A stretch of DNA of 64,000 nt, from contig JADBXR010000008.1 of assembly GCA_020403425.1 (NCBI GenBank), positions 206,986 to 270,985 on the forward strand. Reading direction: 5' to 3'. The position numbers and the translations under genes are program-made. The notes under the pieces are model-generated. The model worked only from the letters and a program-made list of their open reading frames with translations, was not told the DNA's origin and did not search any database. The stretch is from Chitinophagaceae bacterium. GTDB lineage: Bacteria; Bacteroidota; Bacteroidia; Chitinophagales; Chitinophagaceae. Below, one piece after another: positions 1 to 64,000 of this stretch (within the stretch, counting starts at the first letter, position 1; each line of letters begins with the position of its first letter).

Positions 1-1234
1 TATAGGCAGCAATATTATCGTACCCCTGTATGGCCTTGGATGACAGATATCCTCCGAAACTTGAGATATTGGGGCCGCTGCTGCTGATGGTATAATCGTT
101 AGGGATATTCCTTTTGCTTTTGATCGCAGAATCATACCTGCTCAGCAACAGGTACCGGGGTGGTACCATCTGCTTTTCGAACGTATTCAGGTTGGCATCG
201 TCAGGAACCTGTTCTGCGATCAGTTCCGCCCGGTGAATGATCCGGTTAGAAAGGCTCTGTAAACCCGGGATCCTCACCCTTACAAACGTACCGGGTGTTG
301 TTTGTACGTACACCAGTGAGTCTGATTTGGAAGTTGTGGTCAGGTATTTGGCCGCTTCGCTACCGGTACGGTTACGCAATACCTGGTTGATATTACCACT
401 GTTCACGGTGTTCATACGGAAATAGCTTACCGCTGTATCGCGCTGTGTGGCTCCGGTTGAACTGGAGCTATAATACAGTGCGAACTTGGTATTGGTGTCC
501 GCCAGATTCACTTTCAACAGGGCATTGGCACCTGCTGCATCAGCTGTTACCGCAAACCCGGAGAAATACAGACGGAAAGTGGAATCGGTCAGATAGGCAT
601 TGGTAGAATCGTAGGTCTTGAGGAATCGTGTAGCAACCGATTTGTTCAAAGGTATCCGTATCTGGTTCTTGGCATTCTCATAACGGTTATTCACAGAATC
701 ACCCAGTCTCCGGATATCAAAAGTACGGGATGGTCCCAGTGATTGTCCAAGATTGATATTTACTGCAGAACTATAATTAGAAGGGTACGCACGGTATTGT
801 TCCAGCGGGGTATTGTTGTCTATTTCAAAAACATTCAAACGGATAGGCGCCGTAGAATCTCCATACAGGCCCTTATAACTGAGGATCAACACGGCAGAAT
901 CCACCACGATACTATCCTTGTGACCGGGAATGTAAAAAGGGTAGCTGGAAGGCTTCAGTTCAAAGAACAGAGAAGCCTGGGTTTTTCCGAACAGAGGATC
1001 CGTATTGATATAACCGAGCAACTGGTTATCGCTCTTGTAGATCCGGGTAGAATCAAAATCTTCGTATGTATCAGTAAGAACGTCCAGAATGGTGTCCTTG
1101 GTAATCACACCGTCAATGGCAGGGATCAATCCCGAACCAACGTCTGTAGAAGAGATACGCGTGCAGCCTGTCAGAAAAATGAGCAAAACAACACCGGAAA
1201 TAAGGGTTCTACGCAGCGTAAAAAGTGAATGCAT
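1..1234 (-). CDS. DUF4270-type lipoprotein, C-terminus beyond window
   Basis: The ORF track misses this gene because it runs off the left edge, but the minus strand is open for 411 codons from the ATG at 1234. The product begins with a short hydrophobic signal ending in a lipobox-like FLTGC, so it is probably a lipoprotein. The following sequence is rich in Ser, Thr and Asp with beta-strand character, as in the DUF4270 family of Bacteroidota. It starts 10 bp after the stop of the GT5-like gene on the same strand, which suggests co-transcription. DUF4270 proteins have no established biochemical role; the adjacency to a short 'glycogen synthase' and panC is an arrangement I recall from related genomes. 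Confidence 0.8.
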   Translation of the reverse strand, partial: MHSLFTLRRTLISGVVLLIFLTGCTRISSTDVGSGLIPAIDGVITKDTILDVLTDTYEDFDSTRIYKSDNQLLGYINTDPLFGKTQASLFFELKPSSYPFYIPGHKDSIVVDSAVLILSYKGLYGDSTAPIRLNVFEIDNNTPLEQYRAYPSNYSSAVNINLGQSLGPSRTFDIRRLGDSVNNRYENAKNQIRIPLNKSVATRFLKTYDSTNAYLTDSTFRLYFSGFAVTADAAGANALLKVNLADTNTKFALYYSSSSTGATQRDTAVSYFRMNTVNSGNINQVLRNRTGSEAAKYLTTTSKSDSLVYVQTTPGTFVRVRIPGLQSLSNRIIHRAELIAEQVPDDANLNTFEKQMVPPRYLLLSRYDSAIKSKRNIPNDYTISSSGPNISSFGGYLSSKAIQGYDNIAAY

Positions 1235-1244
1235 GAGTTAGTGA

Positions 1245-2063
1245 TTACTTGCCCGCAAGGTCGTTGTACAATTCTAAATACTCTGTTAAATCAGAATCCC
1301 ATCCCTTGAAAGGAACTATCTTCTTTCCTTTCACTTTGGCGAAATCCTCAACGAGTTTCTTTTCTATTTTATCAGCTCCGAAAGTGATGGCATCTGCAAA
1401 ACTGGCACCGCCACGGAACATGGCCGTATTGTTTCCCTCCTTGAAGGCTTCCAGGTCCTTGTCTTTGATGTTGCTGTTGATGATGGCTTTCTGTACAAAG
1501 TCGGCCCCGAGTTTTTCCTTGAAGGTGTTCTGCCCAATGGTGAAGATCACTTTGCTGTTACCGAATACAGGCTCCTTTTTATAGGCGGTCTTGATATAGG
1601 CAGGGATCAGCCCCGTCATCCAGCCACTGCAATGGATCACATCCGGGGGCCATCCGAATTTCTTAACGGTTTCCAGCGCTCCCTTACAGAAGAAAACAGT
1701 ACGGAGTATGTTATCATCGAACCAGGCCTCCTCATCATCATGGAATACCTGCTTTCGTTTAAAAAAGTCTTCGTTCTCCAGAAAATACACCTGTAAACGG
1801 GCGTTTGGCAAAGAAGCCACTTTGATCTGCAATGGATAATCGTCATTATCTACCGACACATTGATGCCCGAAAGCCTCACCACCTCGTGTAAACGATGCC
1901 TTCTCTCATTGATCACCCCAAAGCGCGGCATGATGCACCTCACTTCCAAACCACTGTCATTGCTTTTGATCGCCAGCTTGTTGATCACCTCGGCGAACTC
2001 GGTGAGCTCCAGATAAGGCGACATTTCTGTAGCAATGAATAAAATTCTTTTCTTTGTTGACAT
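1245..2063 (-). CDS. Single-domain GT5-like glycogen/starch synthase homologue
   Basis: 272 aa, compared with about 480 aa for a classical GlgA. Only the N-terminal GT5 Rossmann domain is present, starting at KRILFIATEMSPY. The ADP-glucose-binding K-x-G-G motif expected a few residues later is replaced by LELTEFAEV, and the C-terminal GT-B lobe that carries most catalytic residues is missing. Databases usually label such Bacteroidota proteins glycogen/starch synthase, but from this sequence glucosyl transfer on its own is doubtful. It is transcribed divergently from panC and lies 10 bp before the DUF4270 gene. A sensing or scaffold role is possible; nothing in the sequence decides it. Confidence 0.75.
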   Translation of the reverse strand: MSTKKRILFIATEMSPYLELTEFAEVINKLAIKSNDSGLEVRCIMPRFGVINERRHRLHEVVRLSGINVSVDNDDYPLQIKVASLPNARLQVYFLENEDFFKRKQVFHDDEEAWFDDNILRTVFFCKGALETVKKFGWPPDVIHCSGWMTGLIPAYIKTAYKKEPVFGNSKVIFTIGQNTFKEKLGADFVQKAIINSNIKDKDLEAFKEGNNTAMFRGGASFADAITFGADKIEKKLVEDFAKVKGKKIVPFKGWDSDLTEYLELYNDLAGK

Positions 2064-2167
2064 TAGTACGTGAATTTTAGCACGATGCTGGAAAAATCAG
2101 TTGGCAAAGTTACGTAAAATGCACCGAAAAGCAACGCAAATCCGGCTTTTGCCCAAATCCACCTCAA

Positions 2168-3034
2168 ATGATCCTACTAAAAACAGCTTCTGACCTATCC
2201 CGTACACTTGCCTCCCGTAGAGCGTCCGGGGCCCGGATCGGTTTCGTTCCCACCATGGGGGCATTACACCCCGGACACCTGAAACTGGTCGAACATAGTA
2301 AAAAAAACAGTGATGCTACTGTGGTCAGCATCTTTGTGAACCCCACCCAGTTCAACGACGCGAATGATTATGCACAGTACCCCATTACGCTGGAGAAAGA
2401 CATTTACCTGCTGGAGCAGGCTGGTTGCGACATATTATTTCTTCCTGCAATAGATGAGATCTATCCCAGAGGAACTGCTTTACAGGAGCCCTATGCCCTG
2501 GGTTATTTGGAGACCCTGTTAGAGGGCAAATACCGTCCGGGGCATTTCCAGGGTGTCTGCCAGGTAGTGCACCGGTTACTGGAACTGGTACAACCTTCCC
2601 TCCTGTTCATGGGGCAGAAAGATTATCAGCAATGTATGGTGGTCCGCCAACTCATACATCTGAAGCAACTGCCCGTTGATCTACGTATCATCCCTACCCT
2701 GCGCGAAACATCCGGACTGGCCCTGAGCAGCCGTAACCTGCGACTGTCCGAAAAAGATAAGGAGGCGGCCACCGCTATTTACCGCTCGCTGCAGATGATC
2801 CGAAACGAGCTGCGTCCCGGGAACCTGGGGCCACTGATCACCAGGGCCACAAATGAGATCAGGGCCGCAGGCTTTGAAAAGATAGACTATGTCTCCATCG
2901 CATCCGCACAGGACCTCTCGGAAGTGAGCAACTGGAATGGACATAGTCCACTGGTAGCACTGGTAGCGGCGTTCCTCAACGGAGTTCGCCTGATCGATAA
3001 TCTTTCGTTGGCGGAGGCAGGCAATCCGGCATGA
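2168..3034 (+). CDS. panC: Pantothenate synthetase
   Basis: 288 aa, normal length for PanC, which joins pantoate and beta-alanine with ATP in the cytoplasm to give pantothenate for coenzyme A. Visible motifs are VPTMGALHPGH (nucleotide-binding HxGH type), FVNPTQFN, the MGQKDYQQ segment and LSSRN. It is divergent from the GT5-like gene with about 100 bp between. No panD lies beside it; panB is in the same window at 7886, about 5 kb away on the same strand, so the pathway genes are split here. Confidence 0.97.
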   Translation: MILLKTASDLSRTLASRRASGARIGFVPTMGALHPGHLKLVEHSKKNSDATVVSIFVNPTQFNDANDYAQYPITLEKDIYLLEQAGCDILFLPAIDEIYPRGTALQEPYALGYLETLLEGKYRPGHFQGVCQVVHRLLELVQPSLLFMGQKDYQQCMVVRQLIHLKQLPVDLRIIPTLRETSGLALSSRNLRLSEKDKEAATAIYRSLQMIRNELRPGNLGPLITRATNEIRAAGFEKIDYVSIASAQDLSEVSNWNGHSPLVALVAAFLNGVRLIDNLSLAEAGNPA

Positions 3035-3107
3035 GCCCCTAACAGCCTTCACCTGCAAAACAGGATTATTAGAATTGCTTGCTTAACTTGCCATCGAATA
3101 TTCCGCT

Positions 3108-4121
3108 ATGAAGAAACGTTTGTTATTTGCGATACAATACCTGTTTTTCCTGGGTCTGGGGGTATTCCTGGTATGGTGGAGCCTGCACCAGATACCGGAC
3201 GATAAATGGGGCGAGTTCAAACGTTCGCTCGAAACGGCCAATTACTGGCTGATGCTGCCGGTATTCCTGATCCTTTCCCTGAGCCACCTGTTGCGAGCAT
3301 TACGCTGGCGCATCCTGATGATGCCCATGGGTTACAGACCCTCACTTTCCAACACCTTCTTCGCCGTGATGATCGGTTACCTGGCCAACCTGGCGGTACC
3401 CCGGCTGGGAGAAGTGCTGAAATGCACCATCCTTGCCAAATATGAAAAGGTACCCGCCGAAAAACTGGTAGGCACCATCGTGGCGGAAAGAGTCGTGGAT
3501 GTGATCAGCCTGGGACTGGTATTCCTGCTGGCACTGTTCAGCCAGTTTGAAGTGGTAGGCGAATTTGCTCATCAACTGTTCAGTCAATTATTCGAGAACC
3601 GGAGCGGCAGCCTGTCGCTGGTAAAATTGGGGATCGTTGCAGCGGTCGTGATCGTGTTGACGATCGCTATCAGGATCTGGTTCGACCAGTTCTCGCATCT
3701 GAGGATCGTGATGGTGACAAAAAAAATATTACTGGGTATCTGGGAAGGACTGAACAGCATCCGTAACCTGCAGCAGAAAAGATACTTTCTATTATATAGT
3801 GCCGCCATATGGCTGCTCTATATTGTGGGCACCTGGGTAGGCTTACTGGCAACGGATGGCACTTCGCACCTCGGTCTGCGCGCCGCCACCTCCGGATTGG
3901 CATTTGCCAGCATTGGCATGATCGTGACACCTGGCGGTATTGGGGCCTATGCCTATTTTCTGGCCAAAGTACTGGAGAAGAACGATATCCCTTTCGAGAT
4001 CGGTTTTGCCAATGGCACCCTGCAATGGTTCGCACAATTCATCATCGTGGTACTGGTAGGCTCCGTTTGCCTGGTACTGCTGCCTTATTACAACAAAAAG
4101 AAGAAACATGAGAGCCGTTAG
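3108..4121 (+). CDS. Flippase-like integral membrane protein (LPG-synthase TM domain, UPF0104)
   Basis: 337 aa with about eight hydrophobic segments over most of its length and a short lysine-rich tail (YYNKKKKHESR). The pattern, including a conserved VPRLGEVLKC-like stretch after the second helices and a glycine-rich TPGGIGAYAY near the end, matches the lysylphosphatidylglycerol synthase transmembrane family (YbhN/UPF0104). The soluble aminoacyl-transferase domain of MprF is absent, so lipid flipping or an unknown membrane role is more likely than lysyl transfer. Its last 14 bp overlap the next gene, implying translational coupling with the heptose adenylyltransferase. Confidence 0.85.
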   Translation: MKKRLLFAIQYLFFLGLGVFLVWWSLHQIPDDKWGEFKRSLETANYWLMLPVFLILSLSHLLRALRWRILMMPMGYRPSLSNTFFAVMIGYLANLAVPRLGEVLKCTILAKYEKVPAEKLVGTIVAERVVDVISLGLVFLLALFSQFEVVGEFAHQLFSQLFENRSGSLSLVKLGIVAAVVIVLTIAIRIWFDQFSHLRIVMVTKKILLGIWEGLNSIRNLQQKRYFLLYSAAIWLLYIVGTWVGLLATDGTSHLGLRAATSGLAFASIGMIVTPGGIGAYAYFLAKVLEKNDIPFEIGFANGTLQWFAQFIIVVLVGSVCLVLLPYYNKKKKHESR

Positions 4122-4605
4122 CGCCATCGGAAAAAAGATATTCACCTTACCACAGTTACAGGCACAGATCGCCAGCTGGCGGGTAACCCATAAGACCATC
4201 GCTTTTACCAATGGCTGTTTCGATATCCTGCACGAAGGGCATATTGCCTCTCTCTCCCAGGCCGCTTCGGAAGCCGATTACCTGGTGGTGGGCGTGAACA
4301 GCGATAACAGCACAAAAAGACTCAAAGGTCCTGACAGGCCTGTCAATAATGAACACAGTCGCGCCCTTATGCTGGCCAGCCTCAGCATTGTAGATGCCGT
4401 AGTGATCTTTGAAGAAGATACCCCTTTACAACTGATCACGGCGATCCTGCCCGATGTACTGGTGAAAGGCGGCGATTATACCCTTGAGCAGATCGTGGGG
4501 GCCAAAGAGGTCATGGCCAATGGCGGGCGGGTGGTGATCAACCCCATCCTTCCAGGTTTTTCCACAACCAGCATCATCCAGCAGATCAAAGCCTCTTTCT
4601 CCTGA
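4108..4605 (+). CDS. rfaE2: D-glycero-beta-D-manno-heptose 1-phosphate adenylyltransferase (HldE C-terminal type)
   Basis: 165 aa cytidylyltransferase-fold protein with TNGCFDILHEGH (HxGH nucleotide-binding motif, residues about 34-45), VVGVNSDNS and LKGPDRPVN, all typical of the adenylyltransferase half of RfaE/HldE. It makes ADP-heptose from heptose 1-phosphate and ATP for lipopolysaccharide core or other heptosides. The kinase half is not fused and is not elsewhere in the window. The start codon lies inside the preceding membrane-protein gene, with a 14-bp overlap. Confidence 0.92.
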   Translation: MRAVSAIGKKIFTLPQLQAQIASWRVTHKTIAFTNGCFDILHEGHIASLSQAASEADYLVVGVNSDNSTKRLKGPDRPVNNEHSRALMLASLSIVDAVVIFEEDTPLQLITAILPDVLVKGGDYTLEQIVGAKEVMANGGRVVINPILPGFSTTSIIQQIKASFS

Positions 4606-4679
4606 ATCCAGGCCGACATATTCACCAGTAAGACACCTGTTTATCAATAAACTTAACATTACTGAAAAACCGCATTTCT

Positions 4680-4687
4680 TATATTTG
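4680..4687 (+). promoter_or_regulatory. Promoter -7 box upstream of ppk1
   Basis: TATATTTG matches the Bacteroidota -7 consensus TAnnTTTG exactly. It lies 91 bp before the ppk1 ATG, in the gap after the heptose adenylyltransferase gene, so it probably drives ppk1-ppx. No clear -33 TTTG was seen. Confidence 0.5.
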
Positions 4688-4778
4688 GGATGAGGGCCTA
4701 CGGGTGTATACCTATTCATGAATGTCCGGTTTACCGGGCCGTTCATAAGCAAACGATTGTCAAAATCCCTCTCTTCGC

Positions 4779-6872
4779 ATGGCAAAAAAATTACTCATTC
4801 AGAGAGATATCAGCTGGTTAAGTTTCAATGCAAGGGTTTTACAGGAAGCCAATGACCCCACCGTTCCCCTGAAAGAACGGATCCGCTTCCTGGGTATCTT
4901 TTCCAACAATATGGACGAATTCTTCCGGGTACGGGTAGCCACCCTGAAACGCATGCTCGAATTCAGCGAAAAACGCAAAAAACTGAACATGCACATGGAA
5001 GAAGATCCACAGCAGATCCTCGACCAGATACAGACCATCGTATTGCAGCAGCAGAACGAGTTTAACCGGATATGGACAGGGATCCAGAAAGAACTGAAAA
5101 AAGAGAAAATACAACTGGTAACCGAAAAACAACTGACACGCGAGCAACAAAGTTTTGTCAAAAAATACTTTGATGAAGAGGTCCGTTCCAACATCATTCC
5201 CCTGATGATCGAGAGCCTTCCGCAACTACCCTACCTGCGCGATAAAAGTATTTATCTCGGGGTGGTGATGCGTAAAAAGAACTCGGCCTATCACCAGAAA
5301 TATGCACTGATAGAGGTACCTGCCAAAGCAGTAGGCAGATTCATACAGCTGCCATCCAAGACCAACGAGAAACACATCATCTTACTGGAGGACGTGATCC
5401 GTTTTAACCTGCCGGTGATCTTTTCTTATTTCGGCTACGATCATTTTGAATCACATATTTTCAAAGTGACCAAAGATGCCGAGATCGATCTTGACAATGA
5501 TGTGAGCACCAGTTTTGTGGAGAAGATCGAAAAAGGAGTTAAGAACCGACGCAAAGGAAAACCGGTCCGTTTCGTATACGATAAGGAAATGGACGCGGGT
5601 TTGCTCGAATACCTGATACGCAGGCTAAGCCTGAATCATAAAAGCAATATCATACCTGGTGGCCGAATCCATAATTTCAGGCATTTCATGGATTTCCCGG
5701 ATGTGTTCCGAACCAAGAACCCGCGCCGTGCCGCTTTTACGCACCCTGCTTTACAAAGTTCAATGCGTGTGACCGATGTGATCGTGAAGAAAGATGTGAT
5801 GCTGCATTTCCCTTACCATTCCTTCAATGCGATCATCGATCTGCTTCGCGAAGCAGCGATGGACCCGGATGTCACTTCGATCAAGATCACCGCATACCGG
5901 CTGGCATCCAATTCAAAAGTGATCAATGCCCTGATCAACGCTGCCCGTAATGGCAAGGAAGTGGTGGTCATGCTGGAACTGAAGGCCCGGTTCGATGAGG
6001 AGGCCAACCTGGAATGGAAAAAGATCCTGGAAGAAGAAGGTGTAACTGTATTGTTGGGCGTACCCAGGATGAAGATCCATGCAAAACTCTGCATCATCAA
6101 AAAAAGAAAAGGCAACAAGACCATCCAGTATGGTTTTGTGAGCACAGGCAACCTGAATGAGAAGACCGCCACGGTGTACGGAGACCATTGTCTGCTTACC
6201 GCCAACCGGAATGTGATGGCTGATATCAACCGCATTTTCCATTACCTCGAAAACTGGAAGACCGGGATCCAACACCTGCGGATGTGTAAAACCTTACTGG
6301 TATGCCCGATCCAAATGCGGCAGAACCTCTTGGCACTGGTTGACAAAGAGATCAAAAATGCCAAAGCCGGGAAAGAGGCCGGCATCATCCTGAAAGTGAA
6401 CTCTCTGAGTGATGCCGCCCTGATAGCCAAACTGGGTGAAGCCGCCAGGGCGGGTGTGTCGATCCGGGTGGTGGTAAGGGGTATCTACTGCATGATGCGG
6501 GAGCCTAAGAAAGAAAAAGGAGAAGTCACTGCTATCAGCATTGTGGATGAATACCTGGAGCATGCCCGTGTGATGATCTTCCACAACCTGGGAAAAGAAA
6601 AGATCTATATATCCAGCGCAGACTGGATGGTTCGCAACCTTGACCACCGCGTGGAAGCCGCTGTGCCGGTAACCGACCCTGCCATTTGCGAAGAATTGAA
6701 GGAGATTATCCACATTCAATTAAGAGATAACGTAAAAGCGAGGATCCTCGACAATGATTTAAGCAACAACTATGTACCTTCCGCAGGTAAAAAACAGGTA
6801 CGTTCCCAGATCGAAACTTACCATTATCTGCACAAGAAAAACATAGTGAACAGTGAGGTTAGCAGCCATTGA
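4779..6872 (+). CDS. ppk1: Polyphosphate kinase 1
   Basis: 697 aa, full family length. PPK1 reversibly transfers the terminal phosphate of ATP to polyphosphate through a phosphohistidine. The N domain starts with the typical RDISWLSFNARVLQEA, followed by NNMDEFFRVRVA. The PLD-like catalytic half contains KIHAKLCII with the presumed phospho-accepting His, GFVSTGNLNEKTA, and a C-terminal ISSADWMVRNLDHRVE. The last 20 bp overlap the exopolyphosphatase gene, so synthesis and breakdown of polyphosphate are translationally coupled. Confidence 0.97.
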   Translation: MAKKLLIQRDISWLSFNARVLQEANDPTVPLKERIRFLGIFSNNMDEFFRVRVATLKRMLEFSEKRKKLNMHMEEDPQQILDQIQTIVLQQQNEFNRIWTGIQKELKKEKIQLVTEKQLTREQQSFVKKYFDEEVRSNIIPLMIESLPQLPYLRDKSIYLGVVMRKKNSAYHQKYALIEVPAKAVGRFIQLPSKTNEKHIILLEDVIRFNLPVIFSYFGYDHFESHIFKVTKDAEIDLDNDVSTSFVEKIEKGVKNRRKGKPVRFVYDKEMDAGLLEYLIRRLSLNHKSNIIPGGRIHNFRHFMDFPDVFRTKNPRRAAFTHPALQSSMRVTDVIVKKDVMLHFPYHSFNAIIDLLREAAMDPDVTSIKITAYRLASNSKVINALINAARNGKEVVVMLELKARFDEEANLEWKKILEEEGVTVLLGVPRMKIHAKLCIIKKRKGNKTIQYGFVSTGNLNEKTATVYGDHCLLTANRNVMADINRIFHYLENWKTGIQHLRMCKTLLVCPIQMRQNLLALVDKEIKNAKAGKEAGIILKVNSLSDAALIAKLGEAARAGVSIRVVVRGIYCMMREPKKEKGEVTAISIVDEYLEHARVMIFHNLGKEKIYISSADWMVRNLDHRVEAAVPVTDPAICEELKEIIHIQLRDNVKARILDNDLSNNYVPSAGKKQVRSQIETYHYLHKKNIVNSEVSSH

Positions 6873-7749
6873 TATTGGAAGTAACGCCGCAAGGCTATTG
6901 ATCACAGAAGTTAGTCAGGACCGTGAGGGCAATCCCCTTTTTAATAAACTGAACCTGGTACGTGTGCCCCTGCGCCTGGGTTTTGATGTATTTGAAAAAG
7001 GCGAGATCTCCAAGGAAAAAAGGGGGATGATCCTGCAGACGATGAAAGCCTATGGTCACCTCATCAATGCCTACAACGTAAAGAATGTGATCGCCTGCGC
7101 CACCAGCGCCATGCGCGATGCCAGCAACAGTGCCGATATCATCCGTAAAGTGAAACTGGAGACGGGACTGGAGATCGAGATCATCAGCGGCGATCTGGAA
7201 GCTTCCATCATCTACGAGAACCATGTGGCCGAACATATGGATACGGAACACAGTTACCTTTACATCGATGTGGGCGGCGGCAGTACCGAACTCACTTTCT
7301 TCGCCGACGGCAAACTGGTCTTCAAACAATCGTTCAATATCGGCACCATCCGCATGCTGAAGGATATGGTAGACGACAGCAAGTGGAACGAGATGAAAGA
7401 AGCCATCAAAAACAAAACAAAAGGATACAAGCAGATCACCGCCATCGGAACCGGGGGCAATATCAACAAAGTGTTCTCACTCAGTAAGAAAAAGGATGGC
7501 AAACCTTTGAACATTGAATTGCTGAAAGATTATTACAAGGAGATCGCCAGTTTTTCGCTGGAGGACAGGATCAATATTTACAAACTGCGCGAAGACCGTG
7601 CCGATGTGATAGTACCTGCATTACAGATCTACATCAATGTGATGCGCTGGGCCGATGCAGAGGAGATCTACGTACCCAAGATCGGCCTTGCCGATGGTTT
7701 GATACAACACCTGTATTACGAACTTGCTGCCAAAGGCATCACTTCCTGA
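6853..7749 (+). CDS. ppx: Ppx/GppA family exopolyphosphatase
   Basis: 298 aa actin-fold phosphatase. The GTG start at 6853 lies inside ppk1; translation from there gives the family N-terminus LAAIDIGSNAARLLI (phosphate-1 loop), followed by YIDVGGGSTELTFF (phosphate-2) and a glycine-rich GTGGNINKV. The length equals the two-domain Ppx/GppA core without the extra C-terminal domains of E. coli Ppx. Substrate may be polyphosphate or (p)ppGpp; the overlap with ppk1 favours polyphosphate. Confidence 0.92.
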   Translation: MRLAAIDIGSNAARLLITEVSQDREGNPLFNKLNLVRVPLRLGFDVFEKGEISKEKRGMILQTMKAYGHLINAYNVKNVIACATSAMRDASNSADIIRKVKLETGLEIEIISGDLEASIIYENHVAEHMDTEHSYLYIDVGGGSTELTFFADGKLVFKQSFNIGTIRMLKDMVDDSKWNEMKEAIKNKTKGYKQITAIGTGGNINKVFSLSKKKDGKPLNIELLKDYYKEIASFSLEDRINIYKLREDRADVIVPALQIYINVMRWADAEEIYVPKIGLADGLIQHLYYELAAKGITS

Positions 7750-7885
7750 TAGACAGACGAGGGCTGAACCTCTCTGAATTATTCCGGAATCGGCTGATTC
7801 TTCCTAATTTTAGCACTGCATATGGGATCCATGTTCATAGCAAGACCATATATGCAACCGCTTACATCCTATAAAGCCATTATAC

Positions 7886-8701
7886 ATGTCCAGCCACAAG
7901 GAAATCAAGAAAGTCACCACCCATACCTTACTGCAATTGAAAACGCAGGGCAGTCCCATTTCCATGATCACCGCCTACGATTATTCTTTTGCTCGGTTAT
8001 TCGACACTGCTGGCGTTGATGCGATACTGGTGGGCGATAGTGCCAGTAATGTCATGGCAGGACACGAGACCACCCTTCCCATCACGCTCGACCAGATGAT
8101 CTATCATGCACAATGCGTGGTGCGCGGCGTACACCGTTCACTGGTGGTAGTAGACCTACCGTTTGGCTCCTACCAGTCCAACCCTGATATCGCCGTTGCT
8201 TCCTCTATCCGCATCATGAAAGAGACCGGCGGACACGCTATCAAACTGGAAGGTGGAGAGGAAGTGATCGACAGTATCCGACGCATCGTATCTGCCGGCA
8301 TACCGGTAATGGGTCACCTGGGATTGACCCCACAATCGATCTATAAATTCGGGACGTATACGGTCAGGGCAAAAGAAGAAGCGGAAGCAGAAAAACTGAA
8401 ACGCGATGCGCTCTTGCTCCAGGAAGCGGGTTGTTTTGCTCTGGCACTGGAAAAGATACCTGCACAACTGGCCGGAACAGTGAGCCGGAGCCTGAATATT
8501 CCAACAATCGGCATCGGAGCAGGACCGGAATGCGATGGACAGGTATTGGTGATGCATGACATGCTGGGCATCAATAATGAATTCAAGCCCCGTTTTCTTC
8601 GCCAATATCTGGACCTGGAAAATCAGGTCACTTCAGCAGTGCAGACGTATATCCGGGACGTAAAAAGCCGGAATTTCCCCAACCAGCAGGAATCTTACTG
8701 A
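7886..8701 (+). CDS. panB: 3-methyl-2-oxobutanoate hydroxymethyltransferase
   Basis: 271 aa, typical PanB size. It transfers a hydroxymethyl group from methylene-tetrahydrofolate to ketoisovalerate, the first step to pantoate. Seen are [27 protein letters not shown] (metal-binding Asp region), [16 protein letters not shown] and the [15 protein letters not shown] block. The ATG at 7886 gives the expected N-terminus; an ORF in another frame beginning at 7822 is a shadow. It is monocistronic here with about 136 bp of upstream space. Confidence 0.97.
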
Positions 8702-8847
8702 GTTTTTCACCGATAAGACCCTTATTTTCACCCATATTGTTTCATGGATGATACCTGTCTGAATAGATTTGGTAACAAAGCTGGTCTCAAAGCCGGATAA
8801 AAATGACAGCAGGATCTCATCAACCATGTGTTTAAAACAATAGCCGT

Positions 8848-9945
8848 ATGCCCTTCAACAACAATAAAAAAATAGTAACACTGATAGCACACAGTGCGGC
8901 TTGGCTTTGCTTTTTTACACTCCCCTATCTCGTATTCTTTCCCCGGCTGCGTGATTTCAGTATGAGCAACCACCAGCTGGCAGCCATCATCTGCAATAAT
9001 GTCTTCCTGGTACTGTTCTACTACCTGAACACCCTGTTATTGATCCCACGTTTCCTGGTGAAGGAAAAATGGTTCCTGTATATTTTATCCATCATTGTTT
9101 GCCTGGTTGTATTCCTGTATGCTCCCAAACAGATCGCACTTCTGATTGCAGAGCCAGAGCCCTTTAATCCCAACAACCGTGAGTTCATCCGAAATCCTGC
9201 CTTCAAAGGTAAACCCAGGTTCACGGGATACATGCGCAGGCAAAGACCCGTGGCCGACCCCTACAATACTGTATTGTTCCTGTTGATATTCACGGTTGGG
9301 ACCTGCATTTCGGTGATACAACGCTGGCTGCAGACCGAACAGAACCGGAAAGAAACCGAGAATGAAAAACTGAACACAGAACTATCGTTCCTGAAATCGC
9401 AGGTGAATCCGCATTTCTTCTTCAATACCCTGAACAATATTTATTCGCTGGCGGTGGTGCGGAGCGAGAAAACTGCCCCTGCCGTAATGAAACTCTCTTC
9501 CATCATGCGCTACATACTGACAGAGACCCAGCGTGACCTGGTTCCCCTACAGAACGAAGTGGATTTCACGAATAACTTCATCGATCTGCAGAAAGTAAGG
9601 CTCACCGATAAAGTGACCCTGGATTTCTCCACCGAAGGATCTGTAGACAACCTGCTGGTGGCGCCGCTGTTGTTCATCCCATTTGTGGAAAATGCCTTTA
9701 AATACGGAGTAAGTACCAAGGAAGCCTCCACCATCAGCATCAAGATCAGGACAGAGGGAAATACCATCCATTTTTCGGCGGTGAATTATATCGTACCTTC
9801 AGAGAACAATCTGACCGAAAATACGGGCATAGGTATCAATAACGTAAAAAGGAGACTGGAGCTGATGTATCCCGGCAAACACAAACTCTCCAGTTTTGAG
9901 AAAGACAACTACTATCATGTTTACCTGGAAATAGAGACGCAATGA
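8848..9945 (+). CDS. LytS-type sensor histidine kinase
   Basis: 365 aa. The N-terminal half has about four hydrophobic helices (residues about 10-170), followed by a coiled linker. The His_kinase (PF06580) core has the phospho-accepting His in LKSQVNPHFFFNTLNNIYSLA-type sequence near residue 189. The ATPase part has PLLFIPFVENAFKYGV (N box) and GIGINNVKRRLELMYP. The 3' end overlaps the LytTR regulator by 4 bp, so the two form one two-component operon. The signal is unknown. Confidence 0.93.
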   Translation: MPFNNNKKIVTLIAHSAAWLCFFTLPYLVFFPRLRDFSMSNHQLAAIICNNVFLVLFYYLNTLLLIPRFLVKEKWFLYILSIIVCLVVFLYAPKQIALLIAEPEPFNPNNREFIRNPAFKGKPRFTGYMRRQRPVADPYNTVLFLLIFTVGTCISVIQRWLQTEQNRKETENEKLNTELSFLKSQVNPHFFFNTLNNIYSLAVVRSEKTAPAVMKLSSIMRYILTETQRDLVPLQNEVDFTNNFIDLQKVRLTDKVTLDFSTEGSVDNLLVAPLLFIPFVENAFKYGVSTKEASTISIKIRTEGNTIHFSAVNYIVPSENNLTENTGIGINNVKRRLELMYPGKHKLSSFEKDNYYHVYLEIETQ

Positions 9946-10640
9946 TACACTGCATAGCCATAGACGACGAGCCCCTCGCACTGCAACTCATAAATGAGTA
10001 CTGCAGTAAAATATCATTTCTGAAGCTGGAAAAGACCTTTACCAATACGGATGAAGCCAAAGCATACCTGCAGCAACAAAAGGTAGACCTGTTGTTCCTT
10101 GACATACAGATGCCTGATATCAACGGCATGCAGTTCTACAAATCACTGGCAGAAAAACCACCGGTTATCTTCACCACGGCATACAAGGATTTTGCGGCGG
10201 AGGGATTTAACGTGGATGCAGTGGATTATCTGCTGAAACCTTTTGAGTACGACCGTTTCCTGAAAGCCTGTTACAAAGCCAAGGAATACCTCGAATTCCT
10301 GAGCACGCAGGAGATGCAGCTCAACTCCATCTTCGTGAAAGTGAATTACGAGATCATGAAGATCAACCTGAAGGACATTGAGTTGATCGAAGCCCTGGAC
10401 GATTATATCAAGATCTATATCAAACCCAACCCGGTACTTACCCTGATGACACTCAAAAGTATCCAGGAAAAACTGCCTCCACGTGATTTCGTAAGGGTAC
10501 ACCGGTCATTTATCGTACCACTGGCCAAGATCGAGAAATTTAGCAAGACCAAACTCTGGACAGCCGGAAAAGAGATACCGATCGGCAGCAGCTACAGCCA
10601 GGTATATGATCAATTGTTAACAATTTCGAAAACAAGATAA
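9942..10640 (+). CDS. LytTR-family response regulator
   Basis: 232 aa. Receiver domain at residues 1-115 with acidic pocket IDDEP, phospho-acceptor Asp in LFLDIQMPDING (about residue 54) and the conserved Lys in YLLKPF. A LytTR DNA-binding domain follows from about 120, containing VRVHRSFIVPLAKIE. The start overlaps the kinase gene (ATGA). It is the obvious partner of the upstream LytS-type kinase. Confidence 0.95.
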   Translation: MIHCIAIDDEPLALQLINEYCSKISFLKLEKTFTNTDEAKAYLQQQKVDLLFLDIQMPDINGMQFYKSLAEKPPVIFTTAYKDFAAEGFNVDAVDYLLKPFEYDRFLKACYKAKEYLEFLSTQEMQLNSIFVKVNYEIMKINLKDIELIEALDDYIKIYIKPNPVLTLMTLKSIQEKLPPRDFVRVHRSFIVPLAKIEKFSKTKLWTAGKEIPIGSSYSQVYDQLLTISKTR

Positions 10641-10699
10641 TTCCCCGATTCTGTTGGCATGCTCGCCTAATAATGGGCAACAATGTTCCAACAGTAAAA

Positions 10700-10707
10700 T
10701 ACATTTG
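10700..10707 (+). promoter_or_regulatory. Promoter -7 box TACATTTG
   Basis: Exact TAnnTTTG match in the gap after the LytTR gene. Transcription would begin near 10711-10714 and meet the hairpin at 10753-10784 after about 75 nt, well before the dehydrogenase ATG at 10913. Confidence 0.5.
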
Positions 10708-10710
10708 TAT

Positions 10711-10791
10711 CGATCATTTTTCATAAATGTTTCATGCAAGGTTTTGATGAGAGGTACCAGCGGTTGTTCTCAACAGGTGGTACCTTTTTTT
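10711..10791 (+). ncRNA. Candidate small RNA or attenuated leader
   Basis: Inferred transcript between an exact -7 box and a rho-independent-type terminator: GGTACCA (10753-10759) pairs with TGGTACC (10778-10784), followed by seven T. No ORF of note lies inside. It is either an independent sRNA of about 80 nt or a leader that stops most transcription before the ALDH gene. No known family was recognised. Confidence 0.35.
10753..10791 (+). terminator. Rho-independent terminator upstream of ALDH gene
   Basis: A 7-bp perfect stem GGTACCA/TGGTACC with an 18-nt loop and a following T7 run. It could end read-through from the LytS/LytTR operon or the candidate sRNA. Confidence 0.6.
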
Positions 10792-10912
10792 ATTTCTGCC
10801 TTTCGGTCTGTACTGACCATCAGATCACCAACGCCGCTTACTAACGGATCTACCAACACAACCTTAACCCGATATTCTTGGGCGATATCGGTAATGACGG
10901 TACTTTTGTTAC

Positions 10913-12436
10913 ATGGAATTCCTCAAACAACTCGGTATAACTGCAGAAAACGCCGGCACTTCAAGCGGCACACAATGGATCAATAGTAAAGGCGCAACTA
11001 TCGATTCTTTCTCGCCTGTTGACGGGGGCAAGATCGGTTCCGTTACCGAAACGGATGCAGCGGCCTACGAAGCCTTGATCGGTAAAGCACAGGAAGCTTT
11101 TTCCGTGTGGCGAATGTGGCCGGCACCCAAACGCGGCGAGATCGTTCGCCAGGTGGGCGATGCCCTTCGTACCCATAAGGAAGCGCTGGGTAAACTGGTC
11201 AGTTATGAAATGGGGAAAAGCCTGCAGGAGGGATATGGAGAAGTACAGGAGATGATCGATATATGCGATTTTGCCGTAGGCCTTTCGCGCCAGTTGTATG
11301 GCTTGACCATGCACAGCGAGCGACCCGCGCACCGGATGTACGAACAATGGCATCCGCTGGGTATCGTGGGGATCATTTCCGCATTCAATTTCCCGGTTGC
11401 TGTGTGGAGCTGGAATGCTGCATTGGCATGGGTATGCGGCAATGTGACCATCTGGAAGCCCAGCGAAAAAACACCTTTATGCGGTATCGCCGTGCAAAAG
11501 ATCGTAGCAGAGGTATTTGCAAAGAACCAGGTACCTGAAGGCGTGAACGGACTGGTACAAGGCGGCAGAGAAGTGGGCGAATGGATCAGCAAAGACACAC
11601 GCATTCCATTGGTTTCCGCTACCGGATCTACCCGCATGGGTAAGGCACTGAGTGCCACGGTAGCAGCCAGGCTGGGAAAAAGCATCCTGGAACTGGGTGG
11701 AAACAATGCCATCATCATTTCAAAAGATGCCGACCTGGACATGGCACTCATCGGCTCAGTATTCGGTGCCGTAGGTACGGCAGGACAACGCTGTACCACT
11801 ACCAGGAGACTCATTATCCATGAATCGGTATATGAGACCTTCAAACAGAAATTGATCAAAGCTTATGGCCAGTTGCGCATAGGCGATCCGCTGGATACAC
11901 ACAACCATGTAGGGCCACTAATCGACACCGATGCAGTGAACATGTACCTAAGTGCCATCAAACAATGTAAAGAGCAAGGTGGACATTTTATCGTGGAAGG
12001 CGGCGTACTGGAAGGCAAAGGATATGAAAGCGGCTGTTACGTAAAACCCTGCATAGCCGAAGCGAAAAATGAAATGGCGATCGTACAGCATGAAACTTTT
12101 GCACCGATCCTTTACCTGATGCCTTATAGCACCCTGGAAGAAGCCATCGCTTTACAGAATGGTGTTCCGCAAGGCCTCTCCTCTTCCATCATGACCCTGA
12201 ATATGCGCGAAGCAGAAAGGTTCCTGTCGCATGCCGGAAGCGACTGCGGTATTGCCAACGTGAACATAGGCACGAGCGGTGCTGAGATCGGTGGTGCATT
12301 TGGCGGAGAAAAAGAGACCGGTGGTGGCCGCGAAAGTGGCAGCGATGCATGGAAAGCCTATATGCGCCGGCAGACCAATACCATCAACTGGAGCGATAAA
12401 CTTCCGTTGGCACAGGGTATTGTGTTTGATCTGTAG
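10913..12436 (+). CDS. Aldehyde dehydrogenase, ALDH7 (aminoadipate semialdehyde dehydrogenase-like)
   Basis: 507 aa NAD(P)-dependent dehydrogenase. Visible are the cofactor-binding GSTRMGK region, general-base Glu in LELGGNNAI, catalytic Cys in GTAGQRCTTTRRL and the C-terminal GGAFGGEKETGGGRESGSDAWK block characteristic of the ALDH7/AmaB group, whose members oxidise alpha-aminoadipate semialdehyde in lysine breakdown. Substrate is inferred from this subgroup similarity only; no other lysine-degradation gene is adjacent. A terminator-like hairpin sits about 120 bp upstream. Confidence 0.88.
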   Translation: MEFLKQLGITAENAGTSSGTQWINSKGATIDSFSPVDGGKIGSVTETDAAAYEALIGKAQEAFSVWRMWPAPKRGEIVRQVGDALRTHKEALGKLVSYEMGKSLQEGYGEVQEMIDICDFAVGLSRQLYGLTMHSERPAHRMYEQWHPLGIVGIISAFNFPVAVWSWNAALAWVCGNVTIWKPSEKTPLCGIAVQKIVAEVFAKNQVPEGVNGLVQGGREVGEWISKDTRIPLVSATGSTRMGKALSATVAARLGKSILELGGNNAIIISKDADLDMALIGSVFGAVGTAGQRCTTTRRLIIHESVYETFKQKLIKAYGQLRIGDPLDTHNHVGPLIDTDAVNMYLSAIKQCKEQGGHFIVEGGVLEGKGYESGCYVKPCIAEAKNEMAIVQHETFAPILYLMPYSTLEEAIALQNGVPQGLSSSIMTLNMREAERFLSHAGSDCGIANVNIGTSGAEIGGAFGGEKETGGGRESGSDAWKAYMRRQTNTINWSDKLPLAQGIVFDL

Positions 12437-12487
12437 TTTTCCGGCAGCAGCATCGCATTTCTCGGAGTAGATCTTAAAACCAACGAT

Positions 12488-12688
12488 ATGTTATTGGCGA
12501 TCCTATTCCCTTTCCTGTCATTTTTCTTCAGGGGAAAGATATTCACGGCCATAATCTGCCTGATACTGCAACTGACCCTGTTAGGATGGTTGCCCGCTGC
12601 TTTGTGGGCAGTCATGTCATTACAGAATGCCCGCGCAGAAAAAAGGAACCGAAAACTGATCAAAGCGATCAGGGAAAGCCGGGGTTGA
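12488..12688 (+). CDS. YqaE/Pmp3-family small membrane protein
   Basis: 66 aa with two hydrophobic helices (residues about 2-22 and 26-46) separated by a short FFRGK turn, then a basic tail. Size and pattern match the Pmp3/YqaE family, which in other organisms affects membrane potential or stress tolerance. It follows the ALDH gene by about 50 bp on the same strand and converges with the 109-aa protein gene. Confidence 0.8.
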   Translation: MLLAILFPFLSFFFRGKIFTAIICLILQLTLLGWLPAALWAVMSLQNARAEKRNRKLIKAIRESRG

Positions 12689-12696
12689 GGCTTTCT

Positions 12697-13026
12697 CTAC
12701 TCAAACACGAAATACAGGCCAACAAAAATGATCCCGATGGCCACAGAGGTCAGTCCATACAGTATCCAGTTATACAATTCAGGAACAGGGTTCACCAGGG
12801 TAAGTACACAGCTCACAAAACCCAGGAAAGCGCCGATGCCCATATACAGGAAACCTGCGGTCTGTCTTCTGGCATGAACCAGCTTCCGGTAGGTTGCCAG
12901 TCGTTCCTGTATAAATTCGGGATCAAGGCCCGACTGCATGAGTTCGTCCTGAACAGACTCAACCGATCGTTTATCGGCAAGCCATTGCTGCACAAAGTCA
13001 GCACTTATTGCGGAGGTATACGGCAT
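12697..13026 (-). CDS. Small two-helix membrane protein, unknown function
   Basis: 109 aa. Residues 1-50 form a soluble part with a predicted helix-turn pattern (WLADKRSVESVQDELMQSGL). Two hydrophobic segments follow at about 57-77 and 85-106. No family was recognised. It ends 8 bp from the convergent YqaE-like gene. The codon pattern agrees with neighbouring genes, so it is likely real. Confidence 0.65.
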   Translation of the reverse strand: MPYTSAISADFVQQWLADKRSVESVQDELMQSGLDPEFIQERLATYRKLVHARRQTAGFLYMGIGAFLGFVSCVLTLVNPVPELYNWILYGLTSVAIGIIFVGLYFVFE

Positions 13027-13307
13027 AGCAATCGTTTATCGGGTAAGGAATGTTTCCTTCCTGGCAAAATCGTTAACTCAATATAAGGAGTTTACCGAAT
13101 TCCACACCACTGTCTCCGCAAAATTTGGTCTCCACCAGTCAGGCTTCACTTGTTTTAGGGGCTTTGGGTCGGGGCTTGCTGCAGATCTCTTCCAAATACC
13201 GCCTGCTGCCCTGCTCAAAGAATCAATAAACTCCATGACAAAATCCATCTTTCCTGTATCTTACCATCGAAATACCGATCGCCGGCGTTCGTACCAACAC
13301 TGCTGCT

Positions 13308-14627
13308 ATGAAAAGACTCGTTTACCTATCGCTACTGTTGCTGGCAGTAGCCTGTTCTCAAAACAAACCCGCCCAGGATGTAACAGCACAACTGAATCAA
13401 CTGGCAGAAAGATATGTGCGGCTGGGACTCACCATCGGTCAATACGACGAAGCCTTTGTTGACGCCTATTATGGCCCCGACTCCCTGCATCCCCAGACAC
13501 CAAAAGCTGCCGTATTTCCCAAGGACAGTTTACTGAAAGCCGTTGAAGACCTATCGGGCGAACTGGAGCGACTGATTCATTCCGGCAAAAACGATACACT
13601 TCTCCAGACAAGGGGAGCCTGGATACAGGCACAACTCACTGCCTTTGCAGGCAGGATCCGGATCTTCTCCGGCCAGTATCCCCGTTTTGAGGAAGAGACC
13701 AAAGAACTATTTGGCGTGACCGTTCCCTCCTATCCGGAAAAGCATTTCCAGGAACTGGTGGCACAACTCAATAAGAGCTTACCCGGAAAAGGAAACCTAA
13801 ACGAACGTTTCCAGCAACTGGCCAACCGATTCATCATACCCAAAGAGAAACTGGATACGGTGTTCAGAACAGCCATTGCGGAATGTCGCAAAAGAACCAA
13901 AGCCCATTACGAGCTACCTGCTACAGAAGACTTCACACTGGAATACGTAACCAACAAGCCCTGGAGCGGATATAACTGGTACAAGGGCAAGTACCAAAGC
14001 CTGGTACAGATCAATACTGATCTGAAGATCTTCCTTGAAAAAGCGATCGATGTGGGCAGTCATGAAAGTTATCCCGGTCATCATGTGTACAATATGCTGC
14101 TGGAAAAAAACCTGTATCGTGACAAAGGATGGATAGAGATCTCCCTGTACCCGCTGTTCAGTCCGCAATCCCTGATCGCCGAGGGTAGTGCCAACTATGG
14201 CATTGATGTCACATTCCCCGGCAAAGAAAAGAACAGGTTCGCCAAAGAAGTATTACTGCCGCTGGCCGGCCTGGACACTACCGGTCTTGACCAGTATTTT
14301 ACCGCATTAGAGCTGAAAGGCGAACTGAATTATGCGCGTAATGAAGTGGCAAGAGGATTACTAAATGGCACAATGACCGAATCTGAAGCCCTCCGATGGT
14401 TACAGGAATACGGATTGAACAATCGGGAAACTGCTTTAAAATCGATCAGCTTCATCAGGACCAACCGTAGTTATGTGATCAACTACAATTATGGAAAAGA
14501 CCTTGTTAAAAACTATATCGAGTCCTATGGCGGCACCGACAAGGACCCGGCCAAACGCTGGCAACTGTTTGCCAAACTGCTCAGCAATCCTGTCACCCCG
14601 GCCGATCTCTTGTTGGCCAAACCCTAA
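13308..14627 (+). CDS. DUF885-like zinc metallopeptidase lipoprotein
   Basis: 439 aa. The N-terminus MKRLVYLSLLLLAVACS is a lipoprotein signal with Cys at residue 16. A central HESYPGHH (HExxxGHH-like) and a downstream LIAEGSANYG provide the His, His and Glu zinc ligands seen in DUF885 proteins (HEaxPGHH, EGWA). The family contains gluzincin-like peptidases of poorly known substrate. At 439 aa it is shorter than many DUF885 proteins (about 550-600). It is probably anchored in the cell envelope. Monocistronic; 220 bp of apparently empty sequence precede it. Confidence 0.75.
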   Translation: MKRLVYLSLLLLAVACSQNKPAQDVTAQLNQLAERYVRLGLTIGQYDEAFVDAYYGPDSLHPQTPKAAVFPKDSLLKAVEDLSGELERLIHSGKNDTLLQTRGAWIQAQLTAFAGRIRIFSGQYPRFEEETKELFGVTVPSYPEKHFQELVAQLNKSLPGKGNLNERFQQLANRFIIPKEKLDTVFRTAIAECRKRTKAHYELPATEDFTLEYVTNKPWSGYNWYKGKYQSLVQINTDLKIFLEKAIDVGSHESYPGHHVYNMLLEKNLYRDKGWIEISLYPLFSPQSLIAEGSANYGIDVTFPGKEKNRFAKEVLLPLAGLDTTGLDQYFTALELKGELNYARNEVARGLLNGTMTESEALRWLQEYGLNNRETALKSISFIRTNRSYVINYNYGKDLVKNYIESYGGTDKDPAKRWQLFAKLLSNPVTPADLLLAKP

Positions 14628-14813
14628 AGCAATGATAAAAACCCGCAGAATACAGCATGAAAATACTTGGTTCTGCACTTTTCAACTATTTAGTAATCAA
14701 GACGATACGATACCATACGCGTTACATTTAAGGTTTTCCTAAAACTAGGCCGCCTTCATTATTTTATCATTATCATTTCTCAAATTTGTAAGCATAGAAA
14801 ACACTTTTACAAA

Positions 14814-16532
14814 ATGATGCATCGTGGGATTGTTGTTGCCATAGTGGCATTGCCTTTCTTTTTCTACCAGGGGCATGCGCAGACCGAAGTACCCAAAGGC
14901 TGGCACCTGATGGATTATGCACAGGATTCTTTTTATGGCATCAGTCTTAACAAAGCCTACACTTTCCTGAAAGAAAAACGGAAAATTTCCAAACCAGTGA
15001 TCGTGGCCGTACTGGATTCTGGTGTTGATACCACCCACGAAGACCTGAAGAACATACTCTGGCATAACCCCAAAGAGATCCCGGGGAACGGTAAAGATGA
15101 CGATGGCAACGGATACGTGGACGATGTATACGGCTGGAATTTCCTGGGTGGAAAAGATGGTCGAGATGTATGCCGTACTTCTGATGAGAGATCACGTGTA
15201 TACCATCGTTTGAAAGGCAAGTTCTCCGGTCAGTCAGTAGATACCGCCACTCTCGCAGGCAATGAGAAAGAGCAATACCTTACCTGGAAAAAAGCGGCCA
15301 GTGAACTCAATTTCAGCTCTGATGAACAGGTTGAACTGTTGTTCGTGGAAGTGACCGCCAAAGCCATCAAGCGCCACGATAAAGTATTACGCAAAGAAAT
15401 GGGCGTGGAAGAATACACCTGCGACTACCTGGAAAAATTCGAACCCAGGACCAAGGCAGCGCGTGAAGCGAAATTCGGTTACCTGACCTGTATCAAGATG
15501 ATCGGCGTGGACCCTGATGAGAAGAATACGAATACCATTGCCGACCTGGACGAATATGTGGAAGGCAAAAAAATGGCTTTTGAATCAAAAGACACTCCCC
15601 CTATTGATTATCGGGCCGAGATCATCAAAGACAACTACGAAGACATCTCCGACCGGTTCTATGGCAACAATGATGTAATGGGGCCGATCAGCAGTGCCAA
15701 ACATGGCACCCATGTATCTGGACTCATCGCGGCACAACGCAATAACGGCATCGGGATCGACGGCGTGGCAGATAATGTCAAACTGATGATGATGCGCGTG
15801 GTACCTGATGGCGACGAATACGACAAGGATGTGGCACTTGCCATTCATTATGCGGTGGACAATGGCGCCAAAGTGATCAACATGAGTTTCGGCAAATCCT
15901 TCTCACCTGAAAAAAGGTGGGTAGACAGTGCTGTGAAATATGCAGAGCTGCATGATGTACTCATTGTTCATGCATCCGGTAACGAAAGTAACAACCTGGA
16001 TGAAAAGGAGAATTTCCCCAATCCGTGGCTTAAGCAATGGAACACCACTGCAAAGAACTTCATCACCGTAGGTTCAAGCAGTGACCCGAAGATCACCGGC
16101 AGTATAGCGGCGGACTTCAGTAATTATGGTAAACGGAACGTAGATGTATTTGCCCCAGGTGTAAAGATATACTCCACTTTCCCCGGTGGCAACCAATATG
16201 GCAACCTGAAAGGCACAAGCATGTCAGCACCCATTGTCAGCGGATTGGCCGCTCTGATACGCGGGTATTATCCCGAACTGAACGCAATGCAGGTAAAAAA
16301 GATCATCGAGGAATCGGCAGTACAACCCGAGAACACCCTGACAGTTTTGAGACCCGGTACCAAAGACGAAGAGATCCCTTTTAACCTATTAAGCAAAACA
16401 GGCGGCATCATCAATGCATATAAAGCCGTTTTAAGCGCCGACACTACCAAAACTGCGGCAGCGGTCATCCTGAAAACGCCGGTAAAACCTTCCAATATTC
16501 CATCCCAGAAAAACACAAAATCCAATCGATAA
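14814..16532 (+). CDS. Exported S8 subtilisin-like serine peptidase
   Basis: 572 aa with a signal peptide ending near HAQ (residue 23). The catalytic triad is visible: Asp68 in VAVLDSGVD, His297 in HGTHVSG and Ser469 in GTSMSAP. About 230 residues separate Asp and His, far more than in subtilisin. That insert is rich in charged residues (EKF..., DLDEYVEGKK) and is typical of Bacteroidota S8 proteases. No C-terminal secretion-sorting domain is obvious. The stop codon overlaps the start of the DinB gene (TAATG). Confidence 0.93.
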   Translation: MMHRGIVVAIVALPFFFYQGHAQTEVPKGWHLMDYAQDSFYGISLNKAYTFLKEKRKISKPVIVAVLDSGVDTTHEDLKNILWHNPKEIPGNGKDDDGNGYVDDVYGWNFLGGKDGRDVCRTSDERSRVYHRLKGKFSGQSVDTATLAGNEKEQYLTWKKAASELNFSSDEQVELLFVEVTAKAIKRHDKVLRKEMGVEEYTCDYLEKFEPRTKAAREAKFGYLTCIKMIGVDPDEKNTNTIADLDEYVEGKKMAFESKDTPPIDYRAEIIKDNYEDISDRFYGNNDVMGPISSAKHGTHVSGLIAAQRNNGIGIDGVADNVKLMMMRVVPDGDEYDKDVALAIHYAVDNGAKVINMSFGKSFSPEKRWVDSAVKYAELHDVLIVHASGNESNNLDEKENFPNPWLKQWNTTAKNFITVGSSSDPKITGSIAADFSNYGKRNVDVFAPGVKIYSTFPGGNQYGNLKGTSMSAPIVSGLAALIRGYYPELNAMQVKKIIEESAVQPENTLTVLRPGTKDEEIPFNLLSKTGGIINAYKAVLSADTTKTAAAVILKTPVKPSNIPSQKNTKSNR

Positions 16533-17047
16533 TGCCCAGACCTCAATCCTCTGAATTCCCATCTTATTTCGCCCGGTATATTTCACAAGTAGCAACAGAC
16601 AGTGTAGCAGAAGCCGTTCAACGTTATGCTGCCGTCCTCAACGATTTTTACACATCACTTCCGGAAGAGAAAGCCGACTACCGTTACGCAGAGGGCAAAT
16701 GGACCATCAAGGAACTGCTGCAGCACGTGATCGATGCGGAAAGGATCTTCGCTTACCGGATATTACGAATTTCACGTAAAGACACAACTCCACTGGCTTC
16801 CTTCGACGAAGACAGTTATGTACAAAACGCACAGGCCGATAAAAGATCCCTCGCCTCGCTGAAAGAAGAGTTCCTTGCCGTACGCAGGTCTTCCGACCTG
16901 TTACTGGCCTCTCTGAGCGAAGAACAACTGGCAGAAAAAGGCACCGCCAGCAACCTGCCCGTAACGGCCAATGCCATTGGTTTCATCCTGTTCGGCCACC
17001 TGCTGCACCACAAAGCGGTTCTGGAAGAAAGGTATTTACAGGGATAA
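16532..17047 (+). CDS. DinB-family protein
   Basis: 171 aa four-helix DinB/YfiT-like protein. The helical pattern and spaced His residues (LLQHVIDAERIFAYR and LFGHLLHHKAVLEERY) fit the metal-binding DinB superfamily, which includes thiol-dependent S-transferases and damage-inducible proteins. Its ATG overlaps the protease stop by 1 bp, so it is translationally coupled to an exported protease, an unexplained pairing. Confidence 0.85.
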   Translation: MPRPQSSEFPSYFARYISQVATDSVAEAVQRYAAVLNDFYTSLPEEKADYRYAEGKWTIKELLQHVIDAERIFAYRILRISRKDTTPLASFDEDSYVQNAQADKRSLASLKEEFLAVRRSSDLLLASLSEEQLAEKGTASNLPVTANAIGFILFGHLLHHKAVLEERYLQG

Positions 17048-17072
17048 GAGAATCCATCATTACAAGTTCTGA

Positions 17073-17111
17073 AAAGGATAAGGGCGGATGCAAAACAACC
17101 GCCCTTATCCT
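17073..17111. terminator. Bidirectional terminator between convergent genes
   Basis: A 14-bp perfect inverted repeat (AAGGATAAGGGCGG and its complement) with an 11-nt loop, between the DinB gene and the convergent lipoprotein gene. Confidence 0.7.
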
Positions 17112-17157
17112 TATTGCACCTACCTTAAACACCCTACCCACTTTAACCAGTCGTCCC

Positions 17158-17976
17158 TCAATACCTCACAAAATCACACCATTCCTCATCGCATAACAAT
17201 CTCTGTAAAACAGGATCTTTCAACACTTCCGTATAATCCATGGCTTTCCCGTTGACCCAGATGGTCCTGTATACGAGACGGATACCATGGCTATAATCTA
17301 CCCACCAGTTAATATGTCCCGTATACAGCGGTTGTATGGGCTTACCATCGAGTTTGTGCCATCCATAGATCGCTTCCCTATCGGGACGCGGATCGCGCGA
17401 AACCTTTCCCGAGATCACCACATCTTTTTTGATCCCGGCTATCAGCCCTTTTCTTCCTTTTCGTTGCCCTTCCACTATCAGGTGATGCTGCCACATGGTG
17501 ACCGAACTGTCGCGGAATGCATACATGGGAACCGGCGCCAGTTTCACTGCCGCCTGCGCATAAATATCATTCACCATTTTACGGGTAGGGAGAAAACAAT
17601 GAAAACTATCGGCGATCACCTGCGCAGCCATGGGCGTCAGGGGGATCCTTGCCCAGTCCTTATCGGTTCCCAGCGAAAGATAATCAGGTGACACAAAATA
17701 ATACGCCTGTATCCTTTTACCGCTGGTACTGTCTGTAAGCGAAACATGGATGCGGGCAAATTTTCTGAGGAACCCGGGGATATTACCCTCGAGTATCTCC
17801 TGCATGGCCAGAGAGTCCCGTTCGCGCCATTGGGCAGTCGCTACCTGCTGATAAAAAGTTGTTCCCGTTTGTTCGCTACGCCCTTCTTTCCGGACCGGCC
17901 ATTGCATGTTCCGGCTGCTGTTGCAGGATTGCAGCAGAACACCTGCGACGATCGAGATGAAAATCCATTTTGTCAT
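17158..17976 (-). CDS. Lipoprotein of unknown function
   Basis: The ORF track starts at 18063, but the ATG at 17976 gives a clean lipoprotein signal, MTKWIFISIVAGVLLQSC, and 272 aa; the 29 residues upstream look like non-coding read-through. The mature protein has mixed alpha/beta character with no recognised domain. Several segments (YYFVSPDYLSLGTDKDWARIPLTP; GHINWWVDYSHGIRLV) look well ordered, and a papain-like or hydrolase fold cannot be excluded. It converges with the DinB gene and is divergent from the phosphoesterase gene. Confidence 0.7.
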   Translation of the reverse strand: MTKWIFISIVAGVLLQSCNSSRNMQWPVRKEGRSEQTGTTFYQQVATAQWRERDSLAMQEILEGNIPGFLRKFARIHVSLTDSTSGKRIQAYYFVSPDYLSLGTDKDWARIPLTPMAAQVIADSFHCFLPTRKMVNDIYAQAAVKLAPVPMYAFRDSSVTMWQHHLIVEGQRKGRKGLIAGIKKDVVISGKVSRDPRPDREAIYGWHKLDGKPIQPLYTGHINWWVDYSHGIRLVYRTIWVNGKAMDYTEVLKDPVLQRLLCDEEWCDFVRY

Positions 17977-18063
17977 ATGTTCTCGTGCTGAACCAGCAAC
18001 CCCACTAAGGTATACAGAAATCAGCCAACTGTTCTTATCATTCCTACAGTAACTTAGCAGCAC

Positions 18064-18558
18064 ATGACGACCATCGGACTGATATCAGACACACACGACT
18101 ATCTGGATGAAGCCGTATACCGGCATTTCGCCAACTGCGACGAGATCTGGCATGCAGGCGATTTCGGCAGCGCTTCCATAGCCGAAGCATTACAACAATG
18201 CAAACCGCTTCGTGGCGTATATGGGAATATTGATGGACAGGATATACGCAGCCAATTCCCTGAAACACTGGTCTGGACCTGTGAGCAGGTGAAAATAGTG
18301 ATGACGCATATCGGCGGTTACCCACCCAAATACAACCCTGCCTCCAAAGCACTGATACAAGAACACCAACCGCAGCTGTTCATCAGCGGGCATTCGCACA
18401 TATTAAAGGTCATGTACGACGACAAACAGCATTGTCTGCACATGAATCCTGGTGCAGCTGGCAAACAAGGCTGGCACAAAACAAGAACCCTGATCCGTTT
18501 TGTGATCGATGGCAGAGAAATGAACCACTGTGAAGTGATAGAGCTGGGAGCTAGATGA
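18064..18558 (+). CDS. YfcE/MJ0936-type metallophosphoesterase
   Basis: 164 aa calcineurin-like phosphoesterase. Metal-binding motifs in order are GLISDTHD, WHAGDFGS, VYGNID, MTHIGGY and ISGHSHI. The compact size fits the YfcE/MJ0936 phosphodiesterase group. A near-consensus -7 box (TAACTTAG) ends 11 bp before the ATG, so the leader would be very short. A terminator follows. Confidence 0.92.
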   Translation: MTTIGLISDTHDYLDEAVYRHFANCDEIWHAGDFGSASIAEALQQCKPLRGVYGNIDGQDIRSQFPETLVWTCEQVKIVMTHIGGYPPKYNPASKALIQEHQPQLFISGHSHILKVMYDDKQHCLHMNPGAAGKQGWHKTRTLIRFVIDGREMNHCEVIELGAR

Positions 18559-18579
18559 TATCAGGTAAACGCTGCAATA

Positions 18580-18605
18580 AAAAAGCCGCATGTATGCGGC
18601 TTTTT
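18580..18605. terminator. Bidirectional terminator
   Basis: AAAAAGCCGCAT and its complement separated by 2 nt, flanked by A and T runs, between the convergent phosphoesterase and membrane-protein genes. Confidence 0.85.
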
Positions 18606-18613
18606 CTATCAGT

Positions 18614-19087
18614 TTAGTTCATTCCCGGGAACCAGGGTCTCCCAACGATCTCACGGAAAGGCCAGGGGATGGTGGCAAAGATCACGACCAGCGCCAGCAG
18701 AAAATAGATGAATGCTTTCTTATATTTCACTTCATCACTAACGGGCTTTTTGGCCATGCCATGGCCCAGTGTGATCAAGGTAATGGCGATGATCATTCCG
18801 AGCGGATGTTCCACCCAGAAAAAACGATAAAAGGTATCTTTCATCACGCTCGTTCCTTCCGGCAATGTTGTGGTGAAGAAACCATAGCGGCCCAACGCCA
18901 CCTGGTACAGACCCAGCAACAAAGTGATATGGGCGCTGATCATGGTGAACAACCATATTTTTTTATCACCAGCGGCAAATGTCCTTTTACCCTTCCAACC
19001 GGTGTAGGCTTTGATGATCGATACCAATAACAATATCAAAATCACCCAACGAAGAAAATTATGTAAGTGAACCATTCCTGTCTGCAT
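18614..19087 (-). CDS. Four-helix membrane protein with spaced histidines
   Basis: 157 aa with four hydrophobic segments (about 8-25, 45-68, 90-110 and 125-145). His residues occur at HLHNF near the start, ISAHITLLLG, VEHPLG and LGHGMAK, in or beside the helices. Such spacing resembles small di-haem cytochrome b-like proteins, but this is inferred from pattern only. Homologues are usually annotated as hypothetical. It lies upstream of the PD40 gene's 3' end, on the same strand. Confidence 0.65.
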   Translation of the reverse strand: MQTGMVHLHNFLRWVILILLLVSIIKAYTGWKGKRTFAAGDKKIWLFTMISAHITLLLGLYQVALGRYGFFTTTLPEGTSVMKDTFYRFFWVEHPLGMIIAITLITLGHGMAKKPVSDEVKYKKAFIYFLLALVVIFATIPWPFREIVGRPWFPGMN

Positions 19088-19155
19088 ATTATTTATTTTA
19101 AGTTCGAAAGATAATCAAGGGTTTGAATAAAGACGAAAGTTTCTTCGATAAAAAA

Positions 19156-19182
19156 CACCCACTACTCACTACTCACCACTAC
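19156..19182 (-). repeat. Post-stop GTAGTG/GAGTAGTG low-complexity tract
   Basis: Directly after the TAG of the PD40 gene the minus strand reads GTAGTGGTGAGTAGTGAGTA..., almost free of C. Similar tracts follow stop codons at 33590 and 48274. Confidence 0.6.
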
Positions 19183-20268
19183 CTACTCCACCCAGTCCGC
19201 TACAAACAAATTCGTATCCCTCGTTCCCCCATTGTTTCGGTTGGAAGAGAAAATAATCTTCTTACCGTCTGGACTGAACATCGGGAATGCATCAAACCCC
19301 TTGTCGCGGCTGATCTTTTCAAGGCCCTTGCCGTTGATATCGGTCAGGTACATATTGAAGGGAAAGCCCCTTTTATATTCGTGGTTGCTGCAAAAAATGA
19401 TGTGTTTGCTATCAGGCGTAAAATTGGGTGCCCAGTTGGCCTGTGCCAGGTTGGTGATCTGTCGGGCATTGCTGCCATCCGCATTGGCCACCCATACTTC
19501 CATATTCGTGGGCGCCACCATACCATCGGCCAGCAGTTCTTTGTATTCCCTGATCTCTGCATCGGTCTTAGGACGACTGGCCCGCCAAACGATCTTTTTC
19601 CCGTCCGGGCTGAACCACGCGCCGCCATCATAACCCAGCATTCGGGTGATGCGTTTCTCTTTACCGGACGCTAGATCCATGATGTACAGTTCCAGGTCTC
19701 CATCCTTGTCACTGCAATAGATCATCTTTTTACCATCGGGAGAGAGAGTCGCTTCCGCATCATAACCTTTGGCCGTGGTAAGCTGCTTAACGATCTTACC
19801 ATTCAGATCGGCCATGAAAATATCGTAGCTGTTGTACAATGGCCATATATAACGGTTACCATATTTTTTACGGTCCGGCGTTGGAGGGCAGGTATCCGCA
19901 CCTTTGTGGGTAGAAGCATAGATAAAATGTTTCCCGTCGGGCAGAAAAAAGGCACAGGTGGTTCGCCCTTTACCGCTGCTGACCATCTTATAAGAAAACT
20001 GCTCATTGGGTGAGGCAGGCAGTTTTCCGATGAAGATCTGATCACAATTGATCCCTTCTTTGGGATTCGTGCGCTGGAAAATGATGTGTTTACCATCATA
20101 GCTCCAGTATGCTTCTGCATTATCACCACCAAAAGTGAGCTGGCGAACATTCTTAAAATGTTTTTCACCGGCAAACAGGACCGAATCCGATACAGCTGCA
20201 GGCGACTGGGCCAGAAGCTGACCAATACCCGCTATAAAACAGATCCATACAAGCAATCCTTTTTTCAT
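19183..20268 (-). CDS. Exported TolB-like PD40 beta-propeller protein
   Basis: 361 aa. The signal peptide ends near LLAQS (residue 21). Six PD40/WD40-like units follow, each with a SPDGKKI-type core (for example TLSPDGKKMIYCS, WFSPDGKKIVWRA, NFTPDSKHIIFCS), forming a six-bladed propeller. Related proteins are often annotated as TolB or biopolymer transporter components, but there is no TolB N-terminal domain and no tol-pal gene nearby. It probably binds protein or ligand in the periplasm. It is divergent from the TPR lipoprotein gene. Confidence 0.85.
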   Translation of the reverse strand: MKKGLLVWICFIAGIGQLLAQSPAAVSDSVLFAGEKHFKNVRQLTFGGDNAEAYWSYDGKHIIFQRTNPKEGINCDQIFIGKLPASPNEQFSYKMVSSGKGRTTCAFFLPDGKHFIYASTHKGADTCPPTPDRKKYGNRYIWPLYNSYDIFMADLNGKIVKQLTTAKGYDAEATLSPDGKKMIYCSDKDGDLELYIMDLASGKEKRITRMLGYDGGAWFSPDGKKIVWRASRPKTDAEIREYKELLADGMVAPTNMEVWVANADGSNARQITNLAQANWAPNFTPDSKHIIFCSNHEYKRGFPFNMYLTDINGKGLEKISRDKGFDAFPMFSPDGKKIIFSSNRNNGGTRDTNLFVADWVE

Positions 20269-20352
20269 AGAGTCTTATGTTAAGATTCGGCAAAAATAGG
20301 TGTGAAGCCCCTCTCTTGTGTCAGAAAAATGTCATGACATGCCCTATCCCCA

Positions 20353-20360
20353 TAATTTTG
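20353..20360 (+). promoter_or_regulatory. Promoter -7 box abutting a start codon
   Basis: TAATTTTG, an exact TAnnTTTG, ends only 4 bp before the ATG of the TPR lipoprotein. If this is the -7 element, the mRNA would be leaderless or nearly so. Confidence 0.5.
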
Positions 20361-20364
20361 CAGC

Positions 20365-21171
20365 ATGAGATCATGGATAGTTACCAGTTGCCTATTGTTT
20401 GGGATAGCCTGTAAAAATGACCCGAAGGTACCGCCATCAGGCAACCTTGCCCAGGACAAGCTGCCAGCACCCGTACAGGAGCTATTTAACAAGCTGGACA
20501 AATACCCAGACAGCATCAGACTACGAATGCAACTGGTAGATGCGTTGGATAGCCTGGGCGCATACCGTTTGGCTTTGGGACAGATGGATTCCCTGATTAG
20601 GAACGATAGCCTGAATTATGGTTTCTGGTATCGCAAAGCCATGCTGCAGGAAAATTCACGTGATACGAATGGCGCCCTTCGCTCCTACCGGTATGCCATC
20701 CGCATTTACCCGTCACCGGATGCTATACTGGCCGCAGCCAACCTGCTGGCTGAAAAAAAAGACAGTACCGCCCTGTTACTTTGCCAGCAGGTAGCCGATC
20801 TGAAAATGGGAAGGGAGTACACGGCACACTGCCATTTTATTACAGGTATCTACCTGGCAAGAACTGGTAATCAAGCAAAAGCAATAATGGCTTTTGATAA
20901 TTGTATCCGAAACGATCTGAATTATATGGAAGCTTACATGGAAAAAGGGTTTCTGTATTTCGACGCTCAGAAAATCAACGAAGCGCTTGAGGTGTTCCGT
21001 ACGGTGACAACCATCAAAAACACCTATGCAGATGGATATTACTGGATGGCCAAATGCGAGGAAAAATTGAAGCGTCCGGCAGAAGCTATCGACAACTATA
21101 AGAAATCCCTGGTACTGGATCCCAAATTAACCGAAGCAAGTGATGCCTTGAAACGATTGGGCGCTTCCTAA
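20365..21171 (+). CDS. TPR-repeat lipoprotein
   Basis: 268 aa. The signal MRSWIVTSCLLFGIAC gives a lipidated Cys at 16. From about residue 40 to the end there are six or so degenerate tetratricopeptide repeats (such as DGYYWMAKCEEKLKRPAEAIDNYKKSL), so it is a protein-interaction scaffold at the envelope. Partner unknown. rpe follows 55 bp downstream on the same strand. Confidence 0.85.
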   Translation: MRSWIVTSCLLFGIACKNDPKVPPSGNLAQDKLPAPVQELFNKLDKYPDSIRLRMQLVDALDSLGAYRLALGQMDSLIRNDSLNYGFWYRKAMLQENSRDTNGALRSYRYAIRIYPSPDAILAAANLLAEKKDSTALLLCQQVADLKMGREYTAHCHFITGIYLARTGNQAKAIMAFDNCIRNDLNYMEAYMEKGFLYFDAQKINEALEVFRTVTTIKNTYADGYYWMAKCEEKLKRPAEAIDNYKKSLVLDPKLTEASDALKRLGAS

Positions 21172-21226
21172 ATTTAATCTCAGTAAAAGGATAAATTTCC
21201 GCAATTTCGCACCACAAATCAGAGTT

Positions 21227-21874
21227 ATGCCGATCATTGCCCCATCACTGTTAAGTGCCGATTTCCTGAACCTGCAGAAAGATTGTGAGATGTTGAATGC
21301 CAGTGAAGCTGACTGGTTTCACCTGGATGTGATGGACGGGAGTTTTGTTCCCAATATCAGTTTTGGGTTCCCGGTGATCGAACCTGTCTGCAAAGCCACC
21401 ACCAAGGTATGCGACGTGCACCTGATGATATTGGAACCCGGCAAATATGCCGAAGCGTTCCAGAAAGCCGGCGCCAATATCCTAACCGTACATATTGAGG
21501 CCTGTCCGCATCTGCACCGCAACCTGCAGCAGATCAAAAGCCTGGGCATGAAAGCTGGTGTGGCACTGAATCCGCATACGCCGGTAGACCAGCTCCATGA
21601 TATCATACAGGATATTGACCTGGTCTGCCTGATGAGCGTTAACCCTGGTTTTGGTGGTCAGCAATTCATCCCACGAACGCTCGACAAGATCCGGGCACTG
21701 AAACAGCTCATTACCGAAAGAGGCGCAAACACCCTGATCGAGATCGATGGCGGCGTGACCCTTGAGAACGCACCTTCTATCCTGCAGGCCGGCGCCGATG
21801 TACTGGTAGCGGGCAACACCGTTTTCAAATCGGCGGATCCGGTTGCCACCATTGCAGCCCTGAAAAAATTATAG
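21227..21874 (+). CDS. rpe: Ribulose-phosphate 3-epimerase
   Basis: 215 aa TIM-barrel enzyme that interconverts ribulose 5-phosphate and xylulose 5-phosphate. Motifs are IAPSLLSADFLNL, HLDVMDGSFVPN (metal ligands), VHLMI, MSVNPGFGGQ (phosphate loop) and EIDGGV. Length is typical. A near-consensus -7 box (TAAATTTC) lies about 30 bp upstream. Confidence 0.97.
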   Translation: MPIIAPSLLSADFLNLQKDCEMLNASEADWFHLDVMDGSFVPNISFGFPVIEPVCKATTKVCDVHLMILEPGKYAEAFQKAGANILTVHIEACPHLHRNLQQIKSLGMKAGVALNPHTPVDQLHDIIQDIDLVCLMSVNPGFGGQQFIPRTLDKIRALKQLITERGANTLIEIDGGVTLENAPSILQAGADVLVAGNTVFKSADPVATIAALKKL

Positions 21875-21999
21875 AGCCTCTCCTCCTGACCAGGAATTAG
21901 GTGCCGTAGAAAGATCACGAAAATTTCATACTGATTTTTCTGTATTCGGTATCCACATCTGTGTATAAGAAGTGTTAGGATTTTATAGGGTCTTCCAGT

Positions 22000-22007
22000 T
22001 AAATTTG
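22000..22007 (+). promoter_or_regulatory. Promoter -7 box upstream of phoH
   Basis: TAAATTTG matches TAnnTTTG exactly, 43 bp before the phoH start codon. Confidence 0.5.
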
Positions 22008-22050
22008 GAATAGTAGTTCAGATCTTACTAATCCATAAAATCTCATCAGC

Positions 22051-23043
22051 TTGACAGAAACCATCATCAACCTCGAATCCGTTAATCCCATCGAATTCTT
22101 TGGTGTCAATAACGGAAAGTTAGATTTGCTGAAAAAGAAATTCCCATTGTTAAAGATCCTCTCCCGTGGGACGCAATTAAAACTGAGCGGGGCTCCTGAA
22201 CAGATCGAAACAGCAAAAGAAAAGATCGACCTCATCATTCAGTACCTGGAACGAAATGGCCACCTGAGTGAAAACTATTTTGAACAGATCCTTGGTGGCG
22301 ATGATGCCGAAACCATCGACAATTTTGTTGACCGAAATCCCAACGACATCCTGGTATTCGGTCCGAACGGAAAAACCGTCAGGGCCCGAACGCAGAACCA
22401 GAAAAAGATGGTGCACGCCGTTGATCGGAATGATATTGTTTTCGCCATCGGGCCGGCGGGTACCGGTAAAACCTATACTGCCGTAGCACTGGCGGTAAGG
22501 GCATTGAAGAACAAGGTTGTTAAGAAGATCATCCTCACACGTCCTGCTGTGGAAGCCGGCGAAAGCCTGGGTTTTCTTCCCGGCGACCTGAAAGAGAAGA
22601 TCGACCCCTACCTGCGCCCTTTATATGATGCGCTGGATGACATGATACCCGCCGACAAACTCGGTTATTACATGAGTACACGCACCATCGAGATCGCACC
22701 GCTGGCCTATATGCGAGGACGTACTTTAGATAATGCATTCATCATCCTGGATGAGGCACAGAACACCAACGACCTTCAGTTGAAGATGTTCCTTACCCGT
22801 ATCGGCGCCAATGCAAAAGCCATCATCACCGGCGACCCCACCCAGGTAGATCTGCCGCGCAACATGCGCAGTGGCCTGGAGAAATCGACCCGCATCCTCA
22901 AGAACATCGATGGCATTTCGCATATCGAGTTAACGGAAGAAGATGTGGTGCGTCACCGTCTGGTAAAAGCCATCATCAAGGCTTACGACAAGGAAAAAGA
23001 AAAGGAGGATGCCGAACACGGGCATACGCACGGACACAGATAA
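22051..23043 (+). CDS. phoH: PhoH-family ATPase
   Basis: 330 aa. The only start that preserves the family N-terminus is TTG at 22051. Residues about 1-110 form the KH-like N-terminal region. The P-loop ATPase follows with Walker A IGPAGTGKTYTA, Walker B FIILDEAQN and TGDPTQVDLP. A His-rich tail (EHGHTHGHR) ends the protein. PhoH proteins are linked to RNA metabolism; activity is not shown by the sequence. Confidence 0.93.
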   Translation: MTETIINLESVNPIEFFGVNNGKLDLLKKKFPLLKILSRGTQLKLSGAPEQIETAKEKIDLIIQYLERNGHLSENYFEQILGGDDAETIDNFVDRNPNDILVFGPNGKTVRARTQNQKKMVHAVDRNDIVFAIGPAGTGKTYTAVALAVRALKNKVVKKIILTRPAVEAGESLGFLPGDLKEKIDPYLRPLYDALDDMIPADKLGYYMSTRTIEIAPLAYMRGRTLDNAFIILDEAQNTNDLQLKMFLTRIGANAKAIITGDPTQVDLPRNMRSGLEKSTRILKNIDGISHIELTEEDVVRHRLVKAIIKAYDKEKEKEDAEHGHTHGHR

Positions 23044-23046
23044 AAG

Positions 23047-23075
23047 AAAAGGCCTCAACAACATTGAGGCCTTTT
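23047..23075. terminator. Bidirectional terminator between phoH and ribBA
   Basis: AAAAGGCCTCAA, 5-nt loop, TTGAGGCCTTTT: a perfect 12-bp stem between convergent genes. Confidence 0.9.
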
Positions 23076-23104
23076 CTTTTGCAGGAATCCATAAACAGCG
23101 ACGT

Positions 23105-24307
23105 TTATTTTCCCAGTATCTCGTGTCCCAGTTTATCGCGCTTGGTTTCCAGGTATTTTCTGTTATGCGTATTGGGGTGGATCTCGATGGGAACCGTATC
23201 CACCATTTCAAGCCCATATCCTTTCAGGCCGGCGCGTTTCCGGGGATTATTGCTCATCAATCGCAATTTGGTCACACCCAGGTAACGGAGTATCTGGGCA
23301 CCTACCCCATAATCGCGTTCATCCATGCCAAAGCCCAGATGGAGGTTGGCTTCTACCGTATCCATTCCCTCTTCCTGTAATTTGTAAGCTTTCAGTTTAT
23401 TGATCAGGCCGATACCACGTCCCTCCTGGTTCATGTAAAGGATGATGCCTTTACCTTCCTGTTCCACCATTTGCATGGCTTTGTGCAACTGCTCCCCACA
23501 ATCGCAGCGGAAACTTCCGAGAATGTCGCCGGTAAAGCAGCTGCTATGTACCCGGGTAAGCACGGCTTCGTCTTCCGTCCAACTGCCTTTGATCAGTGCG
23601 AGATGTTCTGCACCGGTGGTCTTTTCTTTGAATGCCACCAGGGTGAAATGACCGTATTTGGTGGGCATATCCACCCGCACCAGTTCCTCAATGAGAGAAT
23701 CGGTCTTGAGACGATAATCGATCAGGTCCTTGATGGAAATGATCTTCATACCGAATTTCTTGGCGATCTCCTGAAGTTCGGGCAACCTGGCCATGGTACC
23801 ATCCTCATTCATCACTTCTACCAGCACGCCAGCAGGCTCCAATCCCGCAAGCCTGGCCAGATCTACGGCAGCCTCGGTATGGCCGGCCCTGCGTAATACG
23901 CCGCCCGTTTTTGCTTTGAGCGGGAAGATATGACCGGGTCTGCCCAGCTCTTCGGGTTTCGTATGGGGGTTCACCAGCGCCTGTATGGTCTTGGCCCTGT
24001 CCTGCGCCGAAATACCCGTTGTGGTACCCTGGCCGATCAGATCAACCGATACCGTAAAAGCGGTTTCATGCAGGGAGGTATTCGAAACGACCATGGGCCC
24101 CAGGTCCAGTTCGGTACAACGCGCTTCGGTCAATGCCGCACAGATCAATCCGCGACCTTCTTTGCTCATGAAATTGATGACTTCCGGAGTGGCATGCTGG
24201 GCGGCTATGATGAAATCGCCCTCATTTTCACGGTCCTCATCATCTACCACTATGACCATTTTACCGGCCCGTATGTCTTCGATCGCATGTTCAATCCTGT
24301 CTAACAT
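23105..24307 (-). CDS. ribBA: Bifunctional DHBP synthase / GTP cyclohydrolase II
   Basis: The start was moved from 24442 to the ATG at 24307, giving [16 protein letters not shown]..., the normal N-terminus, and 400 aa. The RibB domain (about 1-200) has [11 protein letters not shown] (metal-binding) and the GHTEAAVDL block. The RibA domain (about 205-400) has the zinc ligands in [15 protein letters not shown] and the nucleotide-binding NQEGRGIGL. It supplies both precursors for riboflavin. No FMN riboswitch fold was recognised upstream. Confidence 0.97.
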
Positions 24308-24700
24308 AATCAATAATTGAAGTGCAAAATTACAGTCCTGTGCCTTTACTTCCGGAATAATCAGAAAGAAAGCCCGTTTTATGACCCGATTTTTACGAAA
24401 AGCCCCGGAAGGAAAAGGCGAAGAAGCCGGCCGCACTGCCAAATGCCGTTCCTGAAAGGCGGTACAAGGAAATTAACAATTTGGAGAGGAATTTGGCAAT
24501 AAAATCTGCACCAAGGTTAAATATTATACAATGAAATAGTCATTTTTATAGATAAAATATTATTTATATCCGTAAATAATAAGAAAACACAAACAATTCA
24601 ATTGAATTGATGAACAGCGAGGGGCAATGACAAGATGTTAATATAAGCTATTAATGCACAAAAGAATATTCGCTTTCTTTGCACTTGAAAAATTAACATT
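24308..24700. other. AT-rich intergenic promoter region
   Basis: 393 bp between divergent ribBA and the first TonB receptor. The part from about 24480 to 24680 is strikingly AT-rich. A near-consensus -7 box (TTTCTTTG, one mismatch) lies about 20 bp before the receptor ATG. No ORF, tRNA or riboswitch was recognised. Confidence 0.5.
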
Positions 24701-27700
24701 ATGCTAAGTAAAAGAATTGTACAATTTGTACTGGCGGTTCTGCTCTTGCCGGCATTTGCTCTGGCACAGACCACGACCAGTAGTATGGGCGGTTCTGTAA
24801 AAACCAACACAGGCGAACCTCTGGTAGGTGCAACTGTTACGGTGATACATGAACCTACCGGTACTATTTACCGCGTTCAAAGCCGTTCAGCCGGCCGTTT
24901 TGACGTTAGCAACCTCAATCCGGGCGGACCTTATTCTGTTGAAGTATCGTTTATCAACTTTGCAAGCGAGAAAAAGACAGACATCTATCTTACCCTAGGC
25001 GACTCTTATAAGGTAGATTTTGCTTTAGCTCCCAAAGCATCCAACCTGGGTAATGTTGTGGTTACCGGTTTGCGCAAAACCACTGAAGCTTCCGGTAAGG
25101 GAGGCACAGAAACCACTGTAGGCCGCGACAAGATGGCCAACTTACCTACTGTAGGACGTAATATCTATGATTACCTACGTGCTGTTCCCCAGGCCAAACT
25201 GGTGAATGGTACCGAAGGTGCCATTTCCATCGCAGGACAGAACAACCGTTACAATGCCTTCTATGTGGATGGCGCCATCAATAACGACGTATTCGGTCTG
25301 GCTGCCTCCGGAACCAATGGTGGTCAGGCAAGCATCTCCCCGATCTCTATCGACGCGATCGATCAGTTCCAGGTAGTGATCTCTCCTTACGATGCGGCCC
25401 AGGGTCACTTCGTAGGTGGTGGTATCAACGCCATTACCAAAGGTGGTACCAACAAGACCGAAGGATCTGTATACTATTTCTTGCAGAACCAGAACCTGGC
25501 AGGTAAAACACCTACCGGTCCGAAAGAGAATGCAGTAAAACTGAATAACTTCACCAAAAAGACCTATGGTTTCCGTGTGGGTGGTGCATTTGTGAAAAAC
25601 AAACTGTTCTACTTCATCAACGTAGACCTTCAGCGCGATATCCGTCCTCAGCCATTTGATTTCAATTCCTATGCAGGTAATACCAAGGACCTGGCTACCC
25701 TGAACAGTCTGGCCAACACCCTGCGTACCACCTATGGTTATGAGCCCGGAGGTTTCCTGGACAATACAGAAGAAGTGAAGGCCGACAGGATCGCTTCCCG
25801 TATCGACTGGAACATCAGCGATAAGCACAAGCTGACCCTGAGCAACCGCTACACCAAAGGAGAGCGTTTGAACACCAGCAGCAGCAGCACCGGTACCATC
25901 AACTTCTACAACAACGGATACCGTTTCCCAACCCGCAGTAACTCTACTTCTGCCGAACTGAAAAGTATCGTGGGCAGAAATGCGACCAATAAATTCCTGA
26001 TCACCTTTACAGATGTGTCTGATGACCGTAGCCCGCTGGGACAGGATTTTCCCCGCGTAAGGATCAATGACGGTTCTGGCGCTATCGTCTTCGGACCAGA
26101 CAACAGCTCTACTGTGAACCTGCTCACCCAAAAGAACTGGACCGTTATCGACGAGTTCAAATTCACCCTGGGCAAACACGGTTTGAAAGTGGGTGTTGAC
26201 TGGGAGTACAGCAGCGTGTTCAATGCATTCATACAGAATACATTCGGTAACTACACTTATTCTAACCTGAATGCATTCCTGACCGGAGCGGCCCCAAGTG
26301 CCTATACTTATGGTTTTCCTCAGATCGACAACGGCAAGGGTGATAACACGAATGCCGCTGCCAAATTCAAATATGCTTCCGGCTCTCTGTTCTTGCAGGA
26401 TGAGTACAGGGCATCTGAGAACCTGACACTGAACTTCGGTATCCGTGCCGATTACTCTAAATTCCTGAGTACTCCATGGACAGATGATTATACCAACACG
26501 ATAGCAATTCCTAAATTCTCTCAGTACTGGGATCTGAAAGGTGCCCGTTCCGGACAAGCTCCTAAGATCCCTCTGTCACTGTCTCCACGTGTAGGTTTCG
26601 TTTACAAAGTACCTGATGAGAACCTGACCATCCGAGGTGGTTTTGGTCTGTTCGTTGGACGTATCCCACTGGTATGGCCAGGCGGTATCTTCAACAACAA
26701 TGGTATTTTCATTGGAGGATACACTGCCAACGCAACCCAGTTAGCCCAGATCCGTTTCCGTTCAAACCCGAACGGTCAGTGGACACCCAGCGAAGTGGGT
26801 GCCGGTGTGACCAAAGGACCTTTGAACCTGGTTTCTTCAGAATTCAGACTGCCTAAGATCTTCAGGACCTCTCTGGCATTTGACAAGCGCTTCAGCGATG
26901 GTTGGTCTGCTACTCTGGAAGGTTATTTCTCAAAGAACATCAACGAGATCAGCTATACCAATATCAACCTGCTGCCTCCTACTGCCAATGCGGTCGGACC
27001 AGACACACGTAAGGTATATTCTACCGTTAACAATGGCAAAATTCCGATCAATGCCGACGGTTCTAACCCGTACGACAATGCCATCCTGCTGACCAATAAC
27101 TCAGAAAAGACCGGTTTCTCCTATGGTATGACCGCTACCGTAACCAAGCGTACCCGTACCAACTTCACTTTCGAGCTGAACTATAGCTATGGTAACTCCA
27201 CCGTTCAGAACGAAGGAACCAGCTCTGTAAACCTGAGCCAGTGGAGGTTCATGGAGACCGTTAACGGACGTAACTACATCGGCCGTTCTATTTCTGACTT
27301 CAGTGCAGGTCACAGGATCTTCGCTTACATGAGCAAGAAATTCGAATACGCCAACAAGTCACTGGCAACTACCATTACATTGGCTTATACCGGCCAGTCA
27401 GGCTCACCGCTGAGTTATGTATATGGCTCTAACAGCATGACCAGGGATGATGGTTTGACCGGTGGTAATGACCTGATCTACGTGCCTACCAGCGCTGACC
27501 TGGCTGCTATGACCTTTGTAACAGGTAGTGGTATTACCGCCGCTCCTGACGTACAGAAAGCTGCCTTGGAAGCCTATATCACCAATGACGATTACCTGCG
27601 CAATCGCCGTGGACAGTATGCTGAAAGAAACGGAAGCCGTTTACCTTTCACCAATATCGTTGACCTGAAAATCGCTCAGGATTTCAATATCATAGTGGCT

Positions 27701-27961
27701 GGCAAACGTTACCAGTTCCAGGTTACTTATGATGTATTCAACCTTGGCAACCTGCTGAACAGGGATTGGGGCCGCCAGTACTTCCAGAGCAATGATCAGT
27801 TCTCTCTGATCCAGTTTGCCGGATACAAGAGCGCTACCGACCTGACCCCTACTTACCGTTTCAACCCGAATGTGACCACTGCATGGGGTGTGAGCACAAG
27901 TACCAATGCCGCCTATGCAGCGCGTTGGATCAGCCAGTTAGGTGTACGTTTCACATTCTAA
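24701..27961 (+). CDS. Oar-like TonB-dependent outer-membrane receptor
   Basis: 1086 aa. Signal peptide cleaved near ALAQT (residue 23), then a carboxypeptidase-regulatory-like Ig domain (about 28-110, GEPLVGATVTVIHEPTG), a plug domain (about 120-245, with SIAGQNNRYNAFYVDGAINND) and a large beta-barrel ending in aromatic RFTF. This layout is that of Oar/CarboxypepD_reg receptors, which take up or bind large ligands in Bacteroidota. No SusD partner is adjacent. It is followed by a strong terminator and a paralogous gene. Confidence 0.92.
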   Translation: MLSKRIVQFVLAVLLLPAFALAQTTTSSMGGSVKTNTGEPLVGATVTVIHEPTGTIYRVQSRSAGRFDVSNLNPGGPYSVEVSFINFASEKKTDIYLTLGDSYKVDFALAPKASNLGNVVVTGLRKTTEASGKGGTETTVGRDKMANLPTVGRNIYDYLRAVPQAKLVNGTEGAISIAGQNNRYNAFYVDGAINNDVFGLAASGTNGGQASISPISIDAIDQFQVVISPYDAAQGHFVGGGINAITKGGTNKTEGSVYYFLQNQNLAGKTPTGPKENAVKLNNFTKKTYGFRVGGAFVKNKLFYFINVDLQRDIRPQPFDFNSYAGNTKDLATLNSLANTLRTTYGYEPGGFLDNTEEVKADRIASRIDWNISDKHKLTLSNRYTKGERLNTSSSSTGTINFYNNGYRFPTRSNSTSAELKSIVGRNATNKFLITFTDVSDDRSPLGQDFPRVRINDGSGAIVFGPDNSSTVNLLTQKNWTVIDEFKFTLGKHGLKVGVDWEYSSVFNAFIQNTFGNYTYSNLNAFLTGAAPSAYTYGFPQIDNGKGDNTNAAAKFKYASGSLFLQDEYRASENLTLNFGIRADYSKFLSTPWTDDYTNTIAIPKFSQYWDLKGARSGQAPKIPLSLSPRVGFVYKVPDENLTIRGGFGLFVGRIPLVWPGGIFNNNGIFIGGYTANATQLAQIRFRSNPNGQWTPSEVGAGVTKGPLNLVSSEFRLPKIFRTSLAFDKRFSDGWSATLEGYFSKNINEISYTNINLLPPTANAVGPDTRKVYSTVNNGKIPINADGSNPYDNAILLTNNSEKTGFSYGMTATVTKRTRTNFTFELNYSYGNSTVQNEGTSSVNLSQWRFMETVNGRNYIGRSISDFSAGHRIFAYMSKKFEYANKSLATTITLAYTGQSGSPLSYVYGSNSMTRDDGLTGGNDLIYVPTSADLAAMTFVTGSGITAAPDVQKAALEAYITNDDYLRNRRGQYAERNGSRLPFTNIVDLKIAQDFNIIVAGKRYQFQVTYDVFNLGNLLNRDWGRQYFQSNDQFSLIQFAGYKSATDLTPTYRFNPNVTTAWGVSTSTNAAYAARWISQLGVRFTF

Positions 27962-27981
27962 CGAACGCATAAGTTTCAGAT

Positions 27982-28017
27982 AATACAAAAACCCCGCAAA
28001 TGCGGGGTTTTTGTATT
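27982..28017 (+). terminator. Strong rho-independent terminator
   Basis: A 17-bp perfect stem (AATACAAAAACCCCGCA and complement) with a 2-nt loop, just after the first receptor gene. The downstream ORF in the track begins inside it, showing that the ORF-track start of the second receptor is wrong. Confidence 0.95.
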
Positions 28018-28166
28018 ATTATCGACTATATCTCCCTATCCTCCTAATTTATACGATTCATCGACGGAAACCTCCATTTTTTCAGGTTAAATTATTATTA
28101 TGTTTCCATTTTGTTTCGAAATACCACATTAGCAACAGATATTTGCGGCTCAAAAAAAAACTAACT

Positions 28167-31100
28167 ATGCAATTGTTCAAGAGACTATCACTTTTAGTGA
28201 CAGTACTTCTCTTTTCCATGACAGCTGTCATGGCCCAGGTAACTGGCGGTACCCTGACCGGTACTGTAAAAGACAGTAAGAACCAGCCACTCACCGGAGC
28301 TTCGGTAGAGGCGGTACACGAACCCTCAGGAACCCGGTACAAAACAGTTTCTGTTAATTCCGGTAAATTCAATCTGCCCGCTTTACGTGTAGGCGGACCT
28401 TACAAGATCACCATCACTTATGTTGGTTTGAAGACCGAGACCATTACGGATGTGTATATCCAGTTGGGCGAGCCTTCTGTGGTGGATGTATCCCTGCTGG
28501 ACAACAGCAACCAATTATCAGAAGTAGTGGTAAGCGGTACCCTGAACAGAAAGGGCGCACTGATCTCTAAGGACAGGAAAGGTGCCTCTACCAACATCAA
28601 CTCAAGACTGATCAGCTCCCTGCCTACCATCAGCCGTAACGTTACAGATATCACCCGTCTGGTACCCCAGTCGAATGGTCTGTCGTTTGCTGGTCAGGAC
28701 GCACGTGCCATCAATTTCACACTGGATGGTTCCATTTTCAATAACTCTTTTGGACTGAGCGCACTGAATGGCGGACAAACCAACTCAGCGCCTATCTCAC
28801 TGGATGCGATCCAGGAGATCCAGATCAACGTATCACCTTATAACCTGAAAGATGCGGGTTTTACAGGGGCCAGTATCAATGCTGTAACCAAGAGTGGTAC
28901 CAACAGCCTTCACGGAACTGCCTTCTATAACGTACGTAACGAAGGATATGTAGGAACCAAAGCGGGTGCCGCAGGTAAACAGGATGTGGTCACTACTGCT
29001 TTCGATGTAAAACAATTTGGAGCCAGCCTTGGCGGCGCCATCATCAAGAACAAATTGTTCTACTTCCTGAACTATGAAGCGGAAAGAAGGAACGATGTGG
29101 GTTCTCTTTTCACGGCAGATGCCAGCAACGGTACGCAACCTATCAGCGGAAACACCTCACGTGTAAAAGTTGCCGACCTGGATGCACTGTCAACTTTCCT
29201 GCAAACCAAATTCAATTATGATCCAGGACCATACCAAGGTTATCCTTTTGTGACCAAGAGCGATAAAGCCGTAGTACGTCTCGACTGGAACATCAACGAC
29301 AAACACAAATTGAGCATCAGGGGTAACCTGTTGAAATCAAAGAGGGATGTGGGCGTCAGCAGCAGTAATACGACCAATGGCTCAAGGGGTCCCAATACAA
29401 CCGCCCTGCCATTCGCCAATTCTGCCTATATCATCAACAACAATATCTACAGCATCATCGGCCAGCTGAACAGCCGATTCAGCAACAAGATCAGCAACGA
29501 GATCACTTTTGGCTATACTGCCAACAGGGATTTCAGGGCCGTGAAAGGTGGTAACTTCCCGATGGTGGATATCCAGGATGGAAGTAACCCGCTGACAGCT
29601 ACCCCTACTTCAGGCACTTCCACTGTACCTAGCGCACAGACCAACCAGAGCCTGAACTATATCTCTTTCGGTAACGATCCGTTCACTCCTAACAACCTGT
29701 TGAATACTGATACCTGGCAGTTTAGCGATAACCTGACCATGTATGCCGGTAAACACACGATCTCTGCTGGTGTTTCTTATGAAAGTTTCACTTTCACCAA
29801 TGGTTTCACCCCATTGATCAATGGTGTGTATACATTCAACAGCCTGGCGGATTTCTACACAGCTGCCAATGCTTACCTGGCCAATCCGAATGCTACTTAC
29901 AGCCCGGTATTCATGCGTAACTACCGTGCCAACTTCAGCAACCTGCCCGGTGGAGGCGCATGGCTGGTAACTACCAAGGCCCGCCAGATCGCTGCCTATG
30001 TGCAGGACGAACTGAACCTGGAGCCAAACTTCAACCTTACCTATGGTATCCGCTTTGAAGTGCCTTATTTCTCAGGTTCCGGTTTTACCAATACAGAGGT
30101 TGACAATATGAATTTCATTGACAACAACCTGAATTCTGTAAAACTCAGCACTTCTCAATTACCTAGTGCCAAACTGATGATCAGCCCAAGGGTTGGTTTC
30201 AACTATGACATCAAGGGTGACAAATCCACCCAGTTACGCGGTGGTGTAGGTCTGTTCACAGGCCGTCCTTCTTTCGTGTTCATCAGTAACCAGATGGGTA
30301 ACAATGGTGTGCTGAACGGCGGTGTGAACATCAACAACACAGCTGCCTATCCGTTCAACCCCAATACTCCGGCCAGCTATGCAAGTTTTGCACCTAATCC
30401 AGGTGTACCTGCTTCTTCTTACAACATCGCTGCCACTGAGAGAAGCTTCCGTTTTCCTCAGGTACTGCGTGCCAACTTAGCGGTTGACCAGAAGATCTAC
30501 CAGGACATCGTAGCTACAGGAGAACTGATCTTTACACAGGCACTGTCTACCATCAACTATTACAATGCTAACCTGGTTCCTTCTACCACCACCTTCAACG
30601 GACCGGATAACAGGCCACGTTTTGCAGGGGTAGGTTTATCAGGTACCGCACAGAACAATGCCATCCGTATCAACCCTAAAATCTCTGATGCCACTGTAAT
30701 GGAAAGTGCGCCACTGGCAACTTCCATTGCTGCGACCATCAAGATCGAAAAACCGACCAAATCAAAAGGTCTGGGCTGGATGGTAGCTTATACATTCACC
30801 AGGGCCCGTGATTATATGTCTCCCGGTTCTATCGCATTCAGTTCCTGGACAGCCATCCAGAGCGTTCGCGGTAACAACAGCATCGACATGGCTTTCAGCG
30901 ACAACGAAGTACGTAACCGTGTAATCGGTAACGTTAACTACCGTGTGGAGCTGGGTAAATTCTCTGCCCTGCAGTTCTCATTGTACGGACAGTCTCAGAA
31001 CCAGGGACGTTTCTCTTATACCTACAGCGGTGATATGAACGGTGATGGTGTAAGCGGTAACGACCTGATGTATATTCCTCGTGACCAGAGCGAAATGAAC

Positions 31101-31547
31101 TTCCTGGCATTGTCTGCCTCAGGTTCAGCTCCTGCCGCTACCGTTGCAGATCAGAAGGCCGCATTTGACAACTACATCAGCCAGGATCCTTACCTAAGCA
31201 AGAACCGTGGTAAATATGTTCAGCGTAACGGCGTACTGATGCCTTACCTGGTACGTTTCGACTTTTCAACACAACTGGAACTGTTCAGGAACATTGGAAA
31301 GAACAGACATACCGTACAATTGAGGTTTGACATCTTCAACGTAGGTAACCTCCTGAACCATGCATCAGGCGTAAGCTACTTTGTAAACACATTCAACCCG
31401 CTGGCTTCAGCAGGTGTGGATGCAAATGGCGTACCTGTATTCAGGATGAACCGCGTGAACAACAGCATCAATTATACCACTTACCGCAAGGGAACTGGTA
31501 TCAACGATGTATGGCAAGCTCAGTTCGGCATCCGTTATATCTTCTAA
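28167..31547 (+). CDS. Oar-like TonB-dependent receptor, tandem paralogue
   Basis: The start was moved from 28011 to the ATG at 28167, which gives a signal peptide (MQLFKRLSLLVTVLLFSMTAVMAQ) and 1126 aa. The order is carboxypeptidase-regulatory domain (about 28-110, QPLTGASVEAVHEPSG), plug (about 120-240) and beta-barrel ending FGIRYIF. It resembles the preceding receptor throughout (for example KNKLFYF, FNVGNLLN), so the pair arose by duplication. It has its own terminator and probably its own promoter. Confidence 0.92.
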   Translation: MQLFKRLSLLVTVLLFSMTAVMAQVTGGTLTGTVKDSKNQPLTGASVEAVHEPSGTRYKTVSVNSGKFNLPALRVGGPYKITITYVGLKTETITDVYIQLGEPSVVDVSLLDNSNQLSEVVVSGTLNRKGALISKDRKGASTNINSRLISSLPTISRNVTDITRLVPQSNGLSFAGQDARAINFTLDGSIFNNSFGLSALNGGQTNSAPISLDAIQEIQINVSPYNLKDAGFTGASINAVTKSGTNSLHGTAFYNVRNEGYVGTKAGAAGKQDVVTTAFDVKQFGASLGGAIIKNKLFYFLNYEAERRNDVGSLFTADASNGTQPISGNTSRVKVADLDALSTFLQTKFNYDPGPYQGYPFVTKSDKAVVRLDWNINDKHKLSIRGNLLKSKRDVGVSSSNTTNGSRGPNTTALPFANSAYIINNNIYSIIGQLNSRFSNKISNEITFGYTANRDFRAVKGGNFPMVDIQDGSNPLTATPTSGTSTVPSAQTNQSLNYISFGNDPFTPNNLLNTDTWQFSDNLTMYAGKHTISAGVSYESFTFTNGFTPLINGVYTFNSLADFYTAANAYLANPNATYSPVFMRNYRANFSNLPGGGAWLVTTKARQIAAYVQDELNLEPNFNLTYGIRFEVPYFSGSGFTNTEVDNMNFIDNNLNSVKLSTSQLPSAKLMISPRVGFNYDIKGDKSTQLRGGVGLFTGRPSFVFISNQMGNNGVLNGGVNINNTAAYPFNPNTPASYASFAPNPGVPASSYNIAATERSFRFPQVLRANLAVDQKIYQDIVATGELIFTQALSTINYYNANLVPSTTTFNGPDNRPRFAGVGLSGTAQNNAIRINPKISDATVMESAPLATSIAATIKIEKPTKSKGLGWMVAYTFTRARDYMSPGSIAFSSWTAIQSVRGNNSIDMAFSDNEVRNRVIGNVNYRVELGKFSALQFSLYGQSQNQGRFSYTYSGDMNGDGVSGNDLMYIPRDQSEMNFLALSASGSAPAATVADQKAAFDNYISQDPYLSKNRGKYVQRNGVLMPYLVRFDFSTQLELFRNIGKNRHTVQLRFDIFNVGNLLNHASGVSYFVNTFNPLASAGVDANGVPVFRMNRVNNSINYTTYRKGTGINDVWQAQFGIRYIF

Positions 31548-31563
31548 TTACATGTGATACCAA

Positions 31564-31600
31564 CATAAAAAAACCGGGGAAATTCCCCGGTTTTTTTATG
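31564..31600 (+). terminator. Rho-independent terminator after second receptor
   Basis: CATAAAAAAACCGGGG pairs with CCCCGGTTTTTTTATG around a 5-nt loop. It also lies at the 3' end of the convergent esterase gene, so it may act both ways. Confidence 0.92.
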
Positions 31601-31629
31601 TAATCTATTTAAAAAGTATCAATCTCTGT

Positions 31630-32448
31630 TCATTTGCCCCATCCCCATTTCAGGAATTCCGGGAATGCATTGCGCCAGGTGGTCACATCATGTTTGCCAT
31701 CTTCCAGCTCCAGGTATTCGATATGGGCATCGGTATACCCTTTGGCCTTCAATTCCACGATCAGGTCCAGTGCATCATCGATGGAATCGATGACACCATT
31801 GTTGTTCCTGTCGGCTGTTTCATCCAGTTTGCCGCATTCAATGAATAGCTGGAGCCAGGGGTAAAAACCACCCTTCCGGACCTGCAGATGCATCAGGCGA
31901 TCCAGCTCATCGTCGTATCCGTCTTCGTAAGCTTTTCTTCTCCACCAAAGCGAAGGGCTGAACAAGCCTACTTTATTGAATTCACTGGCATGGTTCCATA
32001 CAATATCCATTGCGCTCAATGCACCCAGCGAGAAACCCGCAAAGGATTTATGTTTGAATGAAGGCGCTTTGCAGGTACGACGGACAAACGGCAGGAGTTC
32101 CTCGAATATGAATTTGGTATACAGTCCTGCTTTGCCCCCCCTCCCTTTGAAGTCGGCCGAGTAAGCCGTCCCGTATTCCATTTTCCTTTCGGCACCGCAG
32201 TGAATACCCACGCAAACTAGAGGCTCGATAGCATCAGAACTGATCAGCGCTTCCAGTATCCCGTGGAAGGACATGGTGCGCAGGTCCTGGCCGTCATTGA
32301 CCAGTAAAAGACCCAACTGATCGATGGGCAGATGGGTTACCGGCAAATAGATATCCACCAGCACATCCCGCTCCAGGTATTCGGAAACAAGGGTGTATTG
32401 TTCAGTGATCACAGAAGCATCTGTGGTTGTTAGGCTGGTCTCAGACAT
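31630..32448 (-). CDS. Fes/YieL-type alpha/beta-hydrolase esterase
   Basis: 272 aa putative esterase (D family). The nucleophile elbow is GFSLGALSA, the oxyanion region is LLVNDGQDL, and the C-terminal His is in LEDGKHDVTTWR. There is no signal peptide, so it is cytoplasmic. It is divergent from the ATP-grasp gene. Together with the ATP-grasp and GCS2-type genes it may form a functional group handling an amide- or ester-linked small molecule; that is inference from proximity. Confidence 0.85.
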   Translation of the reverse strand: MSETSLTTTDASVITEQYTLVSEYLERDVLVDIYLPVTHLPIDQLGLLLVNDGQDLRTMSFHGILEALISSDAIEPLVCVGIHCGAERKMEYGTAYSADFKGRGGKAGLYTKFIFEELLPFVRRTCKAPSFKHKSFAGFSLGALSAMDIVWNHASEFNKVGLFSPSLWWRRKAYEDGYDDELDRLMHLQVRKGGFYPWLQLFIECGKLDETADRNNNGVIDSIDDALDLIVELKAKGYTDAHIEYLELEDGKHDVTTWRNAFPEFLKWGWGK

Positions 32449-32636
32449 GTTTTCAAAAATAACGGAATGGTCACAATTCTCCGTCAGTAAATCTCCACAA
32501 AGCCGTCAATGCCAAGCTATCCCACCACACATCACAGAAAAGATTTATACCTACAGGTTTCTTATTTCAAATCAGTTTCGCTAAATTGACTACGGAACCT
32601 GCGCTGGGAACCCACTCATCCTTCAAACGACTGTAT

Positions 32637-33590
32637 ATGAAAAAGATCGGCATCCTGTTTGGCCAGGAAAGAAGTTTTCCGATGGCTTTTGTGGAAAGAA
32701 TCAACAGTAAGAATGTACCGGGTATCGTTGCAGAGCCCGTGAGGATCGACAAGGTCATGCAGGGGGAAGCGAGCGGCTATTCCGTGATCGTTGACAGGAT
32801 CAGCCAGGATATCCCTTTTTATCGTGCCTACCTGAAAAATGCGGCACTCTGCGGCACCGCAGTGATCAATAATCCTTTCTGGTGGAGCGCCGATGAGAAA
32901 TTCTTCAACAATTGCCTTGCCACCAAGATTGATGTACCCGTTCCCAAAACGGTGATCCTGCCATCGCGCGATCTTCCCCCCGATACTTCTGACCAGTCAT
33001 TCAGCAACCTGGCTTATCCGCTGGACTGGGAAAGCATTTTCAGATACGTGGGTTTCCCCGCCTATATGAAACCTTTTGCCGGCGGTGGCTGGAAGAACGT
33101 GTACAAGCTGACCAGTATGGATGATTTCTTTGAAAAACACAGCGAGACCAACCAACTGGTGATGCTGCTGCAGGAAGAGATCATCTTCGAAGAATATTAC
33201 CGCTGTTATTGCATCGGTGGAAAACATGTCCGCATCATGTCGTACGAACCCCGCAACCCGCATCACCTGCGTTATGTAGCTGATTTCAAGCCTTCGGATG
33301 AACGGCTGAAGCAGATGACGGATATCGTACTACGCATCAACCAATACCTGGGTTACGATTTTAATACCGTAGAACTGGCCGTACGCGATGGCGTTCCTTA
33401 TGCCATTGATTTCTGCAACCCGGCCCCGGATGCGGATATCAAGAGCGTAGGCCAGGAGAACTTTGACTGGGTGGTGGAGACCGCCGCCAATTTCGCCATC
33501 GAAAAAGCGCAGGCACAGGTAGATGGCGCCGATAACCTTACTTGGGGCGAATATGTGAAAAGAAGTGCTGCGGGGAAGAAACTGTATTAG
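32637..33590 (+). CDS. ATP-grasp superfamily enzyme
   Basis: Start moved from the TTG at 32586 to the ATG at 32637 (MKKIGILFGQER), giving 317 aa. The ATP-grasp pattern is visible: VPVPKTVILPSR, PAYMKPFAGGGWKNVYKL (nucleotide-binding Lys and Gly-rich loop), LQEEIIFEEYYRCYCIGG and YAIDFCNPAPDADI (metal-binding acidic/Asn residues). Such enzymes ligate a carboxylate to an amine or thiol through an acylphosphate. Substrate unknown. The next gene, 108 bp away, is a carboxylate-amine ligase, so a small peptide-like product is plausible. Confidence 0.8.
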   Translation: MKKIGILFGQERSFPMAFVERINSKNVPGIVAEPVRIDKVMQGEASGYSVIVDRISQDIPFYRAYLKNAALCGTAVINNPFWWSADEKFFNNCLATKIDVPVPKTVILPSRDLPPDTSDQSFSNLAYPLDWESIFRYVGFPAYMKPFAGGGWKNVYKLTSMDDFFEKHSETNQLVMLLQEEIIFEEYYRCYCIGGKHVRIMSYEPRNPHHLRYVADFKPSDERLKQMTDIVLRINQYLGYDFNTVELAVRDGVPYAIDFCNPAPDADIKSVGQENFDWVVETAANFAIEKAQAQVDGADNLTWGEYVKRSAAGKKLY

Positions 33591-33668
33591 GGAGTTGTCA
33601 GTCGTGAGTGGTGAGTGAGCACATTTCCCTACTTGCGACTGACGATTCACGACTGACGACTCACAGCT
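33591..33668 (+). repeat. Post-stop GAGTG tract with inverted repeats
   Basis: Directly after the TAG of the ATP-grasp gene: GGAGTTGTCAGTCGTGAGTG... Its GTCAGTCGTGA (33597-33607) pairs perfectly with TCACGACTGAC (33647-33657), and further imperfect copies surround both arms. It could form an intercistronic hairpin before the GCS2 gene. Confidence 0.6.
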
Positions 33669-33698
33669 CACAACAACAACATCAAGCAAAGTGCTGTT

Positions 33699-34808
33699 AT
33701 GGGAAATCTGAATTACAAACATTTTACACTGGGCGTTGAAGAGGAGTACATGGTACTGGACCCTCATACACGGGAACTGAAGAGCCATGAACAACGTATC
33801 GTACAGGAGGGCCAGAAGATCCTCAAGGACAAAGTGAAAGCAGAAATGCACCAGGCAGTGGTGGAAGTAGGCACCGATATCTGTTGCAACATAGAAGAAG
33901 CTTTCAAGGATGTGGCCTCCCTGCGGGGCAATATAGCGCAGATAGCCGGGGACCTGGGCTTCCGGATCGGAGCTGCGGGCACACACCCCTTCAGCCACTG
34001 GGAAACACAGCTGATCACCGAACATGCACGCTACAGTGAGATCGTGAACGAACTGCAGGAAGCCGCCCGGAGCAACCTGATTTTCGGACTACATGTGCAC
34101 GTGGGTATGGAAGACCGCAGAATGGCTATCCACATCGCCAATACGGCCCGATATTTCCTGCCGCATGTGTATGCCCTGAGTACCAACTCCCCTTTCTGGG
34201 AAGGCCGGGAAACAGGCTATAAATCGTTCCGCACAAAAGTATTCGACAAATTTCCCCGAACCGGTATACCGGATTATTTCGACAATATAGAAGCCTATGA
34301 GAATTATGTGAACCTGCTGATCAAGACCAACTGTATCGATAATGCCAAGAAGATCTGGTGGGACCTACGGGTGCACCCCTTCTTCAATACCGTTGAGTTC
34401 CGTATCTGCGATGTGCCCATGACCATCAATGAGACCATCGCCATTGCCGCCTTATTCCAGGCCATCTGTGCCAAGATCTATAAACTACGGGGACAGAACC
34501 TGAATTTCATGATCTACCAGCGCTCACTGATCAATGAGAACAAATGGCGGGCCAGCCGATATGGCATCGATGGTACCCTCATTGACTTTGGAAAGGAGAC
34601 CGAGGTGAATACCCGCGCCCTGATCTATGAATTGCTCGATTTTGTGGATGATGTGGTGGATGAGTTGGGAAGCCGTCCCGCCATCGAATACATCTCCCGG
34701 ATCTTCGAGCTTGGCACGGGGGCCGATAGGCAGTTGGCCGTGTACCGGCAAACGGGCAGCCTGGTAAATGTAGTGGACTATATCCAAGAGCAATTCCTGA
34801 CCGTCTAA
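33699..34808 (+). CDS. GCS2/YbdK-type carboxylate-amine ligase
   Basis: 369 aa glutamate-cysteine-ligase-2 family protein (glutamine-synthetase-like fold). Seen are TLGVEEEYMVLD (metal-binding Glu cluster), GLHVHVGMED, WWDLRVHPFFNTVEFRICDVP and an active-site Arg-rich end. YbdK in E. coli has weak gamma-glutamyl-cysteine ligase activity; most homologues have unknown substrates. Pairing with an ATP-grasp enzyme suggests two successive ligations. The transposon inserted 40 bp after its stop, so any following operon member would now be displaced. Confidence 0.88.
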   Translation: MGNLNYKHFTLGVEEEYMVLDPHTRELKSHEQRIVQEGQKILKDKVKAEMHQAVVEVGTDICCNIEEAFKDVASLRGNIAQIAGDLGFRIGAAGTHPFSHWETQLITEHARYSEIVNELQEAARSNLIFGLHVHVGMEDRRMAIHIANTARYFLPHVYALSTNSPFWEGRETGYKSFRTKVFDKFPRTGIPDYFDNIEAYENYVNLLIKTNCIDNAKKIWWDLRVHPFFNTVEFRICDVPMTINETIAIAALFQAICAKIYKLRGQNLNFMIYQRSLINENKWRASRYGIDGTLIDFGKETEVNTRALIYELLDFVDDVVDELGSRPAIEYISRIFELGTGADRQLAVYRQTGSLVNVVDYIQEQFLTV

Positions 34809-34848
34809 TAATCAACGACTTGCATAATAACAGGTCGTATCACATGCT

Positions 34849-34856
34849 ATTTTTTT
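34849..34856. repeat. Target site duplication, left copy
   Basis: ATTTTTTT immediately outside the left inverted repeat, identical to the right copy at 38382-38389. Eight bp is the duplication size typical of IS1595-family elements. Confidence 0.9.
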
Positions 34857-34882
34857 GGCAATGATATACATTTTTACACCAA
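34857..34882 (+). repeat. Left terminal inverted repeat
   Basis: 26 bp beginning GGCAATGATATA and ending TTTACACCAA. It differs from the right end at two positions (13 and 16). Confidence 0.92.
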
Positions 34883-34886
34883 ATTA

Positions 34887-34918
34887 TTTGGAAGTTCAAA
34901 ATAATGAGCATATCTTTA
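34887..34918 (+). promoter_or_regulatory. Transposase promoter
   Basis: A -33 TTTG (34887-34890), 20-bp spacer and TATCTTTA (34911-34918, one mismatch to TAnnTTTG), directly inside the left repeat and 17 bp before the transposase ATG. Spacing fits the Bacteroidota consensus. Confidence 0.6.
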
Positions 34919-34935
34919 CACCATAACCGAAAGAT

Positions 34936-35856
34936 ATGTTTCCCGAATTTAAGAGCATTTTTGATTTACTCAAAGCATTTCCTACCGAACAATCTTGTAT
35001 TGACCATTTAGAAAGGTTAAGCTGGAACGGTGAGCCAGTCTCCCCGTTTGATGCAACCTCTAAGGTATACAAATGTGCAGGTAACAAATACAAGTGTAAG
35101 AACACGGGTAAATACTTCAATGTTCGAACAGGTTCTATCTTTGATAATACCAAAATACCGTTGCAAAAGTGGTTCTTAGCCTTATACGTCTTTTCTTCTC
35201 ATAAGAAGGGTATATCCTCTCACCAGTTGGCTAAAGACATTTCAGTAACCCAAAAATCAGCATGGTTCTTATTGCACCGTTTGCGCTATGCTTTTGACCA
35301 TCCTAATTTTCAGAATACATTGGGTAATATCGTAGAAGTTGATGAATCATTTTTGGGCGGGAAAGCAAAGAATAAGCACACTAACAAAAAGAAAAAAGAT
35401 CCGGTTACGGGTGGTACTTTGCATGAGCAACAACCCATTTTAGGAATGAAAGAAAGGAACGGAAATATAGTAGCAATAGTAGTTCCAAACAGGAATAAAG
35501 AAACAATCCTGCCTCTTATCCGTAATGTAGTTGAACAAGATAGCGTAGTAATGACGGATGAATATACTGCCTATAAGGATTTAAAGACTGATTACAGCCA
35601 CTTCACCGTTAACCATAGCGCAAAGGAATACGTTAATTACATGGCTCATACTAATGGGATTGAGAACTTTTGGAGCCATTTAAAGAGAGGTATTGATGGA
35701 ATTTACCATTGGTGCAGCAAGGAGCATTTACAAAGCTATGTGGACGAGTTTACGCTACGCTTTAATACCCGTGATTATAATACGCAAGGCCGATTTGATT
35801 TAATACTTTCGGCTGTAGCTAACAAGAGATTAACTTACAAAGCCTTAATTAAATAG
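34936..35856 (+). CDS. IS1595-family (ISXO2-like) transposase
   Basis: 306 aa. The N-terminus has the degenerate zinc-ribbon and HTH region typical of the family (YKCAGNKYKCKNTGKYF, then HQLAKDISVTQKSAWFLLHRLR). The ISXO2-like catalytic domain has VEVDESFLGG (Asp136), VMTDEYTAY (Asp208) and NGIENFWSHLKRG (Asn240/Glu243, Lys250). Length and motifs are complete, so the element may still be active. It is preceded by its own promoter and is followed after 1 bp by the KilA-N gene. Confidence 0.95.
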   Translation: MFPEFKSIFDLLKAFPTEQSCIDHLERLSWNGEPVSPFDATSKVYKCAGNKYKCKNTGKYFNVRTGSIFDNTKIPLQKWFLALYVFSSHKKGISSHQLAKDISVTQKSAWFLLHRLRYAFDHPNFQNTLGNIVEVDESFLGGKAKNKHTNKKKKDPVTGGTLHEQQPILGMKERNGNIVAIVVPNRNKETILPLIRNVVEQDSVVMTDEYTAYKDLKTDYSHFTVNHSAKEYVNYMAHTNGIENFWSHLKRGIDGIYHWCSKEHLQSYVDEFTLRFNTRDYNTQGRFDLILSAVANKRLTYKALIK

Positions 35857-35857
35857 T

Positions 35858-36793
35858 ATGAGCAAAATAGAGGTACAGGGAACGATTATAAATATCCTCA
35901 GCTTAAATAATGCAGACTATATTTCGTTGACAAATATGGTTTCTAATCAGGAGGATGGCTCTAAACTAATTGAAAAGTGGCTTACCAATAAGAACACTAT
36001 TGAGTTTTTAGGGATTTGGGAGCAATTAAACAATAAGGCTTTCAATACCCCCGAATTCGGGGGTATTATGAATGAGGCTGGAACTAATAGGTTCTATATG
36101 TCTGTAAAACAATGGGTTGCAAGGACTAATGCAATAGGAATAACAGCAAGAGCGGGTAGTCAAGGCGGCACATTTGCTCACCGGGATATTGCTTTCAACT
36201 TTGGATTATATATCAGTCCGATATTTAATTTGATACTGATAAAAGAGTTTCAAAGGTTAAAAGAAATTGAAAGTAACCAATATGGCGTGGAATGGAATTT
36301 CAAAAGAGTTCTTAGTAAAGCAAATTATCAAATACACACAAACGCTGTTAAAAATTACATTATCCCCAAGGCAGGATATGCACAAGCAAAAGAGTGGTTA
36401 CTATATGCTGACGAAGCCGATATGCTTAACATAGCCATATTTGGCACTACAGCCAAACAATGGCGTGATGCCAACCCTGAAAGAGTATTAAATGGAGAGA
36501 ATATTAGGGATATGGCAAGCATAAACGAATTGGCTATTTTGTCAAATTTAGAGAGCCTAAATTCAATCCTTATCAAAAACGGCTTATCAAAGAAAGACCG
36601 TTTTAAAATACTCCGAGAAACTGTCGTTGACCAAAAGAAAACACTTGATGGGATAGATATGGTAAAGACGTTGAAGAAAGAAAACAGCTCTACCTTTATT
36701 GATTATCAAAAAAAAAGTAACAGCCAGTCGGACTCTACATTTGATATTCACCTAAAGGGGTTATTAAAAGTACCCCCACCAAAAAAAAGCTAA
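35858..36793 (+). CDS. KilA-N domain protein
   Basis: 311 aa. Residues about 15-120 form a KilA-N DNA-binding domain (DYISLTNMV, KNTIEFLGIWEQLNN, GGTFAHRDIAFNFGLYISP). The middle is helical and the tail is basic and proline-containing (LLKVPPPKKS). KilA-N proteins are common in phages and mobile elements; roles are mostly unknown, with a few acting as repressors or toxins. The 1-bp spacing after the transposase means co-transcription. It could control the cargo or be part of a defence function. Confidence 0.9.
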   Translation: MSKIEVQGTIINILSLNNADYISLTNMVSNQEDGSKLIEKWLTNKNTIEFLGIWEQLNNKAFNTPEFGGIMNEAGTNRFYMSVKQWVARTNAIGITARAGSQGGTFAHRDIAFNFGLYISPIFNLILIKEFQRLKEIESNQYGVEWNFKRVLSKANYQIHTNAVKNYIIPKAGYAQAKEWLLYADEADMLNIAIFGTTAKQWRDANPERVLNGENIRDMASINELAILSNLESLNSILIKNGLSKKDRFKILRETVVDQKKTLDGIDMVKTLKKENSSTFIDYQKKSNSQSDSTFDIHLKGLLKVPPPKKS

Positions 36794-36877
36794 AATAATT
36801 AGTAATTTTATTGCTAATTTGCTTAGTGATTAATATCTTGTGCTTATTTATATAACTACAATAACTTTAAAAATAAT

Positions 36878-37822
36878 ATGACCGCTCTACAGATGAGAAA
36901 CGATGCATGGTTAACCTCTCCATTAATACCATCATGGGTAAGAGGCAGGGAAGTAAGTTTTGACCAACATAATACGCCATCAAGTGTTTCAAAATATTGT
37001 TGGGAATCATTTCAAAAAGTATTAAAAGCAGAAAAGAAAAAGATTGATAGTTATAAAATTATTGAACCAAGTGCAGGAACTGGTTCGTTTTATGACTTAC
37101 TGCCAGTTAAAAACAGAATAGGCATAGACATAGAAAGATTTAACGGTTACCATAAGGAGTATATTCAGGCTGATTTTCTCACATGGAATCCTACTCAGAA
37201 AGATCAAAAATATTTAGCTATTGGTAATCCCCCTTTTGGATATAGGGGTTGGCTTGCATTATCTTTCTTAAACCACGCAGCCGAATTTTGCGATTATGTA
37301 GGTTTTATATTACCCATGTCTTTTCAAAGCGAAGGAAAAGGAAGTCCTAAATATAGAGTACCGGGAATGACTTTAATCCACCATGAAATTTTACCTGATG
37401 GTTTATTTATTCAGGCGTCTGGTGATAAAACAGCAGTAAATACGTTATGGCAGATTTGGAAAAAAGGAGATGGGATGAAGTTGCCCGATTATAGTCTTTG
37501 TGATGAATATTTAGAGTTATTTACAGTTGATCAAAGAAAAGAAAGATTGTGCGGAGCGGAAAAAATGAAAGATTGTAAAATATTCCTACAAAGAACTTTT
37601 TATACAGATCCTCCTACCTTAGTAAACGACTTTTCAAAAGTAAAGTATTGTTGTGGGTATGGTTTTATAATTAAAAAAGATAAGAAAATAATCAAAAACC
37701 TATTAATGAACGCCGATTGGGTTAAATATAGTAATTTGGCTACACATAATTGCAGGCATATATCTATGTATCATATAAAGCAGTATTTGTTAGATAATTA
37801 TATATTGAAATCACCCAAATAA
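36878..37822 (+). CDS. DNA N6-adenine methyltransferase
   Basis: 314 aa. SAM-binding motif I is IEPSAGTGSF (residues 62-71), an acidic motif II is IGIDIERF and catalytic motif IV is GNPPFGYRG (NPPF at 117-120), the signature of amino-methyltransferases acting on adenine. Motif order I-IV places target recognition in the C-terminal half. The following gene is separated by only 7 bp and encodes a nuclease candidate, so this is probably the protective half of a restriction-modification pair. AT-rich codon use matches the rest of the transposon, not the chromosome. Confidence 0.88.
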   Translation: MTALQMRNDAWLTSPLIPSWVRGREVSFDQHNTPSSVSKYCWESFQKVLKAEKKKIDSYKIIEPSAGTGSFYDLLPVKNRIGIDIERFNGYHKEYIQADFLTWNPTQKDQKYLAIGNPPFGYRGWLALSFLNHAAEFCDYVGFILPMSFQSEGKGSPKYRVPGMTLIHHEILPDGLFIQASGDKTAVNTLWQIWKKGDGMKLPDYSLCDEYLELFTVDQRKERLCGAEKMKDCKIFLQRTFYTDPPTLVNDFSKVKYCCGYGFIIKKDKKIIKNLLMNADWVKYSNLATHNCRHISMYHIKQYLLDNYILKSPK

Positions 37823-37829
37823 TGTATTG

Positions 37830-38354
37830 ATGGTGGATTATATACAGCTATTCAAATCCATAGTTGAAAAACATAAAAACGATAAAAAATGGGATGCTGG
37901 CAGTTTTGTTGGTATTAAAAGCCTATCAAATACAAAGGTAGGAACCGTTGGGCAGGATTTTATCGAAGGGCTATGTGAAACCCTAAATATTCCTATAGAG
38001 TTCCCCGTAAATATTTTAAAGAAAAGATTAACTCAAAGCCCATGGGATTTAAAGATATTCGGTATTTCTTTTGAATTAAAAACTGCTACAGAAGATACTG
38101 GGGGCAAATTTCAGTTTAACCATATTCGGTATCATAGGAAATATGATGCTGTGCTTTGCTTGGGTGTAAGCCCAGATGAATTACTTTTTAATATTTATAG
38201 TAAGGCGAATATAGCAACTGGCAAAGCAGGAAAACTCGTCTCGATGGAAAAGGGAGGTAATGCTTCTTACAAGCTTACAAAATCAAAACACGAACTATTC
38301 CATATTGACGATTTTCAAGAAAAATTGATAAAATTTACAACCTCCTTTGAATAG
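37830..38354 (+). CDS. Putative PD-(D/E)XK restriction endonuclease
   Basis: 174 aa using the ATG at 37830 (a TTG three bases earlier is also possible). PWDLKIFGISFELK provides Asp73, Glu82 and Lys84 in D-x8-E-x-K spacing, the core of PD-(D/E)XK nucleases. Glu46 in QDFIEGL could be the helix-1 acidic residue of the fold. The remainder is alpha/beta with Lys-rich surface. Directly following an adenine methyltransferase gene, it is best read as the cognate Type II-like endonuclease. I do not recognise a named enzyme, so specificity is unknown. It ends right at the right-end repeat. Confidence 0.68.
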   Translation: MVDYIQLFKSIVEKHKNDKKWDAGSFVGIKSLSNTKVGTVGQDFIEGLCETLNIPIEFPVNILKKRLTQSPWDLKIFGISFELKTATEDTGGKFQFNHIRYHRKYDAVLCLGVSPDELLFNIYSKANIATGKAGKLVSMEKGGNASYKLTKSKHELFHIDDFQEKLIKFTTSFE

Positions 38355-38355
38355 C

Positions 38356-38381
38356 TTGGTGTAAACATCTATATCATTGCC
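38356..38381 (-). repeat. Right terminal inverted repeat
   Basis: Inverted copy of the left end, 24/26 matching. It starts 1 bp after the nuclease stop codon, so the cargo is packed tightly against the element end. Confidence 0.92.
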
Positions 38382-38389
38382 ATTTTTTT
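38382..38389. repeat. Target site duplication, right copy
   Basis: ATTTTTTT, identical to 34849-34856. Confidence 0.9.
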
Positions 38390-38407
38390 GACAAGTATGC
38401 GGGTAAA
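38385..38407 (+). repeat. 23-bp near-copy of sigma-gene coding sequence
   Basis: TTTTTGACAAGTATGCGGGT... matches 38547-38569 inside the sigma gene at 22 of 23 bases. The copies are exactly 54 codons apart and in the same frame (FDKYAGK in both). Confidence 0.85.
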
Positions 38408-38452
38408 TATTTAGAAAACCAGGGCAACAAAGTAACTTGCCGGTGTATCTAT

Positions 38453-39022
38453 TTGGATACCAAACTATACAAACGCTCCCAGGTGACCGAAGATTACGAA
38501 CTGATAAAGGGTTGCATCCGCAACGATGCCCGATGCCAGCGTATGCTTTTTGATAAGTATGCGGGTAAAATGATGAGTGTATGCCTCCGTTACGCCAAAG
38601 ACCAGATGGAAGCAGAAGATATGATCCAGGATGCTTTTATCAAGGTATTCCAGTACATCGGCCAGTTCAAGTTCGAGGGAGCTTTTGAGGGATGGATCAG
38701 GCGTATCGTGGTGAATACGGCCATCCGCCACCTGGAAAAGAAGAAACTGCAGTTCAAAGATATAGACGACGACAGCCAGAACACCCCTTCTATTGATGCC
38801 CAGGCCTACTCGCAGTTGGGAGAAGCAGACCTTATGAGACTGATCAGCCAGTTACCCGATGGCTACCGCCTGGTATTCAACCTGAATGCCATAGAGGGGT
38901 ACAGTCATGAAGAGATCGCTGAAATGCTGAATATTCAACCCGGCACCAGTCGCAGCCAGTTGGTAAAGGCGCGGAAGATGCTGCAATACCAAATCTTACA
39001 ATTACAAAAAGTTGCTGTATAG
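38453..39022 (+). CDS. ECF RNA polymerase sigma factor
   Basis: 189 aa. Sigma region 2 lies at about 28-95 (MLFDKYAGKMMSVCLRY, AEDMIQDAFIKVF, FEGWIRRIVVNTA) and region 4 at about 125-180 (LPDGYRLVFNLNAIEGYSHEEIAEML). No ATG exists before region 2, so TTG at 38453 is the best start; the frame stays open upstream into the transposon end, leaving the true start uncertain. The transposon insertion replaced the sequence more than about 70 bp upstream and may have changed its promoter. It is 1 bp from the partner gene, a likely anti-sigma protein. Confidence 0.92.
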   Translation: MDTKLYKRSQVTEDYELIKGCIRNDARCQRMLFDKYAGKMMSVCLRYAKDQMEAEDMIQDAFIKVFQYIGQFKFEGAFEGWIRRIVVNTAIRHLEKKKLQFKDIDDDSQNTPSIDAQAYSQLGEADLMRLISQLPDGYRLVFNLNAIEGYSHEEIAEMLNIQPGTSRSQLVKARKMLQYQILQLQKVAV

Positions 39023-39023
39023 A

Positions 39024-40709
39024 ATGAACGATACCCAATTTGATGACTTCTTTAACGACAAATTCAAAGATCACGCTGTGCCCGTGCCAGCCGGTCTTTG
39101 GGATAAGGTCGTGGAAGGTCAATTTGATAAGTTCGTGGGCAGTAAACTCAAAGACGCCGAGGCCCCCGTTCCGGAAGGGCTGTGGGAGAAAATCAATGAT
39201 AAACAGTTTGATGGGTTTGTGGCCGGCACCCTGTCCGGGGCTGAAACTACGGTACCCACAGGTTTGTGGGACCGTATCAGTGACGGACAGTTCGACCAGT
39301 TTGTGGCCGGTAAATTACACGATCAGGAAGCACCTGTACCTGCAGGCCTGTGGGAGAAGGTCCGGCCGGAAGAAGAGGACGATGACCGCGTTGGTTTCCT
39401 CTGGTTCCGCTACCCGGCTGCAGCCGTTCTGATACTGGGCATCCTAACTGCGGCCGCCTGGGGCGGATATCTGTATTTTACCTCGCACCAGCAGAAAGCC
39501 TCAGAGACCCCTATCAGTAAAACAATACCTGCCGCGGGTCAATCATCATCACAAAAACCTGCTTCCGGCAACCAGCAACAGGACCTGGGTCCCGCTGCCC
39601 CTTCCCTGTCTGAAGAAAATCATAGAGCTGCTTCAGATGCAGATGTAAACGAAGCGCCATCTATGAGCAACACAAACCTGCCTGGCACCCCCCGGAAAAC
39701 AGGTATCGACCTCTTACGCCCGTCAGATCCATCCGGCAGGGATCTTGCCAACACTATGTACGATCCGTTCAGTAAAAAGGTACAGGCTGCAGACAACCAC
39801 CTGGCAGAAGATACACACGAGGAGGTCATTGAACCTTACCAGCAGAACCTGTTACCGGCATTCATCATACCGACCCTGACGGGTGGGTACGATCTGTCGC
39901 AGAGTCTGATGGACAAACAACTCTCAACCCTTAACCATACCAACCAGTTCAAGAACATCATCATCTGCCCGGCAGACAGCCGCCGTAATACCGATTGGTA
40001 CCTGGAAGCCTATGCCTCACCAGATATGCCATTCAAATCGGTAAGCAATGTATCGGCCTCACCGTTGTTCATGCTGAAGAAAGACAGTAGTGAGAGCATG
40101 CAGGTAAGTTATTCCGCTGGTCTGCGACTGGTAAAGCCCATCACGGATAATATCTTACTGAAGGCCGGTTTGCAATATTCGCAGGCTAACGAAAAATATG
40201 TATACAGAACCGAAAATGAGGTAAAAACCACTACAGTGGTAACGGTACGCACCATCATCCGCGCTCCTGGTGATACGGTGATCGTTCAGGATACCAGCGT
40301 ATTACAGACCATCGGATTCCGCAACAATACCGTACACAACCGTTACCGGAGCTTTGACATCCCGGTTACGGTAGGTTACCAGTTTGGCAATGAGGACCTC
40401 AAATTTGGCATCAACGCAGGCGTAGTGATCAACCTGTCATCCTGGTATCAGGGAGTGATCCTTGATTCTTCCTTGGCAACCGTAACGCTCAACAAATCTG
40501 GCAACAACGTATACAAGAGTAATATAGGATTGGGGCTTTACGGAGGCTTCAGCGTGGTGAAACGTTTGAGTGATGACATGCATGTTTTCTTTGAACCCTA
40601 TTTCCGTTATAACCTGTCAAATATGACCACCCCGCAGGCCAGCTTCCGCCAGCGCCTGAGTGTAGGTGGCCTGGCAGTGGGTTTACGGATCAATTTGAAC
40701 CGGAAATAA
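39024..40709 (+). CDS. Anti-sigma-like protein with four 28-aa repeats, one TM helix and a predicted outer-membrane barrel
   Basis: ATG at 39024 (1 bp after the sigma stop) gives 561 aa. Residues 1-115 hold four tandem 28-residue units of pattern QFDxFVxxKLxDxExPVPxGLWEKI. A single hydrophobic helix follows (about 130-152, YPAAAVLILGILTAAAWGGY). Then comes a low-complexity Ser/Pro/Gln-rich linker to about 300, and a beta-rich C-terminal domain ending VGLRINLNRK like an outer-membrane beta-barrel. The N-terminus would be cytoplasmic and could bind the sigma factor, the rest lies in the envelope. The anti-sigma role is inferred from position and topology. Confidence 0.75.
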   Translation: MNDTQFDDFFNDKFKDHAVPVPAGLWDKVVEGQFDKFVGSKLKDAEAPVPEGLWEKINDKQFDGFVAGTLSGAETTVPTGLWDRISDGQFDQFVAGKLHDQEAPVPAGLWEKVRPEEEDDDRVGFLWFRYPAAAVLILGILTAAAWGGYLYFTSHQQKASETPISKTIPAAGQSSSQKPASGNQQQDLGPAAPSLSEENHRAASDADVNEAPSMSNTNLPGTPRKTGIDLLRPSDPSGRDLANTMYDPFSKKVQAADNHLAEDTHEEVIEPYQQNLLPAFIIPTLTGGYDLSQSLMDKQLSTLNHTNQFKNIIICPADSRRNTDWYLEAYASPDMPFKSVSNVSASPLFMLKKDSSESMQVSYSAGLRLVKPITDNILLKAGLQYSQANEKYVYRTENEVKTTTVVTVRTIIRAPGDTVIVQDTSVLQTIGFRNNTVHNRYRSFDIPVTVGYQFGNEDLKFGINAGVVINLSSWYQGVILDSSLATVTLNKSGNNVYKSNIGLGLYGGFSVVKRLSDDMHVFFEPYFRYNLSNMTTPQASFRQRLSVGGLAVGLRINLNRK

Positions 40710-40762
40710 CGATACAGGCAACAAAACCGATACCCCGGGTATCTGATAGATAGTTAGAAATT

Positions 40763-41782
40763 ATGAAGAGAATCGTATACATCATGGTGGGTTTGTCGGG
40801 ACTGTTTCTTGCTTCCTGCAAGAAGGAGTTATCTGACAATTTTACCACGTACTCCAATCATCCGTTGAATGATACGGTCTGGGTGCGGAATGTAGCCAAT
40901 ACCGCTTCTGTGTACGACCTGTTCGAGCTTTTGTACCCCAGGGATTTATTAGTGGACTCCCTGAACGCTGTCAATGGTGGCAAACTGCATTTTGGAGACA
41001 GTGTGGAAGTAGAATTTGCACCCAATACCCTGGTGGGACCGGCCACATCTGGTACACCACAGGGCAATGTGCGGATAGAACTGTTACCGTTAAGAAGAAA
41101 AGGTGATTTCATCCGCGTATTCAGGCCCACCACTACTGCCGACGGCAGCTTGCTGGAAACCGGCGGCGGTTTTCTGATCCGCGCCTTTAAAGAAGATAAG
41201 GAACTGACCCTGGCCAGCAATACCAGTTTTGAATTGAAGTTTCATGATGTGGATACGGCCAAACCTGATATGCAGGCCTTTTATGGAAGAGAGGCCGTAC
41301 CTGCACCACTGAAAGGGATCGATACAGTTTTTTCCTGGGTCCGCGACTTCAACACAGGCTACCTGCCCACCTGGAGCAAGATCAGCAATAACCCATTGAT
41401 CCCATCTTATTACGGCTATGAGATCCAGTCGAAGAACCTTCGCTGGGTTACGGCAGACAGGTATATCGACAGCACGCTTCCCAACGTAAAAGTGACCGCG
41501 ATCCTTTCTCCGAACTTCACCAATAAGAACACGGCCGTATTCGCTGTATTCGACAACCAGAAGATCGTGGTGAACTGCAGACATGATTACGCTTCCCGTT
41601 CCTTTTTTGCCAGGAAGATCCCGGCAAAAAGTAAGATCAGGCTACTCTCCCTGTCAAAGATCGGCAGCGATCTTTACCTGGGTGTGCGTGAGATCAGCAG
41701 CGTATCACTGGTCACCAGTTACACCATTACGCCTCAGAAAAAGAGTTTAAAAGAGATCATCACCTATCTGAATGATCTATAA
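40763..41782 (+). CDS. Lipoprotein of unknown function, sigma-operon member
   Basis: 339 aa. Lipoprotein signal MKRIVYIMVGLSGLFLASC with Cys at 19. The mature part is beta-rich (residues about 60-150 look like an Ig-like or carboxypeptidase-regulatory module: GPATSGTPQGNVRIELLPLRRKGD). No family recognised. It follows the sigma/barrel pair after 53 bp on the same strand and ends at a terminator, so the three genes are probably one unit. Confidence 0.75.
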   Translation: MKRIVYIMVGLSGLFLASCKKELSDNFTTYSNHPLNDTVWVRNVANTASVYDLFELLYPRDLLVDSLNAVNGGKLHFGDSVEVEFAPNTLVGPATSGTPQGNVRIELLPLRRKGDFIRVFRPTTTADGSLLETGGGFLIRAFKEDKELTLASNTSFELKFHDVDTAKPDMQAFYGREAVPAPLKGIDTVFSWVRDFNTGYLPTWSKISNNPLIPSYYGYEIQSKNLRWVTADRYIDSTLPNVKVTAILSPNFTNKNTAVFAVFDNQKIVVNCRHDYASRSFFARKIPAKSKIRLLSLSKIGSDLYLGVREISSVSLVTSYTITPQKKSLKEIITYLNDL

Positions 41783-41820
41783 AGGAGTTCATTGTTGAAC
41801 ATATACCGGGGGGTATAGTA

Positions 41821-41842
41821 AAGGGCCGCAGTCGCGGCCCTT
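41821..41842. terminator. Bidirectional terminator
   Basis: AAGGGCCGC, 4-nt loop, GCGGCCCTT followed by ATTTTATTT, between convergent genes. Confidence 0.88.
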
Positions 41843-41845
41843 ATT

Positions 41846-42769
41846 TTATTTCTTGAAGTCGAACAACGTAGCTGTAAAAATAGCCCGCTCCCGTTTTTTG
41901 AAGATCACATCCCAGTTACCCCGGTAGCGGAGTATCTTGGGAACGGTGTACCCGTTGAATTTGGTCATTTCCACCTCCATGCTTACATCAAAATCATACA
42001 CGCCGGCCTTATAACTGAGTGAATAATTACGTGCAAGCACTTCCAGGGTCTTCATATCGAACCAGGTCACCATCTGGTCTACCACCACCCGGTCGCTGTT
42101 CACTTTATCTTCCTTGGGGGTGATGGAAAACACATATACCAATCCACCATGCGATTCCTCTATGTCAAGTTTGTAATCGTACAGTTTATGTGCACTCTCA
42201 TCATAGAGATCCAATTTATCGCCAATGAAAGGGATACCTGGGATCTTTTTGCCCGGGTTAAAGAACAGCATCTTTAGCTGTTCACGGTGTTTGTCCATTC
42301 CTCGCTTGTCGCTAAATCCGTTGAGCCTCCCTTTCACAATATTATTTTCCCCGCAAACCTCCCCTTTGGTAAAAAAAAGGCTTGCGTACAATGCCGGGGT
42401 CATGTAATTGTATTCTTTCTTTCGATCGTAGAAATCGCCGGTCACCGTTTCTTCCAGCACATCCATGGTGCGGCAGTTACCTACCCGGTTCTGGCGGGTC
42501 TTACTGGACAGTGAGGCTTTTACTACCCCCTTCTTATCCAGCATCTTGATATCGTTATAGGAAGAAAATCCAAGGATGCGCAGGTTCCGGAAAGCTTTAT
42601 AGAAAGTAGTATCCTCCTGAATCTGGTTGAGCAGCGTTTTGTAATCGAAGTTATTTCTTACCACCACTTCACTCAGGGTGAATCTTTTTTCATCAATGAT
42701 GACAGAAGTGTCCTGCGCAAGGGAAGACAGGGCACTCAACAAAAACAGGCAGAAAAGGGAATATCGCAT
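41846..42769 (-). CDS. Exported protein of unknown function
   Basis: 307 aa. Signal peptide to about ALSSLAQD (residue 20). The mature protein is alpha/beta with many aromatic and charged residues and a beta-rich C-terminus (VDQMVTWFDMKTLEVLARNYSLSY); the latter resembles outer-membrane lipoprotein-sorting folds, but this is weak. The start codon shares one base with the def stop (TAATG), so it is translationally coupled to peptide deformylase. Confidence 0.75.
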   Translation of the reverse strand: MRYSLFCLFLLSALSSLAQDTSVIIDEKRFTLSEVVVRNNFDYKTLLNQIQEDTTFYKAFRNLRILGFSSYNDIKMLDKKGVVKASLSSKTRQNRVGNCRTMDVLEETVTGDFYDRKKEYNYMTPALYASLFFTKGEVCGENNIVKGRLNGFSDKRGMDKHREQLKMLFFNPGKKIPGIPFIGDKLDLYDESAHKLYDYKLDIEESHGGLVYVFSITPKEDKVNSDRVVVDQMVTWFDMKTLEVLARNYSLSYKAGVYDFDVSMEVEMTKFNGYTVPKILRYRGNWDVIFKKRERAIFTATLFDFKK

Positions 42770-43347
42770 TACTTGGGAAATATCATTTTATAATCCACTC
42801 TCACTTTGCCTTTACTGATATCATTGAGTTTACCCTGCAGCATTTTTTTCCGGAGTGGCTTCAGGTAATCGATGAACAGCTTACCGTCTATATGGTCGTA
42901 TTCGTGCAGGATCACCCTGGCGGTGATGCCATTGAAGCTTTCCGTATGGGGTTGGAACTGTTCGTCAAGATAATCCATCACGACGGTCTCGGGGCGGCTC
43001 ACATCTTCGCGGATGCGGGGAATGCTCAGGCATCCCTCGTTATAGGCCCACTCCTCACCTTCCAGTGAACGGATCCGGGCATTGATGAATACCCGTTTGA
43101 TGCCGGGTGCATCCGGATATACGCCTTCTTCCTCTTTTTCAAGATTGGCGAAGATCTGGGTGCTGTCCATCACAAACAGGCGGATATCCTTATTGATCTG
43201 GGGGGCGGCCAGTCCCACCCCGTTACTGGCATACATGGTCTCCCACATGTCTTCAATGAGAGTGGCCAGCCCGGGATAACCCGGTTCTATATCCTGGCTC
43301 ACCTTCCGTAAAACAGGTGCTCCATATGCAACGATCGGAAAAATCAT
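42769..43347 (-). CDS. def: Peptide deformylase
   Basis: 192 aa. Removes the N-formyl group from nascent proteins. The three family motifs are present: GVGLAAPQ, EGCLSIP (metal-binding Cys) and HEYDHIDG (HExxH with the two His ligands and catalytic Glu). Length is typical. ruvX is further upstream on the same strand but separated by the large kinase gene. A coupled exported-protein gene follows. Confidence 0.97.
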   Translation of the reverse strand: MIFPIVAYGAPVLRKVSQDIEPGYPGLATLIEDMWETMYASNGVGLAAPQINKDIRLFVMDSTQIFANLEKEEEGVYPDAPGIKRVFINARIRSLEGEEWAYNEGCLSIPRIREDVSRPETVVMDYLDEQFQPHTESFNGITARVILHEYDHIDGKLFIDYLKPLRKKMLQGKLNDISKGKVRVDYKMIFPK

Positions 43348-43435
43348 GGACTACAGTATTTGCTAAAATGCTGCAAAAATACCGTAAAACGGGCAACCGG
43401 CAAATGGATAAGGGGTATAAATGGTGAACAGCGCG

Positions 43436-46400
43436 TTAATTTGCCGTAGCAGGAACCGGAACCGTAACAGTGATCTCGCAGCCGTGTCCGATCGCTGTTC
43501 TCAGATTGAATGTGCCGTGCAGCAGTTCGGCCCGTTTCTGCATATTGTTGAGTCCGATACCTTTCTGTTTGGCATGGGGATTGAATCCTTTACCATCATC
43601 CCTGATCGTCATCATGATATGATCATCGGACCGGGTCACTTTGATCCAAAGGTTCTCGGCATCAGCATACTTAAGCACATTACCCACCTGTTCCTGGCAG
43701 ATTCGGTAGAGGTTGGTCCGCATTTCATCCGACAACATTTCTTTAGGGAATGCGTCCACTTCCAGCATCACGTGCGGGCGATCCCCGATATTGAATGTGA
43801 GCAGTAAGCCTTCGAAGATCTGCTTCAACGGAAGTTCGGTAAAGGAAGCAGGTGCCAGGCGGTGCGACAATTTCCTGATCTCATCAATGGCCTGGGTAAT
43901 ATAACCCATTGTTTTTTCTACAAATACCGGGCTTCGCTCCTGTTCAACTTTCCTCGACATATCCAGACTAAGTAGAGAGCCCAGTAATATCTGGTTGATA
44001 TTATCATGCAATTCCCTGCCCAGAAGATTCCTTTCCTGTTCCTGCGCTTCCAGTGTGGCTTTGGTGATACGTAGGTTCTCTTCTTTCTGCCAGGTTATAT
44101 CCTGCATGGCTCCAACGATCCGAACCGGTTTCCCGGAATCATCGTAAATGATCGAGGACCTGTCGAACACATACTTATACGACCCGTCAGCGCAACGGAA
44201 ACGGTACTCCAACTGCACATTCCTGAGCTTATGCTCCAGGCAGACAGAGAGCGTATCTTCCACCCTTGCCTTATCATCAGGATGTACCTTATCCCACCCG
44301 AAGTTCGAAGCCTGCTTCAGATCAAAAGCTGTATAACCGAATACATCGAAAATACCGGTATTGAACTGGATGGTATCGGTAACCAGGTCCCAGTCGCGAA
44401 TGGTATCACTGGTCGCTTTTGACACGTTCTCATACAGTTCATTCACCAGTTGCGTCTGCAATAAGGCTTTTTTCTTTTCGGTGATATCATACCGGATGGC
44501 CAGGTATTGGTAAGGTCTTCCCTGTTCGTCCAGGAAGGGTACAATGGTGGTATCCACCCAATAAAGAACGCCATCCTTGGCACGGTTACATACCTCCCCT
44601 TTCCAGATCCCCCCCTTGGATATGGTTGCCCATAACTCGCTAAAGAAAGATTTGGGGTGTTGTCCTGAATTGATGATTCGGTGATCCTGCCCGATCAATT
44701 CATCCACACGATACTTCGAAATGCGGACAAAATTATCATTCGCGTATCTGATGATACCCCGTTGATCCGTAATGGCCACAATGGCCGATTTATCTAGTGC
44801 CAGTTTATAATCCCGTATCTCTTTCTCGGCCTTTTTCCGTTCCGTGATATCCATCAGGGACCCAATGACCCGGTAAGGTTTACCGGTTTCGTCCCTCATG
44901 ATGAATCCACGGTCGTAGATCACCATTTCCTTCTTATCGTTACGTATATAACGATATTCATCTGACCACAATGTCTTACCGTCGTCGATCGCATTCTGGA
45001 GGCCATCCATAACACGTTGTCTGTCGTCAGGATGGACATAGGCTTCCCATTGTTTTATATCCGGCGTAGGGCTGTCGGCCGGCAGGCCGAACAGGATATT
45101 ATAATTCTGATTCCACCAGAGGTCGTTGGTCACCAGGTTCCAATCCCAAAGCACATCGTTGCTCGCATTCGATATCCGGGTAAACCTCTCATTCAGTAAT
45201 AAGAGTTCTTTTTCGGCCGTTCTGCGCTTCTGCTCACGATCTATCACACTTACCGCAAAAGAGATGTCACCTGCACTCTCCAGCAATAAGGCCTCTTCCT
45301 CCTCATCAAAAAAGTCGACGACCGAAGCATACAATGAGAAAACACCAAAAACCTTCCCCTCGCGGAAAAGAGGCAGCGCTATGGAAGACTTGAAACCGAA
45401 TTGCTGGGATACTTCCTTCCAGGGTGTATGGTCAACCTGGGTAAGCAGGTCATTACAGATAATATGCCGGGCCTCCTTAATGGCTTTGATGGTAGGGCTG
45501 TTGGCATCACCCTGTATCTCACGCAAAGAAGTGTTCGGGGCCAGAGGAACAAAATGATTCAGGTCCTGACCTGCATGTGCAATGGGAACAAGTTTTCCTG
45601 TTACCTCATCCAGTTTGCCTATCCAAGCCATGGAGAATTTTCCTACCTGGATAGCGATATCACAGGCTTCCTTGAAAAGAAGATCTTCATTATCGGCCCG
45701 GACGATCATCTGGTTGATGCTGCTGATGAACTGGTACAGGCGGTTTTTCTTCAGGATCAGGTCCTCTGCCTTTTTCTTACCCGTAACGTCCCTTACAAAC
45801 ACATCCAGACCTTCTGCTGAGGGATAAATATGCACTTCGTACCAGAGGGACAAAGGCGCATAATAATCGTAATGCACCCTCCTTTCGCCATCTGCAGCAG
45901 AAGCCCTGTACATTTTTTCTGCTTCTGAACCGATCAATGCGGGAAAAGAATCCCAGATGATCTTACCGACCAGGGAATCCGAATTTTGATGGACGATCTC
46001 GCCCATACGTTTGTTCAGGTACAGGAAACGCCACTCTTTATCCAGCGAGAAATAACCATCCGTGATCCTGTCGAATACATGGTTGATCTGGTTGGTTTTG
46101 CGGCTCACTTCCTGGGTGAGATGCTGGTTCAGTAAACGGAGCTGCTTCTCGGTCTGTTTTTTTTCGGTAATATCTTTGGTCACCGATACCAGACCAACCA
46201 CTTTCCCCTGGTTATTATATACGGCCGAAGCGCTGATGGAAACATGAATGATGCGTCCCGATTTGGTTGGGCGGGTCTCTTCACTCAGAAAATGTCCCTG
46301 CCTGCGGAACTCATTCACTTTGGTACGGTATAGTTCCTGTCCCTCTTCCGAAACAAGCAGTTCATTGATCTTGCATCCGACAGCCTCTTCCTGTGTCCAG

Positions 46401-46555
46401 CCGTAGATCAGTTCTGCCCCTTTGTTCCAGCTTTGGATCACCATATCCGCATCAGTAATGATGATCGCATCAAGGACATTCTCAATGATACGGGCATAAT
46501 ACTCCGAAGATAGCTCCGGTGCGTGAGCAAAGGATGGAGAATAATTAATAATCAT
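43436..46555 (-). CDS. Multi-PAS/GAF soluble sensor histidine kinase
   Basis: 1039 aa with no signal peptide or membrane helix. Approximate order: PAS 17-140, PAS 150-270, GAF 275-445, PAS 450-585, PAS 590-710, PAS 715-835, then HisKA_3 (His in ERNLLGRELHDNINQ) and HATPase_c (DDGKGFNP; GIGLNNMQKRAELL). The NarL/DegS-type kinase core normally pairs with a LuxR-type regulator, but none is adjacent, so it is an orphan here. Probably cytoplasmic; ligands unknown. Confidence 0.92.
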   Translation of the reverse strand: MIINYSPSFAHAPELSSEYYARIIENVLDAIIITDADMVIQSWNKGAELIYGWTQEEAVGCKINELLVSEEGQELYRTKVNEFRRQGHFLSEETRPTKSGRIIHVSISASAVYNNQGKVVGLVSVTKDITEKKQTEKQLRLLNQHLTQEVSRKTNQINHVFDRITDGYFSLDKEWRFLYLNKRMGEIVHQNSDSLVGKIIWDSFPALIGSEAEKMYRASAADGERRVHYDYYAPLSLWYEVHIYPSAEGLDVFVRDVTGKKKAEDLILKKNRLYQFISSINQMIVRADNEDLLFKEACDIAIQVGKFSMAWIGKLDEVTGKLVPIAHAGQDLNHFVPLAPNTSLREIQGDANSPTIKAIKEARHIICNDLLTQVDHTPWKEVSQQFGFKSSIALPLFREGKVFGVFSLYASVVDFFDEEEEALLLESAGDISFAVSVIDREQKRRTAEKELLLLNERFTRISNASNDVLWDWNLVTNDLWWNQNYNILFGLPADSPTPDIKQWEAYVHPDDRQRVMDGLQNAIDDGKTLWSDEYRYIRNDKKEMVIYDRGFIMRDETGKPYRVIGSLMDITERKKAEKEIRDYKLALDKSAIVAITDQRGIIRYANDNFVRISKYRVDELIGQDHRIINSGQHPKSFFSELWATISKGGIWKGEVCNRAKDGVLYWVDTTIVPFLDEQGRPYQYLAIRYDITEKKKALLQTQLVNELYENVSKATSDTIRDWDLVTDTIQFNTGIFDVFGYTAFDLKQASNFGWDKVHPDDKARVEDTLSVCLEHKLRNVQLEYRFRCADGSYKYVFDRSSIIYDDSGKPVRIVGAMQDITWQKEENLRITKATLEAQEQERNLLGRELHDNINQILLGSLLSLDMSRKVEQERSPVFVEKTMGYITQAIDEIRKLSHRLAPASFTELPLKQIFEGLLLTFNIGDRPHVMLEVDAFPKEMLSDEMRTNLYRICQEQVGNVLKYADAENLWIKVTRSDDHIMMTIRDDGKGFNPHAKQKGIGLNNMQKRAELLHGTFNLRTAIGHGCEITVTVPVPATAN

Positions 46556-46765
46556 ACTCGGGCGAGGGGCTACCCTTCTGTTTCATCTTTAAAAATGGTT
46601 CATGCAAAATTTGTATTGCCGATCCGCGATCTGCAATGGGTGCTGATCACAGGTAACAATACCCAAGGGCTTTTCAGGAATATTAGAGGGGGATAGAAAA
46701 TGTTATAACAGGCAACGACCTGTCTTGTTTAAAGATAGACAAAAAAGGGTTACAGAAAACAAATA

Positions 46766-47179
46766 TCAATGCCTGGATTGCAAATATTCCTGCAGCATGA
46801 TGGTGGCCGCTATCTGGTCTACATTCCCCTTGATCCTTCGGTCTTTTTTCTTCATACCCATTTCTACCATGGCACGGGATGCCATTTTGGAAGTGTATCT
46901 TTCATCAACGGTCTGGATGGGTATGGCAGGGAATTCTTTTTTCAACCTGGCAATGGCTGCTTTCACCAGCGGTGTGGCATGGGTGGCGGTATCATCAAGA
47001 TTCAGCGGTTCGCCGATAAGTATCAACTCTACAGGTTCCTGCAGGAAATAATTCTTCAGGAAAGGGATCAGCTCTTTGGTCTCAATAGTGGTCAGAGAAG
47101 TAGCAATAATCTGTAACGGATCCGTCACTGCGAGTCCGGTTCTTTTACCTCCATAATCGATACAGATGATCCGGGACAT
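46766..47179 (-). CDS. ruvX: YqgF/RuvX-type Holliday junction resolvase homologue
   Basis: 137 aa RNase-H-like fold. Seen are IICIDYGGKRTGLAVTD (first catalytic Asp), LILIGEPLN (Glu region) and QTVDERYTSKMA (conserved DERYTS). The family acts in resolution or 16S pre-rRNA end processing. Length is typical. Confidence 0.95.
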   Translation of the reverse strand: MSRIICIDYGGKRTGLAVTDPLQIIATSLTTIETKELIPFLKNYFLQEPVELILIGEPLNLDDTATHATPLVKAAIARLKKEFPAIPIQTVDERYTSKMASRAMVEMGMKKKDRRIKGNVDQIAATIMLQEYLQSRH

Positions 47180-47282
47180 ATATGATTGATCGTTTTGGGT
47201 TTAGAGCAGAAAGTTAATGCAGGTTGATCGATTTTCACCACTTACACGTAAGGAACGGATTGCTTTTGCAGAGAAACCTGCT

Positions 47283-48209
47283 TTACATCAGTAACAGGTC
47301 CCCTATCACAAACAGGGCGAACACCACGCTGGCCACCCCATTGGCAGTCATGAAAGCAATGTTCACTTTACTGAGGTCGTTGGGTTTAACAATGGAATGC
47401 TGGTAAATGAGCATACCTACGAACACGGCAATCCCTATCCAGTACAACCAATGAAATCCACCGTAGATACCCGCCGCAACCACACAGGCCGAACTGCCCA
47501 GATGCAACAATTCAGACACCCGCAAAGCTTTGGCCTTACCCATCACGCTGGGAATGGAGTAAAGCTGTTGGGACTGATCGAACTCCACATCCTGCAGTGC
47601 ATAGATCACATCAAAACCGCTTACCCAAAATATAACGGTGAAGGAAAACAGTACTGGCAGAATATCAAACCTACCCGTCACGGCCAGGTAAGCCCCGATG
47701 GGCGCCAATGACAGGCCCAATCCCAATACCAGGTGACAAAGTGGTGTGAAGCGTTTGGTATAACTGTAAAACAGGATCACAAACAAAGCCACCGGCGAAA
47801 GGAAAAAACAGATATCATTGATGAAATAGGTGGCCGTTACGAACAACAGGCAGTTCAGGATCACAAAACGCAGGGCGCTGTTGGCTGAGATAAGGCCTGC
47901 CGGTATCTCCCGGATAGCCGTACGGGGGTTCTTCGCGTCAAAACTCCTGTCAAGATACCGGTTGAATGCCATGGCCGCACTTCTTGCCGTTACCATGCAA
48001 ACCAGCACCAACAGCAATTTCCTCACCCAGCCGGTTTCCAGAAATACCTGATAAAACAATTCTCCTGCCGTTGGCGATTGTACTGCCGTATGCCAACCCG
48101 AAAGCTGTGTATGGGAAGTCCCCAGAAAAAACCCGATCAACGCAAACGGCATCGCAAAAATGGTATGCGAAAATTTAACCAGGCTCAGATATTTCTTTAC
48201 TGTCGTCAT
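47283..48209 (-). CDS. UbiA-family prenyltransferase (MqnP/UbiA-like)
   Basis: 308 aa with about eight membrane helices. First Asp-rich motif NRYLDRSFDAKNPRT and second YALQDVEFDQSQQLYS bind Mg-diphosphate of the prenyl donor. The NRYLDRxFDAxNPRT form matches bacterial 4-hydroxybenzoate- or futalosine-pathway-type enzymes. As Bacteroidota use menaquinone, a menaquinone role is more likely than ubiquinone; this is inference. It follows the SpoU methylase gene on the same strand across a repeat-filled gap. Confidence 0.88.
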   Translation of the reverse strand: MTTVKKYLSLVKFSHTIFAMPFALIGFFLGTSHTQLSGWHTAVQSPTAGELFYQVFLETGWVRKLLLVLVCMVTARSAAMAFNRYLDRSFDAKNPRTAIREIPAGLISANSALRFVILNCLLFVTATYFINDICFFLSPVALFVILFYSYTKRFTPLCHLVLGLGLSLAPIGAYLAVTGRFDILPVLFSFTVIFWVSGFDVIYALQDVEFDQSQQLYSIPSVMGKAKALRVSELLHLGSSACVVAAGIYGGFHWLYWIGIAVFVGMLIYQHSIVKPNDLSKVNIAFMTANGVASVVFALFVIGDLLLM

Positions 48210-48234
48210 ATCATCTAATATTAAAACATTCTAT

Positions 48235-48279
48235 CATTCACTCATCCACTCATTCACTCATCCACTCATTCTCTCATCG
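48235..48279 (-). repeat. 16-bp tandem repeat after a stop codon
   Basis: Two exact copies of CATTCACTCATCCACT and a third partial one. On the coding strand they read as GAATGAGTGGATGAGTG-type sequence beginning right at the TGA of the SpoU gene, comparable to the tracts at 19156 and 33591. Confidence 0.85.
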
Positions 48280-48789
48280 TACCATCTCCCACAAAACGAT
48301 CCCCGCTGCCACCGAAACATTCAGGGAATGTTTCATTCCATATTGTGGTATTTCAATGCTGCCATCGCACAACGGCAGTACAGCGGCATCTACGCCTTCC
48401 ACTTCATTACCGAACACCAGTGCAATTTTAGCATTTCCCCGGCTGAAATGCTGCAGCGGGATGCTGTTCTCCACCTGTTCGATGGCATAGACCCGGTATC
48501 CTTTTTCTTTCAGGGCCCTTACGGCATCGAGCGTGGTGGGGAAATAGATCCAATCGACCGTTTCGGTGGCACCCAGCGCGGTCTTATGGATATCCCTGTG
48601 CGGGGGTTGGGGCGTATAACCGCATAAGCAGATCCCTTCGGCCAGGAATGCATCTGCAGTACGAAATACGCTACCCACATTATGCATGCTGCGGATATTA
48701 TCCAATACCACCATTACCGGGTTCTTTTCGGCCTGTTTGAAGGCATCCACTGACATTCGACCCAGCTCATCCATGCTCAGTTTTCGCAT
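48274..48789 (-). CDS. SpoU/TrmH-family RNA 2'-O-methyltransferase
   Basis: The ATG at 48789 gives MRKLSMDELGR..., the usual N-terminus, and 171 aa; the longer ORF start at 48816 adds nine unlikely residues. SPOUT motifs are VLDNIRSMHNVGSVFRTADAF, ALVFGNEVEGV and SLNVSVAAGIVLWE. Deep-knot fold, RNA target not determined. It ends in the 16-bp repeat, 64 bp before the prenyltransferase start. Confidence 0.93.
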   Translation of the reverse strand: MRKLSMDELGRMSVDAFKQAEKNPVMVVLDNIRSMHNVGSVFRTADAFLAEGICLCGYTPQPPHRDIHKTALGATETVDWIYFPTTLDAVRALKEKGYRVYAIEQVENSIPLQHFSRGNAKIALVFGNEVEGVDAAVLPLCDGSIEIPQYGMKHSLNVSVAAGIVLWEMVR

Positions 48790-48884
48790 GGCGCAAAGGT
48801 AGTTCCATCCACTCAAATAAAGGTTCAGCAGAAATGGGGAAGATTGATTATTTTGTTTGATTCAAATCTTAAACAAACCGAACT

Positions 48885-50495
48885 ATGAGAAAAAACACCC
48901 GCCTGTCGGTGCTGCTGGCATTGGCCCTGCCTGTTGCCGGGCTGGCCCAGACCGAAAAAGTGGACCCTGCCATCATGCAGCAGATCCGCAAGGAAGGCCT
49001 CGAGAACTCCAAAGTGATGGATATCGCCTTTCACCTGACCGATAAAAGTGGCAATCGCCTTACGGCATCCCCCGGTTTCATGCGCGCCGCCAATTATGCA
49101 AAGGAAACACTGGCTGGCTGGGGCCTCTCCAATGCAGCCATACAGCCCTGGGGCGAGTTCGGCAAAGGCTGGGAACTGGAAAAGAGTTATGTGGCCATTA
49201 CAGCCCCTTATTATAAGGCACTTGCCGCACACCCTAAAGCCTGGACTTCGGGTACCAAGGGACCAAAGAATGCCGAAGTACTGGTCATCAACGCGAAAGA
49301 TTCAGCCGAACTGCAGGCTTATCGCGGGCAGCTGAAGGGAAAACTGTTGATACTTGACCAGTCAACCCCATACAAACACTCATTCAAACCCGATGCCGTT
49401 AGGTATACCGATGCGGAACTGGAAGTGATGGCCAACGCCAAAGCTCCGGCGCCCCGTCAGGGACAAGCCAATGCCACCGATACTGCCGCCCTAAGAAGGC
49501 AACGGGAGGCCATGGCAGCACGTTTCAACAACCCTGCCGCCCGTATGCTGGCAGTACTGAAAAACATGGCCAAAGAAGAGGGAGCCGTGGCTTTGTTCAG
49601 CAATGGCGGCACACGCAGTCACGACGGAACCGTTTTTGCCCAGGGAGGAGGTGCCTACAAAGCCAACGACCCGGAGAACTTCGCCGATATTGTGTTGGGT
49701 GTGGAAGATTACAATACCGTACTGCGACTGGCCAAATCGGGCGAGACAGTGAAAATGGATGTGGATGTGAAGACCAGGTTCCAGACCAAGGACCTGAATG
49801 GATATAATGTCATTGCAGAAATTCCGGGTACCGATCCGGCATTGAAGGATGAAGTGGTGATGATCGGCGCACACCTCGATAGCTGGCAAACCGCTACCGG
49901 GGCCACGGATAATGCATCGGGATCAGCGGTGATGATGGAAGCCATCCGCATCCTGAAATCGCTGGGATTCAGCAACCGGCGTACCATCCGCATCGGTCTG
50001 TGGAGCGGCGAAGAGCAGGGATTGCTGGGATCAAGAGCCTATGTAAAGAACACGTTCGCCGATCCTGCTACCATGCAAACAACACCGGCACACGAGAAAT
50101 TCTCTTCCTACTTCAATATCGATAACGGTACCGGAAAGATCAGGGGTATCTATCTGCAGGGCAATGAAGCCTGTCGCGACATCTTTGCGCAATGGCTTGC
50201 GCCCTTCAAAGACCTGGGCGCCACGACCGTTACCATCAACAATACAGGCGGAACCGACCACCAGGCTTTTGATGCAGTTGGTCTGCCGGGTTTTCAGTTC
50301 ATCCAGGACCCGATCGAATATGACACCCGTACGCACCACAGCAATATGGACAGCTACGATCACCTGATAGAAGCCGACCTGAAACAGATCTCCACCATTG
50401 TTGCCGCATTCGTATTCAATGCATCGCAGCGTGATGACAAATTGCCTCGCAAGGAAATGCCCAAACCCAGACCGGCAGGCGGATTTGGGTTTTAA
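48885..50495 (+). CDS. Exported M28-family zinc aminopeptidase-like protein
   Basis: 536 aa. Signal peptide ends near AGLAQT (residue 22). A PA-like inserted domain lies in the middle. Metal-binding M28 motifs are MIGAHLDSWQTATGATDNASG (His and bridging Asp), GLWSGEEQGLLGSRAY (Glu pair) and FNIDNGTGKIRG, with a final His in THHSNMDSYDHL. It probably cleaves peptides in the periplasm or outside. Monocistronic. Confidence 0.93.
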   Translation: MRKNTRLSVLLALALPVAGLAQTEKVDPAIMQQIRKEGLENSKVMDIAFHLTDKSGNRLTASPGFMRAANYAKETLAGWGLSNAAIQPWGEFGKGWELEKSYVAITAPYYKALAAHPKAWTSGTKGPKNAEVLVINAKDSAELQAYRGQLKGKLLILDQSTPYKHSFKPDAVRYTDAELEVMANAKAPAPRQGQANATDTAALRRQREAMAARFNNPAARMLAVLKNMAKEEGAVALFSNGGTRSHDGTVFAQGGGAYKANDPENFADIVLGVEDYNTVLRLAKSGETVKMDVDVKTRFQTKDLNGYNVIAEIPGTDPALKDEVVMIGAHLDSWQTATGATDNASGSAVMMEAIRILKSLGFSNRRTIRIGLWSGEEQGLLGSRAYVKNTFADPATMQTTPAHEKFSSYFNIDNGTGKIRGIYLQGNEACRDIFAQWLAPFKDLGATTVTINNTGGTDHQAFDAVGLPGFQFIQDPIEYDTRTHHSNMDSYDHLIEADLKQISTIVAAFVFNASQRDDKLPRKEMPKPRPAGGFGF

Positions 50496-50561
50496 ACTAC
50501 TATTATTCGAAAGATAATTCTATGATGGCTTTGCCACGCCCTCCAGAGCGGGCAAAGAGCT

Positions 50562-50605
50562 TGTTATAGCTAAGTTATAGCTAACTTATAGTTAAGTTAT
50601 ACCTA
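50562..50605. repeat. 11-bp tandem repeat, four copies
   Basis: Consecutive units TGTTATAGCTA, AGTTATAGCTA, ACTTATAGTTA and AGTTATACCTA. The period is close to one DNA helical turn, so equivalent bases face one side of the helix. Confidence 0.9.
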
Positions 50606-50764
50606 TGCCTGCCCGGGTACTTTCCGGTAATACTTCGGTGCTGGTCCGGTAGTGACCCAGCCGCTAATGGGGGTCCTATGGTATGGCTATTGTGGGGGTA
50701 AGCGGTGAATGACAATTTATCTTTCGAACTGTAATTGGTTTTTAAACCACTGAATAAACAGTAA

Positions 50765-50802
50765 AAGGTCAGGGGGTCGGAATCAAACCAGCCCCTGACC
50801 TT
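50765..50802 (+). terminator. Terminator-like hairpin
   Basis: AAGGTCAGGGG pairs with CCCCTGACCTT (11 bp, 16-nt loop), followed by CCCTTTATTTT. The T-run is interrupted, so it may be a terminator of the peptidase gene or a structural element. Confidence 0.5.
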
Positions 50803-50898
50803 CCCTTTATTTTCGGCTATTTACCATAATCGGCCTCCCTGCTTCTCACTTTCTTTCCACATCAGACGCTTTCTTTCCTGCCACAAACTGCACCGCTG

Positions 50899-50906
50899 TA
50901 TATTTG
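50899..50906 (+). promoter_or_regulatory. Promoter -7 box next to mutS start
   Basis: TATATTTG matches TAnnTTTG exactly and ends 6 bp before the ATG at 50913. It covers the TTG used by the ORF track, which argues for the ATG. Confidence 0.55.
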
Positions 50907-50912
50907 TTCTCC

Positions 50913-53555
50913 ATGTCAAAATCCAGCGCAGATACCCCTTTAATGCAGCAACACAGGGCCATTAAGCAAAAATACCCTGATGCCATCCTGTTATTTCGTG
51001 TGGGCGATTTTTATGAAACATTCGGGGAAGATGCGATCGTTGCTTCCAAAGTGTTGGGCATCACCCTGACCAAAAGGAACAATGGTGCGGCAGCTTCCAG
51101 TGAACTGGCCGGTTTTCCGCATCATGCGTTGGACACTTACCTGCACAAACTGGTAAAAGCCGGTTACCGAGTTGCCATCTGCGATCAGTTGGAAGATCCC
51201 AAGACCGTTAAAGGCATCGTGAAAAGAGGCGTTACCGAGATGGTGACACCGGGCGTGGCCACCAACGACAAATTACTGGAACATAACAGCAATAATTTTC
51301 TGGCGGCGATTCATTTTACCGATAAGGGCACCGGCATCGCATTCCTGGATATCTCAACCGGCGAGTTCTTTATTGCCGAAGGTAATGATGAATACATCGA
51401 CAAGCTGCTGCAGGGACTCAAACCCGCAGAAGTCATTTACCAACGCAGTTACCAGAAACATTTTAAAGAGACCTTCGGTGCCAGGTTCTACACGTACACC
51501 ATGGAGAGCTGGATCTTTGATGAGGCTTTTGCCACCGAGAGTCTGCTCAAACATTTTCAGACACACTCGCTGAAAGGGTTTGGGATAGAAAGCCTGCACA
51601 ACGGCATTACCGCTGCCGGCGCCATTTTATATTACCTGAAAGAAACGGAACATCCCAATCTGCAGCACATCACTTCCATCCAGCGGATGGAGCGGGAGGA
51701 TTTCCTGTGGATGGACCGCTTTACCATACGCAACCTGGAATTGCTGCATACCGGAACCGATACCGGCAACAGTTTATTGAAAGTGCTGGACAATACGGTG
51801 AGTCCCATGGGGGCCCGTATGCTGCGCAGATGGATGATCTTTCCGTTAAAGGATATTGGCCGCATCAATGAACGGTTGGATGCTGTCGCGTTCCTGGTAC
51901 TGCAACCAGACCTACGCAAACAACTGGCACAAGCCATCAATACCTGCGGGGATATTGAGCGGCTGGTGAGCAAGATCCCGATGAAGAAGATCAATCCGCG
52001 TGAAGTGATGCAGCTGGCGAAAGGACTGGAGCAGACCGCACTGATCAAACAGACCTGCGCCGTTGCAGACAACCCCTACCTTCAGCGTTTGGCAGACGCA
52101 TTGGATAGCTGTGAAACGATCTTGCACAAGATCCGTAAAGAGATCAATGACAATCCACCAGTAGCAGTGAACAAGGGGGAAGTGATCAAAGCAGGTGTTC
52201 ACGAAGAGCTGGACCAATTACGCAATATTGCCAGTGGCGGAAAGGAATTTCTCGTTAACATACAGCAAAGGGAAGCGGAGAAAACAGGGATATCCTCCCT
52301 CAAGATCAGCTTCAATAATGTGTTTGGCTATTATCTTGAAGTAACCAATATACACAAGAACAAAGTTCCGGCCGATTGGATCCGCAAACAGACCCTGGCC
52401 AATGCTGAAAGATATATCACGCCCGAACTGAAGGAATACGAAGAAAAGATCACCGGTGCGGAAGACAAGATACTGGCCATTGAACTGGACCTGTATGACA
52501 AGCTTCTATTGGCCTTACAGGACTATATCGCACCAATACAGGTAAATGGCAATATGCTGGCTACCCTGGACTGCCTGGTGTGTTTTGCAGAGGACGCATT
52601 ACAGTACAATTATAAAAAACCGGAACTACACGAAGGGGTTGAACTGGCTTTTACAGAAAGCCGCCACCCCGTGATCGAAAGGAACCTACCTGCAGGCGAG
52701 CAGTATATTTCCAACGACATCCTATTGAATCAGAACGACCAGCAGATCATCATTCTGACCGGACCGAACATGAGCGGTAAGAGTGCGATATTACGGCAGA
52801 CCGCCCTCATCACGCTGATGGCGCACATGGGAAGTTTTGTTCCGGCCAGTTCTGCAAGAGTGCCGCTTACCGATAAGATCTTTACCAGGGTAGGCGCCAG
52901 CGACAACCTGAGTGGTGGTGAATCCACTTTCATGGTGGAGATGAATGAGACTGCCAGCATCATCAATAACATTTCGCAACGCAGCCTGATCCTGCTGGAT
53001 GAGATCGGTCGCGGCACATCCACCTATGATGGCATTTCCATTGCCTGGAGTATCGTAGAATACCTGCACAACTCTCCTGCGGCCCCTAAAACACTGTTTG
53101 CCACGCACTATCACGAGTTGAATGAGCTGGAGGAGAAATTGCACCGTGTGCAGAATTATCATGTCACCAACAAGGAAGTAGGTAATAAGATCATATTCCT
53201 TCGGAAACTGGCAAGAGGGGGCAGTACACATAGCTTTGGTATTCATGTGGCCAAGATGGCCGGTATGCCCCCTGCATTGATCGACCGGGCAAATGAGATC
53301 CTGGCACAACTGGAGGAAAGGTCGGGAAGAGATACACATCAGGAAACGGCAGGTGACATACCCGCCAGTATGCGGGTTCCCTCAGCACAGAGCCTTAAGA
53401 ACCTATCGGCTCCACAGATGCAGTTATCCATCTTTGATGCCCACTCCGAGACCTTTGATGAGATAAGAAAAAAACTCAACGACCTGGACATCAACCGCCT
53501 GACGCCGGTAGAAGCTTTGATGAAACTGAACGAGATCAAAAGCCTTCTGAAATGA
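50913..53555 (+). CDS. mutS: DNA mismatch repair protein MutS
   Basis: 880 aa from the ATG at 50913 (MSKSSADTP). The mismatch-reading Phe-x-Glu lies in LFRVGDFYETFG near the N-terminus. The C-terminal ABC ATPase has Walker A LTGPNMSGKSAILRQ, the signature ASDNLSGGESTFMVEM and Walker B LILLDEIGRGTSTYDG, followed by ATHYHELNELE. The full domain set of MutS1 is present. It probably has a very short leader. Confidence 0.98.
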   Translation: MSKSSADTPLMQQHRAIKQKYPDAILLFRVGDFYETFGEDAIVASKVLGITLTKRNNGAAASSELAGFPHHALDTYLHKLVKAGYRVAICDQLEDPKTVKGIVKRGVTEMVTPGVATNDKLLEHNSNNFLAAIHFTDKGTGIAFLDISTGEFFIAEGNDEYIDKLLQGLKPAEVIYQRSYQKHFKETFGARFYTYTMESWIFDEAFATESLLKHFQTHSLKGFGIESLHNGITAAGAILYYLKETEHPNLQHITSIQRMEREDFLWMDRFTIRNLELLHTGTDTGNSLLKVLDNTVSPMGARMLRRWMIFPLKDIGRINERLDAVAFLVLQPDLRKQLAQAINTCGDIERLVSKIPMKKINPREVMQLAKGLEQTALIKQTCAVADNPYLQRLADALDSCETILHKIRKEINDNPPVAVNKGEVIKAGVHEELDQLRNIASGGKEFLVNIQQREAEKTGISSLKISFNNVFGYYLEVTNIHKNKVPADWIRKQTLANAERYITPELKEYEEKITGAEDKILAIELDLYDKLLLALQDYIAPIQVNGNMLATLDCLVCFAEDALQYNYKKPELHEGVELAFTESRHPVIERNLPAGEQYISNDILLNQNDQQIIILTGPNMSGKSAILRQTALITLMAHMGSFVPASSARVPLTDKIFTRVGASDNLSGGESTFMVEMNETASIINNISQRSLILLDEIGRGTSTYDGISIAWSIVEYLHNSPAAPKTLFATHYHELNELEEKLHRVQNYHVTNKEVGNKIIFLRKLARGGSTHSFGIHVAKMAGMPPALIDRANEILAQLEERSGRDTHQETAGDIPASMRVPSAQSLKNLSAPQMQLSIFDAHSETFDEIRKKLNDLDINRLTPVEALMKLNEIKSLLK

Positions 53556-53580
53556 TCTGACAGCAATCCAACTCTTATTT

Positions 53581-53988
53581 ATGCAACAATACATCACCCA
53601 TTTTGCCCTGGTCGTACGCGATTACGATGAAGCCATCGCCTTTTATACCCAAAAACTGAATTTCAGGTTACTGGAAGACACGGTGTTGAGTGAGACCAAA
53701 CGATGGGTACTGGTAGCACCACCCGGTGCCAAAGAGTGTAGCATACTGCTGGCCAAAGCGGCAACGGAAGAACAAATATCCAGGATCGGGAACCAAACGG
53801 GCGGCCGCGTATTCCTGTTCCTGAACACCGATGATATCTGGCGCGATTATGAAGCCATGAGTGCCAAAAATATCAAGTTCATCCGAACACCACAGACAGA
53901 AGCCTATGGCATAGTTGCCGTATTCGAGGACCTCTATGGCAATCTATGGGATCTGATCCAACAGGAAAGTAAATTCACATCGCAATAA
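53581..53988 (+). CDS. VOC-superfamily (glyoxalase-like) protein
   Basis: 135 aa, two beta-alpha-beta-beta-beta modules: N-terminal FALVVRDYDEAIAFYTQKLNFRL and C-terminal GIVAVFEDLYGNLWDLIQ with the family Glu. Substrate unknown. It follows mutS after 25 bp on the same strand and converges with the SulP gene. Confidence 0.88.
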   Translation: MQQYITHFALVVRDYDEAIAFYTQKLNFRLLEDTVLSETKRWVLVAPPGAKECSILLAKAATEEQISRIGNQTGGRVFLFLNTDDIWRDYEAMSAKNIKFIRTPQTEAYGIVAVFEDLYGNLWDLIQQESKFTSQ

Positions 53989-53998
53989 GCGCTTCCTA

Positions 53999-55648
53999 TC
54001 AGCCGGCCAGTACTTTTTTACTGCGGTCAATGGCGGCGGTGAAAGTTTCGGTCACGTTGGCTTTTCCTACGGCAAACAGCAACCGGGCATCCTTCAATTC
54101 CTGCAATACCTGTGTACTATGCACTTCCGAAAGGATGATCTTGGTACCTCTGTGCCTGGATTCCTTGTGCACCTCCTGCAAGGTCTTGATCCCCGTGGCA
54201 TCGATGATCGGCACCCTGCGCATACGGATGATCAGTATCCTGGGTGGTTTCTCGATAAAACGCATGGCATCTTTGAACTTGTATGCCGCACCAAAGAAGA
54301 GTGGCCCTGTGATCTCAAACACTTCCACTCCTTTGGGAAGCTGGTAGTCATCGATCGAGTCAACATCCGAACCGCTCTCTTCCGCTTGCAACGTCATACT
54401 CTTCACATCGCTCACTTTGATGATCTTCTGCATGAACAGGAATACCGCCAGCACCATACCGATTTCGATGGCCACTGTAAGGTCTACAAGTACCGTCAGG
54501 AAAAAAGTGGTCAGCAATACCGCCACATCGCTGCGGGGGCCCTTGAACACAGACAGGAAACTCTCCCACTCGCTCATATTGTAGGCCACCACCACCAGGA
54601 TGCCGGCCAGTGTGGCCATGGGTATCAGAGAGGCCCACTGTCCTATGAACAACATGATAAGCAACAGGGTCACTGCGTGAACCATACCGGCAACAGGTGT
54701 TCTTCCGCCATTTTTGACATTGGTTGCGGTCCTGGCAATGGCACCCGTTGCAGGAATACCGCCAAACAGGGAGGAAAAGATATTTGCCGTTCCCTGCGCC
54801 ACCAGTTCCATATTGGAGCGATGGTTCCCACCGATCATACCATCGGCCACCACAGCAGACAGCAACGATTCAATACCACCCAGCAGGGCGATGGTGAATG
54901 CCGGCTGCATCAGCTGTTTGATGGTTTGCAGGTCTATCTGGGGGAATACAGGAGAGGGCAGTGAGGAAGGGATACTTCCGAAACGGCTGCCGATGGTCTC
55001 AACGGGCAGATGAAAAAAATAAGCAACGGAAGTGGTCAGTAATATCGCGATCAGTGAACCCGGGATCTTATGGGAGATCTTTGGCCATAACTGAATAATG
55101 ATCACCGTTATGGCAGCCATCACCAACGCGATCCAGTTAACCGAAGAAAAGTGCTCTGCATAAGCGCCCCATTTATCCAGGAAATCGGCCGGAACAGCCC
55201 CCATTTGCAGCCCCAGGAAATCTTTTATCTGCGATGAAAAGATGATCAGGGCGATGCCGCTGGTGAATCCGATGATCAAGGGATGCGGGATGAATTTGAT
55301 CACAGCACCCAGTCTTGCGAAACCCATGATGATCAGCATGATACCGGCCAACAGCGTGGCGATGATCAATCCGTTCACACCAAACTGCTGAACGATACCG
55401 TACACCACCACTATGAATGCCCCCGTAGGACCACCGATCTGGACTTTGCTCCCCCCCATGGCCGATATGATAAAACCCGCCACAACAGCCGTGAACAAAC
55501 CTTTCTCAGGCGACACACCCGATGCAATGGCAAATGCTATGGCCAATGGCAAAGCCACAATACCCACAATGATACCGGCCATCAGGTCCTTGGAGAACTG
55601 CTGCCGGCTATAATTCTTCAGCGTATCAACCAGTTTGGGTTTGAACAT
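53999..55648 (-). CDS. SulP-family anion transporter with STAS domain
   Basis: 549 aa. About 10-12 membrane helices over residues 20-410, with the SulP signature-like ALPLAIAFAIASGVSPEKGLFTAVVAG and GGTRTNVKNGG-type loop (GAIARTATNVKNGGRTPVAG). A cytoplasmic STAS domain follows (about 430-545, PRILIIRMRRVPIIDATGIKTL). SulP proteins carry sulfate, bicarbonate or other anions; substrate not decidable here, and no carbonic anhydrase lies beside it. Confidence 0.93.
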   Translation of the reverse strand: MFKPKLVDTLKNYSRQQFSKDLMAGIIVGIVALPLAIAFAIASGVSPEKGLFTAVVAGFIISAMGGSKVQIGGPTGAFIVVVYGIVQQFGVNGLIIATLLAGIMLIIMGFARLGAVIKFIPHPLIIGFTSGIALIIFSSQIKDFLGLQMGAVPADFLDKWGAYAEHFSSVNWIALVMAAITVIIIQLWPKISHKIPGSLIAILLTTSVAYFFHLPVETIGSRFGSIPSSLPSPVFPQIDLQTIKQLMQPAFTIALLGGIESLLSAVVADGMIGGNHRSNMELVAQGTANIFSSLFGGIPATGAIARTATNVKNGGRTPVAGMVHAVTLLLIMLFIGQWASLIPMATLAGILVVVAYNMSEWESFLSVFKGPRSDVAVLLTTFFLTVLVDLTVAIEIGMVLAVFLFMQKIIKVSDVKSMTLQAEESGSDVDSIDDYQLPKGVEVFEITGPLFFGAAYKFKDAMRFIEKPPRILIIRMRRVPIIDATGIKTLQEVHKESRHRGTKIILSEVHSTQVLQELKDARLLFAVGKANVTETFTAAIDRSKKVLAG

Positions 55649-55753
55649 ATGTACTGTACGTTTAAGGATACTGACACATAGGTATACAGAACATCATCAG
55701 GTAATGTCATTGCTGTATACCGCCGTGCTAAAAGAACTTTTATACGAATCCTG

Positions 55754-56404
55754 CTATACCTTGATCCAGAACTTCAGAAGCTCATCTGCGGTAGCCCCTA
55801 CTTCATGGTAATCACCGGGGATCTCATGCTCGGTGCTGTGAAAAGTGGCCAGACGCGTGCCGGACGGTTTCTTCTCCAGTTGACGGAACAGATAGCGGCT
55901 ATACTGCGCATAACGCTCGCGCGAATACACCACGTCTTCATCTATCCGAAAGCTATCATCCAGGTTCTCAAAAAAAGCATTGAAAAAATAAAAATGATCG
56001 TAGTCCGACAGATCGGTATGCAGGAGGTTCTGATGCAGGAATGAGACATTGGTAAAACCAAGCTTTCGCCTGGCATCTTCGGCACAGGCCACGAGATTGG
56101 CCCTTTGTTCTATACCGGTGTAGGTTCCATCCGGACAATAATAGGCCGCAGCGAGGCAAAATTTTCCTGCGCCACTGCCGATATCGAGAATACGTTTGTG
56201 AGAGTCTGCTGTAAGGAATTCAGCTGCCTTGCGTGCCACATGAAGGGGTGTCCAGTGCATATTTGCCTGGGACTGCACAGCTTCGGGATACAAGCGATGA
56301 AACTGCAGATCGGATGCGAACCATTGGTGGATGGACCCGGGTACTGTATGAACAGCTTGTGTTGTATGTAATGGCCCCTTTTGAGCCATCTTACCTGCCT
56401 TCAT
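55754..56404 (-). CDS. Class I SAM-dependent methyltransferase
   Basis: 216 aa. SAM motif I is ILDIGSGAGKFCLAAAYY at about residues 96-113, followed by TGIEQRANLVACAEDA. The N-terminal 80 residues are His/Gln-rich helices. Substrate unknown. It is close to the DUF1624-type gene (32 bp) on the same strand. Confidence 0.85.
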   Translation of the reverse strand: MKAGKMAQKGPLHTTQAVHTVPGSIHQWFASDLQFHRLYPEAVQSQANMHWTPLHVARKAAEFLTADSHKRILDIGSGAGKFCLAAAYYCPDGTYTGIEQRANLVACAEDARRKLGFTNVSFLHQNLLHTDLSDYDHFYFFNAFFENLDDSFRIDEDVVYSRERYAQYSRYLFRQLEKKPSGTRLATFHSTEHEIPGDYHEVGATADELLKFWIKV

Positions 56405-56436
56405 GGTGCAAAGTTACTGATTTGGCAGCGATTTGT

Positions 56437-57615
56437 CTACAGGTAAGATAACCACCATTGATCATGTGTGGCTTTGTAACGAGCGTAACGCCTGCAGAAC
56501 GGATATAAAACAGCCACCACTGCCATCCAGATCAGGTACACCACTCCCAGTGAATAGCCGAAATCATTGGGCCGGAACAACATCATACCGGTTGCGGCCT
56601 GCGATAAGGTATACCCACTGGCAAAAAAAGCAATGGTACACAGCAGGTGAATGAGAAAAAAGTGGAGCAGGTAATAGAATAAAGGTACCCGTCCATACAC
56701 CACTACTACATCTGTCCACTTGGTTTTGACCTTTTCCAGCCAGGCAAGCAGGATCAGGGCAGGCCCCAGTGTGATACAGCAATACAGGAAAGAAGGCGGA
56801 TACTTGGATACATTGAAGAAGGATAAGACAGTGGCCGTGCTGTTCTTTTGCGCTGTCCATATGACCGGGTCGCCATAAGCGTTCAGCCAGCGAACCAGGA
56901 AAAAAGCCAGTGTGGCGGTCAAGCCAAAACCGATGAGTTTACGCCGACGTTTACCGGCATCATAATCAGGCACGAACAAGGTACCCATGCAATAACCCAG
57001 CAACATGATGCCCGGCCAGGGAATCAATGGATACAGCACTCCAAAGAAACGCCCCGGAGCATATTGAACAAAATATTGCTGGTGCAGCAGCCCCCACCCT
57101 AAACTCGTTTTTTCCATGGCCGTGGTGTTCAGACTGTCCAGCATATTGTGTCCCACCACCATCAAAAGCCCGATCACAAACAACACATTGATGGGCAGAT
57201 AGATGAATGCCGCCAGCAGGATCATGGATATCCCTGTCACCCAGATCACCTGTAAACCTAGGAAATGGTACAGGGGATCGAAGGAAAATAACAGGTTAAA
57301 TATTGTAATTTCCAGCAGTACCAGCCATACCCCTCTTTTCAGCAGAAAAACAGACTGTTCCTTTCTCGTTCTTTTCCTGCCAGACAAAAAAGCGGAAGTG
57401 CCTGCCAGAAATACGAATACAGGTGCGCAAAAATGGGTAATGAAACGGGTAAAGAATAGAATGGGTGTTGTGGTGGCAGGATCGGTGGGATCACTGGTCA
57501 TGGCCCCGGCATGAAAAAAATCCCGCACATGATCGAGTGCCATCAAGATCATGATACCGCCGCGGAGGATATCTATCGAATCGATCCTTTTTTTCAGTAA
57601 GGCCAGTTGTTCCAT
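56437..57615 (-). CDS. DUF1624 / heparan-alpha-glucosaminide N-acetyltransferase-like membrane protein
   Basis: 392 aa with about ten helices. The N-terminus RIDSIDILRGGIMILMALDHVRDFFH is the family signature (acyltransferase-like, DxLRGxxxxLMxxDH), where the His is thought to carry the acetyl group in the lysosomal relative. A second typical segment is FLAGTSAFLSGRKR. It is likely an inner-membrane acyltransferase of unknown acceptor. Confidence 0.88.
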   Translation of the reverse strand: MEQLALLKKRIDSIDILRGGIMILMALDHVRDFFHAGAMTSDPTDPATTTPILFFTRFITHFCAPVFVFLAGTSAFLSGRKRTRKEQSVFLLKRGVWLVLLEITIFNLLFSFDPLYHFLGLQVIWVTGISMILLAAFIYLPINVLFVIGLLMVVGHNMLDSLNTTAMEKTSLGWGLLHQQYFVQYAPGRFFGVLYPLIPWPGIMLLGYCMGTLFVPDYDAGKRRRKLIGFGLTATLAFFLVRWLNAYGDPVIWTAQKNSTATVLSFFNVSKYPPSFLYCCITLGPALILLAWLEKVKTKWTDVVVVYGRVPLFYYLLHFFLIHLLCTIAFFASGYTLSQAATGMMLFRPNDFGYSLGVVYLIWMAVVAVLYPFCRRYARYKATHDQWWLSYL

Positions 57616-57700
57616 AGTTCGGTTTTGGGTAAAATACGGAAACTATTCCTCATGTAACAGCTTTGTACAACAAATAACCAAAGCAGTTTATAAAGCATTA

Positions 57701-58600
57701 TTACTGAATAGTATTATCGACCGCATACCAGTATTCATTGCCATAATACCCGTTCCCGTTCCTGAATACCATCCATGAGATGATCACTGATTTCTTATTC
57801 TTTTGCCAGGTATATTGTAGACCATCCGGACTAACATATCCTGATACCGGGGAAAATCCGAACAATTGTGAATAGGTATCAACCATCTTCATCTTGAGGT
57901 CCTTACTGGAAGCATAGTCCTGGTATTTGCTGATCAGTTTGGGATACTCGATGTTATTTCTGAATCCGACAATTTTCTTATTGTCGTTCACATAGACCGA
58001 TACATTCGTCACATCTTTGGAACTGATCAGTTTCAATCCGGGGAAAAGACCACTTCTCTCACTGGAGGTCCTTCGGAAAAAATCAGGGTGTTTTTTCTCG
58101 GCTTCCTCGAGCGACTGGCCAAATTCCCAGCCTGTTGTCCATGAAAAATCTCGGAAAATTTTTTCTTTACTTACAGAGTCGGCCACTTTTTTTTCCTTCA
58201 GGTCCTTCTCCTCTATACTTTTCTGTTCCATTTCCAGTTTCAGCTTCACCACTTCCAATACTTTATCCTCATTAAAATCCCTGATATCTGGAGAAGTTTG
58301 AAAAGCAGCAATGGTCTGCCATAGACTATCCCTGTAATTCCGCTGTGTTTTAGCCAGTTCGCTTTCTATCTGGATCTGGAGATAGAGGATCTTGCAGTTG
58401 GCTCCACCTAACTTTGTTTTTGCATTTTTCAGGAAGGTGAGCGCAACGGGATAATTGGCTTTCCCGTAATTCTCTTCAGCCAGCATGTAAGCCGCTTTGG
58501 CTTCCGTTTCATTCACTTGACTGTATAGGGGACCAAAGAACAGCATCAATACAAAAACAAACATCCCCTTCTGAATAGCATTCATATAAACCGATTTCAT
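57701..58600 (-). CDS. Exported tandem paralogue B, unknown function
   Basis: 299 aa. Signal peptide to about LYSQ (residue 28). Residues about 30-130 are a helical, TPR-like domain (NETEAKAAYMLAEENYGKANYP...) nearly identical to the upstream gene; the C-terminal half (ending WYAVDNTIQ) has diverged. It lies 60 bp after its paralogue on the same strand. No known family recognised. Confidence 0.8.
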   Translation of the reverse strand: MKSVYMNAIQKGMFVFVLMLFFGPLYSQVNETEAKAAYMLAEENYGKANYPVALTFLKNAKTKLGGANCKILYLQIQIESELAKTQRNYRDSLWQTIAAFQTSPDIRDFNEDKVLEVVKLKLEMEQKSIEEKDLKEKKVADSVSKEKIFRDFSWTTGWEFGQSLEEAEKKHPDFFRRTSSERSGLFPGLKLISSKDVTNVSVYVNDNKKIVGFRNNIEYPKLISKYQDYASSKDLKMKMVDTYSQLFGFSPVSGYVSPDGLQYTWQKNKKSVIISWMVFRNGNGYYGNEYWYAVDNTIQ

Positions 58601-58660
58601 CTATAGATAATAAAATTCAACAGCGCCTCAGTAATTACCCAAACCTTACCGGAAAATTCT

Positions 58661-59560
58661 TTAATACGATTCATCCACTATATCTGAGACATAGGCCCCA
58701 TAAAAGCCATCTCCTTTTCTGATGATTTTTGTCCAGTCACGGGTGAACGTTTTACCTTTTTTCTTCCATACGAATCCTAAACCATCAGCAGAAGGCAGAG
58801 AAATAGGTTCGAATCCGAATAGTTTATTGTTATTATCCCGCTCATTCAGCATGGATTTTTTAAATGCTTCGTAATTATTTTTTTTACTATCGCCCTCCTC
58901 ATACTCCTGAACGATCCTGTTGCCGACGATCTTCCCGTTTTTGATGAAAACAGAAGCGATCACGGTAAACGTGTTATAGGATACAGGTTTTGACGATATC
59001 ATTTCCAGTCCGGGATAATCCTGGCTCATTTCCGTTTTTGTTTTTCGGAAAAAAACAGGATACATCTTTTCTGCTTCCTTCACCGTTAACCCCAGATTCA
59101 ACCCCGCAGTGAAACGCCAGTCTTTGAAGGTCTTCTCATTCTTCGCCTCTTCTGCTGCCTTCTGTTCTGCCAGCAAAGCCTTCTCTTCCGTTAGTTTTTG
59201 TGCTAACTCCAGTTTCATTTTCACCACTTCCAATACCTTATCCTCATTGAAATCCTTAACATCCGGCGCAGCCTGAAAAGCGGCGATCGTATTGAGCAGG
59301 CTATCCCTGTAATTCTTTCGCGTTTTGGCCAATTCACTTTCTATCTGGATCTGGAGATACAAGATCTTGCAGTTGGCGCCACCCAGGCTGGTCTTGGCAT
59401 TTTTCAGGAACGTGAGCGCTACCGGGTAGTTGCCCTTGCCATAATTCTCCTCAGCCAGCATATAGGATGCTTTGGCCTCGGTCTCGTTTATCTGTGCCAA
59501 TGCCGGTAAAGATGATAGTAATAAAAAAGAAAGAACGATACACAAACGCATGGGTCTCAT
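58661..59560 (-). CDS. Exported tandem paralogue A, unknown function
   Basis: 299 aa, the same length as its neighbour. Signal peptide to about LPALAQ (residue 22), then the shared helical domain (ASYMLAEENYGKGNYPVALTFLKNAKT), a Lys/Glu/Ala coiled stretch (LAEQKAAEEAKNEK) and a divergent beta-rich C-terminus. It starts 10 bp after the 660-aa gene, so all three genes form an operon. Function unknown. Confidence 0.8.
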   Translation of the reverse strand: MRPMRLCIVLSFLLLSSLPALAQINETEAKASYMLAEENYGKGNYPVALTFLKNAKTSLGGANCKILYLQIQIESELAKTRKNYRDSLLNTIAAFQAAPDVKDFNEDKVLEVVKMKLELAQKLTEEKALLAEQKAAEEAKNEKTFKDWRFTAGLNLGLTVKEAEKMYPVFFRKTKTEMSQDYPGLEMISSKPVSYNTFTVIASVFIKNGKIVGNRIVQEYEEGDSKKNNYEAFKKSMLNERDNNNKLFGFEPISLPSADGLGFVWKKKGKTFTRDWTKIIRKGDGFYGAYVSDIVDESY

Positions 59561-59570
59561 ATTTAGTCAA

Positions 59571-61553
59571 TTAATTATTCCAGAAATCAGTTTTGGCAGC
59601 TGCTTTTTTTGCACCGGTAGAATCCTTTTTACCGGTTTCCCAGAAATCGCCACTGGCGCCTGATACTAGGGAAGAGCTTCCGGGAGGAGCTTTCAATGCA
59701 AATGTTTTTACAGTAAGTTCACTTTGTGCAGCCAGGTTCACAAAAGCTTTGCGCATCTGCTCTGCCTTGTCCTTTTCTCCATAATAGCCCACCAGCATCA
59801 CTTCACCGGGTGCATACCCTTTCAGTTTGCTGATCACGCTGGTTTTATAGGGGAATGTACCATCCGAATATTGCTGTACCGGAAAAACGTTACTTACCGC
59901 TACTACGGACTGCTCCTTATCGAAGGCAGCCATATCTGTAACATAGGCAAACATGTATACTTCGGGTAAAGTCACTTTATGCGAGGTGAGCGGTGTACCT
60001 CCGTTGGGGAAACTGCGTAACAGCTGGTTCCGCATACCTATCCGGGCCTTTATTTTAGCTGCGGCAATGGCAGCCAATTGTCTTTCCCTTTCTGCCCGCA
60101 AGGCTTCCCTGGCCTCCCTTTCCTCTTTGGCAGCTTTGCTGCTATTGATGATACTGCCGATCAACTGCATACTTTGCCCGATCGCCCGTTCTGTATTATT
60201 CCCATTAAAATTGCCGTTAACCGCATTGCTTAATTTAGCATTACGGGCCTGCTCAAGGTTCTGCACTTCGGACCGGATAGAACTGCTTTGCTGCTGAAAG
60301 GCAGCTTCCAGTTCCTGCACGGAATTATAAGAACCATTCAGGGAGCTCAGTGCCGCCAGATTTTCTTTTCCGTTGCGGATGGCTTCTGCATAATAATAGT
60401 TTTGTTTCCACATCTCCACTTTCTGGTCTATCAGCTGACTGATGGCTCTGTTCTTAGCCTCGGCGTCTGCAAACATCTTATCTACCTGGCTTCGCACTTC
60501 TTCTGCAGTCATGGTAGGTTTTTCGGGCTCTACCGGTTTTTGCGATTTGGCAGCAACAGCGTTTTTGGCATCCTGGTATTGCTGTTGCGTTACCTGCCTG
60601 AATTTCCCATCCTCTCCCCGATGAAAATACCCGCCGTCTGTGGTACGAACAAAATCAGGCAGGTTTTTATGAATGGGCTGATCGGGAATCGGGCCACCTT
60701 TCTCCTGCTTTTTTTCTGACCAGAAACTTTGGCCGGATTTCCCATTATTGTTTTGATTGGGTGTGGCTGTTGGTTTTATGGAGGGATCGCCTTGCGGATA
60801 GCTGCTGAAAGGAGCCAGTTTTGCCGCACCTATATTTGACTTCTCTGCATCATTGGTTGAGGTATTCCTGCCTGTCTGGGAACTGGGATCTGTCTTTTCG
60901 GCATCCGACTTCTTCTTATCCTCTTCTGCTTTTTTCTTTTCTGATTCTGCATTCCGCTTCGCATCATCCAGTTTCTTCTTTTCAGCGTCCGTTTTTTCTT
61001 TTTCCGCCCGTTTGGCATCTTCCTGCTTTTTGCGAATAGCAGCCTCATAATTCGTGATCGCTCTTTCTATGGCCTCGGTACCCCTGTAAGCAACATAGGT
61101 CAATCCCTGTACATGTGCCGCGTAGCTGTTCAACCTGGCATCACTGGCCACTTCCCCAACCTGGTTCCGTCCCAGGAAACTTTCATAACTGATCTGTTGG
61201 TTGATACCCGGCCCTTGCACCCGAACACTGAAAGTGGCCGACGAAAGGCCTATCGGATAAAAAGGATCAAAACCAAGGTCGTGGTCCGTATAGATCTTTC
61301 CATCTCGCATGTACCTATAGGAATAAGGAGCGATAGGGTTTCGGGGGCTGGCCAGTGTAACATCCATTTTAAGGATCAGGAAGGTCTTGGGGCCGATTTT
61401 TTCGAGGAAGAAATTGGGCACCACTTTGAAGCCCGGGGTAACCAACCCAGACCTGTCACCGGCCGGCATTGGCCAGTCCCTGACACTGACAAAGCTTTGT
61501 GCCTGGGCGAACTGAACAAAAAACAATAAAATGCCCAATAATGGCTTCTTCAT
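59571..61553 (-). CDS. Large exported coiled-coil protein, unknown function
   Basis: 660 aa. Signal peptide to about FAQAQS (residue 20). The N-terminal 150 residues are beta-rich. A charged coiled-coil of Lys/Glu/Ala repeats spans about 170-225 and a Ser/Pro/Asn-rich linker follows to about 290. A second helical region is near 355-490, and a C-terminal alpha/beta domain (about 510-625, VYMFAYVTDMAAFDKEQ) ends the folded part. It heads the three-gene operon. No family recognised. Confidence 0.78.
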   Translation of the reverse strand: MKKPLLGILLFFVQFAQAQSFVSVRDWPMPAGDRSGLVTPGFKVVPNFFLEKIGPKTFLILKMDVTLASPRNPIAPYSYRYMRDGKIYTDHDLGFDPFYPIGLSSATFSVRVQGPGINQQISYESFLGRNQVGEVASDARLNSYAAHVQGLTYVAYRGTEAIERAITNYEAAIRKKQEDAKRAEKEKTDAEKKKLDDAKRNAESEKKKAEEDKKKSDAEKTDPSSQTGRNTSTNDAEKSNIGAAKLAPFSSYPQGDPSIKPTATPNQNNNGKSGQSFWSEKKQEKGGPIPDQPIHKNLPDFVRTTDGGYFHRGEDGKFRQVTQQQYQDAKNAVAAKSQKPVEPEKPTMTAEEVRSQVDKMFADAEAKNRAISQLIDQKVEMWKQNYYYAEAIRNGKENLAALSSLNGSYNSVQELEAAFQQQSSSIRSEVQNLEQARNAKLSNAVNGNFNGNNTERAIGQSMQLIGSIINSSKAAKEEREAREALRAERERQLAAIAAAKIKARIGMRNQLLRSFPNGGTPLTSHKVTLPEVYMFAYVTDMAAFDKEQSVVAVSNVFPVQQYSDGTFPYKTSVISKLKGYAPGEVMLVGYYGEKDKAEQMRKAFVNLAAQSELTVKTFALKAPPGSSSLVSGASGDFWETGKKDSTGAKKAAAKTDFWNN

Positions 61554-61850
61554 AGGAACAGTTAGCGATTTAAATCAAAAGATAATTGCTTTATTCATAT
61601 AGACCAAATCATAATACAAAAATTCGGTCTAAAGCCAGTGATGACAGATGAACAGTCCTTCATTTGTTATATTACAATAAAATCTATAATAAACATTACT
61701 GCCCGGGTCAAGAACTAATCTCTGCGGCCTGCTCCGAAAAGCTTGCATTTCCGCATCATCAAAGTAGAAGTGTGAACTGGTCCAGCCTTGCGGGGGGATT
61801 GGCTGGCAAGAAGGTTTATTTGTCTGATTGGGGATCGGTTGGGGCAAAAC
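61554..61850. other. Intergenic region left of the tRNA terminator
   Basis: 297 bp with the 5' side of the 660-aa gene. A 72-codon TTG-started minus-strand ORF (61629-61847) and an overlapping plus ORF are the only frames; neither has supporting features. The first 90 bp are AT-rich and probably contain the operon promoter, but no exact TAnnTTTG box was identified. Confidence 0.4.
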
Positions 61851-61881
61851 AAAAAGGTCTCTACTAAGTAGAGACCTTTTT
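61851..61881 (-). terminator. Terminator of the original tRNA gene
   Basis: AAAAAGGTCTCTAC, 3-nt loop, GTAGAGACCTTTTT. On the minus strand it directly follows the tRNA 3' end. Confidence 0.9.
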
Positions 61882-61901
61882 GCGGACCGGACGGGACTCG
61901 G
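61881..61901 (-). other. tRNA 3' fragment, probable integration (att) site
   Basis: On the minus strand CCGAGTCCCGTCCGGTCCGC plus discriminator A is the T-loop, T-stem and acceptor 3' strand of a tRNA. To its right, where the rest of the tRNA should be, the sequence is unrelated AT-rich DNA. Such a fragment is what remains on one side after integration into a tRNA 3' end. The tRNA species cannot be told from this part; the complete gene should lie at the element's far end. Confidence 0.75.
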
Positions 61902-61973
61902 GTTGTCTTATCTCATTTTACTTAATTATATTTCACTATATCATTAATAATGATAATCAAATATTTATAAAAA

Positions 61974-61981
61974 TATTTTTG
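61974..61981 (+). promoter_or_regulatory. Promoter -7 box upstream of integrase
   Basis: TATTTTTG, exact TAnnTTTG, 38 bp before the integrase ATG in very AT-rich sequence. Confidence 0.5.
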
Positions 61982-62019
61982 CGTAACTTTAATTTCTCAT
62001 TTCCTAAAAAAGTCGTAAA

Positions 62020-63366
62020 ATGCAACACAAATGCAACACAATTTTTATGAGACGACAATTTAAGCGGTACATCAAACCTGACTATTCCAACCAGAAATCG
62101 GAGTTAGTAACAGTATATATCCGGTATGATTATAACCGAACAAAAAGAACATTTATTAACACCGGCCATAAAATAGATGCCGACCTATATTGGGATTTTA
62201 AAAAACATACGATCAAACGTTCCTGCCCGGATTTTGAAAAAGTTTCCGAGGATATAGAAAGTATTGAAAATAAGATTTCCAATATCCTTCAGTATGCCCG
62301 CAACAGCCAGGTTGACCCAACACCTGAATACCTGGTTGATCGTTTACAAGGTTTTAAAGAGGTGCTGGTTGACAATAATACGAAAACAGCTTTCTTTCAG
62401 TCGCTGGATAAATTCATTGAAGATCGGGAATCAAATGCGAGTGTATCTGAACATGCAGTAAGGGATTATAAATCTTTACGTAAACATTTGAAAGGCTTTG
62501 AAAAATACTGGAAGCGCCCTTTAAGTTTTATCAGTCTTGATATAGTGTTCTACGAAAAATTTGTTTACTACCTCACATACATTGCTGAAAAGCCTGATAA
62601 AGAAAAGGGTCTTAAAGTGAACAGTATCAGCAAACAAATAAAAAACCTGAAAGTTTTTTATAACGACAGGAAGAAAAAAGATAACCTGCCTTTAATAGAC
62701 CTGTCCGATTTCAAACGGAAAAATGAAGTGGTGGATCATGTGTATTTAAATGAAAATGAAATTTTACACATCTGGAAACTGGATTTATCTGAGAATAAAG
62801 ACCTAATCGAAACGAGGGATTTACTCGTATTCGGTTGTTATACAGGATTGCGTTATTCTGATATATATTCATTGCAGCCCTATCATTTTAAAAAAGTTGT
62901 TGTTGGTGGTAATATTCAGACCGCTATTCAGAAAACACAAAAGAAAGTACATGAAAAAGTGGATATTGCTTTAATACATCTGGCTAAGGAAGTAGCAGAA
63001 AAATATGAATATGCGTTACCGAAAATTCACATGAATGAATTCAACGAAAAATTGAAGAAATTGGGAGAAGAGGCTAAACTTAATGAATTGGTATCACTCA
63101 CATATAAACGTGGCAAGGAAATTAAAGAAGAAGTGTATAAAAAGTATCAACTACTTTCATCGCATGTTTGCCGAAGGTCATTTGCTACCAATATGTATCT
63201 GCGCGGAATTGACCCGGATATTATCATGACCAATACGGGGCACAGTTCACTGAAAACACTTTTTAGTTATATCAAAGTTACTAAGCGGGAGAAAGCATTT
63301 AAGCTCTACGATTATTTTACTGTTGTTGAAGCGAAAGAAAAATTGATACAGAGCGTGGAGAAATAA
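62020..63366 (+). CDS. Tyrosine recombinase (site-specific integrase)
   Basis: 448 aa. An N-terminal arm-binding domain (about 10-100), a SAM-like core-binding domain (about 120-220) and the catalytic domain with Arg278 (GLRYSD), His382 and Arg385 (HVCRRSFA), His408 (TGH) and Tyr417 (LFSYIKV). All catalytic residues are present, so the enzyme may be active. The ATG at 62020 is followed by another at 62047, either possible. AT-rich codon use differs from the chromosome left of 61.6 kb. The adjacent tRNA fragment is its likely att site. Confidence 0.93.
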   Translation: MQHKCNTIFMRRQFKRYIKPDYSNQKSELVTVYIRYDYNRTKRTFINTGHKIDADLYWDFKKHTIKRSCPDFEKVSEDIESIENKISNILQYARNSQVDPTPEYLVDRLQGFKEVLVDNNTKTAFFQSLDKFIEDRESNASVSEHAVRDYKSLRKHLKGFEKYWKRPLSFISLDIVFYEKFVYYLTYIAEKPDKEKGLKVNSISKQIKNLKVFYNDRKKKDNLPLIDLSDFKRKNEVVDHVYLNENEILHIWKLDLSENKDLIETRDLLVFGCYTGLRYSDIYSLQPYHFKKVVVGGNIQTAIQKTQKKVHEKVDIALIHLAKEVAEKYEYALPKIHMNEFNEKLKKLGEEAKLNELVSLTYKRGKEIKEEVYKKYQLLSSHVCRRSFATNMYLRGIDPDIIMTNTGHSSLKTLFSYIKVTKREKAFKLYDYFTVVEAKEKLIQSVEK

Positions 63367-63392
63367 AAACCAGGCACCCTTTTTTTGTTAAC

Positions 63393-63840
63393 CTATATGT
63401 CGCGTTTGGCCTGGGTAAAAGGTATTGCCGTCTTTGATACCAGTAAAATTATGGTTATTATTATCATTAAAATTGTAATAAAGCAGTAGAACTGGGACAA
63501 ATCATATAAAGTACTGCCTATAGTATCAGTACCGATTATGCCAATAAGAATACAGAAGGTTAGCAGTGTGTATTTTGTTTTTTTATAACCTTCAAAGCCA
63601 AGTGATGCAAATAAATAGAGATAAATAAATGAAGTTGAAACATGGTGATGCTCCCAAACTCTTCCAGATATTAATAGTGGTAAAAGAAACATTAAGCAAA
63701 AATCAACACCAGTAAATACTTTATCTTTATGCTTAAGAATACTATAAATTATTCGGCCAAAAAATCCGCTTAATAATAATACTTGGATAACCCTTATTAG
63801 TAATTCAAGATTGTTTTGGTTTAGATGAAGACCTGAGCTA
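63393..63840 (-). pseudogene. 5'-truncated multi-helix membrane protein gene (GT87/DUF2029-like C-terminus)
   Basis: The ORF track lists only 99 codons from an internal ATG at 63692, but the same frame remains open with hydrophobic, protein-like content to about 63840 without any ATG, GTG or TTG. The sequence has about four hydrophobic segments and ISGRVWEHHHVS, which resembles the tryptophan-His motif of GT87-type mannosyltransferases; that assignment is tentative. The 5' end seems cut off by the insertion at the right, where a likely IS66-type gene begins. The end coordinate is approximate. Confidence 0.4.
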
Positions 63841-63868
63841 AACGAACGGGAAACGACCTTCGAAAATA

Positions 63869-63890
63869 AAAACTACTAAAGAGTAGTTTT
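63869..63890. terminator. Short hairpin upstream of the tnpA-like gene
   Basis: AAAACTACT, 4-nt loop AAAG, AGTAGTTTT. It could block read-through into the element, or be part of the element end. Confidence 0.35.
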
Positions 63891-63914
63891 GAAGCTCTTT
63901 GAAATACGATAACT

Positions 63915-64000
63915 ATGGAACAAGGTGCACAAAATGCCGGTTCACGGACACGCGTTGTCCGTACCGAAGAGCAGATATTGAAACTGCTGGAGGAATTTGA
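63915..64000 (+). CDS. Likely IS66-type TnpA accessory protein, cut by window end
   Basis: Only 28 complete codons are present: MEQGAQNAGS... then RTEEQILKLLEEF. The EEQILKLLEEF helix resembles the start of the small HTH protein (TnpA) of IS66-type elements of Bacteroidota. The frame is open at the edge. Confirmation needs the downstream sequence. Confidence 0.45.
   Translation, partial: MEQGAQNAGSRTRVVRTEEQILKLLEEF

Follow-up and report, generated by a model that had tools for sequence, protein, structure and literature searches.

A Dma-type candidate anti-sigma factor with four tandem copies of a putative sigma-binding unit in a Chitinophagaceae bacterium

A sigma factor locus with paired putative promoter sites

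The window, which is the whole 64,000-nucleotide stretch of Chitinophagaceae DNA analyzed here, contains at 38483..39022 a gene for a 179-residue ECF sigma factor; this and the other features of the locus are on the + strand. The assignment follows from matches to Pfam Sigma70_r2 (7.5e-15) and Sigma70_r4_2 (1.8e-15), and the relatives with solved structures are AlgU, E. coli sigma-E, and SigW; the NCBIfam models that match are either general ones or score below their cut-offs. The start is probably the GTG at 38483 rather than the TTG at 38453 given in the list of open reading frames, because the orthologues align from this GTG onward. One base separates the TAG stop of the sigma gene (39020-39022) from the ATG at 39024 of a second open reading frame, which encodes 561 residues and whose stop codon ends at 40709. 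The product of this gene (39024..40709) is predicted from its sequence, Pfam, a profile of its repeated unit, AlphaFold, and Foldseek to be an envelope-spanning anti-sigma factor of the Dma type. A third gene at 40763..41782 encodes a 339-residue putative lipoprotein, recognizable from a signal with an ASC lipobox, and a homologue lies downstream in the orthologous loci; searches of Pfam, NCBIfam, and the PDB gave it no significant relative.

Comparison of the sequences that precede the sigma genes led to recognition of a putative promoter, GGCAAC-N16-GTATCT, an exact match to which is present at 38423..38450, about 60 bp before the sigma start, with a second exact copy at 40717..40744, directly before the lipoprotein gene. 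The whole genome contains three exact matches, two of them at this locus, and a genome this large would be expected to contain approximately 0.4. No plausible gene lies immediately after the third (C25) on its strand, and this match was set aside as a chance occurrence. Of 54 orthologues, 46 have a relaxed form of the promoter ahead of the sigma gene, a figure that is not an independent test because the pattern was partly derived from these upstream regions, and 51 have it after the anti-sigma gene, the downstream site being located with the upstream-derived pattern; the relaxed form occurs in 0.4% of random 120-bp pieces. Because a promoter copy precedes its gene, the lipoprotein is a probable target and output of the sigma factor, and the pair of sites suggests an autoregulated operon with one lipoprotein target, forming a small local regulon.

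The fourfold repeat and the architecture of the second gene product

The N-terminal part of the 561-residue protein contains four contiguous 28-residue units, to which a hidden Markov model of the unit assigns scores of 36.6 to 52.1 bits. Unit 1 (QFDDFFNDKFKDHAVPVPAGLWDKVVEG) corresponds to residues 5-32 and coordinates 39036..39119 (48.2 bits), unit 2 (QFDKFVGSKLKDAEAPVPEGLWEKINDK) to residues 33-60 and 39120..39203 (52.1 bits), unit 3 (QFDGFVAGTLSGAETTVPTGLWDRISDG) to residues 61-88 and 39204..39287 (36.6 bits), and the membrane-proximal unit 4 (QFDQFVAGKLHDQEAPVPAGLWEKVRPE) to residues 89-116 and 39288..39371 (48.5 bits). When the protein is compared with itself, a lag of 28 scores +232 (BLOSUM62), far beyond the best score of 18 (mean -32) in 5000 shuffled sequences at lags 15-56, and within lags 20-36 only lag 28 scores positive. 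Any two units are identical at 11-18 of 28 residues and at merely 40-53 of 84 bases, and Tandem Repeats Finder reports no tandem repeat at the DNA level; with the bases so diverged, the duplications are old.

The repeats are followed by a single predicted inner-membrane helix at residues 131-158 (39414..39497), which AlphaFold models as a helix and which coincides with the hydropathy maximum of 1.85. A putative disordered periplasmic tether occupies residues 159-325 (39498..39998), where pLDDT is mostly below 50 and the sequence is poorly conserved in A1, and the C-terminus is a predicted outer-membrane beta-barrel at residues 326-557 (39999..40694), with pLDDT mostly above 85-90. Foldseek matches the barrel to the transmembrane domain of OmpA (target TM-score 0.70-0.71), and PF13568 matches the C-terminus at 8.5e-6 and 26.4 bits, just below its 27-bit cut-off. 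The four units by themselves are predicted by AlphaFold with low confidence. Residues 1-130 contain no cysteine, and the protein thus lacks the cytoplasmic His/Cys zinc motif of the ZAS anti-sigma factors. A sequence-only reading of this DNA had described much of this organization, with a fourfold repeat of 28 residues, one inner-membrane helix, and a beta-barrel-like end in a gene 1 bp after the sigma gene. The gap, the repeat, and the helix are all borne out by the analyses above, and barrel prediction for residues 320-561, as that reading had suggested, places an OmpA-like barrel confidently at 326-557.

The unit among relatives and its relation to the Dma proteins

To identify relatives, profiles were searched against 147 genomes from the same genus and 295 from the class, and the unit profile was run on the anti-sigma proteins of the orthologues and of more distant relatives. 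In other genera and families almost all of these proteins have exactly one unit before the membrane helix; their cytoplasmic part is about 35-55 residues long, and the unit, at about 25-28 residues, is the only element conserved there. Its core is FDxFxxxKL...PVPxGLWxKI, with a nearly invariant W. A sigma gene is adjacent in 122 of 130 loci, and most of the remaining loci are cut by contig ends. Fifteen control loci encoding barrels similar in sequence but lacking a long N-terminus have neither a unit nor a neighbouring sigma gene, and their proteins begin with a signal-peptide-like start; the unit thus goes with the sigma gene.

Since it is the sole conserved cytoplasmic part in nearly all of the single-unit relatives, the unit is very probably an anti-sigma (sigma-binding) module, and the single-unit members would narrow the anti-sigma domain of the Dma proteins to approximately 28 residues. 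These comparisons support a partnership between the window protein and the adjacent sigma factor. The further claim of the sequence-only reading, that each unit is a sigma-binding motif, stands in part: the single-unit relatives make the role as a module very probable, whereas binding itself we infer from the association of unit and sigma gene and from published genetics on Dma proteins.

A two-unit orthologue and its sigma factor were also modeled by AlphaFold as one chain, a fusion obtained by reading through the in-frame TAA between the sigma and anti-sigma genes. The sigma factor is predicted confidently and the units with low confidence, at pLDDT values of 44-64, and the best matches in a Foldseek search with this model are sigma factors only. 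The proteins RseA, MucA, and RsiW resemble the window protein in being membrane-anchored inhibitors encoded beside their ECF sigma factors, and the window sigma factor resembles sigma-E, AlgU, and SigW, but no solved structure is recognizably related in sequence to the window unit, whose profile gives no match in the PDB up to E 10. Sequence similarity to a solved anti-sigma domain of this class (class I) was therefore not found, and a shared fold is possible. Members of the RseA/MucA/RsiW class are not known to have a barrel or tandem modules.

A closer parallel is provided by Dma (dual membrane-spanning anti-sigma) proteins of the Bacteroidota, which extend from the outer membrane to the cytosol (PMC13088901). 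In Dma2 of B. thetaiotaomicron, an anti-sigma part at the N-terminus is connected through a transmembrane helix and a long disordered tether to a barrel at the C-terminus; the gene for Dma2 lies between the sigma gene das2 and BT_1557 (DUF4943), in the order BT_1559-1558-1557, and loss of Dma2 releases the sigma regulon (PMC13088901). Dma1 and Dma2, whose sigma factors are Das1 and Das2, share with the window protein an anti-sigma N-terminus, one transmembrane helix, a disordered tether, and a barrel, as well as an ECF sigma gene alongside and a further gene downstream, which for Dma1 and Dma2 goes up when the anti-sigma factor is lost. Unlike the situation with Dma2, the gene downstream of the window anti-sigma gene is not a DUF4943 gene, and the sequence similarity is remote. 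When the class was searched for DUF4943, two loci emerged in which a nadC-like gene is followed in turn by genes for a sigma factor, a barrel protein, and a DUF4943 protein, and both barrel proteins consist of one unit, a helix, and a barrel, with matches to the window barrel profile at E 2e-7 and 6e-10. The proteins of L187 and L188 have one unit each, scoring 14.8 and 21.6 bits with an iterated unit profile, which indicates homology. Homology, together with the gene order of the two DUF4943 loci, ties the window protein to the Dma family, and it is best read as a Dma-type anti-sigma factor, with four units compared with one in the proteins with the Dma2 order.

A pair of similar design is described from Phocaeicola vulgatus in the portion of PMC9308784 used here, where the sigma gene M0N98_03761 is followed, as in the window, by a gene for an outer-membrane-spanning anti-sigma factor, M0N98_03760, with an inner-membrane helix and a C-terminal barrel. 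According to the same portion, the pair is induced by envelope stress, including a BamA inhibitor, loss of this protein releases the sigma regulon, and a similar pair is mentioned for B. fragilis (PMC9308784). The likeness to M0N98_03760 is one of description, and that portion of the source mentions no repeats. An anti-sigma factor reaching from the cytoplasm to the outer membrane, as had been proposed for the window protein, thus has support in the literature (PMC13088901 and the portion of PMC9308784 just cited), and the envelope-spanning design is already known and not new.

What is new here is the tandem amplification of the Dma module, which is normally single, and the conserved promoter pair is also new; a literature search gave no relevant match on repeated or tandem anti-sigma domains, and the PNAS 2024 Dma paper may contain one. 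A survey of unit number in homologues, another suggestion of the sequence-only reading, gave counts from one to eight within one genus: of 55 distinct orthologues, 24 have one unit, 16 have two, two have three, four have four, five have five, two have six, and there is one each with seven and eight. In a tree made without the repeats (a quick search, with the root unsure), the arrays of at least four units form one clade (SH-aLRT 97), which includes L013, whose count of three reflects a sequence cut short by a contig end; proteins with two or three units fall into a separate clade (SH-aLRT 99). Unit number has changed at least 11 times on this tree, some of these changes arising through contig-end truncation. 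The 28-residue register is strict in the four- and five-unit arrays, and in the two-unit clade the spacing of the pair is even, at 35-36 residues. Two adjacent units in L011 are identical at 77 of 84 bases, which marks them as a recent duplication. Outside the genus, including other families, the arrays are fainter, with two units in L104, L107, and L109 and about five degenerate units in L035, so amplification probably arose more than once.

The locus is present in 67 of the 147 same-genus genomes. Those listed as lacking it are small, at 1.2-2.3 Mb, and most of those with it are larger.

Proposed sigma docking and alternative explanations

We favor, with some reserve, a multivalent Dma protein whose four docking modules would sequester the sigma factor more tightly and raise the threshold for its release, a scheme that draws directly on the architecture, the barrel fold, the unit counts and their conservation, and the conserved promoter pair. 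The barrel would reside in the outer membrane, the disordered tether would cross the periplasm, and the one helix would cross the inner membrane, such that the cytoplasmic part would keep the co-encoded ECF sigma factor inactive. If each unit is a short sigma-docking element then one anchor would offer four docking sites and, with sigma and anchor produced from one operon, the extra sites would lower free sigma, and release would require loss or alteration of a larger fraction of the anchors. Once free, sigma would activate the operon that encodes it and the neighbouring lipoprotein gene via the matching promoters, and the signal is presumably outer-membrane damage. Simple arithmetic, assuming equal independent sites and equal synthesis of sigma and anchor, gives free sigma at tenfold KD of 27% for one site, 3.2% for four, and 1.4% for eight, and 10% of sigma would be free only after loss of about 55% of the anchors with four sites or 78% with eight. 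On these assumptions more units would therefore give tighter silence and a higher trip point.

Several units could instead wrap a single sigma factor as one composite site, for example at region 2 and region 4, giving a 1:1 complex in which the additional copies contribute only affinity. Class I anti-sigma domains are reported to contact ECF sigma factors through a dual binding interface in the portion of PMC7406223 used here, and the even pair of the two-unit clade would suit such a site. However, one unit suffices in many relatives, and five to eight units would presumably exceed plausible use by one sigma factor of about 180 residues; we regard this explanation as unlikely.

The pattern of constraint bears on whether every unit binds. 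Measured against the two nearest orthologues, the four units together have a dN/dS of 0.07, and the individual values, which are rough because the stretches are short and some synonymous distances large, are 0 for unit 1 (with zero amino-acid changes), 0.05-0.06 for unit 2, 0.115-0.137 for unit 3, and 0-0.035 for unit 4. These values fit purifying selection on all four units, strongest on the first and last and weakest on unit 3. In the middle units of 12 multi-unit proteins the D is kept in 92%, the V of PVP in 87%, and the W in 77%, and among single units the D and W are each kept in 94%; the W is lost in some copies of the longest arrays, and L011 and L142 have degenerate middle units. Because unit 3 and some middle units are relaxed or lack the W, not all of the units need be functional. 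Binding by only one or two units, either the first or the membrane-proximal one, with the middle units acting as neutral duplicates or as a spacer from the membrane, would account for the stronger constraint at the two ends and for the degenerate copies in L011 and L142, but is improbable given that the middle units have dN/dS far below 1, keep the key residues in most copies, and follow a strict register in the four- and five-unit arrays. An array that serves as a hub, with individual units bound to different sigma factors of one cell, is very hard to credit: units of one protein do differ at many positions and 21 matches to sigma region 2 are present in the genome, but the locus has its own sigma factor and its own promoter pair, with hardly another exact site in the genome, and several other sigma genes of this genome have their own single-unit-like partners.

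Anti-sigma and sigma factors are usually taken to associate one to one. An extension of multivalent docking, which we put forward only tentatively, is that the protein acts as a true sigma sink, with the number of sigma molecules per anchor reaching as high as the unit number, and that evolution tunes the trip threshold of this response to envelope stress through gain and loss of 28-residue units, both in this genus and separately in other families. Unit copy number may thereby set how hard it is to trip the switch. The natural series of orthologues with one to eight copies allows stoichiometry and threshold to be tested directly, and the promoter pair is usable as a ready reporter.

Elsewhere in the same genome, L157, L158, and L159 (on C10, C27, and C28) each have a sigma gene followed by a gene whose product has a unit-like N-terminus, a membrane helix, and a barrel-like end, and by these features they are single-unit Dma-like pairs. 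L160 (C25:143600-146600) has a sigma gene followed by one for a 238-residue protein with a unit-like N-terminus and a membrane helix but no barrel. Within the window, the region 35858-38354, directly upstream of the sigma promoter, contains what we take to be KilA-N-type, adenine methyltransferase, and restriction-endonuclease-like genes. Close relatives such as L006 have a glutamate-cysteine-ligase-like gene as the upstream neighbour instead, so this region looks like an insertion.
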